Shown here one piece after another: positions 1 through 46,114 of a stretch of DNA of 46,114 bases (the stretch's first letter is position 1; every line of letters starts with the position of its first letter). Under the pieces are notes generated by a model. That model made no database searches, was not told the DNA's origin, and saw only the letters and a program-made list of their open reading frames with translations. The translations under genes and the position numbers were made by a program. Location: NCBI GenBank assembly GCA_016903655.1, contig JADQBC010000009.1, positions 1 to 46,114 of the forward strand. The letters are read 5' to 3'. This DNA is from Gomphosphaeria aponina SAG 52.96 = DSM 107014. Its GTDB lineage: Bacteria; Cyanobacteriota; Cyanobacteriia; Cyanobacteriales; Gomphosphaeriaceae.

Positions 1-1
1 C

Positions 2-178
2 GATTTTGAACTGGGTGTTGATGTAATTGGTATTGCAGGTTTAGGTATTGGTTTTGCTGATTTAGAGTTAACTATGGATGGCAGTAATACCATAGTTGGG
101 GCAGATGGCCAACAGTTAGCTATTCTCTTGGGAATTGAGTCGGCAAGTCTCAGTGAAACTAACTTCGTTTTTGTTTAA
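2..178 (+). CDS. C-terminal end of an RTX-type secreted protein (5' end outside window)
   Basis: Open frame from the window edge to TAA at 176-178, giving about 58 residues. The segment starts DFELGVDVIGIAGLGIGF and ends NFVFV. It is nearly the same as the last ~58 residues of the protein at 374-3388 and resembles the end of the protein at 3476-7318, so it is the tail of a third member of the same tandem family. In this family the extreme C-terminus follows the glycine/aspartate-rich calcium-binding repeats and probably carries the type I secretion signal (inferred from its position and the missing N-terminal signal peptide). Catalytic domains lie upstream and are not visible. Confidence 0.8.
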   Translation, partial: DFELGVDVIGIAGLGIGFADLELTMDGSNTIVGADGQQLAILLGIESASLSETNFVFV

Positions 179-204
179 AGTTCTGCGCTAAGACGCAATA
201 AAAT

Positions 205-263
205 GGGCGGGTTTTGATAGCAAAATTCTGGTTTTGAACCCAAGATTATCTCTAAACCCGCCC
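205..263. repeat. GGGCGGGTTT palindromic repeat / likely terminator
   Basis: GGGCGGGTTT (205-214) pairs with AAACCCGCCC (254-263), followed by CTACA. The 23 bases before it (AGTTCTGCGCTAAGACGC...) also occur before the copy at 3415-3453, so the duplicated unit includes the 3' flank of the phosphatase genes. Same family as the elements at 15006, 21917, 28649 and 43041. It could act as a rho-independent terminator. Confidence 0.7.
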
Positions 264-279
264 CTACATTGTTCTCTAA

Positions 280-330
280 TTTAACCTAAATTTAAACAAA
301 ACAAAACAAAACCTAACCTATTCTTAACTA
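280..330 (+). promoter_or_regulatory. Putative PHO box (SphR/PhoB-type operator)
   Basis: Four octamers fit the cyanobacterial PHO-box repeat (C/T)TTAA(C/T)(C/T)(T/A): TTTAACCT at 280, TTTAAACA at 291, CCTAACCT at 312 and CTTAACTA at 323. The first and last match fully and the other two have one mismatch. Spacing is 11, 21 and 11 bp, the helical period expected of a PhoB-family site. It lies 44 bp before the start of a phosphodiesterase/phytase gene, so control by phosphate starvation is a sensible inference. Confidence 0.5.
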
Positions 331-373
331 TTGAGTGCAAGAATAAAAATAAAAAAAAAATAATGAGGTTAAG

Positions 374-3300
374 ATGACACAGTTATTAGAATTTGCTTCA
401 CTACCAGCAGATACTTTTGCAGAGGGTCCTCCGTCTGGGGGAAATGATGGAACGGGAAACCCAATTGCGGCTAATGGTCGCACAGGGCCATTTGATTCAC
501 AACCAGTTCAAGGTTTTAGTGGGGTTCAATTTGCTGATGAAAATGGGGTTTATTGGTTTTTATCTGATAATGGTTTCGGCAGTAAAGCTAATAGTTCCGA
601 TTTTCTATTACGGATACATAAATTGACTCCCAATTTTGCAGGTGCAGAAAACGGTGATGGGACTGTAGCAGTAGAAGAGTTTATCGGATTAGCTGACCCT
701 AATAATCTAATTCCTTGGGACATTGTGAATGAGGAAACATCCGAACGTCTGCTAACTGGGTCGGATTTAGATGTTGAGTCTATAGTAGTGGATAATAATG
801 AGAATATTTGGATTGGGGATGAGTTTGGCCCTTATATTCTCAAGTTTGATTCAGCAGGTATTTTACTAGAAACCCCAATTGCTACGCCAAATATTTTTGA
901 GTTAAATAATCTTAATGGTCAAGAACTTTTAGTAATTGGACATCGGGGTGCTAGTGGTACACGTCCAGAACATACTTTAGAAGCTTATGCTTTAGCAATT
1001 GAGCAGGGTGCTGATTTTATTGAACCTGATTTAGTAAGTACTAAAGATGGTGTTTTAATTGCTCGCCATGAGCCAAATATTACTAGCACTACAGATGTAG
1101 CTGAGAAGCCTGAATTTGCCGATCGCTTTACGACTAAAGTTGTGGATGGAGTAGAAGAAGAAGGCTGGTTTGCAGAGGATTTCACTTTAGCAGAAATTAA
1201 AACTCTGAGGGCAGTACAAAGATTGGATTTCCGTGACCAATCTTTTAATGGTCAGTTTGAAATTCCTACTCTTGATGAAGTTATTGATCTGGTACAGGAA
1301 GTAGAAGCAGAAACAGGTAAGCAGATTGGAATTTATACTGAAACTAAGCATCCTACCTATTTTGATGAGTTGGGACTTTCTTTAGAAGAAAAGTTAGTGC
1401 AAACACTGCTAGATCAGGAATTTACTGATCCTAATCGGCTTTTTCTTCAGTCTTTTGAAGTGGCAAATCTGCTGGATTTAGAGCAGAATTTATTACCAGA
1501 AACCGAGCTGGAAAATACTCCTTTGGTTCAGTTATATGATGTATTTGAGAGTCAGCCCTACGATATTGTAGCTAATTTTGAAGACCCGAATTTTGACCCA
1601 ATTGCGGTTTATGGTACTGATTTGATTACGGCCCAAACAAATTATGGTGATTTGATTGCCGCAGAAAGTCTGTCAGGTTTTATCAATACCTATGCTGAGG
1701 GGATTGGGCCTTGGAAACGTACTTTTGTAATTACTGAACCATTAGATCAACCAGTTGATGGTAATGGGGATGGAATAGCTGAAATTACGGAGCAGCTTAC
1801 AGGAGAAGTGCTGCCTGTAATTGAAGATGCCCATAAAGCAGGGTTACAGGTTCATCCCTATACTTTCCGTGATGAAGAGCGCTATATGGTGTTAGAGGAA
1901 GACGGAACACCACAAACTCCAGAAGAGGAGTATGCGCAGTATATTCGGTTGGGAGTTGATGGGTATTTTACTGATTTTCCCGCAACAGGGAACTTAGTGC
2001 GAGAACAAGTGGTAGCAGATGAAGTGCGTAGTCCTGATAACCCAGCAGTTGAAGGGGGGGAAGCAGTTGCTAACCTGCAGCGTTCTCGTGGTTTTGAGGG
2101 AACAGCTTATAGTCCTGATGGCTCTACTCTTTATCCCATGTTAGAAGGTGCGGTAGTGGGAGACCCAGAAGACTCCCGCAGGATTTATCAATTCGATGTA
2201 GTTGCTGGTGCTTTTCAGGGGTTAGTTGGGTTTTACCAAGTAGAAAATCCAAGTAATGCCATCGGGGATTTTACTCCTATTAATGAGAGGGAATTTCTGG
2301 TAATTGAACGGGATAATAATCAAGGGGAAGAAGCTCAATTTAAGAAAATCTTCAAAATTGATATTTCTGAGATAGATGAGGCGGGTTTTGTTGCGAAAGA
2401 AGAAATTGTGGATTTGTTAAACATTGACGACCCCAATGACTTGAATGGAGATGGGGAAACTCAGTTTACTTTCCCCTTTCAAACTATCGAAAATGTGATT
2501 GTACTTGATGAGAACAGGATTTTAGTGGCTAATGATAACAATTTTCCTTTCTCTGTAGGTCGTGGGCCAGATATTGATAACAATGAAATCATTGTTTTAG
2601 AGTTAGAAGAACCTCTGGATTTAGACCCCAGTCTCGGAGAAAATCCTGTTACTCCACCTGAGAATAAAGTGGTGTTTGGGACGGCAGAAGATGATGAATT
2701 TGATGCAGCAAATCCTGAAGATGAATTTGATGGCAATCAGAATACTTTATTTGCTCGTGCTGGGAATGATTTGGTAAATGCTAGCCAAGGTCAAGGTGGT
2801 AATCGCATTTTTGCTGGCCCAGATAATGACCAAGTTTTTGCGGGAAATAGTGACCTGATTAAAGGTGGTGCTGGGGCAGATACTCTAGATGCTTCTTTGG
2901 GTAGTGGGAAGAACCAACTCAATGGGGGTGGTGGTGCTGATGAGTTAATTGCAGGTACTAATGATACTCTCAATGGAGGAGCAGGAAAGGATGTAATTGA
3001 TGCTTCTTTGGGCCAGGGGAATAATGAACTTTATGGCGATAAAAAAAGCGATCGCTTTTTCCTTGGCAGTAATGATACTCTCTGGGGTGGTTCAGGTGAT
3101 GACGAGTTTTACGCTTTTACAAATGGTGATAATGAAATTACAGGTGGAAGTGGAGCAGATCAATTTTGGATTGCTACCGCAGAATACCCTGAATCAGCTA
3201 ATATTATTACTGATTTTGAACTGGGTGTTGATGTAATTGGCATTGCAGGTTTAGGTATTGGTTTTGCTGATTTAGAATTAACTATGGCTGGAGATAACAC

Positions 3301-3388
3301 TTTAATTGGTGTGGAGAATCAACCATTAGCAATTCTGAATGGCATTGAAAGCGGCAATTTGACTCAGGATAATTTTGTTATTGTCTAG
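374..3388 (+). CDS. Secreted glycerophosphodiesterase nested in a phytase-like esterase, RTX C-terminus
   Basis: 1004 residues. Residues ~1-185 are the first part of an 'esterase-like activity of phytase' propeller (FSGVQFADENGVYWFLSDNG). Residues ~185-550 are a complete GDPD domain: GHRGA at 189-193, RPEHTLEAY, EPDLVSTKDG, HEP with H232, and GVDGYFTDFPATG at its end. These are the catalytic and metal-binding motifs of enzymes that cleave glycerophosphodiesters to glycerol-3-phosphate. From ~565 the esterase-like fold resumes (RGFEGTAYSPDGSTLYPMLE) to ~790. Residues ~795-930 are glycine/aspartate calcium-binding repeats (GGAGADTLDAS) and the end is shared with the neighbouring paralogues. There is no N-terminal signal peptide, so type I export is inferred. 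The PHO-box-like array upstream and the phytase gene downstream support a role in organic phosphate scavenging. Confidence 0.88.
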   Translation: MTQLLEFASLPADTFAEGPPSGGNDGTGNPIAANGRTGPFDSQPVQGFSGVQFADENGVYWFLSDNGFGSKANSSDFLLRIHKLTPNFAGAENGDGTVAVEEFIGLADPNNLIPWDIVNEETSERLLTGSDLDVESIVVDNNENIWIGDEFGPYILKFDSAGILLETPIATPNIFELNNLNGQELLVIGHRGASGTRPEHTLEAYALAIEQGADFIEPDLVSTKDGVLIARHEPNITSTTDVAEKPEFADRFTTKVVDGVEEEGWFAEDFTLAEIKTLRAVQRLDFRDQSFNGQFEIPTLDEVIDLVQEVEAETGKQIGIYTETKHPTYFDELGLSLEEKLVQTLLDQEFTDPNRLFLQSFEVANLLDLEQNLLPETELENTPLVQLYDVFESQPYDIVANFEDPNFDPIAVYGTDLITAQTNYGDLIAAESLSGFINTYAEGIGPWKRTFVITEPLDQPVDGNGDGIAEITEQLTGEVLPVIEDAHKAGLQVHPYTFRDEERYMVLEEDGTPQTPEEEYAQYIRLGVDGYFTDFPATGNLVREQVVADEVRSPDNPAVEGGEAVANLQRSRGFEGTAYSPDGSTLYPMLEGAVVGDPEDSRRIYQFDVVAGAFQGLVGFYQVENPSNAIGDFTPINEREFLVIERDNNQGEEAQFKKIFKIDISEIDEAGFVAKEEIVDLLNIDDPNDLNGDGETQFTFPFQTIENVIVLDENRILVANDNNFPFSVGRGPDIDNNEIIVLELEEPLDLDPSLGENPVTPPENKVVFGTAEDDEFDAANPEDEFDGNQNTLFARAGNDLVNASQGQGGNRIFAGPDNDQVFAGNSDLIKGGAGADTLDASLGSGKNQLNGGGGADELIAGTNDTLNGGAGKDVIDASLGQGNNELYGDKKSDRFFLGSNDTLWGGSGDDEFYAFTNGDNEITGGSGADQFWIATAEYPESANIITDFELGVDVIGIAGLGIGFADLELTMAGDNTLIGVENQPLAILNGIESGNLTQDNFVIV

Positions 3389-3414
3389 AGTTCTGCGCTA
3401 AGACGCAATAAAAT

Positions 3415-3453
3415 GGGCGGGTTTTGAACCAAAGATTATTTCTCAACCCGCCC
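3415..3453. repeat. GGGCGGGTTT palindromic repeat between phosphatase genes
   Basis: GGGCGGGTTTTGA (3415-3427) faces TCAACCCGCCC (3443-3453) with a short loop, preceded by the same AGTTCTGCGCTAAGACGC stretch found after the upstream paralogue. It occupies most of the 87-bp gap before the next gene. It may attenuate read-through between the two phosphatase genes. Confidence 0.7.
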
Positions 3454-3475
3454 CTACATTATAATCTGGGAAAAT

Positions 3476-6400
3476 ATGGTAAGATTTGCAACTTTTAACG
3501 CTTCTTTGAATCGCAGCAGTTCTGGTGAATTAATTCAAGACCTTTCTACACCAGATAATGCACAAGCTCAAGCAGTAAGTGAAATCATTCAACGGGTAAA
3601 TCCTGATGTTTTACTGGTTAATGAATTTGACTATGATGCGGAGGGTTTGGCTGCTAAACTTTTCCAGGAAAATTATCTTTCTGTTAGTCAAAATGGAGTA
3701 AATCCAGTTGAATATCCTTTTGTTTATTTAGCTCCTTCTAATACGGGGATTGCTTCAGGATTTGATTTAGATAATAATGGGGAAATTGTTACTATTCCTG
3801 AAACTCCAGGGTATGGTGGTGATGCTTTTGGTTTTGGGGATTTTCCAGGTCAATATGGCATGGTAATCTATGCTAAATTTCCCATTATTGAAGCAGAAGT
3901 AAGGACGTTTCAAAAGTTTTTATGGCAAGATATGCCAGGGGCATTATTACCAGTAGATCCAAATACTGGGGCAGCTTGGTATTCTGAAGAAGAATTAGCA
4001 GCATTTCGCCTCTCTTCTAAGAGTCATTGGGATGTTCCCATTGAGGTGGATGGTGAGATAATTCATGTGTTGGTAAGTCATCCCACTCCGCCAGTTTTTG
4101 ATGGCCCAGAAGATAGAAATGGCACCAGAAATCATGATGAAATTCGCTTTTTTGCTGATTATATCACTCCAGGAAAAAATGATTATATTTATGATGATGA
4201 GGGAGTTTTTGGAGGGTTGGAAGAAGGGGCTGCTTTCGTAATTATGGGGGATAATAATGCTGACCCTGTGGATGGGGATAGTGTAGATGGGGCAATACTT
4301 CAATTACTCGAAAATCCATTAGTGAATACTTCGGTTACTCCAGAAAGTGAGGGGGGAGTAGAAGCAGCAGAAAAACAAGGGGGAGCAAATGAAACTCACC
4401 AAGGAAACCCTGCTGATGATACTGCTGATTTTAATGATGAAGGTTCAGGAAATTTGAGAGTAGATTATGTCCTTCCTTCTGAAAATTTAAAGATAATTGA
4501 TGCAGGAATATTCTGGCCAACTACTGATGATCCTCTGTCTTCTTTGTTGGGAGAAGGTGAGGAAGTAACTTCCGATCATCGTTCGGTTTGGGTGGATGTG
4601 CAAGTTGAATCAGAAATTCTTGATTCTTCTCGCAAAACTATTACTAACCTTGACTTTTTAGGTGAAGTAATTATCCCTACTGGTGAGATATTTGCTGATA
4701 CGGAAATTGGGGGACTTTCTGGCATTACTTATGACCCATTGAACCAATTATATTATGTTATTTCTGATGACAGAGGCAACCGTCCCGATGGTGTTCCTGC
4801 TCGTTTTTATACAATTACCATTGATTTAAATGATGCTAGTTTGGATGATGGGGATATTAACTTTACAGAAGTAATAACTCTGCTCAATGAAAATGGTTTA
4901 CCTTTCCCCGCAGATGGGATAGATCCTGAAAGTATTATTTTCAGTGACGCAAAGCAATTATTCATTGCTTCAGAAGGAAATGCTGAAGCATTGCTCAATC
5001 CTTTTGTTAATGAATTTTCCTTGACTGCAGAAGAGTTAAGCCAACTGGAAATACCTGGCAAATTTTTACCCACCGCAGGGGGAAATAGTGGGATTCGGGA
5101 TAATCTGGCCTTTGAAAGTTTGACTATTACTCCAGACCAACGTTTTCTCTATACAGCGGTGGAAAATGCTCTGATTCAGGATGGTGCAGCAGCATCTTTA
5201 GAGGAGGAAAGTGCAGCCAGAATTATTCAATATGATTTGGCAACCAAAACGCCAGTAGGGGAATTTCTCTACTTTACTGATGCTATTCCTGTTGCAGCCA
5301 ACCCGCCAGCGGATTTTGCAGATAATGGTTTAGTTGAGTTAATAGCTATTGATAATACTGGCACATTTTTGGCATTAGAACGGTCTTTTGCTAGTGGGGT
5401 GGGGAATAATATTCGTCTCTATGAGGTACGTCTTCAAGGGGCAACTGATATTAATGAGTTTGAAAGTATTGCAGTTGACCCAGAAAATCCTGATGATGGG
5501 TTATTTGATGTTGATGCAGTGGCAGAAAAACGCTTGCTTTTAGACTTGGGTGAGTTGGGAATAATCCCAGATAATATTGAAGGGATGAGTTTAGGGCCAA
5601 CTCTTTCTAATGGTCAACAATCTCTGATTCTGGTTAGTGATAATAATTTTAGTGAGAGTCAAAAAACTCAATTTCTTGCTTTGGGTTTGGATATTGATAC
5701 TATTCCTGCTGCAATACCAACTGTGGAAACTCCCCCAGAAGTGGGATTGAATGACCCTGGCAACCCTGATGCAGATGACCCAGCAATTTATGTTCATCCC
5801 ACTGACTCTTCTTTGAGTTTAGTGATTGCAACTTTGAAAGATGCAGGGTTGGTGGTTTATGATTTGGAAGGGGAAGAGTTACAGAAAATTTCCCCAGCAG
5901 GTATTCGCTATAATAATGTGGATTTGGTTTATAACTTTGAGTTGGGTGGGGAATTATTAGATTTGGCAGTAGCAAGCGATCGCGCTAATGATACTTTGGC
6001 TATTTTTCAAATCGACCCAGTTACTCGTCAAGTTATTAATATTACAGCCCCAAATTTAAGTGACTTAGCAGCATCAATTTTTGGGGTAGATGATGGGGAA
6101 CAAACAGCTTATGGTTTAGCTACTTATACCAGTCCTATTTCTGGGAAAAGTTTTGTTTTTGTCAGTCAAGCAGATGGCAACCAGATTGCACAGTTAGAAT
6201 TAGTAGATAATGGTGGACTGGTGGATGCTGTTGTTACTCGCATTTTTACTGTTCCCATTCCTGACGCCGAAGACTTAGAAGCTGCTCAAGTTGAGGGGAT
6301 GGTGGTTGATCGCGAGTTGGGTTATCTCTATGTTGGTCAAGAAAATTTCGGGATTTGGAAATTTGCCGCAGAACCCAATAGTGAGGAAACAGGAGTAATT

Positions 6401-7318
6401 GTTGATACAGTTGAAAATGGAGTTTTAAAACCTGATGTAGAGGGACTAACTATTTATTATGGGACAGATGGCAAGGGTTATCTTTTAGCTTCAAGTCAGG
6501 GAGATAACACTTTTGCAGTTTATGACCGTCAAGGAAATAATGCTTATCTGGGTAGTTTTGCGGTTGGGGAAACAAACAATATTGATAGTGTGGAAGAGTC
6601 TGATGGGGCTGATATTATCAATGTGCCATTAGGTGAAGAATTCCCCGCTGGTTTATTGGTGGTGCAAGATGGTTCTAATGAACCTGCGGTGGTGTTGCAA
6701 GACCCTGAAGATGGGGAAATTGGTAACTATAACGCTAATTTCAAGTATGTTGATTTAGAAGATTTAGTAGATAGTACCAATTTAATCGAACTTGAACCTG
6801 ATGGTTTTGACCCTCGTAACCCAAGTTATCAGCCAGAAACTAAATTACTGTTTGGGACTGTAGAAGATGATGAGGTTTTTGTTACTCAGAAGAGTTTAGT
6901 GTTTGCAGGTGCAGGAAATGATGTAATTGATGCTTCCGCAGGGGCGGGAAATAATCGCATTTATGGGGGAACGGGAAATGAGCAGTTTTTCCCCGGTAGT
7001 AATGACCGTCTTCTTGGTGATGCTGGGGATGACCAGTTTTACGCTTTTACAGGTGGGGATAACTTAATTACAGGTGGAACTGGTGCAGACCAGTTTTGGC
7101 TTGCTAATGCAGAATACCCAGCAGCAGCTAATACTATTACTGATTTTGAACTGGGTATTGATGTGCTGGGAATTGCCGAACTGGGGCTACAATTCAGTGA
7201 TTTAGCTTTCACTCAAGCTGCAAGTAATACGATTGTCAGTGCGGGTAGCAACCAACTCGGGATTTTACTTGGTGTTGACGCGGGTAGTCTGAGTGAGGAT
7301 AACTTCGTTATTTTGTAA
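3476..7318 (+). CDS. Four-domain secreted phosphatase: EEP hydrolase, phytase-like esterase, beta-propeller phytase, RTX repeats
   Basis: 1280 residues. Residues 1-375 form an endonuclease/exonuclease/phosphatase domain: FNASLNR, LLVNEFDY, GDNNAD with D259 and N261, and SDHRS with D367 and H368 as the catalytic end. Residues ~390-745 are an 'esterase-like activity of phytase' domain (GGLSGITYDPLNQLYYVISD). Residues ~748-1120 are a 3-phytase beta-propeller (NPDADDPAIYVHP, VEGMVVDRELGYLYVGQEN, DVEGLTIYYG), a calcium-dependent fold releasing phosphate from inositol phosphates. Residues ~1121-1190 carry glycine-rich calcium-binding repeats and the last ~90 match the paralogues upstream. No signal peptide is visible, so export is probably by a type I system. 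One polypeptide thus carries three putative phosphohydrolase modules. Only 87 bp separates it from the preceding phosphatase, so co-transcription is possible. Confidence 0.88.
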   Translation: MVRFATFNASLNRSSSGELIQDLSTPDNAQAQAVSEIIQRVNPDVLLVNEFDYDAEGLAAKLFQENYLSVSQNGVNPVEYPFVYLAPSNTGIASGFDLDNNGEIVTIPETPGYGGDAFGFGDFPGQYGMVIYAKFPIIEAEVRTFQKFLWQDMPGALLPVDPNTGAAWYSEEELAAFRLSSKSHWDVPIEVDGEIIHVLVSHPTPPVFDGPEDRNGTRNHDEIRFFADYITPGKNDYIYDDEGVFGGLEEGAAFVIMGDNNADPVDGDSVDGAILQLLENPLVNTSVTPESEGGVEAAEKQGGANETHQGNPADDTADFNDEGSGNLRVDYVLPSENLKIIDAGIFWPTTDDPLSSLLGEGEEVTSDHRSVWVDVQVESEILDSSRKTITNLDFLGEVIIPTGEIFADTEIGGLSGITYDPLNQLYYVISDDRGNRPDGVPARFYTITIDLNDASLDDGDINFTEVITLLNENGLPFPADGIDPESIIFSDAKQLFIASEGNAEALLNPFVNEFSLTAEELSQLEIPGKFLPTAGGNSGIRDNLAFESLTITPDQRFLYTAVENALIQDGAAASLEEESAARIIQYDLATKTPVGEFLYFTDAIPVAANPPADFADNGLVELIAIDNTGTFLALERSFASGVGNNIRLYEVRLQGATDINEFESIAVDPENPDDGLFDVDAVAEKRLLLDLGELGIIPDNIEGMSLGPTLSNGQQSLILVSDNNFSESQKTQFLALGLDIDTIPAAIPTVETPPEVGLNDPGNPDADDPAIYVHPTDSSLSLVIATLKDAGLVVYDLEGEELQKISPAGIRYNNVDLVYNFELGGELLDLAVASDRANDTLAIFQIDPVTRQVINITAPNLSDLAASIFGVDDGEQTAYGLATYTSPISGKSFVFVSQADGNQIAQLELVDNGGLVDAVVTRIFTVPIPDAEDLEAAQVEGMVVDRELGYLYVGQENFGIWKFAAEPNSEETGVIVDTVENGVLKPDVEGLTIYYGTDGKGYLLASSQGDNTFAVYDRQGNNAYLGSFAVGETNNIDSVEESDGADIINVPLGEEFPAGLLVVQDGSNEPAVVLQDPEDGEIGNYNANFKYVDLEDLVDSTNLIELEPDGFDPRNPSYQPETKLLFGTVEDDEVFVTQKSLVFAGAGNDVIDASAGAGNNRIYGGTGNEQFFPGSNDRLLGDAGDDQFYAFTGGDNLITGGTGADQFWLANAEYPAAANTITDFELGIDVLGIAELGLQFSDLAFTQAASNTIVSAGSNQLGILLGVDAGSLSEDNFVIL

Positions 7319-7329
7319 TCTGAAAAAAT

Positions 7330-7358
7330 ATTAAGTTATCTTAATCAAATCTTAAACT
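7330..7358 (+). promoter_or_regulatory. PHO-box-like TTAA repeat array upstream of mysA
   Basis: ATTAAGTT at 7330, CTTAATCA at 7340 and CTTAAACT at 7351 repeat a TTAA core every 10-11 bp, like the array at 280-330 but with weaker matches. It lies just after the phytase stop codon and ~345 bp before mysA. The sequence is AT-rich, so chance is a real alternative. Confidence 0.25.
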
Positions 7359-7370
7359 TTCTGAGGCAGA

Positions 7371-7401
7371 AGAATCAACCTCTTAACGGCTGGTTCTTTT
7401 G
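7371..7401 (+). terminator. Hairpin after the phytase gene
   Basis: AGAATCAACC (7371-7380) pairs with GGCTGGTTCT (7388-7397) with one mismatch and one wobble, loop TCTTAAC, followed by TTTTG. It is placed 53 bp after the phytase stop codon and would separate the phosphatase genes from the mys genes. The T tract is short, so efficiency is uncertain. The rest of 7402-7703 before mysA shows no gene. Confidence 0.4.
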
Positions 7402-7703
7402 CCCCACAATGTTTTCAGGGGATTTAATTGCCTAAACCATCGCCTAATTAATTATGATAACAAAGTTTGAACTGTTTTCAGAAAGCACTATTGAGCCTTC
7501 AGGTCTCAAACCTGTTGAAATTCCATATTTTTAGCCCTTGAGGAATAGTCTAGGTCTTTTCTTAACTGAAAAGTTTCTGAAAATCCTTTACAAAAGTTAA
7601 TATAAGGCCTAAGCTAAATAAAGTAAGGGGTGTTTCGCATATATCAAAGAATAGATTCTCCGAAAGGGAAACTCTCTCAAAATTCATAGAAGGAAAAAAG
7701 AGC

Positions 7704-9035
7704 ATGAAAACAATACCAACTTTAGAACTTGAGCATCTGAGAGAAGATCTGGAAAAAACCAGCACCATCGAGTTAAAGCATGGCGAGAAGTATCGTACTT
7801 CTGAGTGGTACACGGGTGCTGGAGATATTGCCCATAAAAAAGATGGTCGCTCTTTTGAAGTAACAGCTACTTATACCCTAAGGGCGGAAGTAAAGGTAAT
7901 GGAAGGGGTGTTTGACCCAGCTAACCCCACTTTGGCTCAGATTTACAACAGTCGCGGGCGATGTGTGGCGATTGTTGACCAAACGGTGGATGAACTGTAT
8001 GGCAAGTCCATCCGTAATTATTTTGAATGCCACGAAATTCCCCTAGAAATGACTGCTTTTCGGGCTTGGGAAGCGGACAAAACTCCTGAAACAGTACATA
8101 AAATTTTAGCAGTTTTGGGGAAAGATGGTTGTGATGTGTCCCGCAATGAGCCAGTATTGGTAGTAGGTGGGGGAGTATTGAGTGATGTGGCTGGGTTTGC
8201 TTGTGCTTTACAACACCGTCGGACTCCTTATATTATGGTGGGGACTACTGTAGTAGCGGCTATTGATGCTGGCCCTTCTCCCCGCACTTGTACTAATGGA
8301 AAGGAGTTTAAAAACAGTATCGGTGCTTATCATCCCCCAGTCCTAACTCTCGTGGATCGTAATTTCTTCCGTACCCTCGCCACTGGTCATATCCGCAATG
8401 GGATGGCAGAAATTATTAAAATGGCAGTGACAGATGACCCAGTATTGTTTGAACTCCTCGAAGAATATGGCCCGCGTCTGGTAGAAACTCACTTCGCTAC
8501 TTTAGAGGAAGATAAGGTGTTGACTGAAATAGCTGATGAGGTGATTTATCGGGCGTTGTACTCTTACATGAAGCATGAGGGCACGAATATGTTTGAGACT
8601 TACCAAGATCGTCCCCATGCTTATGGTCATACCTGGAGTCCCCGCTATGAACCTGCAGCTAAATTAATGCACGGTCACGCTGTAACTATTGAGATGGCTT
8701 TTGGGGCTACTTTGGCAGTGGAACTGGGTTGGTTAAAACCCGCAGAACGCGATCGCATTCTCAACCTCTGTGGTGAGTTGGGTTTATCTGTCTTCCATCC
8801 CATTATTGAAGATATTGACTTGATGGTGGAAGGTCAGAAAAATATGCGACGGAAACGGGGTGATGGTGGTTTATGGGCTCCTCTTCCCACTGGTATTGGT
8901 GCTTGTGACTATGCGCAAGAAGTTCCCCGTGAATTATTTGAAACTGCAATAAAAGCACATAAAACTGTTTGTGCTGTTTTCCCTGATGGGGGTGCAGGGA
9001 AAGAAATGTATCTCAAAGACTTGGGTTTAGAGTAG
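7704..9035 (+). CDS. mysA: Sugar phosphate cyclase of the DDGS/EVS family (MysA, divergent type)
   Basis: 443 residues, dehydroquinate synthase-like fold. NAD-binding segment EPVLVVGGGVLSDVAGFACA starts near residue 149. RNGMAEIIK, HAYGHTWSP and HGHAVTIEM supply the expected glutamate and histidine zinc ligands. With mysB directly behind (9 bp), the role is cyclisation of sedoheptulose-7-phosphate to desmethyl-4-deoxygadusol, the first step of mycosporine synthesis. It has ~30 more N-terminal residues than the Anabaena/Nostoc MysA proteins I remember (~410 aa). The substrate region reads AGPSPRTCTNGKEFKNSIGAYH where those have an AVNHRKLKNRLGAYH-like segment, so it is a different subtype. It could instead make a related valiolone-type cyclitol, but the neighbours favour mycosporines. 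Start ATG is preceded by AGGA at 7691-7694. Confidence 0.85.
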   Translation: MKTIPTLELEHLREDLEKTSTIELKHGEKYRTSEWYTGAGDIAHKKDGRSFEVTATYTLRAEVKVMEGVFDPANPTLAQIYNSRGRCVAIVDQTVDELYGKSIRNYFECHEIPLEMTAFRAWEADKTPETVHKILAVLGKDGCDVSRNEPVLVVGGGVLSDVAGFACALQHRRTPYIMVGTTVVAAIDAGPSPRTCTNGKEFKNSIGAYHPPVLTLVDRNFFRTLATGHIRNGMAEIIKMAVTDDPVLFELLEEYGPRLVETHFATLEEDKVLTEIADEVIYRALYSYMKHEGTNMFETYQDRPHAYGHTWSPRYEPAAKLMHGHAVTIEMAFGATLAVELGWLKPAERDRILNLCGELGLSVFHPIIEDIDLMVEGQKNMRRKRGDGGLWAPLPTGIGACDYAQEVPRELFETAIKAHKTVCAVFPDGGAGKEMYLKDLGLE

Positions 9036-9044
9036 GGGAAAATA

Positions 9045-9878
9045 ATGACAAAAACATTAGAACGAGAAAAGACCGCCAGACCTGTCACCCCTTTGGCTAT
9101 TCTGGTAGAACACCTGGAAAAAGCAGTTCAGATGCTGGACAAGGCAAATGTACCAGCAGAACTTGCTACTTCTCTCAAAAAAGCTTACGACCTGGCAGTC
9201 GGCATAGATCCTTATCTCAATGAATATAGCACACCTGAATCCCCAGAGTTAACCGCACTAGCACGGAAAACGAGGGAGGAAGACTGGAGTAAAAGATTTT
9301 CTGATGGGGAAACAGTCCGTCAGTTGGAACAAGAAATGTTGTCTGGACACATAGAAGGTCAAACCCTGAAAATGTTTGTGTACATGACTGGGGCAAAAAG
9401 GATTTTAGAAGTAGGAATGTTTACTGGTTACTCCGCCCTTGCTCTGGCAGAAGCTTTACCAGTAGATGGTGAGTTAATTGCTTGTGAAGTGGATCAATAT
9501 GTGGCAGACTTGGCGAAGAGTTGCTTTGCTGCATCCCCCCATGGCAGTAAAATTACCGTAGAAGTTGCCCCTGCTTTGGTGAGCTTGCAAAAACTGGCAG
9601 ATACTGGGGAGTCTTTTGACTTAGTGTTTATCGACGCCGATAAAAAGGAGTATGTAGATTACTATAAGTTACTCCTAGAAACTAGCTTATTAGCCCCCAA
9701 TGGGTTTATTTGCGTAGATAACACTTTATTTCAGGGACAAGTTTATCTACCCCCAGCAGCAAGAAGTGAGAATGGAGAGGCGATCGCCGGGTTTAACCAG
9801 TTTGTGGCTGAAGATCCACGAGTGGAACAAGTGATCCTCCCCTTACGGGATGGTCTCACCATCATCAGACGCAAATAG
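9045..9878 (+). CDS. mysB: O-methyltransferase making 4-deoxygadusol (MysB)
   Basis: 277 residues, close in length and sequence to the Anabaena enzyme as I remember it. SAM-binding motif ILEVGMFTGYSALALAEALP at ~120-139, acidic motif CEVDQY, then FIDADKKEYVDYY and ICVDNTL, the metal-dependent class I O-methyltransferase (CCoAOMT-like) signature. The stretch RKTREEDWSKRFSDGETVRQ is characteristic of mycosporine methyltransferases. It methylates the cyclase product to 4-deoxygadusol. It starts 9 bp after mysA and is surely co-transcribed with it. It is followed by a small GTAGGGG...CCCCTAC inverted repeat and 800 bp of repeats before mysC. Confidence 0.93.
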   Translation: MTKTLEREKTARPVTPLAILVEHLEKAVQMLDKANVPAELATSLKKAYDLAVGIDPYLNEYSTPESPELTALARKTREEDWSKRFSDGETVRQLEQEMLSGHIEGQTLKMFVYMTGAKRILEVGMFTGYSALALAEALPVDGELIACEVDQYVADLAKSCFAASPHGSKITVEVAPALVSLQKLADTGESFDLVFIDADKKEYVDYYKLLLETSLLAPNGFICVDNTLFQGQVYLPPAARSENGEAIAGFNQFVAEDPRVEQVILPLRDGLTIIRRK

Positions 9879-9882
9879 TTCC

Positions 9883-9908
9883 GTAGGGGTACATTGCGGT
9901 GCCCCTAC
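9883..9908 (+). terminator. Inverted repeat directly after mysB
   Basis: GTAGGGG (9883-9889) pairs with CCCCTAC (9902-9908), five bases after the mysB stop. There is no following T tract, so it is a weak terminator candidate or a palindromic repeat relic. It implies that mysC may need its own promoter. Confidence 0.4.
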
Positions 9909-9915
9909 CTAAAAG

Positions 9916-9973
9916 TGGGGAGAAGGGAGAAGGGAGTGGGGAGAAGGGAGAAGGGAGTGGGGAGAAGGGAGTG
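9916..9973 (+). repeat. GGGAGAAGGGAGT purine-rich tandem repeat
   Basis: Repeated units of GGGAGAAGGGAGAAGGGAGTG run from just after the mysB hairpin into the first copy of the 80-bp duplicated segment. No coding signal. Similar purine runs occur at 10229-10247 and 20217-20250. Confidence 0.7.
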
Positions 9974-10315
9974 GCCAGAGGGTTTGGGTTGGGTTAGTGG
10001 TGTTTGTAACTATATAATTCATAAATCAATTCAGCAACGCCATGAAGAATTAATCCTGTTGGGTTTCGTGTCTCAACCCAACCTACAAGAGTGGCGATGC
10101 CTACGGCGGGCTTTCGCCTACGCACTATGTTAACTTAAATACCAAAATGTAGGTTGGGTTAAACGAAGTGCAACCCAACACCCACCAAACGGCGTTGCGT
10201 TATGAGCATGAAGCCTTAAAGTAGCGGAGTTGCGGAGAAGGGAGTGGCCAGAGGGTTTGAGTTGGGTTAGTGGTGTTTGTAACTATATAATTCATAAATC
10301 AATTCAGCAACGCCT
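9962..10315 (+). repeat. Two near-identical ~80-bp direct repeats in the mysB-mysC gap
   Basis: The segment beginning GAGAAGGGAGTGGCCAGAGG and ending TCAGCAACGC lies at 9962-10040 and again at 10237-10315 with a single evident mismatch (GGTTTGGGTT against GGTTTGAGTT). Between the copies are imperfect hairpins of another common type (TGTTGGGTTTC...CAACCCAACCTACA at 10058-10087; GTAGGTTGGGTT...AACCCAACA near 10150-10181) and GCGATGCCTACGGCGGGC. A shorter relative lies at 20240-20300. I see no reading frame of interest here. Confidence 0.75.
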
Positions 10316-10682
10316 AAAAACATATATAGCAAAGAGGGGAATAGTATTGACATTATCAAAATCTAAAACTTAATAATAGTAAGGGTTTTCCTTCTGCCGA
10401 TCGCGCTTCTGCCGATCGCGCTTCTGCCTTCTGCTATAGTTACTAATTTGTTATGACCGTTTGTGAGATTTTTAGCAAATCTACATTTTATACTGGAGTT
10501 ACCAAATATTGAGCTAACGGCTGCCACTGTATCCCATCCCCAAGGTTGCATTTAGGAATACTTGAAAACCCACATTTAAGGGTGGGTGATTATCCGTAAT
10601 CAACGTTATACAGACTTACCCATCGCTGTTTCAGAGCGGCTGTACTAATTAGATTTTAGCATATAAGTCCATAAAAGTGATT
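10316..10682. other. Non-coding gap before mysC
   Basis: AT-rich sequence with a tandem GATCGCGCTTCTGCC unit (near 10398-10430) and a small hairpin CCCAC...GTGGG at 10570-10587. No gene and no clear sigma-70 promoter could be assigned, although mysC transcription must be reset here if the mysB inverted repeat terminates. Confidence 0.4.
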
Positions 10683-12035
10683 ATGATGAACCCAATACTA
10701 TTTATAGTCCAAAAAAAAGCGATCGCCCTCTTCCAAAACCTGGGAACTCTGACCTTACTTTTACTAGCGTTTCCCTTCAACCTACTCCTAGTTTGCACCT
10801 CATTAATTTTAAATTTCCTGCGTACACCATTAGGGAAAAAAGTTGTAGCCAAAAACCCCAAAAACATCCTCATAACTGGGGGGAAAATGACCAAAGCTTT
10901 ACAACTAGCTCGTTCATTTCACGCAGCAGGACATAGAGTTTTTCTAGTCGAAACCCCTAAATATTGGTTATCTGGTCATAGGTTTTCCCAAGCAGTAGCC
11001 AACTTATACACTGTTCCCGCACCAGAAAAAGACCCAGATGGTTACTGTCAAGGACTATTAGCAATAGTCAAAGGAGAAAAAATTGATTTATTTATTCCCG
11101 TATCCAGTCCAGTTGCGAGTTATTATGACTCTTTAGCTAAACCAATTTTAGCACCCGATTGCGAAGTTTTGCACTTTGACCCTGACATCACCAAAATGTT
11201 AGATAATAAATTCACCTTGTGTACTCAAGCAAGTGAATTAGGATTAACTGCACCTAAAGTTTTTTTCATTACTAACCCCCAACAAATACTCGATTTTGAC
11301 TTTACAGCCCAGGGCAGTAAGTATATACTTAAAAGTCTTCGTTATGACTCAGTTACTCGGTTAGATTTAACCCAGTTGCCTTTTGAGGGCATGGAAGAAT
11401 ATGTCAAAAAATTACCCATTAGTGAAGAAAGACCTTGGGTAATGCAGGAATTTATTACTGGTCAAGAATACTGCACCCACAGCACTGTGAGAAATGGAAA
11501 AATTAGACTTCACTGCTGTTCAAAATCTTCTCCTTTTCAAGTTAACTACGAAGAGGTGGATAAACCAGAAATTTATCAATGGGTTGAGGAGTTTGTTGGG
11601 AAATTAAACCTTACTGGTCAAATATCCTTTGACTTTATACAAACAGAAGAAGGGACAGTTTATCCTGTGGAATGTAACCCCAGAACTCACTCAGCAATTA
11701 CGATGTTCCATGACCATCCTGGGGTAGCAAATGCTTATCTTGACGCTCGGGATGAACCAGCAATTAAACCCCTGCCAAATAGTAAGCCCACTTATTGGTT
11801 ATATCACGAACTTTGGCGACTAAATGAGATTAGTTCATTATCGGATTTACAAGCTTGGATTGATAAAATTGTCAAGGGGACAGATGCCATTTTTCGGGTA
11901 GATGACCCTTTACCATTTTTAATGGTACATCATTGGCAAATTCCTTTACTTTTGCTGGATAATTTACGGAAATTAAAAGGTTGGGTCAGGATTGATTTTA
12001 ATATTGGGAAGTTAGTAGAGTTGGGGGGAGATTAA
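10683..12035 (+). CDS. mysC: ATP-grasp ligase forming mycosporine-glycine (MysC)
   Basis: About 450 residues. After an N-terminal hydrophobic segment (LLLLAFPFNLLLVCTSLI), the ATP-grasp region starts with ILITGGKMTKALQLARSFHAAGH. Further motifs are ETPKYWLSGHRFSQA, YILKSLRYDSV, WVMQEFITGQEYCTHST and ECNPRTHSAITM, the last holding metal-binding residues. The end GKLVELGGD is as in Anabaena MysC. The enzyme joins glycine to 4-deoxygadusol, giving mycosporine-glycine. Three starts are possible: GTG 10677, ATG 10683, ATG 10686; I chose the first ATG. The symporter gene follows after 15 bp. Confidence 0.93.
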   Translation: MMNPILFIVQKKAIALFQNLGTLTLLLLAFPFNLLLVCTSLILNFLRTPLGKKVVAKNPKNILITGGKMTKALQLARSFHAAGHRVFLVETPKYWLSGHRFSQAVANLYTVPAPEKDPDGYCQGLLAIVKGEKIDLFIPVSSPVASYYDSLAKPILAPDCEVLHFDPDITKMLDNKFTLCTQASELGLTAPKVFFITNPQQILDFDFTAQGSKYILKSLRYDSVTRLDLTQLPFEGMEEYVKKLPISEERPWVMQEFITGQEYCTHSTVRNGKIRLHCCSKSSPFQVNYEEVDKPEIYQWVEEFVGKLNLTGQISFDFIQTEEGTVYPVECNPRTHSAITMFHDHPGVANAYLDARDEPAIKPLPNSKPTYWLYHELWRLNEISSLSDLQAWIDKIVKGTDAIFRVDDPLPFLMVHHWQIPLLLLDNLRKLKGWVRIDFNIGKLVELGGD

Positions 12036-12050
12036 TATGGTAGGAGACAA

Positions 12051-13442
12051 ATGGTAATTGCAGTTACTTTAATCGCGTTGTTGCTATCATTTATCGTGGT
12101 AGGGATAGTTTCGGAAACTCAAAAGCAAAACACCACTACTGACTATTTACTTGCTAGCAGAAATGTTAATCCTTGGTTAACCGCTTTGTCAGCCATGGCT
12201 ACTGGTCAAAGCGGTTTGTTGTTTATCGGTCAAGTTGGTTTTGCTTACACCAGAGGTGTGTCTTCTATTTGGTTAACTATTGGTTGGGCCTTCGGTGACT
12301 ATCTCGCTTGGTGTTTGATTTTTAAACGGTTACGGGAGCTTTCAGCAGCCAATGCTATTGATACTGTCTCCTCTTTTTTGGGCCACAATGTTCGAGGTTC
12401 ACGGTGGATTGTGTTTGTATCAGCAATAATTACAATTGCCTTTTTGGGATCCTATGCCGCAGCTCAACTCGTAGCAGGAAGTAAGGCACTCTATGCCGTT
12501 TTTGGTTGGAATTATTATCTAGGTATTATTCTGGGGGCGGTTATTGTGGGGATCTACTGTTTTTCTGGTGGTATCCGCGCCTCCATTTGGACTGATGCAG
12601 TGCAGGCCATAATTATGATTGGTTCTTTGTTGCTGTTGTTGGGGGTGACGGTAGTTGAGGGTGGGGGAGTGGGTGAAGTTTGGCGTTCCCTCGGTGAGAT
12701 CGACCCCGCATTAATTAATTTTAATCCTCCTAACTTGCAGTTGGGTTTGTTACCTTTTATATTTGGGTGGGTGGTAGCAGGTTTTGGTGTGGTGGGTCAG
12801 CCTCATATTCTGGTTCGAGCAATGGCCATCGACTCGGCGAATAATATGGGTTTGGCACGGGATATTAAGGTTGTTTGTGGTTTAATTACTTCTTTTTCTG
12901 CTATTGGTGTGGGTTTGACAGGCCGTATACTATTACCAGCGATGCTAGCTGGTGGAGACCCAGAGTTGACTCTCCCCTATTTAGCGCTAGAATTTTTGCC
13001 AGATATTTTAATAGGATTGATGCTAGCTGGACTGTTTTCTGCAACTATGTCCACCGCTGACTCCTGTATCCTTTCCTGTTCTGCTGCTTTGACTCAAGAC
13101 CTTTTCCCTGGTGCTGCTCACTCTTATAAGTTGGTTCAGTTCGGCACATTGACTGTAACGGTTATTGTTTTGGCGATCGCCTTAACGGGAGATGACAGTG
13201 TTTTCACTTTGGTTACTTTCTCCTGGTCTGCTTTAGCTTCTGGTTTAGGCCCTTTATTGGTGGTGCGTGTCCTCGAAAAACCCATCACTACCCCAGTCGC
13301 TTTAACCATGATGCTTACAGGTATTTTTGCTGCTTTATCTTGGAATTTGGTGCTCCACCTTTCCAGTATTGTTTATGAAGTGCTCCCTGCTATGGCAGCA
13401 GGCACTTTAGTTTATTTCTTACTTCCTAAAAAACAAGCATAA
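12051..13442 (+). CDS. Sodium:solute symporter (SSS family) in the mys locus
   Basis: 463 residues, about 13 hydrophobic membrane segments. Family signs: TTTDYLLASRNVNPWLTALS near the N-terminus, the loop FSGGIRASIWTDAVQAIIM, and VGQPHILVRAMA followed by SATMSTADSCILS, as in PutP-type sodium/proline symporters. It lies 15 bp behind mysC, so it is very probably in the same transcript. PutP relatives take up amino acids, betaines or other small solutes with sodium. A role in supplying an amino acid for mycosporine synthesis, or in moving the product, is inference from position. Symporters are not part of the classic mysABCD set as I know it. Confidence 0.85.
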   Translation: MVIAVTLIALLLSFIVVGIVSETQKQNTTTDYLLASRNVNPWLTALSAMATGQSGLLFIGQVGFAYTRGVSSIWLTIGWAFGDYLAWCLIFKRLRELSAANAIDTVSSFLGHNVRGSRWIVFVSAIITIAFLGSYAAAQLVAGSKALYAVFGWNYYLGIILGAVIVGIYCFSGGIRASIWTDAVQAIIMIGSLLLLLGVTVVEGGGVGEVWRSLGEIDPALINFNPPNLQLGLLPFIFGWVVAGFGVVGQPHILVRAMAIDSANNMGLARDIKVVCGLITSFSAIGVGLTGRILLPAMLAGGDPELTLPYLALEFLPDILIGLMLAGLFSATMSTADSCILSCSAALTQDLFPGAAHSYKLVQFGTLTVTVIVLAIALTGDDSVFTLVTFSWSALASGLGPLLVVRVLEKPITTPVALTMMLTGIFAALSWNLVLHLSSIVYEVLPAMAAGTLVYFLLPKKQA

Positions 13443-13461
13443 TTCAAGCTAACCATGTATG

Positions 13462-13540
13462 AAGGCAGAAGGCAGAAGGCTTGGCAGAAGGCAGAAGGCT
13501 TGGCAGAAGGCTTGGCAGAAGGCAGAAGCAGAAGGCTTGG
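13462..13540 (+). repeat. GCAGAAGGCTTG tandem repeat
   Basis: Imperfect repeats of GCAGAAGGCTTGGCAGAAGG start 20 bp after the symporter stop. Related CTTCTGCC units occur on the other side of mysC near 10390-10430. No coding or RNA role is visible. Confidence 0.75.
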
Positions 13541-13548
13541 CTTTTATA

Positions 13549-13629
13549 CAACCATCAACCATCAACCATCAACCATCAACCATCAACCATCAACCATCAG
13601 TCAACCATCAACTATCAACCATCAACCAT
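13549..13629 (+). repeat. CAACCAT heptamer tandem array
   Basis: About eleven mostly perfect copies of CAACCAT (ATCAACC) with two interruptions (CAGTCAACC, CAACTAT). This is a short tandemly repeated repeat of the kind common in cyanobacteria. It ends at the 3' end of mysD (stop at 13622-13624), so the last repeats overlap that gene. Shorter arrays of the same heptamer lie at 16117, 16388 and 42391. Confidence 0.9.
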
Positions 13630-14668
13630 GGGTTCGCTTTGCTGCGGCACTCCATAAAGCCAATGTCACATCTTCCAAAGATTCACCACCTGCTAGAAGC
13701 ATTCGCGAAATCATACTAATTTTACCAAAAGACCAAAACAAACCTGCCTCGAGTAGATAGGGCTCATTGGTTTCCTTATGTATTCTAAAATCATATAAAG
13801 AATAATCCCGACAACCTAAAGCAAGATGAGCCTTTTTCGCCGCCTCTGCTAGTTTCTCAAATAATTCTGGCGTGATATGAGCGGGACAGATTGGTGTGGC
13901 TGCTGGTTTCTCAGATTGCTGGCTCGGCATTCCGTCCTCTTGGAGTTCAAGTTTATCATGTATCGTTCTGATGGGGTGCTCCTCGGTGACTAAATACTCA
14001 ATTATTGGTAGTACAAAAAGCTTGCCCCCACGCTCAACTACCCCCACGCGCACTTCCCTACCAGGAATATAATCCTCAACTAATAAAGTCTCGTCCAGTT
14101 CAAAGCCAACTCGCAAGCTTTCTGCGATCTGAGCTTCATTTAAGACTAATGTAACACCAAAGGAGTTGTCTTCTGAGTTGGGTTTCACAATGAAGGGAGG
14201 CTGCATGGTGATGGTGTCTCCTCGACCTATTTGCTGTGCTCGAGCCACTCGCACACCAGATGCAGCCACCACACTTCTTGTCTGAGCTTTGTTAGCGGCG
14301 ATCGCTGTACAATGGGAGGGAGACCCAACTAGGGGAAGTCCCAGGATATCTTCAAAAAATCCCCGCATACTGGTCATTCCTGGAAAACAAAACAGATGGG
14401 GTACTACTACATCAACTTGAGGGAGTTCGGCAATCATTTCTTGAAGTGATATCTTGTTAGATAGGGAGTCTAAGGATGTTCCTAACTGCCAAAGACCATC
14501 AGGAGCTACGATTGCATAGTAACTACTTACACCTACTGGTTGCACTACTTCCTGGGCGTATATGATTGAGAGTTTGTAGTAAAATTCCGATATTAAAGAA
14601 CCTGCGAGGTGCAATACTCGCAACAAAGGTATGGTAGCTGAGGAGTGCTTAATTGTTTCTAATGTCAT
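13622..14668 (-). CDS. mysD: D-Ala-D-Ala ligase-like mycosporine ligase (MysD)
   Basis: 348 residues on the minus strand. D-Ala-D-Ala ligase-type ATP-grasp features: VVVPHLFCFPGMTSMRGFFE, GLPLVGSPSHCTAIAANKAQ, PFIVKPNSEDNSFGVT (ATP lysine), LLVEDYIPGREVRVGVVE, and YSLYDFRIHKETNEPYLLEAG (metal-binding end). In Nostoc the homologue attaches serine, threonine or another amino acid to mycosporine-glycine, giving shinorine, porphyra-334 and similar sunscreens. Here it is convergent to mysC and the symporter rather than in line with mysABC, so it has separate transcription, presumably from the region after 14668. The C-terminal codons run into a CAACCAT repeat (ending ...KRTHG). Confidence 0.9.
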   Translation of the reverse strand: MTLETIKHSSATIPLLRVLHLAGSLISEFYYKLSIIYAQEVVQPVGVSSYYAIVAPDGLWQLGTSLDSLSNKISLQEMIAELPQVDVVVPHLFCFPGMTSMRGFFEDILGLPLVGSPSHCTAIAANKAQTRSVVAASGVRVARAQQIGRGDTITMQPPFIVKPNSEDNSFGVTLVLNEAQIAESLRVGFELDETLLVEDYIPGREVRVGVVERGGKLFVLPIIEYLVTEEHPIRTIHDKLELQEDGMPSQQSEKPAATPICPAHITPELFEKLAEAAKKAHLALGCRDYSLYDFRIHKETNEPYLLEAGLFWSFGKISMISRMLLAGGESLEDVTLALWSAAAKRTHG

Positions 14669-14842
14669 AACAATTTGTTTTTTTGTCAGAGTTTCACTCT
14701 AGCATTTTCACTTATATTTATCAAGGCCAGTGTGGTGGAAAAGACCTTAAAGTTAGGGGTTTTGTTTCTTTTATATTCTAATATAGTTACAAAAAGTCAA
14801 ACCAGGGGATTAATAAATAAAAAAAAAAATTGGCTTTACCCC

Positions 14843-14872
14843 TTGACACAGAGGAAAAAATTATGTTATAAA
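14843..14872 (+). promoter_or_regulatory. Sigma-70-type promoter upstream of the EamA permease
   Basis: TTGACA at 14843-14848 and TTATAA/TATAAA at 14866-14872 with a 17-18 bp spacer, an almost consensus promoter. It points toward the permease gene 300 bp downstream. The long leader contains a hairpin GTTATCAG...CTGATAAC (~14968-14990) and the GGGCGGGTTT palindrome at 15006-15061, so the transcript could be a small RNA or a long 5' leader. The remainder of 14669-15177 shows no gene. Confidence 0.55.
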
Positions 14873-15005
14873 AGAAGAAAGTGAGGTGTTCTTACAGCGC
14901 CAAAAATTCTGACACTACTTGACTAATTTGGTTTGGTAGGCAAGAGTAAACTACCCTCTATTTTTAAATGTTATCAGTTGTTACCTGATAACTGCTTTGA
15001 GCAGA

Positions 15006-15061
15006 GGGCGGGTTTGGCTCAACAGGTAATTCTGTCAATGAGGTTATTGCTAAACCCGCCC
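15006..15061. repeat. GGGCGGGTTT palindromic repeat
   Basis: GGGCGGGTTT (15006-15015) pairs with AAACCCGCCC (15052-15061), then CCGTAAGTTTT. It sits in the leader between the promoter at 14843 and the permease start, and could act as a terminator. Confidence 0.65.
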
Positions 15062-15177
15062 CGTAAGTTTTAACTGATAACTGATGTAAGGGTGTGGCTA
15101 CAAACGTCACGAAAATTAAAGCCATTTAAGAAATATTCTTGCTAGCATCCTTTTAAAAGTGTGGGTATCAACTGAAT

Positions 15178-16128
15178 ATGATTAATCAACTGCGATTACC
15201 GCAGCAGCAGACGTTAACACGGACTGCAATAGATTCTTATGTTTGTTTAGCGGTTGGTTTATTAGCTCTCTCTTTTGCGCCAATTTTTGTGCGTTTGAGC
15301 GCAGGAGAATTAAGTCCATTAGGGATTATTTTTAACCGCTTTTGGATGGCAACTATTGTATTGGGAATTTTGCATGAAATTCCAGATTCAAATCAGAGTC
15401 AGTCTGACCTGGAAAAGCAGGTAAAAAATGGAAAAACCGTAATTTTATTACTGCTATTGGGGACTTTTTTTTCTCTGGGCCTGATTCTCTGGGCCTGGTC
15501 ACTAACACAAACCACCATCGCCAAGTCAACGATCATGAGTAGTCTCACCCCAGGGTTTACTGCTTTGGGTTGGTGGCTAATTTGGGGGAAACGCCCAGAT
15601 AAACGGTTTTTGATAGGGATGGGGGTGACTATGGTAGGGGTGATGAGTCTGGGAGTGAGTGACTTTTGCCTAGATTCTGGCAACATAGAGGGTGACGCGA
15701 TCGCTTTACTTTCTGCGGTGCTCTTTAGTGCTTACCCCTTGATTTTAGAACAACTGCAAAAGGAATTAAACAGCAAAACCATCTTGATGTGGTGCTGTTT
15801 AATGGGGACTGTATTCATTTTTTCCATCCTTTTAATTACAGGAGAGAGACTGTTTCCCGTCTCCTGGAATGGTTGGTTAGGGGTCATTTCCCTCGCTCTC
15901 CTCTGTCAAGTGTTGGGGTTGGTATTAATTGCTGAATGTATGAAACAACTATCAGCGGTTTTTGTTTCTGTCAGTTATTTGTTCCTTCCTGTTTTAAGTT
16001 CGATCTATGGTTGGGTATTTTTTGCCGAGAGTTTGAGTTTTTATAACTGGTTGGGGTTTGCTTTAGTTTTACTGGGAATATATGTAGCCAAAAAGAGCCA
16101 AACTATTGTTAAAACCGTTGATGGTTGA
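15178..16128 (+). CDS. EamA-family (DMT superfamily) permease
   Basis: 316 residues with about ten membrane segments in two EamA repeats. The first starts around YVCLAVGLLALSFAPIFVRLS, the second around GDAIALLSAVLFSAYPLI. A typical signature is SLTPGFTALGWWLIWGKRPD, where the fourth helix meets a cytoplasmic loop. DMT permeases export or exchange small metabolites. Its position beside mysD suggests export of a mycosporine or intermediate, but that is inferred only from neighbourhood. The last codons (KTVDG, stop) lie inside a TTGATGG heptamer array, so the repeat has shaped the C-terminus. Confidence 0.85.
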   Translation: MINQLRLPQQQTLTRTAIDSYVCLAVGLLALSFAPIFVRLSAGELSPLGIIFNRFWMATIVLGILHEIPDSNQSQSDLEKQVKNGKTVILLLLLGTFFSLGLILWAWSLTQTTIAKSTIMSSLTPGFTALGWWLIWGKRPDKRFLIGMGVTMVGVMSLGVSDFCLDSGNIEGDAIALLSAVLFSAYPLILEQLQKELNSKTILMWCCLMGTVFIFSILLITGERLFPVSWNGWLGVISLALLCQVLGLVLIAECMKQLSAVFVSVSYLFLPVLSSIYGWVFFAESLSFYNWLGFALVLLGIYVAKKSQTIVKTVDG

Positions 16129-16148
16129 TGGTTGATGGTTGATGGTTG
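16117..16148 (+). repeat. GTTGATG heptamer array overlapping the permease stop codon
   Basis: Four to five copies of ATGGTTG (reverse complement of CAACCAT) that begin inside the last codons of the permease gene and continue past its stop at 16126-16128. Confidence 0.85.
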
Positions 16149-16407
16149 CTTCTGTTAACCCGCCCCGTAAGTTTGCACGGCTCGGAGACAGGCGTTGCTG
16201 AAATCGGATCTAAACCTTGATAAATAGAATAATCGGAATGAAGTTTGCTTGAAACTTTTGAGGAGGAAGCGATCGCCCCTTGAATAGACCTAAGAGCGAA
16301 ATTGTTTTTATGATCTGATAAAAGATTGTTTTGTTAATCAGAGTGTTCTTAGTAGTAATTTGCACCAAATCAAGCTCGGCTCAAAGAACCATCAACCATC
16401 AACCATT
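16149..16407. other. Gap between permease and kinase, with heptamer repeats
   Basis: Contains a half palindrome AACCCGCCCCG near 16157, a HIP1 site near 16269, and three CAACCAT copies at 16388-16406. No convincing gene. Confidence 0.4.
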
Positions 16408-16605
16408 TTAAATTTCACCTTGAATTTTCTGTTGTAAAATTTCTTGAATTTGAGCTTGAGACAGAGAAGCATCATACCAAATAGCTTCAGAATCAGGACT
16501 ACGACGACTCATTAATAAATCTACGGCTTCTTGATCGTCTTGGTATAATGGCGAAAAAAAAGCAGGGAAAAAAATATGGAAGTTGAGGAACAAAAGCAAA
16601 CACAA
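16408..16605 (-). CDS. Small hypothetical protein or gene remnant
   Basis: 65-codon minus-strand frame; the second half (DDQEAVDLLMSRRSPDSEAI, then WYDASLSQAQIQEILQQ) reads like real protein, while the first part overlaps the start of the kinase gene and is low-complexity. The true product may start at the internal Met of MSRRSPD or be the 3' remnant of a gene cut by the kinase gene. I do not recognise the family. Confidence 0.3.
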   Translation of the reverse strand: MCLLLFLNFHIFFPAFFSPLYQDDQEAVDLLMSRRSPDSEAIWYDASLSQAQIQEILQQKIQGEI

Positions 16606-19600
16606 GAAGCACTACGTCAGAGTAAAGCCAGATTAAAATATCTTCTTGCTTCTAGTCCGACGGTAATTTATAGTGCGAAAGTAAGTGATGATTATGAGGC
16701 AACTTTTATGAGCGAAAATGTTACCGCTCATTTCGGTTATCAAGCTGAAGAATTTATCGCAAATAGTGAGTTTTGGTTCAGTCATATTCACCCAGAAGAC
16801 CAGGCTTTAGTTTTACAGGAAGTTGAACATTTATTTGAAAAAAATAACCACAGTATGGAGTATCGGTTTCTCCACAAAAACGGCGAATATCGCTGGGTGA
16901 GAGATGAAATGAAAATAATGCGAGATAGTCAGGGTAATCCTCTGGAAATTATAGGTTCTTGGACAGATTTTACCGAACTTAAACAAGCACAAGAAAGTCA
17001 GCGTATCAATGAGGAACGTTTTCGGCTCACCCTAAAAAATGCGCCAATTACAGTATTTAATCAGGATTTAAACTTACGCTATACTTGGATTTATAGCTCT
17101 TTGCCTGGATACAATATAGAAAATATTTTTGGCAAAACAGACTTTGAATTATTCCCCCCAGAAGAAGCCCAAAGTTTAACGGCGATGAAACAGGAAGTTA
17201 TGGGAAATGGAAAAAAACAGAGACAAATTGTTTGTCTGGAAATAAATGGAAAAAAACACTATTTTGATAATAATATCGAAGCTTTAAGCAATGAGTGGGG
17301 AGAAATTATTGGGATAACTGGAGTTGCTTTAGATATCACTGAGCGATATGAAAGAGAAGCAGTGATTTTGGAATTAAATAAGACTCTCGGAGAAAAAGCA
17401 GCAGAACTAGAATTAGCTTATCAGGAAATTAGGAACAGCAAAGAATTTATTGAAAATGTGATTAATGCAGTGTCAGACCCGATTTTTGTTAAAGATAGAC
17501 AGGGACATTTACAATTAACAAATGACAGTTTGTCTCTGTTAGTTAGCAATCAAAAACAAAAATTATTGGGCAAGACTGTATATGACTTGTTTCCCAAAAA
17601 TGAAGCAGATGTTTTTACTGAAAAAGATGAGTTAGTATTTACCACAGGAGTAGTGAATGAGAATGAAGAATACTTGACTGATACCAAAGGAAAAACCCAT
17701 TTTATCTCAACCAAAAAAAGCCGTTTTGTAGATGCTAAGGGAAACAAGTTTATAGTAGGGGTAATTCGAGACTTAACCAAGGGGAGAGAAATAGAAGAGG
17801 CACTGCGAAGAAGTGAGGCAAGATTTCAAAGAATAGCGGCAAATGTACCAGGAGGAATCTATCAATTTGCATTACATTCAGATGGAGCTCGCAGCTTTCC
17901 TTATACAAGTGATCGCTTTCTGGGAATCTTTGAAATAACATCAGAAGAAATTCAGGAAAATTCCAACAATATTTTTAATAAGTTTTATCCAGAAGATATC
18001 CAATCACTAGAAGATTCCATTGCAGCGTCAGCAGAAAGTTTAACAAAATGGTCTTGGGAAGGAAGATTAGTATCCTCAGCAGGTAAAATAAAATGGATTC
18101 AGGGATTGTCTCAACCAGAAAAACAAGCCAATGGGGATATGATTTGGGATGGGTTGATAGTAGAAATCACAGAACGGAAGGAAACAGAAAGGCAGTTATT
18201 AGAACAATTATCTCTGTCAAAATTAAGGTTAGAAATCACCAATGTTCTTACCCAAGAAAAAGATTTACAAACTAGCTTACAAAAATGTACCCAAGCTTTA
18301 GTAAAACACCTAGATGGAGCAGTTGCCTGTATTTGGTTATTAAATCAAACAGAAAACATTCTGGAATTAAAAGCTAGTACAGGAATGTCTGCCCATCTCA
18401 TTAGGAAAATTGCCAAAAGGGGGAGAGGTTTGGCGAAGAGCATCCATAACCAGGAATGGGCAAAAAGAGAAGGGATAGTTGGTTTTGTCGAGTATCTCAT
18501 GTTAGTAGGATCGGAGTTGCTCGGAGTGATCGCCATCTTTGCTCGTCATCCTCTTACAGAAATAGTGGCGGCAGAAATGGAAGCGATCGCCAATGTAATT
18601 TCCCTGGGAGTAGAGCGGCGATTACAAGAAGAAGCCCTGCGCTTGAGCGAAAAACGCTACCGTCAAATTGTGGAAACTGCCCAGGAGGGAATCTGGTTAA
18701 TTGATGCTCAAGCTAAAACTACCTATGTCAACCCGCAAATGGCAGCTATGTTGGGCTATAGCGTTGAAGAAATGCTCGGCAGTTCCCTGTATAATTTCAT
18801 GGATGAACAAGGGTGTTTGGAAGCACAGCAGAATTTTGCAAGACGGCAACAGGGAATAGGGGAAACTCACGATTTTCGGTTCACCCGCCAAGATGGTTCC
18901 CACCTTTGGACAATGCTTTCTACGAGTCCGATCTATAATGAGCTTGGGGAATTTGCGGGAGCATTAGCGATGATTGCAGATATATCACAGAGAGTGAAAA
19001 TGGAGGAGGCACTGCGGGAAACCAACTACAGACTGGTGAATATGAATGATGAATTAAAACGTGTCACGCGACTCAAAGACGAATTTCTGGCTAATATGAG
19101 TCACGAATTGCGTACTCCCCTGAACTCCATTCTTGGTTTATCTGAGGCGCTACAAGAAGAAGTGTACGGAGGGCTGACAGAGAAACAGCAAAAATCTTTA
19201 ATTACAATTGAAAACAGCGGCAAGTATTTATTAGAGCTAATTAACGATATTCTGGACTTAGCAAAAATAGAAGCAGGGAAAATGAAGTTGAGCTTTACCA
19301 AGGTTAGGGTGCAGCAACTTTGTGAACACAGTGTAAGCTTTATTCGGGAACAAGCTTACAAGAAAAACATCCACCTAGCTGCTAATATACCAGAGCTAGA
19401 AATTGCTGTAGATGAGCGGCGTATTCGCCAAGCATTAATTAACCTGTTAAGTAATGGGATAAAATTTACCCCAGCAGGAGGAAGTGTCACCCTAGAAGTC
19501 AAGGAAAATTTAGCAGAAAAAACCCTTAATTTTAATGTGATTGACACAGGTATTGGCATGGCTGAAGAAAACTTGAATAAACTTTTTCAACCTTTCTCTC

Positions 19601-20196
19601 AAATTGATAGTAGTCTTTCCCGTAACTATAACGGTACAGGTTTAGGTTTAGCCTTAGTGCGCACTATTGCTGAGTTGCACGGAGGAAAAGTTAGTGTTGT
19701 TAGTTCAGTTGGAGTAGGTAGTAAATTTACCATTAGTCTCCCGAAGAAATTACTTCCTGCTCAAAATAATTTCTCACAACAGGAGGGGCAAGAAATAGCA
19801 GCAGAAACAACTAGATTGACTCAAGCTAAATTAGAGGAATGTTTAATTTTAATTGCAGATGATAATGATGACAACATCGAATTATTTAACGATTATTTAA
19901 CGGCAAAAGGATATAAGTTAATGCGGGCAAAAAATGGCTTAGAAGCAATTAAAATGGCTGTAGAAGTCAAACCCCAAATTATTTTAATGGATATCCAAAT
20001 GCCAGAAATGGATGGTTTAACCGCCATTAGCAGGATTCGTGCTATTCCAGAAATTAGAGAAATTCCCATGATTGCTTTAACTGGTTTAGCTATGACTGGA
20101 GACAGAGAAAAATGTCTCCAAGCAGGAGCAGATGAATATCTAACTAAGCCTGTTAGTTTGAGTCAGTTAGCCATTGCAATTAATAAATTAATATGA
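16576..20196 (+). CDS. Multi-PAS/GAF hybrid histidine kinase with receiver domain
   Basis: 1206 residues, no membrane segment, so probably cytoplasmic. Domains by position: PAS ~25-145 (RWVRDEMKIMRDSQGNPLEI), PAS ~155-275, PAS ~295-410, PAS ~420-535, GAF ~555-685, PAS ~690-815, HisKA with FLANMSHELRTPLN (H843 phosphorylated), HATPase with [10 protein letters not shown] (N956/N960), DTGIGM and GTGLGLALV, then a receiver domain ~1092-1206 with acidic pair D1095/D1096, acceptor D1139 in ILMDIQMPEMDG, and YLTKPVS. ATG 16576 is chosen because an in-frame stop lies at 16546-16548. A second REC-kinase gene follows after 124 bp, so the two probably form a phosphorelay. The signal sensed is not readable; proximity to the sunscreen genes is suggestive only. 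Confidence 0.92.
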   Translation: MEVEEQKQTQEALRQSKARLKYLLASSPTVIYSAKVSDDYEATFMSENVTAHFGYQAEEFIANSEFWFSHIHPEDQALVLQEVEHLFEKNNHSMEYRFLHKNGEYRWVRDEMKIMRDSQGNPLEIIGSWTDFTELKQAQESQRINEERFRLTLKNAPITVFNQDLNLRYTWIYSSLPGYNIENIFGKTDFELFPPEEAQSLTAMKQEVMGNGKKQRQIVCLEINGKKHYFDNNIEALSNEWGEIIGITGVALDITERYEREAVILELNKTLGEKAAELELAYQEIRNSKEFIENVINAVSDPIFVKDRQGHLQLTNDSLSLLVSNQKQKLLGKTVYDLFPKNEADVFTEKDELVFTTGVVNENEEYLTDTKGKTHFISTKKSRFVDAKGNKFIVGVIRDLTKGREIEEALRRSEARFQRIAANVPGGIYQFALHSDGARSFPYTSDRFLGIFEITSEEIQENSNNIFNKFYPEDIQSLEDSIAASAESLTKWSWEGRLVSSAGKIKWIQGLSQPEKQANGDMIWDGLIVEITERKETERQLLEQLSLSKLRLEITNVLTQEKDLQTSLQKCTQALVKHLDGAVACIWLLNQTENILELKASTGMSAHLIRKIAKRGRGLAKSIHNQEWAKREGIVGFVEYLMLVGSELLGVIAIFARHPLTEIVAAEMEAIANVISLGVERRLQEEALRLSEKRYRQIVETAQEGIWLIDAQAKTTYVNPQMAAMLGYSVEEMLGSSLYNFMDEQGCLEAQQNFARRQQGIGETHDFRFTRQDGSHLWTMLSTSPIYNELGEFAGALAMIADISQRVKMEEALRETNYRLVNMNDELKRVTRLKDEFLANMSHELRTPLNSILGLSEALQEEVYGGLTEKQQKSLITIENSGKYLLELINDILDLAKIEAGKMKLSFTKVRVQQLCEHSVSFIREQAYKKNIHLAANIPELEIAVDERRIRQALINLLSNGIKFTPAGGSVTLEVKENLAEKTLNFNVIDTGIGMAEENLNKLFQPFSQIDSSLSRNYNGTGLGLALVRTIAELHGGKVSVVSSVGVGSKFTISLPKKLLPAQNNFSQQEGQEIAAETTRLTQAKLEECLILIADDNDDNIELFNDYLTAKGYKLMRAKNGLEAIKMAVEVKPQIILMDIQMPEMDGLTAISRIRAIPEIREIPMIALTGLAMTGDREKCLQAGADEYLTKPVSLSQLAIAINKLI

Positions 20197-20320
20197 AATA
20201 TTAGTCAGTAGGGGCGGGTAGGGAGAACGGGGTGGAAAGTGGGGAGAGGGTTTTAGTTTGGTTAGTAGTTTTTGTCAAAAACTAATTCATGAAAAAACCA
20301 CTTAATTAAATCAATTATTT

Positions 20321-21397
20321 ATGAATCATACTGCGGCAATTTTAATAGTTGATGATGAGCCAAGTAACTTTGATGTCATTGAAGCTTTATTGTTCAAAGA
20401 AGGCTATCAATTATATTATGCTTCTAATGGGGTGAAAGCTTTAAAAATTTTAGAAAAACTGCAACTGGATTTAATTATACTGGATGTAATGATGCCAGAA
20501 ATAGATGGGTTAGAAGTTTGTCGGCAAGTTAAGGCAAATTCACAATTGCAACATATCCCAATTATTATGGTTACAGCACTAAATTCTAAAGAAGACTTAG
20601 CTCATTGTTTAGAAACGGGAGCAGATGATTTTATTGGAAAACCAGTCAATGGAATTGAATTAAGAGCGAGAGTCCGTTCCATGTTGCGAATTAAGCAACA
20701 ATACGATAAATTAACAGCAAACCTAAAATTACGAGAAGATTTATCTGAGATGATTGTCCACGATTTGCGCAACCCTTTAACTAACATTATTTTAGCCAGT
20801 GAATATCTTAAGTTAACATCCCTGAAAGCCAAACAAGAAGAAAAGGTTGAACAAATTAGGATGGCAGGGGATCGATTACAATCTCTGACTAATGATTTAT
20901 TGATTTTAGCCAAGGCAGAAGCAGGGAAAATGACCCTAAATCGGGAGTCAGTAGATCTGTGTGCATTAGCACAAAAAGTGAGGGGAGAAATGAAGGCGAT
21001 CGCCCTGCAAAAAAAGATTAAATTACTTGCTCATTTACCCCCAGGAAAACACCTTTTCCTCGATGCTAATCTTTTCGAGCGAGTGTTAGAAAACCTACTC
21101 TCCAATGGCATTAAATTTTCTCCCAGTGGCAGTACAATTACCTTACAAATCAACTATCCTGCTAACAAACTAGCTCAAATCATTGTTGCCGATCAAGGGC
21201 CTGGAATAAGCGCTCAAATCAAAAATATTATCTTCCAAAAATATGAAGTAGGAGAAATTAAAAATGGCACGGCTCAAACAGGCATTGGATTAGCCTTTTG
21301 TAAAATGGTAATCGAAGCTCACAATGGGGAAATTTTCGTAGAAGATAATCACCCCAGAGGAGCAGTATTTACCATCAATCTTTTTGGTGATAACTAG
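20321..21397 (+). CDS. Response regulator fused to histidine kinase (REC-HisKA-HATPase)
   Basis: 358 residues. Receiver domain 1-125: acidic pair in [12 protein letters not shown], acceptor aspartate in [12 protein letters not shown], lysine in FIGKPVNG. A short HisKA follows with phosphorylatable H147 ([12 protein letters not shown]), then HATPase with [22 protein letters not shown] and [10 protein letters not shown]. No output DNA-binding domain. Such REC-kinase proteins often take a phosphate from a hybrid kinase such as the one directly upstream. The gene converges on yajQ and their 3' ends overlap by 4 bp (21394-21397). Confidence 0.9.
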
Positions 21398-21885
21398 CGA
21401 TAGTTAGTAAATTGTAAAGGAAAGGGGAAATCTTCCTGTTTCAGAAGTTGAATTGCCTCCTGTAAATCATCTTTAGATTTACCAGATATGCGCACCGCAT
21501 CTCCTTGAATAGCAGCTTGAACCTTTTTCAAATTATCACGTATGAGCTTAGTGATTTTTTTAGCTTGTTCCTGGCTAATCCCCTTTTTGAGAGTAATTTC
21601 CTGACGCACGCGATCGCCACTTGCCGATTCTACCTTCCCGTAATCAAAGATTTTCAGAGATAAACCCCTTTTAGCGGCTTTAGTAGTCAAGATATTATGA
21701 ATTGCATCCAGAGTAAAATCGCTGTCAGTATTAACAGTAATCATATCTTCAGTCAATTCAACAGTGCTATTGGTATCTTTTAGGTCGTAACGACTAATTA
21801 TTTCCCGTTTTGTTTGGTCAAGGGCATTGACCAGTTCTTGACGGTCAAAATCGCTTACAACGTCGAAAGAATAAGTCGAAGCCAT
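21394..21885 (-). CDS. yajQ: YajQ family (UPF0234) nucleotide-binding protein
   Basis: 163 residues, full length. Typical start [20 protein letters not shown], then [63 protein letters not shown] and end [12 protein letters not shown]. The family has two small alpha/beta domains; members bind nucleotides or RNA and some bind cyclic di-GMP, but the role in cyanobacteria is not settled. Single gene, tail-to-tail with the REC-kinase. Confidence 0.95.
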
Positions 21886-21916
21886 AAATTCAGTTATGAG
21901 TTATCGGTCAAATTGT

Positions 21917-21980
21917 AGGGGCGGGTAAGGTGATAATCAAACAATATCAAATCCATAACCTTGAGCTCATTTCCCGCCCC
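21917..21980. repeat. GGGGCGGG palindromic repeat upstream of yajQ
   Basis: GTAGGGGCGGG (~21916-21925) faces CCCGCCCC (21973-21980). Member of the family found at 205, 3415, 15006, 28649 and 43041, here between yajQ and the DprA-like gene, both minus strand. Confidence 0.6.
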
Positions 21981-22010
21981 CCATTCCTAAGAGCAATTAT
22001 CGATGAAAAG

Positions 22011-22517
22011 TTAATCAAAATAAAAACGAGTTACCACTTTACGTTGTTCTTCTGCTTCCTCACAGGTTTGAAGTAAAGTATGACTATCGTGGAAAGCGAA
22101 GCAGATCAATTGTTGACAGCGGGTGATTATTTCCCGATTACACAAAGTACTTGCTTCACCAAGAGACAGATGGTCATTTTCTGGTTTTTCAACCAAATGA
22201 AGCACCTGTTCTAGTTGTGAGCGTGACTCCAGGGGCTGGCGGTTCATGCTTTGGGGCAAAATCACCGTTAAAAGAGAGGGATCTGCACGCATAGCACCTT
22301 TAATTGCCGCCGAATTTGTTCCTGTTGCCCCAGATGTTATTATACTGTTACCAGCTTGCACGAGAGCAAAGCTCATCATCTCAATCAAGTGTTGATGAGT
22401 GATGGGAACATGACGCGAACCCAACAGAGCAATCCGTTTAGAACTGGTTTGCTGAATTGCCGCCAGTTCCTGCGCCAATGTATCAAGTTTGGGTGTCTCT
22501 ACTGATGATTGACTCAA
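22011..22517 (-). CDS. DprA/Smf-like Rossmann-fold protein
   Basis: 168 residues. Motifs KRIALLGSRHVP, SIITSGATGTNSAAIKGAMR and LTVILPQSMNRQP are those of the DprA/LOG Rossmann fold (GSR, GxxGxxxAA). It is much shorter than full DprA, which loads RecA on single-stranded DNA during transformation. Cyanobacterial proteins of this size are often called 'DNA recombination-mediator protein A'. The end (CEEAEEQRKVVTRFYFD) is distinctive. Function in recombination or nucleotide-derivative processing is inferred from the fold. Confidence 0.8.
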   Translation of the reverse strand: MSQSSVETPKLDTLAQELAAIQQTSSKRIALLGSRHVPITHQHLIEMMSFALVQAGNSIITSGATGTNSAAIKGAMRADPSLLTVILPQSMNRQPLESRSQLEQVLHLVEKPENDHLSLGEASTLCNREIITRCQQLICFAFHDSHTLLQTCEEAEEQRKVVTRFYFD

Positions 22518-22736
22518 AAGACTTTAATTACTTAAATTGACCCATGCTATTCTAGCAAATCCTTTTCTGGATTGGGACTTTCTCGGGTAATTTTTTATCT
22601 GTTACCAGTTATCAGCCCTTGTTGAGCCAAGATTCCCCAGCCCGACTATCTCTTACCAGTTATCAATAGACCAATTAAGGATTCATGTAGCTTGTTTATT
22701 TTTAATAAAAATATGGCACTTTTCTCCCAGACCTGT

Positions 22737-22742
22737 TATAAT
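22737..22742 (+). promoter_or_regulatory. -10 element of the tRNA-Val gene
   Basis: TATAAT at 22737-22742 lies 13 bp before the 5' end of the tRNA. No good -35 hexamer is seen at the right distance. Confidence 0.45.
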
Positions 22743-22754
22743 TGCTAATTGTAC

Positions 22755-22828
22755 AGACTCATAGCTCAGTTGGTTAGAGCGCTACGTTGACATCGTAGAG
22801 GTCGCTGGTTCGAGTCCAGTTGGGTCTA
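22755..22828 (+). tRNA. tRNA-Val (anticodon GAC)
   Basis: Cloverleaf readable by eye: acceptor AGACTCA with TGGGTCT, D arm GCTCAGTTGGTTAGAGC, anticodon stem CTACG/CGTAG around loop TTGACAT (anticodon GAC), T arm CTGGTTCGAGTCCAG, discriminator A at 22828. CCA is not encoded. Confidence 0.95.
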
Positions 22829-23147
22829 TTTAGATTTTTGGGTCAACAACTAAAGTGTTTTTAGTTCCTAAATTTCCCCCAATTCCGCCCTTTAAATGCC
22901 TCTGAGCTTAATAATTCTACAGGATTACAGTTGATTTTTGTTTTTCCTTGTGATAAAGATTACTATGAGACCGATGAGCGTGTGAATTGTGTTAACTCTC
23001 CCTAACCCCCCCGGGGGGGGAAAACCAGGCAAAAGCTCAAGAGCTTTTTTGAAGGGGATTGTGTTCAGGGCAGGGTTTTTTACGGTTTCGATGAGGTTGA
23101 GAAGTTTCCCTCATCTAAATAAGCAATAGGGTGATCAGAAAAAAAAG
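22829..23147. other. Gap after tRNA with GC palindrome and terminator
   Basis: Holds a CCCCCCCGGGGGGGG palindrome near 23015-23030 and the hairpin at 23031-23050. Otherwise AT-rich with no gene. Confidence 0.5.
23031..23050 (+). terminator. Rho-independent terminator-like hairpin
   Basis: AAAAGCTC (23031-23038), loop AA, GAGCTTTT (23041-23048) followed by further T. Perfect 8-bp stem with T tract. It lies 200 bp after the tRNA and about 100 bp before the sulfotransferase gene. Confidence 0.55.
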
Positions 23148-24008
23148 ATGATAGTTTATATTGCGTCATATCCCCGTTCGGGTAATTCGTGGATTCAACA
23201 GCTAATATATTACCAGTTTAGAAGGTTAATATCTTCTGTTTATCAGATTAATGATTATCCTCCCCCACAGTTAAATAAGTGGAAAATTAGGATTCAGTCA
23301 CAAAATCCTAATTCTGGGAATTGGCTAGAATTGTTGAAAGAAAAGGTGATGGGTAATATTTGTATTTGGAATGAATTTATAGCGGTTTATAATGAGCCAG
23401 AACAAGAAATAAATCCCCCTGAGCATCGTTTTATTATGCCTGGGTGTCTGGAGTTTTTAACAGAAGAGAATAGGCAAAAACTGGCAGCAGAAGCTAATGT
23501 ATTTTTCGTAAAAACCCATGAACTTCCTTATCAAAAATATTTTACTGGGGAAAAGGTAATTCAACCAATTAGAAATCCTGGGGCAGTGATTTGGTCCTAC
23601 TTTAATTTGATAGAAGCAACTAAATGGCCAGGGGAAACATTCAAAAGCTTAATGGAAGTAATTAAGGGAAATGTTCGATTTGGTTCTTGGTCGGATTACC
23701 ATGAAAAATGGTTGCAGGTAGGGGAAGAGTTGGGCGATCGCTATTTACAAATACCTTTTGAATGGTTGAAAGAACATCAGGATGAATGCTGTTATCAAAT
23801 AGAAAAGCTGACAGGGCTAAAATATTTGAAAAGAGAATTTATCACTTTTGAAGCGGTGCATAAATTAAATCCTATTGCTAAAAGAGAGGGAAAGGCTTTT
23901 GGCTGGGAAAAAAATTATTCTAATGAAGAATTGCGACTACTTTATGCTTGTCATGGTAAAATGATGGAGCAACTTAATTACCCTGAACCTATCTATCACC
24001 CAGAATGA
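23148..24008 (+). CDS. Sulfotransferase family protein
   Basis: 286 residues. N-terminal SYPRSGNSWIQQLIYYQF is the PAPS 5'-phosphosulfate-binding loop of sulfotransferases, and PIRNPGAVIWSYFNLIE is the 3'-phosphate-binding motif. The C-terminal part (LKYLKREFITFEAVHKLNP) resembles the substrate/PAPS closing region. It probably moves sulfate from PAPS to a hydroxyl group; with the glycosyltransferases downstream, a sulfated surface glycan is the likely product (inference). It overlaps the FkbM methyltransferase by 4 bp (ATGA), so the two are translationally coupled. Confidence 0.85.
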   Translation: MIVYIASYPRSGNSWIQQLIYYQFRRLISSVYQINDYPPPQLNKWKIRIQSQNPNSGNWLELLKEKVMGNICIWNEFIAVYNEPEQEINPPEHRFIMPGCLEFLTEENRQKLAAEANVFFVKTHELPYQKYFTGEKVIQPIRNPGAVIWSYFNLIEATKWPGETFKSLMEVIKGNVRFGSWSDYHEKWLQVGEELGDRYLQIPFEWLKEHQDECCYQIEKLTGLKYLKREFITFEAVHKLNPIAKREGKAFGWEKNYSNEELRLLYACHGKMMEQLNYPEPIYHPE

Positions 24009-25375
24009 ATGAATCAGAAATACAAAATGAGAAAATTCGCCTCCGCATCCTTCATGATTTTCTTTATGAAGCAATAACTTTTCCTGGTTTGGCTAACTAT
24101 TACACCCCTTTTATTCGCTCTTTACGGGAAAGAATTCATCCTGTGGGAGTAACAGAATATGGAATGGCAGAGTTGGCTAAGGGCCTGAAATTTAAAGTGA
24201 ATTTGGGCGATCGCCTGGGTTGTGATATCTACTACGGATATTATCAGGAATACTTCGACTCCCAGTTATTGTTTAATCTCCTCCACCCAGAGGAGGTTTT
24301 TCTGGATATTGGGGCGAATTTTGGCTACTGGGCGGTAAATGCTGCTCAATTAACTAATGGTGTTGTCCATGCTTTTGAACCGAATACAGAAGCTCATAAA
24401 TTATTGGGAGAAAATGTATTACAAAATAATTTACAAGCAAATATTCACTGTCACCAAGTTGCTGTGGGGGCTGAAACTGGAGCAACTGATTTTTATGTGT
24501 GCGTGGAGTCTTCTTTTAGCTCGATGAGTGCTACAGGAAGGGCGGAGCTTTTGGAAAAAGTAAAAATACCTGTATGTAGTCTTGATTCTTTCCTGCCTCA
24601 ATGGGGTTTGTCTCAGGTACAGGGAATGAAAATTGATGTAGAAGGACATGAGTTTGCTGTGTTGCAAGGAGCAATGGCAACTCTGAAAAATTCTCCTTCT
24701 CTCGTAATAATGTTGGAGGTTTCTGCGAAAAATCTCAATGAGGAAAGAAGGGAAGCGCTCACCACTGCACTGACTGCGGTTTATCAATTGGGTTTTCGGG
24801 GTTGGGTGGTGGAGCCTGATGCACTGCGTTTAATTACAACTCCAGGAGAAGCTGCAAGTCTCCCTTCTGCTAACTTGTTTCTTACTTTGGCTGACTCGGA
24901 AAGAGAACAAGAGCTACATCAAGCTTATAAAGAGTTGCAAAAAAAGGCTTTTCGCGGTATTGCTCGGGAAATTGGTCTAGATACAGAAGTTTTGTTAGAG
25001 AGAAATGTAGCAGATCCTTATGGATATTATCAACTTTATGGGGCTTTGGTGAATAAGTTGGTGGGCGATCGGGATGCTAGTATTAATTCTCTTGAAACAA
25101 AAATTCTCCAACTCAAAGAGCTTCAGAAACAGGAAAAAGAACTTAATCAGCGGGATTTGGAATTACTCAAGTCTAAGCGAGACGCGGAATTTGATAAGTT
25201 TAAAGCTGAAATTGCTCGCTTAGAAAAAGAGAGTCAAGCTAGATTAAAAGAAGTGCGGAAACGGGATGAAAGAATAGTTCAACTTCAACAAGAAGTAGAG
25301 AGTTTGAAAAAAGAGCTCAGTCTCTCCATTGGCGATAAAATTGCTCGGAAGATTAAACACAATTTTAAACTATGA
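24005..25375 (+). CDS. FkbM-family methyltransferase with C-terminal coiled coil
   Basis: 456 residues. SAM-binding region EVFLDIGANFGYWAVNAAQL near residue 98, acidic HAFEPNTEAH, then VPVCSLDSF-type motif (IPVCSLDSFLPQWG) and MKIDVEGHEFAVLQGA, all typical of FkbM methyltransferases that methylate sugar or polyketide hydroxyls. From ~350 to 445 the chain is charged heptad-like (LQKQEKELNQRDLELL, RLEKESQARLKEV), a long coiled coil before a basic end (KIARKIKHNFKL). Such tails suggest assembly with other glycan enzymes. Start overlaps the sulfotransferase stop. Confidence 0.88.
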   Translation: MNESEIQNEKIRLRILHDFLYEAITFPGLANYYTPFIRSLRERIHPVGVTEYGMAELAKGLKFKVNLGDRLGCDIYYGYYQEYFDSQLLFNLLHPEEVFLDIGANFGYWAVNAAQLTNGVVHAFEPNTEAHKLLGENVLQNNLQANIHCHQVAVGAETGATDFYVCVESSFSSMSATGRAELLEKVKIPVCSLDSFLPQWGLSQVQGMKIDVEGHEFAVLQGAMATLKNSPSLVIMLEVSAKNLNEERREALTTALTAVYQLGFRGWVVEPDALRLITTPGEAASLPSANLFLTLADSEREQELHQAYKELQKKAFRGIAREIGLDTEVLLERNVADPYGYYQLYGALVNKLVGDRDASINSLETKILQLKELQKQEKELNQRDLELLKSKRDAEFDKFKAEIARLEKESQARLKEVRKRDERIVQLQQEVESLKKELSLSIGDKIARKIKHNFKL

Positions 25376-25707
25376 TACTCATGATTAAATGAGGACTATG
25401 ATGGGATGATAAATTTGAGGAATGATTTTGTGTGGACGGGAAATGAGCTGAAGGTTGGGTTTTGATTACGCAGATGGGATGATAAATTTGAGGAATGATT
25501 AGACCTTTTGCGAAAATCGAACCAAAATCAATTTTTATATTTATTTCATGTAAAACTCTCCCTACTCCGCAACTCCGCTTCTCCCTACTAATAGACTTTT
25601 GCAAAAAGTCTATTTTGTGTGGACGGGAAATGAGCTGAAGGTTGGGTTTTGATTACGCAAGTGCTCCCTAAACCTGCCCCTACTGACTAATGACTAATGA
25701 CTAAATT
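25376..25707 (+). repeat. Interleaved direct repeats between FkbM and GT genes
   Basis: A 28-bp unit (GATGGGATGATAAATTTGAG...) occurs at 25400-25427 and 25473-25500. A 47-bp unit (TTTTGTGTGGACGGGAAATG...GATTACGCA) occurs at 25426-25472 and 25613-25659. AGACTTTTTGC-type inverted fragments lie near 25500-25515 and 25592-25611. TGACTAA repeats precede the next gene. No coding content is seen. Confidence 0.8.
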
Positions 25708-26820
25708 ATGCGTATTTTATATGACCATCAAATGTTTGCCATCCAAAAATTTGGGGGCATAACTCGGATTTTTATCGAATTAATGCGAGAATTGTCGGCA
25801 AATTCAGAATGTAAAATTGATTGGTATCGTGGTTGGCATCAGGATGGTTATAATATTCAAGATTATCGTAACCAATTGGGGCGTTATTGGGCTTTTTCTA
25901 GAGATTTGTTGAAATTACCTAACTATGACAGGCTCAATCAATTAACTTTTAAAGCTTTTATCTTGACAGGAGGAAAGCAAGCTGATATCTATCATCCAAC
26001 TTATTATGATGCTTCCTTATTATCTCTTGTCAAACCTAAAAAGCTGGTGACAACTGTCCATGATATGATTCTAGAAAAATTCCTGGGAAATATTGAGAGA
26101 TTTCAGTCAGTGAGGGCTGGAAAACAACAACTGATAGAAAAATCGGATTTGTTGTTTGTAGCTTCAGAAAATACTAAAAAAGACTTAATCGAAATCTTGC
26201 AGGTAGAGCCAGCAAAAATTAAAATTACTTATTGGGGAACAAGAATTAAAGATATCATTCCCTCACAATTGCCAAAAATATGTCAGGAAAAACCCTATTT
26301 TTTATATGTTGGCACAAGATCTAAATATAAAGAGTTTGACAAAGTAATTGCAGCTTTCGCTCAAGATAAATGGCTACAAGCTAATTTTAATGTGGTTTGT
26401 TTTGGGGGAACTAGCGATTTTACTCAACCAGAATTAGCAAGTATGGAAAAAGCTAAAGTTAGGGATAAGTTTATCTATCTATCTGGGGATGATAGTTTAT
26501 TAAAAGCTCTGTATCAAAATGCTCAAGCCCTAGTTTATACCAGTCGTTATGAGGGGTTTGGGTTGCCAACTTTAGAGGCGATGGTATGTCAATGTCCAGT
26601 AATTTGTTGCCCCACTTCTTCTCTCCCAGAAGTGGTTGGCCAAGCTGCTGCTTTTTTTAATCCAGACTCGATCGAAGAGTTGATAACTCAAATGCAAATG
26701 GTGGTAGAAGATAGGGAAAAGCGAGCCTCAATGTTGGCAAAAGGACAAGAACGTGCTAAATTATTTTCCTGGGAAAAAACAGCTCGATTAACTCTAGCAG
26801 GCTATCAACAAATTGTTTAA
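25708..26820 (+). CDS. Glycosyltransferase family 1/GT4
   Basis: 370 residues. N-terminal acceptor domain begins RILYDHQMFAIQKFGGITR (glycine-rich loop). C-terminal donor domain has YFLYVGTRSKYKEFDKVI, YLSGDDSLLKALYQNAQALV and the GT4 E-x7-E motif region TSRYEGFGLPTLEAMVCQCP, followed by SSLPEVVGQAAAFFNP. It transfers a sugar from a nucleotide-sugar with retention. It is the first of several glycosyltransferases here, probably for a surface glycan. Acceptor unknown. Confidence 0.92.
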   Translation: MRILYDHQMFAIQKFGGITRIFIELMRELSANSECKIDWYRGWHQDGYNIQDYRNQLGRYWAFSRDLLKLPNYDRLNQLTFKAFILTGGKQADIYHPTYYDASLLSLVKPKKLVTTVHDMILEKFLGNIERFQSVRAGKQQLIEKSDLLFVASENTKKDLIEILQVEPAKIKITYWGTRIKDIIPSQLPKICQEKPYFLYVGTRSKYKEFDKVIAAFAQDKWLQANFNVVCFGGTSDFTQPELASMEKAKVRDKFIYLSGDDSLLKALYQNAQALVYTSRYEGFGLPTLEAMVCQCPVICCPTSSLPEVVGQAAAFFNPDSIEELITQMQMVVEDREKRASMLAKGQERAKLFSWEKTARLTLAGYQQIV

Positions 26821-26823
26821 AGT

Positions 26824-26852
26824 AGGGTGGGTTAGGGACAGCGTAACCCACC
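26824..26852. repeat. GGTGGGTTA...TAACCCACC inverted repeat
   Basis: GGTGGGTTA (26825-26833) pairs with TAACCCACC (26844-26852), directly between the GT4 gene and the capsule-type gene. Typical cyanobacterial intergenic palindrome; may act as a weak terminator or mRNA stabiliser. Confidence 0.6.
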
Positions 26853-26870
26853 ATTTAAGGAGTAAAAATA

Positions 26871-28595
26871 ATGTCACTGTGGAATAAACTGGTTTCCCTA
26901 ATTAAAAAGCCTCAAAAAAATCAAGTAATAGAAACAGTAAAGGCAAATATTGGGATAAGAAAAAAAATTCCCAACTGGCCAGACTGGGAAGAAATGTTGA
27001 ATACAAACAGACTACTATGGGAAGAAGCAAAGGAAAAAGCGAAAACAGGCCCTCAAGTGTTAATGGGAACCTCAGTGGGGGGTGCGTTACCAATGTCATT
27101 ACCAGAAAGTATGTTAGCCGTAGCCCTTACCCTGAGAGGAGCGCAGGTGCATACTTTATTATGCGATCGCCTACTCCCTGCTTGTATCCTGGTGCAAAAA
27201 CTGGATATCCCAGAAACAACTCTGGCAAATTACGAACTGGCTAAAACTCGCTGTCAAGACTGTTTTAAGGCGGGGAGTTATTTTTATCAACCTTTAGCAT
27301 TACCAGGACATCTATATAGTGAGTTACTCAGCGATACAGAAAGAGAAAAGGCAAAAAATCTCTCAGGAGAAGTCCCCCTGTCAGAAATTCCTAACTACCA
27401 GCTTGGTAACTTAAATATAGGGGAACACGCTTATGCAGGGGCTTTGCGCTATTTTGCTAGTGGGAATCTGGACAATGAACCCTACAGGGAAGTAGTAATG
27501 AGGCGCTACTTTGAAGGAGCATTGTTAACAGCTTTTGCCACTAAAAATCTGTTGGCTAAACATAATTTTACAGTGGCTTGTTTTAATCATGGGATTTACT
27601 CACCTCATGGAATTATTGGAGAAGTGTGCAGGGAAAACCTGGTGCGGGTGGTTAATTGGAATGTAGCCTACCGTAAACGGTGTTTTATTTTCAGTCACCA
27701 AGACACTTACCACCATACAATGTTGACGGAACCCCTAGATGCTTGGGAAAATATGCCCTGGAATGAAACAATGGAAGAATCAATTTTAGAATATTTAAAG
27801 AGTCGCTGGCAGGGTACAAGGGATTGGATTTGGTTTCACGAACAACCAGATGAAGAATTTGTGCGCATTGCTGGGGAAATTGGGCTGGATTTAAATAAAC
27901 CTATTATTGGGATGCTCACAAATGTAATGTGGGATGCTCAACTCCATTATCGGGCAAATGCGTTCCCAAATATGCTTACCTGGGTATTGGAAACCATTAA
28001 ATATTTTGCCCAACGCCCTGAATTACAACTACTCATCCGCATTCATCCAGCAGAAATTCGTGGTACACTGCCTTCGCGTCAACCTTTATTACCAGAAATA
28101 ATGAAAGTCTGGAAAGAGTTACCCCCGAATGTGTTTATCATTCCCCCAGACAGTAATGTGAGTACTTACGCGGCGATGCAGGAATGCGATTCGGTGATTA
28201 TTTACGGCACAAAAACAGGAGTAGAATTAACAAGTATGGGTATTCCTGTAATTGTGGGTGGTGAAGCTTGGATTAGAGGAAAAGGTATCACTATTGATCC
28301 AGTTTCTCCAGCAGAATATTTCCAATGTTTGGATAAATTACCCCTGAAAATCAAGTTAGCAGGAGAAGAGTTAAAAAGGGCAAGAAAATATGCCTATCAT
28401 TTCTTCTTTCGGCGCATGATTCCCCTGCAATTTATGGAACCAGTAGCAGGGAAACCACCTTATAAGATTAAGATTAGTAAATTAGATGAATTGTTACCAG
28501 GATCTGACCCAGGTTTGGATGTCATTTGTGAGGGAATTTTATCAGGTTCTCCTTTTATTTATGAGGCAGAAAAATTGGGAATTAGTACCTCCTAG
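26871..28595 (+). CDS. Capsule polysaccharide biosynthesis-like protein
   Basis: 574 residues. After a basic N-terminus, a Rossmann-like part (VLMGTSVGGALPMSLPESML, GAQVHTLLCDRLLPACI) leads to a second half with IIGMLTNVMWDAQLH, LQLLIRIHPAEIRGTLPSRQ and ECDSVIIYGTKTGVELTSMG followed by IPVIVGG. This RIHP...KTGVEL architecture is that of capsule-type (KpsC/KpsS-like) and CDP-glycerol-transferase-like GT-B proteins. Preceded by AAGGAG at 26859-26864. Likely part of the same polysaccharide locus; exact sugar linkage unknown. Confidence 0.75.
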   Translation: MSLWNKLVSLIKKPQKNQVIETVKANIGIRKKIPNWPDWEEMLNTNRLLWEEAKEKAKTGPQVLMGTSVGGALPMSLPESMLAVALTLRGAQVHTLLCDRLLPACILVQKLDIPETTLANYELAKTRCQDCFKAGSYFYQPLALPGHLYSELLSDTEREKAKNLSGEVPLSEIPNYQLGNLNIGEHAYAGALRYFASGNLDNEPYREVVMRRYFEGALLTAFATKNLLAKHNFTVACFNHGIYSPHGIIGEVCRENLVRVVNWNVAYRKRCFIFSHQDTYHHTMLTEPLDAWENMPWNETMEESILEYLKSRWQGTRDWIWFHEQPDEEFVRIAGEIGLDLNKPIIGMLTNVMWDAQLHYRANAFPNMLTWVLETIKYFAQRPELQLLIRIHPAEIRGTLPSRQPLLPEIMKVWKELPPNVFIIPPDSNVSTYAAMQECDSVIIYGTKTGVELTSMGIPVIVGGEAWIRGKGITIDPVSPAEYFQCLDKLPLKIKLAGEELKRARKYAYHFFFRRMIPLQFMEPVAGKPPYKIKISKLDELLPGSDPGLDVICEGILSGSPFIYEAEKLGISTS

Positions 28596-28730
28596 GGGCG
28601 GGTTGAGGGAGAATTTGAGCTCAAAACCCCCCCACCCTTTTTAGAAATGGGCGGGTTTTGATATTAAGATTGTTAATAATGATTATTAGGTTATCTCTAA
28701 ACCCGCCCCTACATTTTAAGATAATTGACT
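28592..28730. repeat. GGGGCGGGTT repeat cluster between polysaccharide genes
   Basis: AGGGGCGGGTTGAG (28594-28607) is followed by a degenerate AAAACCCCCCCACCC arm. A second, better element then has GGGCGGGTTTTG (28649-28660) and AAACCCGCCCCTACA (28699-28713). It fills the gap before the next glycosyltransferase. Confidence 0.7.
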
Positions 28731-29678
28731 ATGAGACAAATTGGAGGAAAAATATTGCGGCGAATAAAAAGGGTTTTTACTCCTTCCCCCACTCCCCCAA
28801 CTACCCCCGCACAGTTACGGAAATGTCAACAGTTGTTAGAGTTGCGATCGCAAATGGAGTTAGTTACACCACCTATCCCTCGACCAGGAAAAAAAGTAAT
28901 TTCTGTAGTAATTGGCAGTTATAACCGTCGCCGCTTACTAGAAAAAGCCATTAATAGTGTGCGGCATAATCAAATTCCTGTACCCTATGAAATTATAGTA
29001 GTAGATGGGGGGTCTGATGATGGGTCATTAGCATGGTTAATTCAACAAAAGGACATCATTACTATTGTCCAACATAACCGAGGGGAATTTCAAGGAAAAA
29101 CCATTGAACGTCAGAGTTGGGGCTACTTTATGAATTTGGGTTTTAAATCAGCCCAAGGGAAGTATATTTTAATGATTAGTGACGATTGCTTACTGTTACC
29201 CAATGCAGTGAATTTAGGGTTAGAAAAATTTCAGGAAATGGAAACAGCAGGCAGGAAAATTGGGGGAGTAGCGTTTTATTTTCGGAATTGGCCAGAGGAA
29301 AAGGAATACTATGTACAGAAATCTTTGGGTGGGAAATTAGCAATTAATCATGGAATTTATTTAAAAGAAGCACTAGAAGCTGTGGGTTGGTTAGAAGAAG
29401 ACCAATATATTTTTTATAAAGCAGACAGTGATGTTTGCTTAAAAATGTGGTTAGCTGGGTATGAAATAGTTGACTGTCCAAAAGCTTTTGTTGAACACTA
29501 TTATGACCCAGAAGAAGCAGTGCGTCAAAGTAATAATGCAGTTAAGATAAGCGATCGCGAAGTTTATCTCAAACGTTGGGACAGTATTTATTATCATCCC
29601 ACCTGGCAGGAATTGCGGGATAAAATAATCATCAAATATGACGACCCCCACCGCACTGCTGAACAGTTTTTGGAGTAG
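28731..29678 (+). CDS. Glycosyltransferase family 2
   Basis: About 315 residues. GT-A fold: VISVVIGSYNRRRLLEKAIN, EIIVVDGGSDDGSL, GFKSAQGKYILMISDDC (DxD-like metal site) and a C-terminal part with GGVAFYFRNW and DVCLKMWLAGYEIVDCP. ATG 28731 is preferred over the TTG two codons upstream. The hydrophilic basic N-terminus shows no membrane helix. It is 6 bp before a second GT2 gene, so the two are co-transcribed. Probable role in the same glycan. Confidence 0.9.
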   Translation: MRQIGGKILRRIKRVFTPSPTPPTTPAQLRKCQQLLELRSQMELVTPPIPRPGKKVISVVIGSYNRRRLLEKAINSVRHNQIPVPYEIIVVDGGSDDGSLAWLIQQKDIITIVQHNRGEFQGKTIERQSWGYFMNLGFKSAQGKYILMISDDCLLLPNAVNLGLEKFQEMETAGRKIGGVAFYFRNWPEEKEYYVQKSLGGKLAINHGIYLKEALEAVGWLEEDQYIFYKADSDVCLKMWLAGYEIVDCPKAFVEHYYDPEEAVRQSNNAVKISDREVYLKRWDSIYYHPTWQELRDKIIIKYDDPHRTAEQFLE

Positions 29679-29684
29679 TTAATT

Positions 29685-30617
29685 ATGAAACTGTCTGTTG
29701 TCATTGGAACTTATAACCGTTTAGAATTGCTCAAACAAGCTATCACGAGCATTTTAGAACAAACCGCAACTCCTGTTAAAGTTTATCTCACCGATGCTGG
29801 TTCAACTGATGGAACAATTGACTATTTACAATCCATTGCTTCAGAGCAAATAATTCCCATTTTTGTAGGGGAAAAAATTGGACAAGCTCGCGCCTACAAT
29901 GAGGTGTTTAAAATCCTAGATACTCCCTATGTTTGTTGGCTCAGTGATGATAATGTGGTGGTAAATAAAGGGTTAGATATTGCAGTAGAAATACTCGAAG
30001 CAAACCCAGCAATTGCCATGGTGGGATTAAAAGTGCGTGACCAACAAGGGCCATTTGTCGATGCTCCTTATATTGGGGGAGTTTCTGCTGTAGGAGTATT
30101 AAATGTTAATCAGGGTTTACTGAGAACAAAAGTTCTGAAAGAAGTAGGGGGGTTTTGCGAAAAATTTCGGGATTATGGCATTGACCCAGATTTAACTACT
30201 AAAGTACTTTTTGCTGGTTATGATATAGTTTATACTAAAGCAGTAGCAATTCATCATTATCGCAATTGGGGGCCAGATAAAAACTCCCCAGAATATGAAC
30301 AAATGATGGAAAAACAGACAAAATATAAAGAAATGTACCTGAAAAAATATGGCAAATATGCTAATAATGCTTGGTTTTGGAAACTAAAAACATCAGCTTG
30401 GTTATTGATGAGAAGAGGTTTAGGAGTCCAAAAATTGCTTAACTCCTCTGAGCCAGTTTTTCTAGATTTAATTACTAGAGATTGGCATAATATAATGAGT
30501 GGGCGTTATATTAGTTTGGCTGACCCAATTGTAACCAAAGATAAACCTTACTATTTAGTGCAGCATTGTCCTGCTTATTTACGTCCCAAGTCTTTAAAGT
30601 TAGAACCTTTGAAGTGA
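29685..30617 (+). CDS. Glycosyltransferase family 2 (second copy)
   Basis: 310 residues. LSVVIGTYNRLELLKQAITS, KVYLTDAGSTDGTIDYL and YVCWLSDDNVVVNKGLD are the GT-A nucleotide and metal-binding motifs. GGFCEKFRDYGIDPDLTTKV resembles the acceptor-side motif (ED-like) of GT2 enzymes. C-terminal ~80 residues are basic and aromatic. It shares fold and order with the preceding gene but is not a recent duplicate. Gap of 6 bp indicates one operon. Confidence 0.9.
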   Translation: MKLSVVIGTYNRLELLKQAITSILEQTATPVKVYLTDAGSTDGTIDYLQSIASEQIIPIFVGEKIGQARAYNEVFKILDTPYVCWLSDDNVVVNKGLDIAVEILEANPAIAMVGLKVRDQQGPFVDAPYIGGVSAVGVLNVNQGLLRTKVLKEVGGFCEKFRDYGIDPDLTTKVLFAGYDIVYTKAVAIHHYRNWGPDKNSPEYEQMMEKQTKYKEMYLKKYGKYANNAWFWKLKTSAWLLMRRGLGVQKLLNSSEPVFLDLITRDWHNIMSGRYISLADPIVTKDKPYYLVQHCPAYLRPKSLKLEPLK

Positions 30618-30661
30618 AAAAAGTTGTGTTAGGCTCAAAAACAAAATTAGAAAGGAGAATT

Positions 30662-31021
30662 ATGGGCAAAAAACTGAGAACATTATTAGCATTTAGCACA
30701 ATATTATTTGCTCCTGTGGATGTAACCCAAGCTCAAGCATATACTATTGCTCAAGGTCGGAGTATGAGTTACTGCCATCGATTCGCCGAAGATTACGCAA
30801 ATCGTCATGCTCGTGGTGGCCCATTAGAAGGAGCAGCCCGTGGAGCTGCTGGAGGTGCTATTATTGGGGCGGTTGTGGATGGTGGTCGTGGTGCTGGGAC
30901 GGGAGCAGGTATTGGAGCACTGGTAGGAGGAACCGCCAGAGGAGCCCGTCAAAACGCAGACCGTGACCATTTATACAGAATAGCTTTCGATGATTGTATG
31001 CGAGGCGTTCACCGTTGGTAA
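30662..31021 (+). CDS. Small exported glycine-zipper protein
   Basis: 119 residues from ATG 30662. This start is chosen over the upstream ATG 30566 (which lies inside the previous gene) because AAAGGAG lies at 30651-30657 and a signal peptide begins here: KKLRTLLAFSTILFAPVDV, cleavage likely after AQA. The mature chain has a glycine zipper GAARGAAGGAIIGAVVDGGR then GAGTGAGIGALVGGTARGAR, flanked by Cys residues (SYCHRF, DDCMRG). Glycine-zipper proteins associate with membranes. Followed after 38 bp by another small exported protein, so likely a pair. Confidence 0.75.
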   Translation: MGKKLRTLLAFSTILFAPVDVTQAQAYTIAQGRSMSYCHRFAEDYANRHARGGPLEGAARGAAGGAIIGAVVDGGRGAGTGAGIGALVGGTARGARQNADRDHLYRIAFDDCMRGVHRW

Positions 31022-31059
31022 TCTTGAGTTCACTGTTTTTGAGGAGATAAATAATCTTA

Positions 31060-31377
31060 ATGAAGAAAATTTTTTGGTTGTTAGCTACCACCATACTGGT
31101 AGGAGAAATGTCAACTATGGCAGCTTATGCTCAAGATGATACTCAATTTGAGCTAACATCTGTTGACTGTCGAACACTCCTAAAAATGCCTGATGAAGAA
31201 GAAGAATATACAATGGTATTTTATCATGGATATATTACAGGAAAGAACAATCAGACTATGGTAGATGGGGCTGCTTTAGCCGAAATTACCGACCAAGTAA
31301 TTGACTACTGCATTAATAATCCTGATAGCACTGTAATGAGTGGGTTTGAGCAATATAGTTCAGCTCCGCCACAATAA
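31060..31377 (+). CDS. HdeA/HdeB-like periplasmic protein
   Basis: 105 residues. Signal peptide KKIFWLLATTILVGEMSTMA with cleavage near AYAQ. Mature part: VDCRTLLKMPDEEEEYTMVF, YHGYITGKNN and VIDYCINNPDSTVM. The two cysteines and the 'CR.LL......W/F..GY..G' layout match the HdeA acid-stress chaperone family. GAGGAGA-type RBS at 31041-31046. Possibly a periplasmic chaperone, co-expressed with the preceding glycine-zipper protein. Confidence 0.65.
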   Translation: MKKIFWLLATTILVGEMSTMAAYAQDDTQFELTSVDCRTLLKMPDEEEEYTMVFYHGYITGKNNQTMVDGAALAEITDQVIDYCINNPDSTVMSGFEQYSSAPPQ

Positions 31378-31411
31378 GTGCTAGGGGTTTGGTTTCCAAA
31401 CCCCACACCAA

Positions 31412-32869
31412 TTAAATAAAACAATTCCCAGTCCAACTCCCATGTAAACCGTAGGGGATATGATGTTTGAGTTGGAGTCGAGCAAGGGGCCCAATATTTA
31501 AATCCAAGGCATCTAAAATTACAACCTCAGAACGGTGAGAACTACCATTATAAACTAAAGTAATTACCCAACCATCATCTTCTGTTTTTGCTGCAGGTTT
31601 GGGGACAAAAATTGGCTCACTCACATAACCATGAGGAGCAAAAGAGTAAAGTTGTTTTTCCCCTGTTTCTAAATCTAATTTCAAGATAGCTTGGAGGGGC
31701 GCATTGCCAGTAGAATTATGAGCAGCACCAATAAACAAATAGCGATAATTTTTCCCTACTTGCTCAGGATGAATGGTAGGAAATTCACAACAACGACTTT
31801 CCACCATGGTTTTCCCTACAGTTTCCTCCTTTAAGTTGAGCTCAAAGCGCCAAAGTTGCCCAGGATCTAGTTGGTCAAAGTCAACTTCTTTATAATCAGT
31901 ATTAGGGTTAATTTGGGGCAAAGATTGATAACAAATGGAATCGATATAAAGATTATCTCCTTGCTCAAAAGCATTAGCATGGTGGAAGATAAACCCAGCA
32001 TTCACCTGCAGGATTTTTACCTTCTTTCCCTGACGAGGAATAACAATAATATTAGTAGGCTTATTATCTTGAAACTTCACACATTCTCCAGCCCCACGAA
32101 AGCCAAATAAATAAGGAAAGGGATTATAGCCTACAGGGTTTTGAAAGAAGATACAATAATTAGGCGTAATGACAAAATCATGGATAAAAGCAAAGCCAGG
32201 AATTATCTGATCATAACTAGCTAATAATTTACCATTTGAGTCCAATTCATAGACAAGAATTTTGCTAGAAAGACCTGGTTTAATAGCAAAATTAACTAAA
32301 CAATTCCTACTGGGATCAATGCGCGGATGAGCGGCAAAAGCATCTCCTGGTTGTAAAATACCATCCAGATAGTCTATTCCCAGAGTTTCCAAAGTAGCTG
32401 GATTTAAACTGTAGGGTTCCGCTGCTTCCCACAATGCCAGTAATTTCCCCCCCCAATAAATAATATTAGTATTGGCAATATTTTTGAGTTTTAAATCAAA
32501 AGCATTATTGAGCCAACCGCCAGGTTTGGCAGTGCCAAATACGCCCCGATAGAGCATTTTACCCATTGTTTGTTCTGCCACATAAGCCTCAGTGCGGACA
32601 AAACGATTGCGGAAGTGACATTGACCATTTTTAAAAGTAAAAGCACAAATCATGCCATCCCCATCAAAAGGATGTTTAATGGGGATACCATGAATATCTA
32701 GTAAACCTGGGCCATTGCGAAATAAAGTACCATTGAAAGCAGCAGGAATTTCCCCTGCCATATCATCAACCCAATAGTCATATTCATTAGGTTGGGAGTC
32801 ATAACCGCGCTTCCATTCTTCTCGGTTATAGGATGGGATAGGTGATTTTTCAATGAGTAAGTTTTCCAT
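31412..32869 (-). CDS. Carotenoid (apocarotenoid) cleavage oxygenase
   Basis: 485 residues, RPE65/carotenoid oxygenase family, length as in the Synechocystis Diox1/ACO type. The four iron-binding histidines are readable: H181 (AAHPRIDP), H230 (FIHDFVITPNY), H296 (FIFHHANAFEQGDN) and H476 near the end (GLHGSWTGNC). N-terminal RNGPGLLDIHGIPIKHPFDG with DGDGMICAF is typical. Diox1-type enzymes cut apocarotenals at C15-C15' to retinal; substrate here is inferred from similarity. The gene is 3 bp downstream of a folate/biopterin transporter gene, so they form an operon. Confidence 0.92.
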   Translation of the reverse strand: MENLLIEKSPIPSYNREEWKRGYDSQPNEYDYWVDDMAGEIPAAFNGTLFRNGPGLLDIHGIPIKHPFDGDGMICAFTFKNGQCHFRNRFVRTEAYVAEQTMGKMLYRGVFGTAKPGGWLNNAFDLKLKNIANTNIIYWGGKLLALWEAAEPYSLNPATLETLGIDYLDGILQPGDAFAAHPRIDPSRNCLVNFAIKPGLSSKILVYELDSNGKLLASYDQIIPGFAFIHDFVITPNYCIFFQNPVGYNPFPYLFGFRGAGECVKFQDNKPTNIIVIPRQGKKVKILQVNAGFIFHHANAFEQGDNLYIDSICYQSLPQINPNTDYKEVDFDQLDPGQLWRFELNLKEETVGKTMVESRCCEFPTIHPEQVGKNYRYLFIGAAHNSTGNAPLQAILKLDLETGEKQLYSFAPHGYVSEPIFVPKPAAKTEDDGWVITLVYNGSSHRSEVVILDALDLNIGPLARLQLKHHIPYGLHGSWTGNCFI

Positions 32870-32872
32870 GAT

Positions 32873-34315
32873 TTAATTATTTGGCTTTGATGATTTACTA
32901 ATTCCTACTAATTCAGGGAGGAGATCTGGTAATAAAGGTTGTTCAGTTTGCGAACCTGGAGCATGATGATTGTAAATTTCTGCTGGAGGTAAAGATGTAC
33001 CACCGTGCAACTCTTGAGGGTCCCCTGTTGGGAGCCACCCTAAAAAAAACAGGGGTAAAAGGGTGGAGAGATTGGTAATGACTACTAATAACCAGAGGTT
33101 ATCAAAATTAGTTTCACTTACCCCGAGGACATAGGTAAGTAAAGCACCAATTTCGTGAGATAATAGCCCTGAGAGGTTGAAAACTGACATTAATAAAGCA
33201 AATAAACTAGCTTCCATGCCCTCAGGACAGAGACGAGCAGAGAGAACTAGCACAGGCAGAAAAGCAATTTCCCCCAAAACAGTGAGAATGAGACTATCTC
33301 CGAGACTAAACCAATGATCATCAATGCCAATCAGGCGGTTAGTATGGGTGACTAGGAGTAAAGTGGTCATGCCTCCTATGGCTGAAATAACTGTACTCCA
33401 ACCGAGAATGGTACGGAAGGGAATGTTTTTGAGAAAACGTTGATAGAGAAAAATGCCTAACAGAGCTGCTAATTTAGTAACAAGACGTACTCTACCTAGA
33501 AATTCTGGTTGAAAACCTAACTCATTGGTGGAGAAGAAGAAGAAAGCAGAGTCAGCAGTGGGAGTTGCTTGCCAAATGAAGATAAAGGCAGTGGGTGCAA
33601 GGATCGATTTTTGAGCGATCGCCTGCCAGAGTTGTTGCAGTTGCTTCCCAGTAGCTAGTTTTTCTGCCTTACTTATAGCCTCTTCCCCAATTAATCCAGC
33701 AACTGTAGCCACAATTAACGGAAAAATAGCAGTAATGCCAAATACTGTTTGATTGCTAAAATGTTCCAATAACCAACCACTGAGATAAGCAGTAATTAAA
33801 CCACCTAATGCAGAGAAACCCCAACATAAAGATTGTAAAGAACCTGCTTGTGCCAAAGATTCTTTCCTCGCCCTTTCCACCACCAGCGAGTCAACAATTA
33901 CATCACTAACAGCAACAGAAAGGGAAATAAATAAAATTGTGATTGTGGCAGCTCCAGCAGTATGGACTACAGTTGCCAAAGCAAACCAGGCAAGACAACC
34001 TACAATTCCTGATAGAATTAGATAAGGTCGTCGTCGCCAGCCCAAAATGGGAACACCGTCAGAGAGCAAGCCAAATACAGGCTTGATTACCCAGGGAATA
34101 GCAGCTATGCCCATCAAAGCTGCTACTTGGGCGGGGCTTAAATTCAAGTCATCTTTGAGAAAGAAACTGATCGCCAGTCGAGCTAAACCCAGAATACCCT
34201 GCACGAAATATACAGTTAAGATGGCAATTAATTCGGGGTTCGGCTCATTATTAAAGAGTATTTTGTCTTTCAAGAATTGTTGGAACTTACCCAACCTGGG
34301 AGAGTTAAGAACCAT
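32873..34315 (-). CDS. Folate/biopterin transporter (BT1 family, MFS)
   Basis: About 480 residues with ~12 membrane segments. Motifs ELIAILTVYFVQGILGLARL, IPWVIKPVFGLLSDGVPILG and WRRRPYLILSGIVG are those of the cyanobacterial folate-biopterin transporter family (Synechocystis slr0642 type). The frame stays open to a GTG at 34411; I use ATG 34315, because the extra 32 residues do not fit the family. Cytoplasmic C-terminal tail is proline-rich (TGDPQELHGGTSLPPAEIYN). It leads a two-gene operon with the carotenoid oxygenase. Confidence 0.88.
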   Translation of the reverse strand: MVLNSPRLGKFQQFLKDKILFNNEPNPELIAILTVYFVQGILGLARLAISFFLKDDLNLSPAQVAALMGIAAIPWVIKPVFGLLSDGVPILGWRRRPYLILSGIVGCLAWFALATVVHTAGAATITILFISLSVAVSDVIVDSLVVERARKESLAQAGSLQSLCWGFSALGGLITAYLSGWLLEHFSNQTVFGITAIFPLIVATVAGLIGEEAISKAEKLATGKQLQQLWQAIAQKSILAPTAFIFIWQATPTADSAFFFFSTNELGFQPEFLGRVRLVTKLAALLGIFLYQRFLKNIPFRTILGWSTVISAIGGMTTLLLVTHTNRLIGIDDHWFSLGDSLILTVLGEIAFLPVLVLSARLCPEGMEASLFALLMSVFNLSGLLSHEIGALLTYVLGVSETNFDNLWLLVVITNLSTLLPLFFLGWLPTGDPQELHGGTSLPPAEIYNHHAPGSQTEQPLLPDLLPELVGISKSSKPNN

Positions 34316-34490
34316 AAAGTTTTTTAAAGTTTTATTAACTTTTATATTATAGTCCAAGAACCAGGAGATTGATTTGTAGAGAGAGCCAAAAACCAAAAGA
34401 GCGATCGCCACCTTGTAACAAATTGTTAAATTTTGCGGGGAAAAATAAGAGTATGGTTATTTTAGAAACAAAAAAATACCATTAAAAACC

Positions 34491-35342
34491 ATGCTCGAAA
34501 AAATATTATACGCAGATTCGGGAACAGGACAAAGCCAAGAAATGCTGAAGGTTTTGATGGATCTACCTGCCATTCAAAAAGCAGCCATTACCATTCTGCA
34601 CGTAGTACCACCCCAAGTTACAGCAGATGCTTTAACGGCAAAGTGGGATGAAGGTGGCGCTCTGATCAAGGAAATTATCACCAATGTGCACTTAGCTCCG
34701 AGCAAAATTGCCACTATTCTTCGTCAAGGAGAACCAAAAGATACAGTATGTCAGGTAGCAGAAGAAATCGATGCCGACTTAATTATTATGGGTTCGCGGG
34801 GACTCAAGCGCCTAGAAGCAATTTTAGGCAATTCTGTAAGTCAATATGTCTTCCAACTAACAGACCACCCCATGTTGTTAGTGAAAGATGATATTTACGT
34901 CAAGAAAATCAAGCGAGTCATGGTGGCATTAGATAAATCCGATAGTTCAGACTATGCCCTTGAGTTAGCCCTCTTTTTATTAAGAGATTATAAAGATGGG
35001 GAGCTACTTTTAGCCCGTGTCAACCCAGACTTAGACCCCAAATTACTCCCGCTGTCGAAAGCTGAGATTGAAAGTAACCCAGTGCTCGCCCGAGCAGCAG
35101 AAAAGGCCAAAAAAATGGGTATTCCTCACCGCAGCTTGTTGACAGCAGGGAAACCAGGGGAAGGAATCTGTAACTTAGTGGAAGAATACAATGTGGATTT
35201 ACTCTTACTTGGTTCTCCCGATCGCCGTCCTTCTGTAGCGAAAAGTCTGCCAGACTTGGATCGATTACTGGGGACTTCTCTCTCAGATTATGTGCGAGTT
35301 AACGCTAACTGTCCCGTACTTTTAGCCAGGAAACGTAGCTAA
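34491..35342 (+). CDS. Tandem universal stress protein (two UspA domains)
   Basis: 283 residues made of two UspA repeats. First: ILYADSGTGQSQEMLKVLMD to IIMGSRGLKRLEAILGNSVS, with the ATP-binding G-x2-G-x9-G(S/T) pattern. Second starts near RVMVALDKSDSSDYALELAL and ends LLLLGSPDRRPSVAKSLPDL, VLLARKRS. Family members bind ATP and act in stress survival. It is divergent from the transporter gene and convergent with psbM. Confidence 0.93.
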   Translation: MLEKILYADSGTGQSQEMLKVLMDLPAIQKAAITILHVVPPQVTADALTAKWDEGGALIKEIITNVHLAPSKIATILRQGEPKDTVCQVAEEIDADLIIMGSRGLKRLEAILGNSVSQYVFQLTDHPMLLVKDDIYVKKIKRVMVALDKSDSSDYALELALFLLRDYKDGELLLARVNPDLDPKLLPLSKAEIESNPVLARAAEKAKKMGIPHRSLLTAGKPGEGICNLVEEYNVDLLLLGSPDRRPSVAKSLPDLDRLLGTSLSDYVRVNANCPVLLARKRS

Positions 35343-35382
35343 ATCAGTGCTCAGGAGTTTCTTCAGCCAAGCCAAAAAAATT

Positions 35383-35412
35383 GAGGGGAATGGAAAAATT
35401 CCCTTTCCCCTC
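35383..35412. terminator. Bidirectional terminator between usp and psbM
   Basis: GAGGGGAA (35383-35390) pairs with TTCCCCTC (35405-35412) and the inner GGAA/TTCC extends the stem. An A run at 35374-35380 becomes a T run on the minus strand, so it ends psbM well; it also lies 40 bp after the usp stop. Confidence 0.7.
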
Positions 35413-35436
35413 GCGGTTGAGAAACACCTCTATCAA

Positions 35437-35544
35437 CTAACTTTCGGTTTCCTTTCTGGTTTGGATATACAGAATCAAAAGGAAAACCGTAGGAACTAGC
35501 ACAAACAAGATAGTGGCAATGAATCCAAGGTCGTTTATTTGCAT
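35437..35544 (-). CDS. psbM: Photosystem II reaction centre protein M
   Basis: 35 residues, minus strand, ATG at 35542-35544, TAG at 35437-35439. One membrane helix [19 protein letters not shown] follows the start MQINDL, then [10 protein letters not shown]. This matches cyanobacterial PsbM almost residue for residue, with the conserved [23 protein letters not shown] core and a slightly longer polar tail. PsbM lies at the dimer interface of photosystem II in the thylakoid membrane. Too short for usual gene-length cut-offs. Followed by the terminator at 35383-35412. Confidence 0.97.
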
Positions 35545-35591
35545 GGAAGATCTGCCTCTTAATTTAACCAACAACTGTTTAGAATATCATT

Positions 35592-35888
35592 TTAGGGCTT
35601 TGTTTTGACACTAACAGGCCCGTTGACCAGAGTTTGACAAGCTAAACGGTAGCTATCTGGCTTTTTCTTCAGCTTGCGCAGTTCAAAATCAGTCCTGGGG
35701 GAAAGATTTTCCCCCCCTGAAGTAATCTCTACAATACAAGTTCCACATTGACCATAACCCCCACAATTGGTTAGTTTTCCCTTCAGCGTATAGATATCAA
35801 TCCGATTTTGTAAGGCCTTTTCCCTTAAGTTCGCACCATCAGCAGCAATTACTTCTTGATTTTCTTTAATAAATGTGATATTGGCCAT
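35592..35888 (-). CDS. 2Fe-2S ferredoxin-like protein
   Basis: 98 residues. Cluster ligands C42, C48, C51 ([16 protein letters not shown]) and C84 (YRLACQT). Spacing C-x5-C-x2-C is unlike the C-x4-C-x2-C of plant-type PetF and closer to the bacterial/adrenodoxin-like or Fdx-like groups found in cyanobacteria beside photosynthesis genes. It probably carries electrons to a specific partner rather than acting as the main ferredoxin. GGAGGAG ribosome site lies just upstream of the start. It is 47 bp upstream of psbM on the same strand and may be co-transcribed with it. Confidence 0.9.
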
Positions 35889-35977
35889 CTCTCCTCCTTC
35901 TACTTGTTCCTCTCTACAATTATCAATTATTGACTAATAAAGGGTTTGGAGACCAAACCCAAACTCTTGATACTGAT

Positions 35978-37561
35978 TTAGCGTTGCTCGAAAAGTCCGT
36001 TGTCTGGCAGGTTGCTCACTGAGCGTTGTAACTGGTTCAGTGCCTGGTTGTAGCCAATAATTGCTTGGAGAAAGTTACCCCTTGCTTCACTTAAGGCTCT
36101 TTGGGCGTTAATGACATCGGTTTGCGTCCCTACACCCGCTTGGAAACGCAAGCGAGCCAGTCTTAGTCTTTCTTCTGCCGTAGTTACTGCTGTGTCTGTA
36201 GTTCCAATATTTTCCTGGTTGGCTATATATTCAAAATAAGCGCTTTCTACCTGTAACCGAATTTCGTTACGCTGGTTAGCAAAGTTAACTTCGGCAATGT
36301 CAATATCTCTGTTTGCTTGCTCTGCTTGAGCTTTCGCTGCACCCCCATCAAAGAATACCCATCTGGCATTTACCCCGAGAGTATAGCCATCTTCAATAGT
36401 CACATTTTCTTGTAAATCATCGGCTACATCGTAGCTAGCTTGAACCCCTATTGTCGGTCTAATTCCCGCTAGGGCAATTTCTCGGTTCTGTTCGCCAATT
36501 TCTCTTTGGATTAAAAATTGTTCTAATTCGGCTCGATTTTGGTAAGCCTGGACAATACTTTCTTCTAAAGATAAAGGCCAAGAACCAGCGGTATTAATTT
36601 CGTCCGCTGCAGTCAGCTCAATCCGTTGGGCAATACTCAAGGTTTCTGCCAACTGTCGTCTTGCTGTTCTCTGTTGAGCTATAGCACGGGTTAGTCTTTG
36701 GTTTTCATTGGCTAAGTCAACTTCTGCTTGCAAAACGTCAAATCTGGTTCCGAGTCCCGCTTGTTCGAGTAATTGTGCATCCCGTAAACTTTGGGTAGCA
36801 TCTTCTACCGCAGCTTGGACAATGGCTACTGTTGCATCAGCGTTTTGCAAGTCGTAGTAGTTACTGGTGGCATCAAAGCGGGTTTGTTCGGCAATTCTTT
36901 CTACTTCCAATCTGTTTACTTCTAGTTGTCGCCTTGTTCTTCTGATGGTTGCCCCTCTTTGTCCTCCTGTGTAGATATCGTAACGCAAATTCAAACCCCC
37001 ATCTATTCGGGTGTCATCTGTCTCAATATTACTTTGACCAAACTGTTGTATTTGAACTTCTCGGGAGAGCCTTGAAGTAGCAGAATCTTGTTGGATGAAG
37101 TTAAATTCTGCATCTAGGGTGGGCCAAAGGGCTGCTAATGCTTCATCTAACTGCGACTGGGTACGTTCTAATTGCAGTCTCGCTGCTTGTAATTCCTTGT
37201 TATTGTTTAAGGCAACTTCGATCGCCTGGTTTAAAGTAACAGGATATACTGTTTCAATGTTTACTTCATCTGGTTCTGTGGGAAAAATTAGGGGATTGGC
37301 ACTTGGGTTAACTTCTTCTGGTGCAGGTGTAGCTTCTGTTGCTACTGCTGGGGAATTTTCCTCAGTTTGCACGATCTGAGTTTCTCCCTTTTCAGGGTTT
37401 GAAACTGGTGCAGGGAAAGATACCTCAGGGCGATCGCCTTTTTTGGCTGGTTTCTCCAGCGAAATTAATTCCTGTGCAATCCCTACTCCAGAATTACTTA
37501 ATATAACAAAAATAATTGCACTATAAGTTAGCAAATTCCGCAAAATGATCATAATTTTCAA
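35978..37561 (-). CDS. TolC-family outer membrane efflux/secretion channel
   Basis: 527 residues. Signal peptide (IMIILRNLLTYSAIIFVILS, cleavage near GIAQ), a low-complexity Pro/Glu linker to ~105, then two OEP repeats: first from VTLNQAIEVALNNNKELQAA, second from ESIVQAYQNRAELEQFLIQR to ERLRLARLRFQAGVGTQTDV and NAQRALSEARGNFLQAI. The long helical parts and beta strands fit a TolC trimer barrel. It is the outer membrane exit for RND/ABC efflux and type I secretion and could serve the RTX phosphatases at the start of the window, but that link is unproven. Confidence 0.92.
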   Translation of the reverse strand: MKIMIILRNLLTYSAIIFVILSNSGVGIAQELISLEKPAKKGDRPEVSFPAPVSNPEKGETQIVQTEENSPAVATEATPAPEEVNPSANPLIFPTEPDEVNIETVYPVTLNQAIEVALNNNKELQAARLQLERTQSQLDEALAALWPTLDAEFNFIQQDSATSRLSREVQIQQFGQSNIETDDTRIDGGLNLRYDIYTGGQRGATIRRTRRQLEVNRLEVERIAEQTRFDATSNYYDLQNADATVAIVQAAVEDATQSLRDAQLLEQAGLGTRFDVLQAEVDLANENQRLTRAIAQQRTARRQLAETLSIAQRIELTAADEINTAGSWPLSLEESIVQAYQNRAELEQFLIQREIGEQNREIALAGIRPTIGVQASYDVADDLQENVTIEDGYTLGVNARWVFFDGGAAKAQAEQANRDIDIAEVNFANQRNEIRLQVESAYFEYIANQENIGTTDTAVTTAEERLRLARLRFQAGVGTQTDVINAQRALSEARGNFLQAIIGYNQALNQLQRSVSNLPDNGLFEQR

Positions 37562-37627
37562 TTCCCTTTCAACGATAAAGCCTTAATTCCAATGGTAATG
37601 ATACACTTTTTTTTTCATCTCAAAGGG

Positions 37628-39157
37628 TTATTTTCCTATTTTTTCTCCCGCTCCTTCCCGCCTCTCATCTCCTACTGCTTCTTTCTCGGTAACAGCATTG
37701 ACTCCGCCAAAAAACATATTTTTCTCTTTCCACAATACCACTTTGGTTGCTGGGGGGAGAACCAGTTTATTTATTGCTGCTAAGGTGGGTTCCACACTAA
37801 ATACATTATTTTCCCAATGCACTCTAGGACTTTGCACTGCTATTGTTAAAGGCATTTGAAAATCAATTATATTAGAAATAACCTGTAAAATTGCCGTTCT
37901 AATGCGATTTGACCCCCCCGATCCTAATACTATTTCTGGTTTCCCTTCCTTTAACACTATTGTTGGTGACATCATGGAGGAAATTCTCTGATTACACTTC
38001 CATTGATGAAACCCAAAGGGATTTAAATCTGCTTCTCCTAACATATTATTTACCATGATTCCTGTCCCAGGAATCATATAGGAAGAACCTTCCCCATTAG
38101 AAGTTGTCACACTTGCTGCATTTCCTTCACTATCTAACACACTTATCTGAGTTGTACTTCCCCATTTATTTAATTGTTCTTGATACTGGCCTACAATTTC
38201 TTGAGCTAAAAATTTCTCGGTTATATCAGCTTCATAAACACAAGAATCATAACTATTTTTCCTGGCTAAGTTAGTCAATTGCATTACTTCTACTAATATT
38301 TGTAAATGTTCTCCACTGCCAAACTGGATCTTTCCTAATTCTATCTTTTCTATAAGCTTTAAAGCAAAGGCAATTAATATGCCCCCAGAACTTGGAGGTG
38401 GATTTGTCACTAACTCATAACCTCGATAATTAATTTTTAAAGGTTTTCTCACAAAAACTTCATATTTTGTCAAGTCTTTTTTTGTTAAATATCCGCCTTT
38501 TTCCTGACAATCTTTGACTAATTGATGGGCAATTTCTCCCTGATAAAATTCTCCTACTCCTTGCTCAACTAAATAAGTTAAAGTAGCAGCAAAATCTGGC
38601 ATATAACAGGTTTGACCAGCAGTAAGTAACTCCCCATCAGGTGCATAAACTTGTCTTGTTGCTGGGAATGCTTGGAGAATAGGCGCAAGTAATTTAAGAC
38701 AAAAACTCTGATAATTATTAATGATAAACCCATTTTTTGCATATTCAATGGCAGGTTCTGCTACTATTTGAAAAGGCAATTTACCCAGTTTTTTATGCAC
38801 AGCAAAAATTCCAGCAATATTACTAGGAATAGCCATAGAACCCAGTCCAATGTGAAAAGTTTGTAATTCTCCCCCAAAGTTAAGCTCAACTGGGTAGAAA
38901 TTTAGTTCATCAAGGGGTCTTTTTTTCAGAGGAGTATTAGGGAAAAAGTCAAAAAGAATGTTTTGCTTTTCCTGAGTATGAGCGAGGAAAAAACCACCCC
39001 CCGCAGCCGAAGTAAGAGTTGATTCTACCACAAAAGAAGCTAAAATAGCAGCAATGGCAGCATCAAAAGCATTACCACCTAAGTTAAACATTTCTTGACC
39101 TGCTGCTACTGTTAGGTGATGACCAGCGGCGATCGCCCCACGAGTTTTTTGGTTCAT
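37628..39157 (-). CDS. ggt: Gamma-glutamyltransferase
   Basis: 509 residues. N-terminal GNAFDAAIAAILASFVVEST and SAAGGGFFLAH, GLGSMAIPSNIAGIFAVHKK, NPPPSSGGILIAFALKLIEK and the autocleavage/nucleophile site WGSTTQISVLDSEGNAASVT with T335 as N-terminal nucleophile of the small subunit; then GIMVNNMLGEADLNPFG and PTIVLKEGKPEIVLGSGGSN. It cleaves or transfers the gamma-glutamyl group of glutathione. There is no clear signal peptide, as in other cyanobacterial forms. Last ~20 residues are low-complexity. Confidence 0.93.
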   Translation of the reverse strand: MNQKTRGAIAAGHHLTVAAGQEMFNLGGNAFDAAIAAILASFVVESTLTSAAGGGFFLAHTQEKQNILFDFFPNTPLKKRPLDELNFYPVELNFGGELQTFHIGLGSMAIPSNIAGIFAVHKKLGKLPFQIVAEPAIEYAKNGFIINNYQSFCLKLLAPILQAFPATRQVYAPDGELLTAGQTCYMPDFAATLTYLVEQGVGEFYQGEIAHQLVKDCQEKGGYLTKKDLTKYEVFVRKPLKINYRGYELVTNPPPSSGGILIAFALKLIEKIELGKIQFGSGEHLQILVEVMQLTNLARKNSYDSCVYEADITEKFLAQEIVGQYQEQLNKWGSTTQISVLDSEGNAASVTTSNGEGSSYMIPGTGIMVNNMLGEADLNPFGFHQWKCNQRISSMMSPTIVLKEGKPEIVLGSGGSNRIRTAILQVISNIIDFQMPLTIAVQSPRVHWENNVFSVEPTLAAINKLVLPPATKVVLWKEKNMFFGGVNAVTEKEAVGDERREGAGEKIGK

Positions 39158-39233
39158 TATTCTACAACCCTTTATCCTATAATTAGATTAATCTAAACTT
39201 CCGAGTTATCTAGCAGTTTTGAGGTAGAGTTCA

Positions 39234-39809
39234 ATGAGTATTTCACTCCAAAAAGGACAGAAAATATCCTTAGAAAAAGTAGCACCAGGTCTGGTAGCGG
39301 GTTTTATTGGTATGGGATGGGACGTAAAAGCTACGGATACGGGTACAGATTTTGACCTCGATACGTCTCTCTTCCTCTTGGATGCTAATGACAAATTGAT
39401 TTCTGATAAGCATTTTATCTTCTACAACAATCTCACCAGTCCTGATCCAGATGAGTCGGTTAAACTGATGGGGGATAATCAAACTGGGGCAGGAGAAGGG
39501 GATGATGAGGTAATTATTGTGGATCTGCGCAAGGTTCCCCCAGCAGTGCAGAAAATTGTGATTACTGTTACTATTTACGAGGCAGAGCAACGAAAGCAAA
39601 ATTTTGGTCAGGTGCAAAATGCTTATGTCCGTTTGGTGGATGTCCAGACTCAAGAAGAAGTTCTCCGTTATGACTTGGATGAGGATTATTCTATTGAAAC
39701 AGCAATGATTCTGGCTGAATTATACCGCAAGGATGACGAGTGGCGGGTTAATGCTGTTGGTGATGGTTATTCAGGTGGTTTGGCAGCTCTTTTAAATCGT
39801 TATCAGTAG
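39234..39809 (+). CDS. TerD-family calcium-binding stress protein (copy 1)
   Basis: 191 residues, standard TerD length. Start SISLQKGQKISLEKVAPGL, WDVKATDTGTDFDLDTSLFL (first calcium-site acidic cluster), SPDPDESVKLMGDNQTGAGE followed by GDDEVIIVDLRKVP (second cluster), VTIYEAEQRKQNFGQVQNAY, end GGLAALLNRYQ. TerD proteins are linked to tellurite resistance, phage and general stress responses; their biochemical role is unclear. Very similar to the third copy at 42455-43030. Divergent from ggt across 76 bp that holds TATAAT at 39178-39183. Confidence 0.93.
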   Translation: MSISLQKGQKISLEKVAPGLVAGFIGMGWDVKATDTGTDFDLDTSLFLLDANDKLISDKHFIFYNNLTSPDPDESVKLMGDNQTGAGEGDDEVIIVDLRKVPPAVQKIVITVTIYEAEQRKQNFGQVQNAYVRLVDVQTQEEVLRYDLDEDYSIETAMILAELYRKDDEWRVNAVGDGYSGGLAALLNRYQ

Positions 39810-39892
39810 GGTTTTTAATGCTCAATTATCAGTTATTAGTGACCAGGGAATAACTGATAATTGAAAAACCATAATTACTAAGGAAGAAAAAT

Positions 39893-40495
39893 ATGGCAAT
39901 TAATTTAGAGAAGGGACAAAGAATATCTCTTAAAAAAGAAGCTCCAGGTTTGACTAGGTTAATGTGTGGTTTGGGTTGGGATGTGGCTAAACCTGCTAAA
40001 GGTGGTTTGTTTGGTATGTTTAGTCAGACTGCGGATTTTGACCTGGATGCTTCGGTTTTATGTTTAAATGCTCAGGGAAGAATTAAAAATGATGCTGATG
40101 TGATTTACTTTGGCAATCTTAACCATAAATCACGGGCAGTTACTCATTTAGGTGATAATTTAACAGGTGCGGGAACTGGAGATGATGAACAAATTATTCT
40201 GGATTTGCCCCAAATTCCTCCTGAAATTTCTAAACTCTTATTTATGGTGAATATTTACCGTTGTCTTGAACGGAAACAGGATTTTAGTCAGGTAAGTAAT
40301 GCTTTTGTGCGTTTGGTAGATTTGGCAAATAATAAAGAAGTTGCTCGCTATAATTTATCTGGAGCAGAATATCAGGGTCAAACAAGTATGATTATGGCAG
40401 AAATTTACCGTGATAATGAGGAATGGCAAATGGCAGCTATTGGGAAGGGAATTAAGGTTAATGGTTTGGAGGATTTGATTAGAAGGTATAGTTAG
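39893..40495 (+). CDS. TerD-family protein (copy 2, divergent)
   Basis: 200 residues. AINLEKGQRISLKKEAPGL, a Gly/Phe-rich insertion GGLFGMFSQTA before DFDLDASVLCLNAQGR, VTHLGDNLTGAGTGDDEQII, VNIYRCLERKQDFSQVSNAF and MIMAEIYRDNEEWQMAAIGK. More distant from copies 1 and 3 than they are from each other. AAGGAAG ribosome site upstream; 83 bp after copy 1, so probably one transcript. Together they form a Ter-type stress module without TerC or tellurite reductase genes in view. Confidence 0.92.
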   Translation: MAINLEKGQRISLKKEAPGLTRLMCGLGWDVAKPAKGGLFGMFSQTADFDLDASVLCLNAQGRIKNDADVIYFGNLNHKSRAVTHLGDNLTGAGTGDDEQIILDLPQIPPEISKLLFMVNIYRCLERKQDFSQVSNAFVRLVDLANNKEVARYNLSGAEYQGQTSMIMAEIYRDNEEWQMAAIGKGIKVNGLEDLIRRYS

Positions 40496-40615
40496 TTTTG
40501 CCAAAAGCGATTTCATCTGCGTTCTCTGTTTAAAATCAAAATTTTGTTGTACTGTTTAACAAGAAGGTAACTAGAAAAAGATTGTTTATTCGCGCTCAAA
40601 TAAGAAATACATAGT
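40496..40615. other. Gap between TerD copy 2 and the toxin remnant
   Basis: Short AT-rich spacer without gene or clear regulatory site; the decayed toxin gene starts at its right end. Confidence 0.4.
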
Positions 40616-40808
40616 TTAACTAATCAAGGTATCATAGTCATCATGTAATCCTAACTGACCATAAATCATTACTCACTTTTTTAAAGTGCAAAGAGGGATA
40701 AAAATTGTTGCTGCTGCAAAGGCGATAAGCTTTATGCGCTTGCTTTTTAATTGGAAGAGGAAGAGCAGCATAGCAGCGCCAAAAATCAGGAGTTGTTAAG
40801 GATTTCAT
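40616..40808 (-). pseudogene. RelE-like toxin gene with internal deletion
   Basis: Minus strand. ATG at 40806-40808 overlaps the antitoxin 3' end, the usual TA layout. The frame reads SLTTPDFWRCYAALPLPIKK, a run of about 20 residues, then SLHFKKVSNDLWSVRIT and stops at 40641-40643 after 55 residues. This is the first half of a RelE/HigB-type toxin ('PEFWRCYxALP...SLHFKxVxxxxWSVRV'), whose members I recall as ~85-90 residues. In another frame right at the break, GLHDDYDTLIS and a stop at 40616-40618 match the family's C-terminal 'GxHDEYDxLI'. So roughly 25 middle codons are missing and the frame is shifted. Toxin activity is very unlikely. Confidence 0.75.
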
Positions 40809-41007
40809 CTAGGGGTTTTATCCTGTTAGCAGCAATATCTAAGTTGACATTTTGGATTAATTTGTCTAGTTTTCCCGATTTAGCGTCTATTTCTATTTGT
40901 TTATCCCAGGCATCTTGCAGATAGTCTTGCAGCCAAGTAGAAAGCTTTCGTAAATCTGATTCAGGTAGGCTCATAATGGCGGTTTCAATCTCTTGAAGTG
41001 AGTTCAT
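40786..41007 (-). CDS. Antitoxin-like protein, orphan partner of the deleted toxin
   Basis: 73 residues from ATG 41007 (MNSLQEIETAIMSLPESDLR); an in-frame ATG at 41031 would add 8 residues. Acidic and helical: SLPESDLRKLSTWLQDYLQD then IAANRIKPLDEILNNS. Proteins of this kind sit directly upstream of RelE-type toxins in many cyanobacteria and end 'ANRxKxLDExL', which fits here: the toxin remnant overlaps by 23 bp. The antitoxin frame is intact although the toxin is deleted. The family assignment is from memory. Confidence 0.7.
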   Translation of the reverse strand: MNSLQEIETAIMSLPESDLRKLSTWLQDYLQDAWDKQIEIDAKSGKLDKLIQNVNLDIAANRIKPLDEILNNS

Positions 41008-41160
41008 TTGTATTACTCTTAAAGTCTCCATGATTTGAGGTTAGCCCTTTTTCTTCATACTCTTTTTGAAAGATATCAAAAACATGAATTAGTTCAGCAC
41101 TAGCTTCATTGGCAGTTTTTCCCCAAGGGTGACAACCAGGAATAGATTGTATAATCTTAA
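40985..41160 (-). pseudogene. HicB-like (UPF0150) antitoxin remnant
   Basis: Minus-strand frame without a usable start, reading KIIQSIPGCHPWGKTANEAS, then AELIHVFDIFQKEYEEKGL and a stop at 40985-40987. 'PGCxxxGxTxxEA' is the core of HicB/UPF0150-like proteins. The N-terminal end is missing where the lpxD gene ends (41168) and a TGA lies in frame just upstream. It overlaps the start of the antitoxin gene in a different frame. No HicA partner is present. Confidence 0.45.
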
Positions 41161-41167
41161 ATTGGTT

Positions 41168-42193
41168 TCATTTTTTGAGTTGTTTAAAGGTTTGATAAAT
41201 TTCGGGGAGACGTTTATAAATGGCAGAAACTTTGAGGAAGAGTTTATTAGCAACTGCAGGACTTCCAGAAACAATTTCTCCTGGGGGGATATCACCGTGA
41301 ATACCAGTTTGAGCAGTAGCGATCGCCCCATCGCCTATTTTTACTTGGTTTGCTATTCCTACTTGTCCCCCCAGTAATACCCTATTCCCCACTTTCACTC
41401 CACCTGCTAACCCTACTTGTGCTGCCATTGCGCAGTTTTCCCCTATCTGACTATTATGTCCAATATGGACTAAATTATCTAACTTCGTGTTTTTGCCAAT
41501 TCTGGTTTCACCCACTGCTGGACGGTCAACTGCACTATTACATCCCACTTCTACCCCGTCTTCCAATACAGTATAACCAGACTGCTCCATTTTAAACCAG
41601 CCAGTAGCAGTGGGGACAAAACCAAACCCTTCCGCACCAATAACCGCACCGCTATGAATTACACAGTCTGCCCCAATTTGGGTACGTTCATGGATAGTAC
41701 AGTTAGCGTGGAGAATAGTGCGATCGCCGATACTCACCCCAGGATAAATCACCACATGGGGATGAATACAAACACCATTACCAATTTTTACTCCCTGCTG
41801 GATCACCACCTGGGGCCCAACATAAACATCATCCCCCAGTTCTGTTGCTGGGTCAATTACTGCTGTAGGATGAATCCCCGTTTGTGGGTGAAAAGGCTGA
41901 TAAAATAGACCAATAACCTCAGCAAATCCTAAGCGAGGGTCTTTTGTAGCAATCCAAGCTATACCCCTGGCATTTGCTTGTTGCTCGAGGTTTTCATCTA
42001 GGGGTAAAATTAAAGCACTGGCTGAGGTTTGACTCACCAACCCTGCAAACTTTCCCCCTTCGATATAACTAATAGTCCCAGGTCTGGCTGTATCTACCGC
42101 CGCTACTCCAGTAATCACTGGGTTCAAATCGGAAATCAAACTATGATTTGTTGCTTTTTCCCCTAATTGTTGGATAATTTCACTAAATTTCAT
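41168..42193 (-). CDS. lpxD: UDP-3-O-(3-hydroxyacyl)glucosamine N-acyltransferase
   Basis: 341 residues from ATG 42193 (MKFSEIIQQLGEKATN); 21 codons of upstream open frame are not family-like, so this start is preferred. N-terminal uridine-binding domain with TISYIEGGKFAGLVSQTSAS, then left-handed beta-helix hexapeptides (ILHANCTIHERTQIGADCVI, IGENCAMAAQVGLAGGVKVG) and the catalytic histidine in VHIGHNSQIG. End SAIYKRLPEIYQTFKQLKK. Third step of lipid A synthesis. In other cyanobacteria lpxD is usually near lpxC/fabZ; here it is isolated in a decayed stretch between TerD genes. Confidence 0.95.
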   Translation of the reverse strand: MKFSEIIQQLGEKATNHSLISDLNPVITGVAAVDTARPGTISYIEGGKFAGLVSQTSASALILPLDENLEQQANARGIAWIATKDPRLGFAEVIGLFYQPFHPQTGIHPTAVIDPATELGDDVYVGPQVVIQQGVKIGNGVCIHPHVVIYPGVSIGDRTILHANCTIHERTQIGADCVIHSGAVIGAEGFGFVPTATGWFKMEQSGYTVLEDGVEVGCNSAVDRPAVGETRIGKNTKLDNLVHIGHNSQIGENCAMAAQVGLAGGVKVGNRVLLGGQVGIANQVKIGDGAIATAQTGIHGDIPPGEIVSGSPAVANKLFLKVSAIYKRLPEIYQTFKQLKK

Positions 42194-42226
42194 TACAATT
42201 AATAACGTTTTACAAGATTTTATTGA

Positions 42227-42388
42227 GAATATATTTTGCCAGGAAGGAGTCAACAAGAAGTAAGGGGAGAAGTATTAGAGATTAGTTTTGGCGCTGGTTT
42301 AAATTTACCCCATTACCCATCCCATATTAAAAAGCTTACCACAATTGAGCCAAATTCGGGGATGAATAAAATTACCCAAAAACGACTA
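42227..42388 (+). pseudogene. Class I SAM-dependent methyltransferase remnant
   Basis: After a TGA at 42224-42226 the plus strand reads EYILPGRSQQEVRGEVLEIS, then FGAGLNLPHYPSHIKK and LTTIEPNSGMNKITQKRL. 'VRGEVLEIxFGxGLNLPHYP' with 'T.(I/V)(D/E)PNxGMNK.AQKR' is the SAM-binding start of a common methyltransferase family. Everything downstream of KRL is gone: the sequence runs directly into an ATGGTTG repeat at 42389. Only about 54 residues remain, so it is a fragment. Confidence 0.7.
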
Positions 42389-42410
42389 ATGATGGTTGAT
42401 GGTTGTGGTT
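42389..42410 (+). repeat. ATGGTTG heptamer repeat at the methyltransferase break
   Basis: GATGGTTGATGGTTGTGGTT, two to three units of the CAACCAT family in reverse orientation, exactly where the methyltransferase remnant ends and about 45 bp before TerD copy 3. Confidence 0.8.
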
Positions 42411-42454
42411 AACCAATAACTAATGACAAAAGCAAAATTAGGAGGTAAAAAAAG

Positions 42455-43030
42455 ATGACAGTTTCACTGCAAAAAGGAGAGAGAGTATCCCTAGAAAAAG
42501 TAGCCCCAGGTCTAATAGCGGGATTTATTGGGTTAGGATGGGATACAAAAGATACGGATACTGGAGCAGATTTTGACTTAGATGCTTCTGTATTCCTATT
42601 AGGAGCAAATGAGAAACTCATCAGTGAGAAACACTTTGTATTCTACAATAACCTAACTAGCCCAGATCCAGATCAATCAGTTAAATTGATGGGAGATAAT
42701 CAGACTGGTGCAGGGGAAGGAGACGATGAAGTAATTATTGTTGATTTGCGCAAAGTTCCCCAGGAAGTACAAAAAATTGCCATCACTGTGACTATTTACG
42801 AAGCAGAAAAAAGACACCAGAATTTTGGTCAAGTAAGAAACGCTTATGTAAGGTTAGTAGATGTGCAAACTAAAGCAGAAGTACTCCGTTATGATTTGCA
42901 GGAAGATTATTCCACAGAAACAGCTTTAATTATGGCTGAATTGTATCGTAAAGATGGCGAATGGCGCATTAATGCTGTGGGTGGTGGATATGAAGGTGGT
43001 TTAGCAGCTTTGTTAAATCGTTATCAATAG
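42455..43030 (+). CDS. TerD-family calcium-binding stress protein (copy 3)
   Basis: 191 residues, same length as copy 1 and ~85% similar by eye. SLQKGERVSLEKVAPGLIAG, TDTGADFDLDASVFLLGANE, SPDPDQSVKLMGDNQTGAGE, GDDEVIIVDLRKVPQEVQKI, end GGLAALLNRYQ. Strong RBS AGGAGGT at 42440-42446. It is separated from copies 1-2 by lpxD and decayed genes, so either the trio was split by insertion or copy 3 arose by dispersed duplication. Confidence 0.93.
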   Translation: MTVSLQKGERVSLEKVAPGLIAGFIGLGWDTKDTDTGADFDLDASVFLLGANEKLISEKHFVFYNNLTSPDPDQSVKLMGDNQTGAGEGDDEVIIVDLRKVPQEVQKIAITVTIYEAEKRHQNFGQVRNAYVRLVDVQTKAEVLRYDLQEDYSTETALIMAELYRKDGEWRINAVGGGYEGGLAALLNRYQ

Positions 43031-43040
43031 AAATTTAACT

Positions 43041-43080
43041 GTAGGGGCGGGTTTAGTGTTTAAATCAAAACCCGCCTCTA
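43041..43080. repeat. GTAGGGGCGGGTTT palindrome after TerD copy 3
   Basis: GTAGGGGCGGGTTTAG (43041-43056) faces AAAACCCGCCTCTA (43067-43080), a short-loop member of the family and the best terminator candidate for TerD copy 3. Confidence 0.7.
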
Positions 43081-43126
43081 TCCACACTCATTTATTTCCT
43101 TGCTTGGAAGTTGATAAAATAAAACT

Positions 43127-43564
43127 ATGAAATCCCTATATGAAATTGATTATCCTCTCTGGCTAAACCAAACACTTAAATATCTAAAAAATCAGGAAAT
43201 TGAACAATTAGATTGGGTAAATTTGATTCAGGAGATAGAGGCATTGGGCAATGAATTACGACATAAAGTTGATAGTTACTTAAAACAACTTCTGATTCAT
43301 CTTCTCCTGTATGGTTATTGGACAGTGGAAAAAGAAAGATGTGGGGCAGGTTGGCGGGACGAAATTGATAATTTTCGAGATGAATTAGAGTTGTTATTAG
43401 AGTCGAAAACTCTCTATAATTACTTTTTGACTCGGATTGATGCTATGTATTTTCAAGCCAGGAGAAGAGTTATTAAAAAAACACAATTATCTCCCGTTGT
43501 TTTTCCAGAAAAATGTCCTTTTTCTGTGTCAGAATTAAGGGAATTTGATTTTTATCCCGAATAG
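43127..43564 (+). CDS. DUF29 family protein
   Basis: 145 residues. YEIDYPLWLNQTLKYLKNQE, LDWVNLIQEIEALGNELRHK and SYLKQLLIHLLLYGYW form the DUF29 core, followed by WRDEIDNFRDELELLLE and ARRRVIKKTQLSP. DUF29 proteins are very common in cyanobacteria, often in many copies and near mobile or restriction genes; no function is established. Here it sits 55 bp before hsdM. Confidence 0.88.
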   Translation: MKSLYEIDYPLWLNQTLKYLKNQEIEQLDWVNLIQEIEALGNELRHKVDSYLKQLLIHLLLYGYWTVEKERCGAGWRDEIDNFRDELELLLESKTLYNYFLTRIDAMYFQARRRVIKKTQLSPVVFPEKCPFSVSELREFDFYPE

Positions 43565-43619
43565 ACATCAAACAGCATTTATTGGTTTAATAGGATTAAA
43601 GAAAGGAGTAAGTAATTAG

Positions 43620-45677
43620 ATGGAAAATTTCGGGGAAAAGGTAAGTTTTATCTGGAGTGTTGCTGATTTAATTCGGGATACTTTTAAGCGGGGAAAATAT
43701 CAGGATGTGATTTTACCTTTTACTGTATTGCGTCGCCTTGATTGCGTATTGCAAGAAACTAAAGAATCTGTCCTTGAAACTCACGAGAAATATAAAGATC
43801 AAATTAAAAATTTACAATCTCAGTTATCTAAAAAGTCGGGTTTTGCTTTTTATAACACTTCTCCTTATGACTTTGAGAAGTTGGTTAATGATTCAAATAA
43901 TCTAGCTAGTAACCTTAAAAATTATATTAATGGTTTTAGTAAAAATATGCGAGAGGTGTTAGAAAAGTTTGATTTTCCCAACACTATTGATAAGTTAGAG
44001 CAGTCAAACCTGTTATTTTTAGTGATGGAGAAATTCAAAAATATTGACCTTCATCCCCATCTGGTTTCTAACCTGGAAATGGGCTATATTTTTGAGGAGT
44101 TAATTAGGAAATTTAATGAAGCGCTGGATGAAAACCCAGGGGAGCATTTTACCCCTAGAGAAGTGATTCAGTTAATGGTAAATTTGTTGTTTGTGCAAGA
44201 TAAACAGCCGTTAAGTACAGTAGGTATTATCAAAACTATTTACGACCCTTGTTGTGGTTCTGGAGGAATGTTAACTATTGCAAAGGAGCAGATTTTAAAA
44301 TTAAATTCTCAAGCAATAGTTTATTTATTTGGTCAAGAAGTTAACCCTGAAACTTTTGCTGTTTGTAAGTCAGACTTTTATCTAAAAAGTGAAGATGGAA
44401 AAGATGCAGAAAATATTATGTGTGGGAGTACTTTATCAAATGATTTACATAGCGATAAAACTTTTGATTATTTATTAGCTAATCCTCCCTATGGGAAAGA
44501 TTGGAAACGTGACCAAAAAGCGGTTGAAGATGAGGCAAAAAAACCAGATAGCCGTTTTTGTGCTGGTACTCCTCGTATTAGTGATGGTCAACTTCTGTTT
44601 CTCCAGCATATGTTATCAAAAATGAAGCCATTAAGTGAGGGAGGTAGTCGGGTAGCTATTGTAATGAATGGTTCGCCCTTATTTTCTGGGGATGCAGGAA
44701 GTGGGGAAAGTCAAATTAGACGTTGGATTTTAGAGCATGATTGGCTAGAAGCTATTGTAGCTCTACCTGAACAGCTTTTTTACAATACAGGAATTGCTAC
44801 TTATATTTGGATTTTAACTAATCACAAGGTGGAGGCGAGGAAAGGAAAAGTACAGTTAATTAATGGGGCTGATTTATATCAACCTATGCGCAAAAGTTTG
44901 GGGGATAAACGGCGGGAAATAACTCAAGCTCACATTGAGCAAATAACAGAGTTATTCCTCAGTTTTCGGGAGTCGGATATTAGTAAAATTTTTGCAACGA
45001 GAGACTTTGGTTATCGGAAAATTACTATTGAGCGACCATTAAGGTTGAATTTTCAAGCATCCGCTGAGAGAATTGAGAAACTAAAAGAGCAAACTGCTTT
45101 TGTTAATTTAGCTGTGAGTAAGAAAAAGGATTTAGAGGTTAAACAAGCGGAAGAAACGGCGGGTAAAGAATTACAACAGCAAATTATTAAGGTTTTAAGT
45201 GGTTTGTCTGACACTTTGTATAAGAATAGAGAAGAGTTTGATAAGTTACTGAAAAAAAGTTTTAAGTCTGTTAGTGTAACTAAGGGGACAACAAGGGGCT
45301 TAAGCTCCTTGTCTGCAACACTGCATAAAGCTATTTTATCTGCTCTTTCTGAGCGGGATGAAACTGCTGATATTTGTGTGGATAGTAAGGGTAATTATGA
45401 AGCTGATGCTAATTTAAGGGATACAGAAAATGTGCCATTAAAAGAGGATGTTGATGAGTATTTTGCGAGGGAAGTTAAACCCCATGTTACTGATGCTTGG
45501 GTTAGTGATAGTTTTCGGGATGAGCAAGATGGGGAAATAGGTAAGGTTGGTTATGAAATTAATTTTAACCGTTATTTTTATAACTATGTACCGCCACGAG
45601 ATTTAACAGATATTGAGGCTGATATTAAGCACATTGAAGGGGAAATTTTAGCTATGCTTCAGGAGGTAATAAAATGA
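43620..45677 (+). CDS. hsdM: Type I restriction-modification methyltransferase subunit
   Basis: 685 residues. N-terminal helical domain (LIRDTFKRGKYQDVILPFTV), then GEHFTPREVIQLMVNLLF, SAM motif DPCCGSGGM at 209-217, catalytic N288-PPYG in LLANPPYGKDW (N6-adenine methyltransferase), QLLFLQHMLSKMKP and GIATYIWILTN. This is longer than the ~500 residues of classical HsdM: from ~480 there is a charged C-terminal part (DLEVKQAEETAGKELQQQII ... DVDEYFAREVKPHVTDAWVS) that many cyanobacterial and proteobacterial HsdM share. RBS AAAGGAG at 43602-43608. Overlaps hsdS by 4 bp. No HsdR is in the window. Confidence 0.94.
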   Translation: MENFGEKVSFIWSVADLIRDTFKRGKYQDVILPFTVLRRLDCVLQETKESVLETHEKYKDQIKNLQSQLSKKSGFAFYNTSPYDFEKLVNDSNNLASNLKNYINGFSKNMREVLEKFDFPNTIDKLEQSNLLFLVMEKFKNIDLHPHLVSNLEMGYIFEELIRKFNEALDENPGEHFTPREVIQLMVNLLFVQDKQPLSTVGIIKTIYDPCCGSGGMLTIAKEQILKLNSQAIVYLFGQEVNPETFAVCKSDFYLKSEDGKDAENIMCGSTLSNDLHSDKTFDYLLANPPYGKDWKRDQKAVEDEAKKPDSRFCAGTPRISDGQLLFLQHMLSKMKPLSEGGSRVAIVMNGSPLFSGDAGSGESQIRRWILEHDWLEAIVALPEQLFYNTGIATYIWILTNHKVEARKGKVQLINGADLYQPMRKSLGDKRREITQAHIEQITELFLSFRESDISKIFATRDFGYRKITIERPLRLNFQASAERIEKLKEQTAFVNLAVSKKKDLEVKQAEETAGKELQQQIIKVLSGLSDTLYKNREEFDKLLKKSFKSVSVTKGTTRGLSSLSATLHKAILSALSERDETADICVDSKGNYEADANLRDTENVPLKEDVDEYFAREVKPHVTDAWVSDSFRDEQDGEIGKVGYEINFNRYFYNYVPPRDLTDIEADIKHIEGEILAMLQEVIK

Positions 45678-46006
45678 GTGAGTTAACTGATGTTTTTGGG
45701 AATGATGGTTTTAAGCAATGGCCAAAATATCCTGTTTATAAATCTTCTGGTGTTGACTGGTTGGGGGATATTCCTGAGCATTGGGGGGTTACTAGACTAA
45801 AAAACATTAGTACAATTAATGTTAGTAATGTAGACAAAAAAACAGTTGAAAATGAACAAAAAGTAAAATTATGCAATTATACTGATGTTTATTATAATGA
45901 TTGTATAACAGATGATTCAAAGTTTTTAATAGCATCTGCGTCTAAAGAACAAATAAAAAAATTTATTCTTCAAAAAGCAGAAACGTTGAATGTTAAGAAA
46001 ACTTAG
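45674..46006 (+). pseudogene. hsdS: hsdS specificity subunit, broken after its first ~100 residues
   Basis: Starts in the 4-bp overlap with hsdM. KQWPKYPVYKSSGVDWLGDI followed by PEHWGVTRLKNI is the usual entry of an HsdS first target-recognition domain, and LCNYTDVYYND and KEQIKKFILQK follow. Normal HsdS continues 'KGDVLITKDS...' for ~300 more residues with a second TRD. Here the frame reads KAETLNVKKT and stops at 46004-46006, inside a 12-bp hairpin. So the gene was interrupted around 45975-45985 (or the break is an insertion junction), and the enzyme would lack the second half-site unless another HsdS exists. Confidence 0.75.
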
Positions 46007-46013
46007 CATTTAA
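45986..46013 (+). other. Strong hairpin at the hsdS break (possible mobile element end)
   Basis: TTGAATGTTAAG (45986-45997), loop AAAA, CTTAGCATTTAA (46002-46013): 12 pairs with two wobbles. It begins where hsdS homology stops. After it comes AT-rich sequence with TTATAATGTGGATAAC (promoter-like -10). Subterminal hairpins are typical of IS200/IS605-type ends, so this may be the left end of an insertion; the window ends before any transposase gene could be seen. Confidence 0.4.
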
Positions 46014-46114
46014 AGAGCTAAAATCTGTTATAATGTGGATAACAAAACTCAAAATAACTGATATTAATGTTTATTTCTAACTTCCCAAAAATCGCAAATC
46101 TTCTTTTAAAAGAT

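Follow-up and report, generated by a model that had tools for sequence, protein, structure and literature searches.

A probable IS4-family insertion interrupts hsdS of a type I restriction-modification operon in Gomphosphaeria aponina

The hsdS gene of a type I restriction-modification operon in Gomphosphaeria aponina is very probably interrupted by an insertion sequence of the IS4 family, of the IS4Sa type, that has transposed into it (probability about 0.93). This reading rests on a repeat boundary inside hsdS, on a second copy of the repeat elsewhere in the genome, and on the homology of the element end and of its first transposase codons to complete elements. The window, that is the whole stretch of DNA that was analysed (46,114 nt), is the entire contig C78 of a draft genome of 146 contigs with an estimated completeness of 76%. 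The features that bear on the break are as follows.

43620 to 45677, + strand: hsdM, type I DNA methyltransferase subunit of 685 aa, apparently intact (open reading frame; PF02384, PF12161)
45674 to 45977, + strand: 5' fragment of hsdS, ending one base after codon 101 (homology to relatives, the alignment stopping at the break)
45969 to 45977, + strand: predicted left copy of the 9-bp target-site duplication, TTCAAAAAG (by analogy with the 9-bp duplications of complete relatives)
45978 to 46114, + strand: left end of the probable IS4-family insertion sequence, truncated where the contig stops (137-bp repeat; homology to related left ends)
45978 to 45991, + strand: left terminal inverted repeat, CAGAAACGTTGAAT (the right-end type at C9, C125 and C93 opens with the same 14 bases; inverted pair in complete relatives)
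45986 to 46013, + strand: imperfect 12-bp hairpin, TTGAATGTTAAG-AAAA-CTTAGCATTTAA (10 Watson-Crick pairs, 2 G-T)
46067 to 46114, + strand: first 16 codons of a transposase gene, MFISNFPKIANLLLKD, which continues past the contig end (translation; likeness to complete relatives)

HsdM carries the Pfam domains N6_Mtase and HsdM_N and is 50% identical, over 710 columns, to HsdM of locus L061, a Candidatus Omnitrophota MAG in which the gene order is hsdM-hsdS-hsdR. As in that operon, hsdM of the window is directly followed by hsdS, the start of which overlaps the hsdM stop by 4 bases. The HsdS fragment gave no Pfam or NCBIfam match, so that its identity depends on relatives: residues 11-101 are 59% identical to a 449-aa open frame in genome G300, identity with locus L059 is 58%, and some match to the fragment was present in 64 of the 388 genomes covered by an order-wide search, its own included. 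The earlier note had placed a break in HsdS homology at ...IKKFILQK, and this was borne out by an alignment of four sequences, in which homology stops at KKFILQK (codon 101). Past this motif the relatives continue with GDVLLTKDSE, GDVIITKDSE or NDVLITKDSE; the window frame has 9 further codons and then an in-frame stop (codon 111).

Type I HsdS subunits have two target-recognition domains with conserved regions. With residues 1-101 left out of about 450, the window gene is cut about a quarter of the way in, within the first recognition half; it does not have the two domains and is a truncated member of the family by homology. In annotation this hsdS is to be labelled an interrupted gene, not a short one. 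Separately, a related hsdS in another genome (L095, G379:C170, 40-3041) looks short, with 310 aa and an apparent end in the second half, and adjoins an intact hsdM.

The exact breakpoint, 45977/45978, was set by the boundary of a repeat and lies eight bases ahead of the hairpin. The last 137 bp of the window match C141:3-139 on the minus strand with 1 mismatch, the C141 match being a contig start, and the 30-bp flanks outside the repeat are unrelated DNA in C78 and C141. The repeat thus begins exactly at the break and recurs with another flank, and other genomes carry complete insertion sequences with homologous ends (71-74% identity in the long matches at the left ends of related elements), which supports the earlier proposal that the end of a mobile element lies in hsdS. 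At its inner side, MFISNFPKIANLLLKD resembles MIISNFPQVVQ and MIINSFPKVVK of complete relatives, and a TATAAT hexamer was seen by eye within the element, which would have entered hsdS with its transposase gene in the hsdS direction. No complete copy was found in the contigs of this genome. On C66, a related right end is directly preceded by sequence coding for the C-terminus of a transposase (59% identity, residues 244-339).

Among 100 genomes searched at the DNA level, 5 carry the same element end, this genome being one of them. We examined ten copies with both ends readable: of the eight G007 matches, seven were used, and G080, G011 and G042 contributed one copy apiece; L037 and L040-L042, at contig ends without a right end, were left out. 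These ten complete copies are 1176-1182 bp long and have the inverted ends CAGAAryrTTGAAT. Their 9-bp target duplications are perfect in eight copies; one agrees at 8 of 9 bases and one is absent. The transposase is encoded by a single frame of 342-345 codons (stop to stop) in nine copies and is split over two frames in the G080 copy. The G011 transposase scored 192.8 bits with the NCBIfam IS4 family model NF033592 (cut-off 115), both transposases run against Pfam matched PF01609, and the G007 signature, YRLRWQIELLWKFLK, is the exact Y-2-R-3-E-6-K of a DDE transposase.

For IS4Sa, Table 1 of PMC2266710 gives a size of 1150-1750 bp, ends CA------T, repeats of 8-10 bp and the presence of YREK. 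The complete relatives fall within this length range and share the CA------T ends, a duplication of 9 bp and Y-2-R-3-E-6-K, with no difference among the features tested, the comparison being with the criteria of that table. The window holds only the first 137 bp and 16 codons, and its element end starts CAGAAACGT, fitting CA------T. Judged by its complete relatives (their size, their ends, the length of their duplications and their transposase signature), the window element appears to belong to the IS4 family and is best placed in IS4Sa.

The earlier note had taken the hairpin for a possible sign of an IS200/IS605-like element. The hairpin is present, with 2 of its 12 pairs being G-T. Folded as single-stranded DNA it reaches -4.8 kcal/mol, a value equalled or bettered by 9 of 200 shuffles (z -1.8), and is only marginally better than chance; it is not listed in the repeat scan of the window. 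Elements of the IS200/IS605 class lack both inverted terminal repeats and target duplications, encode the Y1 (HUH) transposase TnpA, and carry a conserved subterminal hairpin at the end. A short hairpin with a 4-nt loop, 8 bases inside the window element, is a point of likeness to this class and would serve there as the left-end recognition structure. However, the relatives of the element have terminal inverted repeats, 9-bp duplications and a PF01609 IS4-family DDE transposase, and the 12-pair fold is confined to the window, as it did not form in the matching stretches of the three relatives folded (L036, L032 and L037). An IS200/IS605-like element in hsdS is therefore extremely improbable, and the hairpin is probably incidental, being unneeded to explain the element and no evidence for that class. 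Of the earlier claim, the insertion into the specificity gene stands, but the element class is corrected to the IS4 family.

The insertion also accounts for the end of the contig: C78 halts at the break because the insertion sequence there is present more than once in the genome. In this genome, the exact 14-mer CAGAAACGTTGAAT occurs at 5 sites, and at 4 further sites with one mismatch, compared with 1 match for a control pattern. Four of the exact sites (C78, C141, C9, C125) are no more than about 140 bases away from the end of a contig, the distance being 136-140 bp on C9 and C125, and the C93 site is internal; such proximity is expected, since short-read contigs halt in a multi-copy element. 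At two of the one-mismatch sites, C66 and C137, likeness to the right end extends past the 14-mer; the other two, on C112 and C130, have no such likeness and appear to be chance matches. The assembler would have halted about 137 bp into the multi-copy repeat. Past the contig end one would then expect the remainder of the element, followed by its 9-bp duplication TTCAAAAAG and the 3' portion of hsdS. Neither the right copy of the duplication nor the right end of the element was found in the 76%-complete assembly. The right-end copies on C9 and C125 might have been the other half of the window copy, but this was rejected, as the adjacent 9 bases differ from TTCAAAAAG.

A search of the bin for the rest of hsdS, by family and with the C-terminal parts of two relatives, did not find it. 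This result would suit an adjacent deletion or rearrangement that accompanied the insertion and left the element without the 3' portion of hsdS behind it. We consider this unlikely, as the bin is 76% complete and the fragment may be on a short contig outside the bin. An assembly error joining hsdS to the repeat might be invoked because the genome is a draft and the junction lies at the end of a contig. It is, however, very improbable: the junction coincides to the base with the terminus (CAGAA...) of the element ends, as seen elsewhere in this genome and in other genomes, which is not expected of a random misjoin.

The readable product consists of 101 HsdS residues and 9 foreign ones. It lacks the second target-recognition domain altogether, and most of the first is missing too. 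A type I specificity subunit so reduced cannot place HsdM or HsdR on DNA, and the product should fail to direct either of them. Because the recognition domains are mostly missing, both modification and restriction by this system are predicted to be lost. Rescue by another system looks unlikely, since the other hsdS genes are too dissimilar and no other HsdM exceeds 32% identity: the hsdS searches returned, in addition to the window, only three loci, on C18, C62 and C108 (417, 479 and 455 codons, respectively), none of which matched the window fragment at E <= 0.001. It is also very doubtful that the insertion can be reversed, or is carried by only some cells of the population, so as to act as an IS4 on/off switch of the type I system; if so, methylated and unmethylated cells would be mixed.

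Compared with the L061 operon, the window hsdS is interrupted and an HsdR is found on a different contig, C83, where an intact hsdR-like gene encodes a protein 41% identical to HsdR of L061. C83 is at most a candidate continuation of the operon, as this contig starts in another abundant repeat end (TTTCGCAAGAGGTCT). Genomes routinely alter their defences by losing restriction systems to transposition, and an IS4-family insertion in hsdS is an ordinary event of an already-known kind. The available portions of PMC2266710, PMC8700078, PMC6265443 and PMC2824730 describe no IS4-family insertion in a cyanobacterial hsdS.

The repeat end TTTCGCAAGAGGTCT occurs at 36 sites in this genome (G000; for example C20:6547-6683, C129:22874-23010 and C143:2-137), in many cases some 122-126 bases away from the start of a contig, and forms at least three inverted pairs about 137 bp long; it is probably a very abundant MITE-like element or an insertion-sequence end. 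One copy adjoins a degenerate transposase remnant, of the same IS4 type as the element in hsdS, with ten stop codons (L073, G000:C126, 131-532). On C83, the region upstream of the hsdR-like gene (L072, G000:C83, 1-750) contains an antitoxin-type frame at 376-750, which we take to be a HigA-like antitoxin, and what is presumably, by eye, a HigB-like toxin remnant with its start cut by the TTTCGCAAGAGGTCT repeat. Further along this locus (4401-4727) are short in-frame repeats, read as KGRAPT units on one strand and FCRGTT on the other. In the window, three paralogues that we assume to be TerD-like lie close together upstream of hsdM, at 39234-39809, 39893-40495 and 42455-43030.
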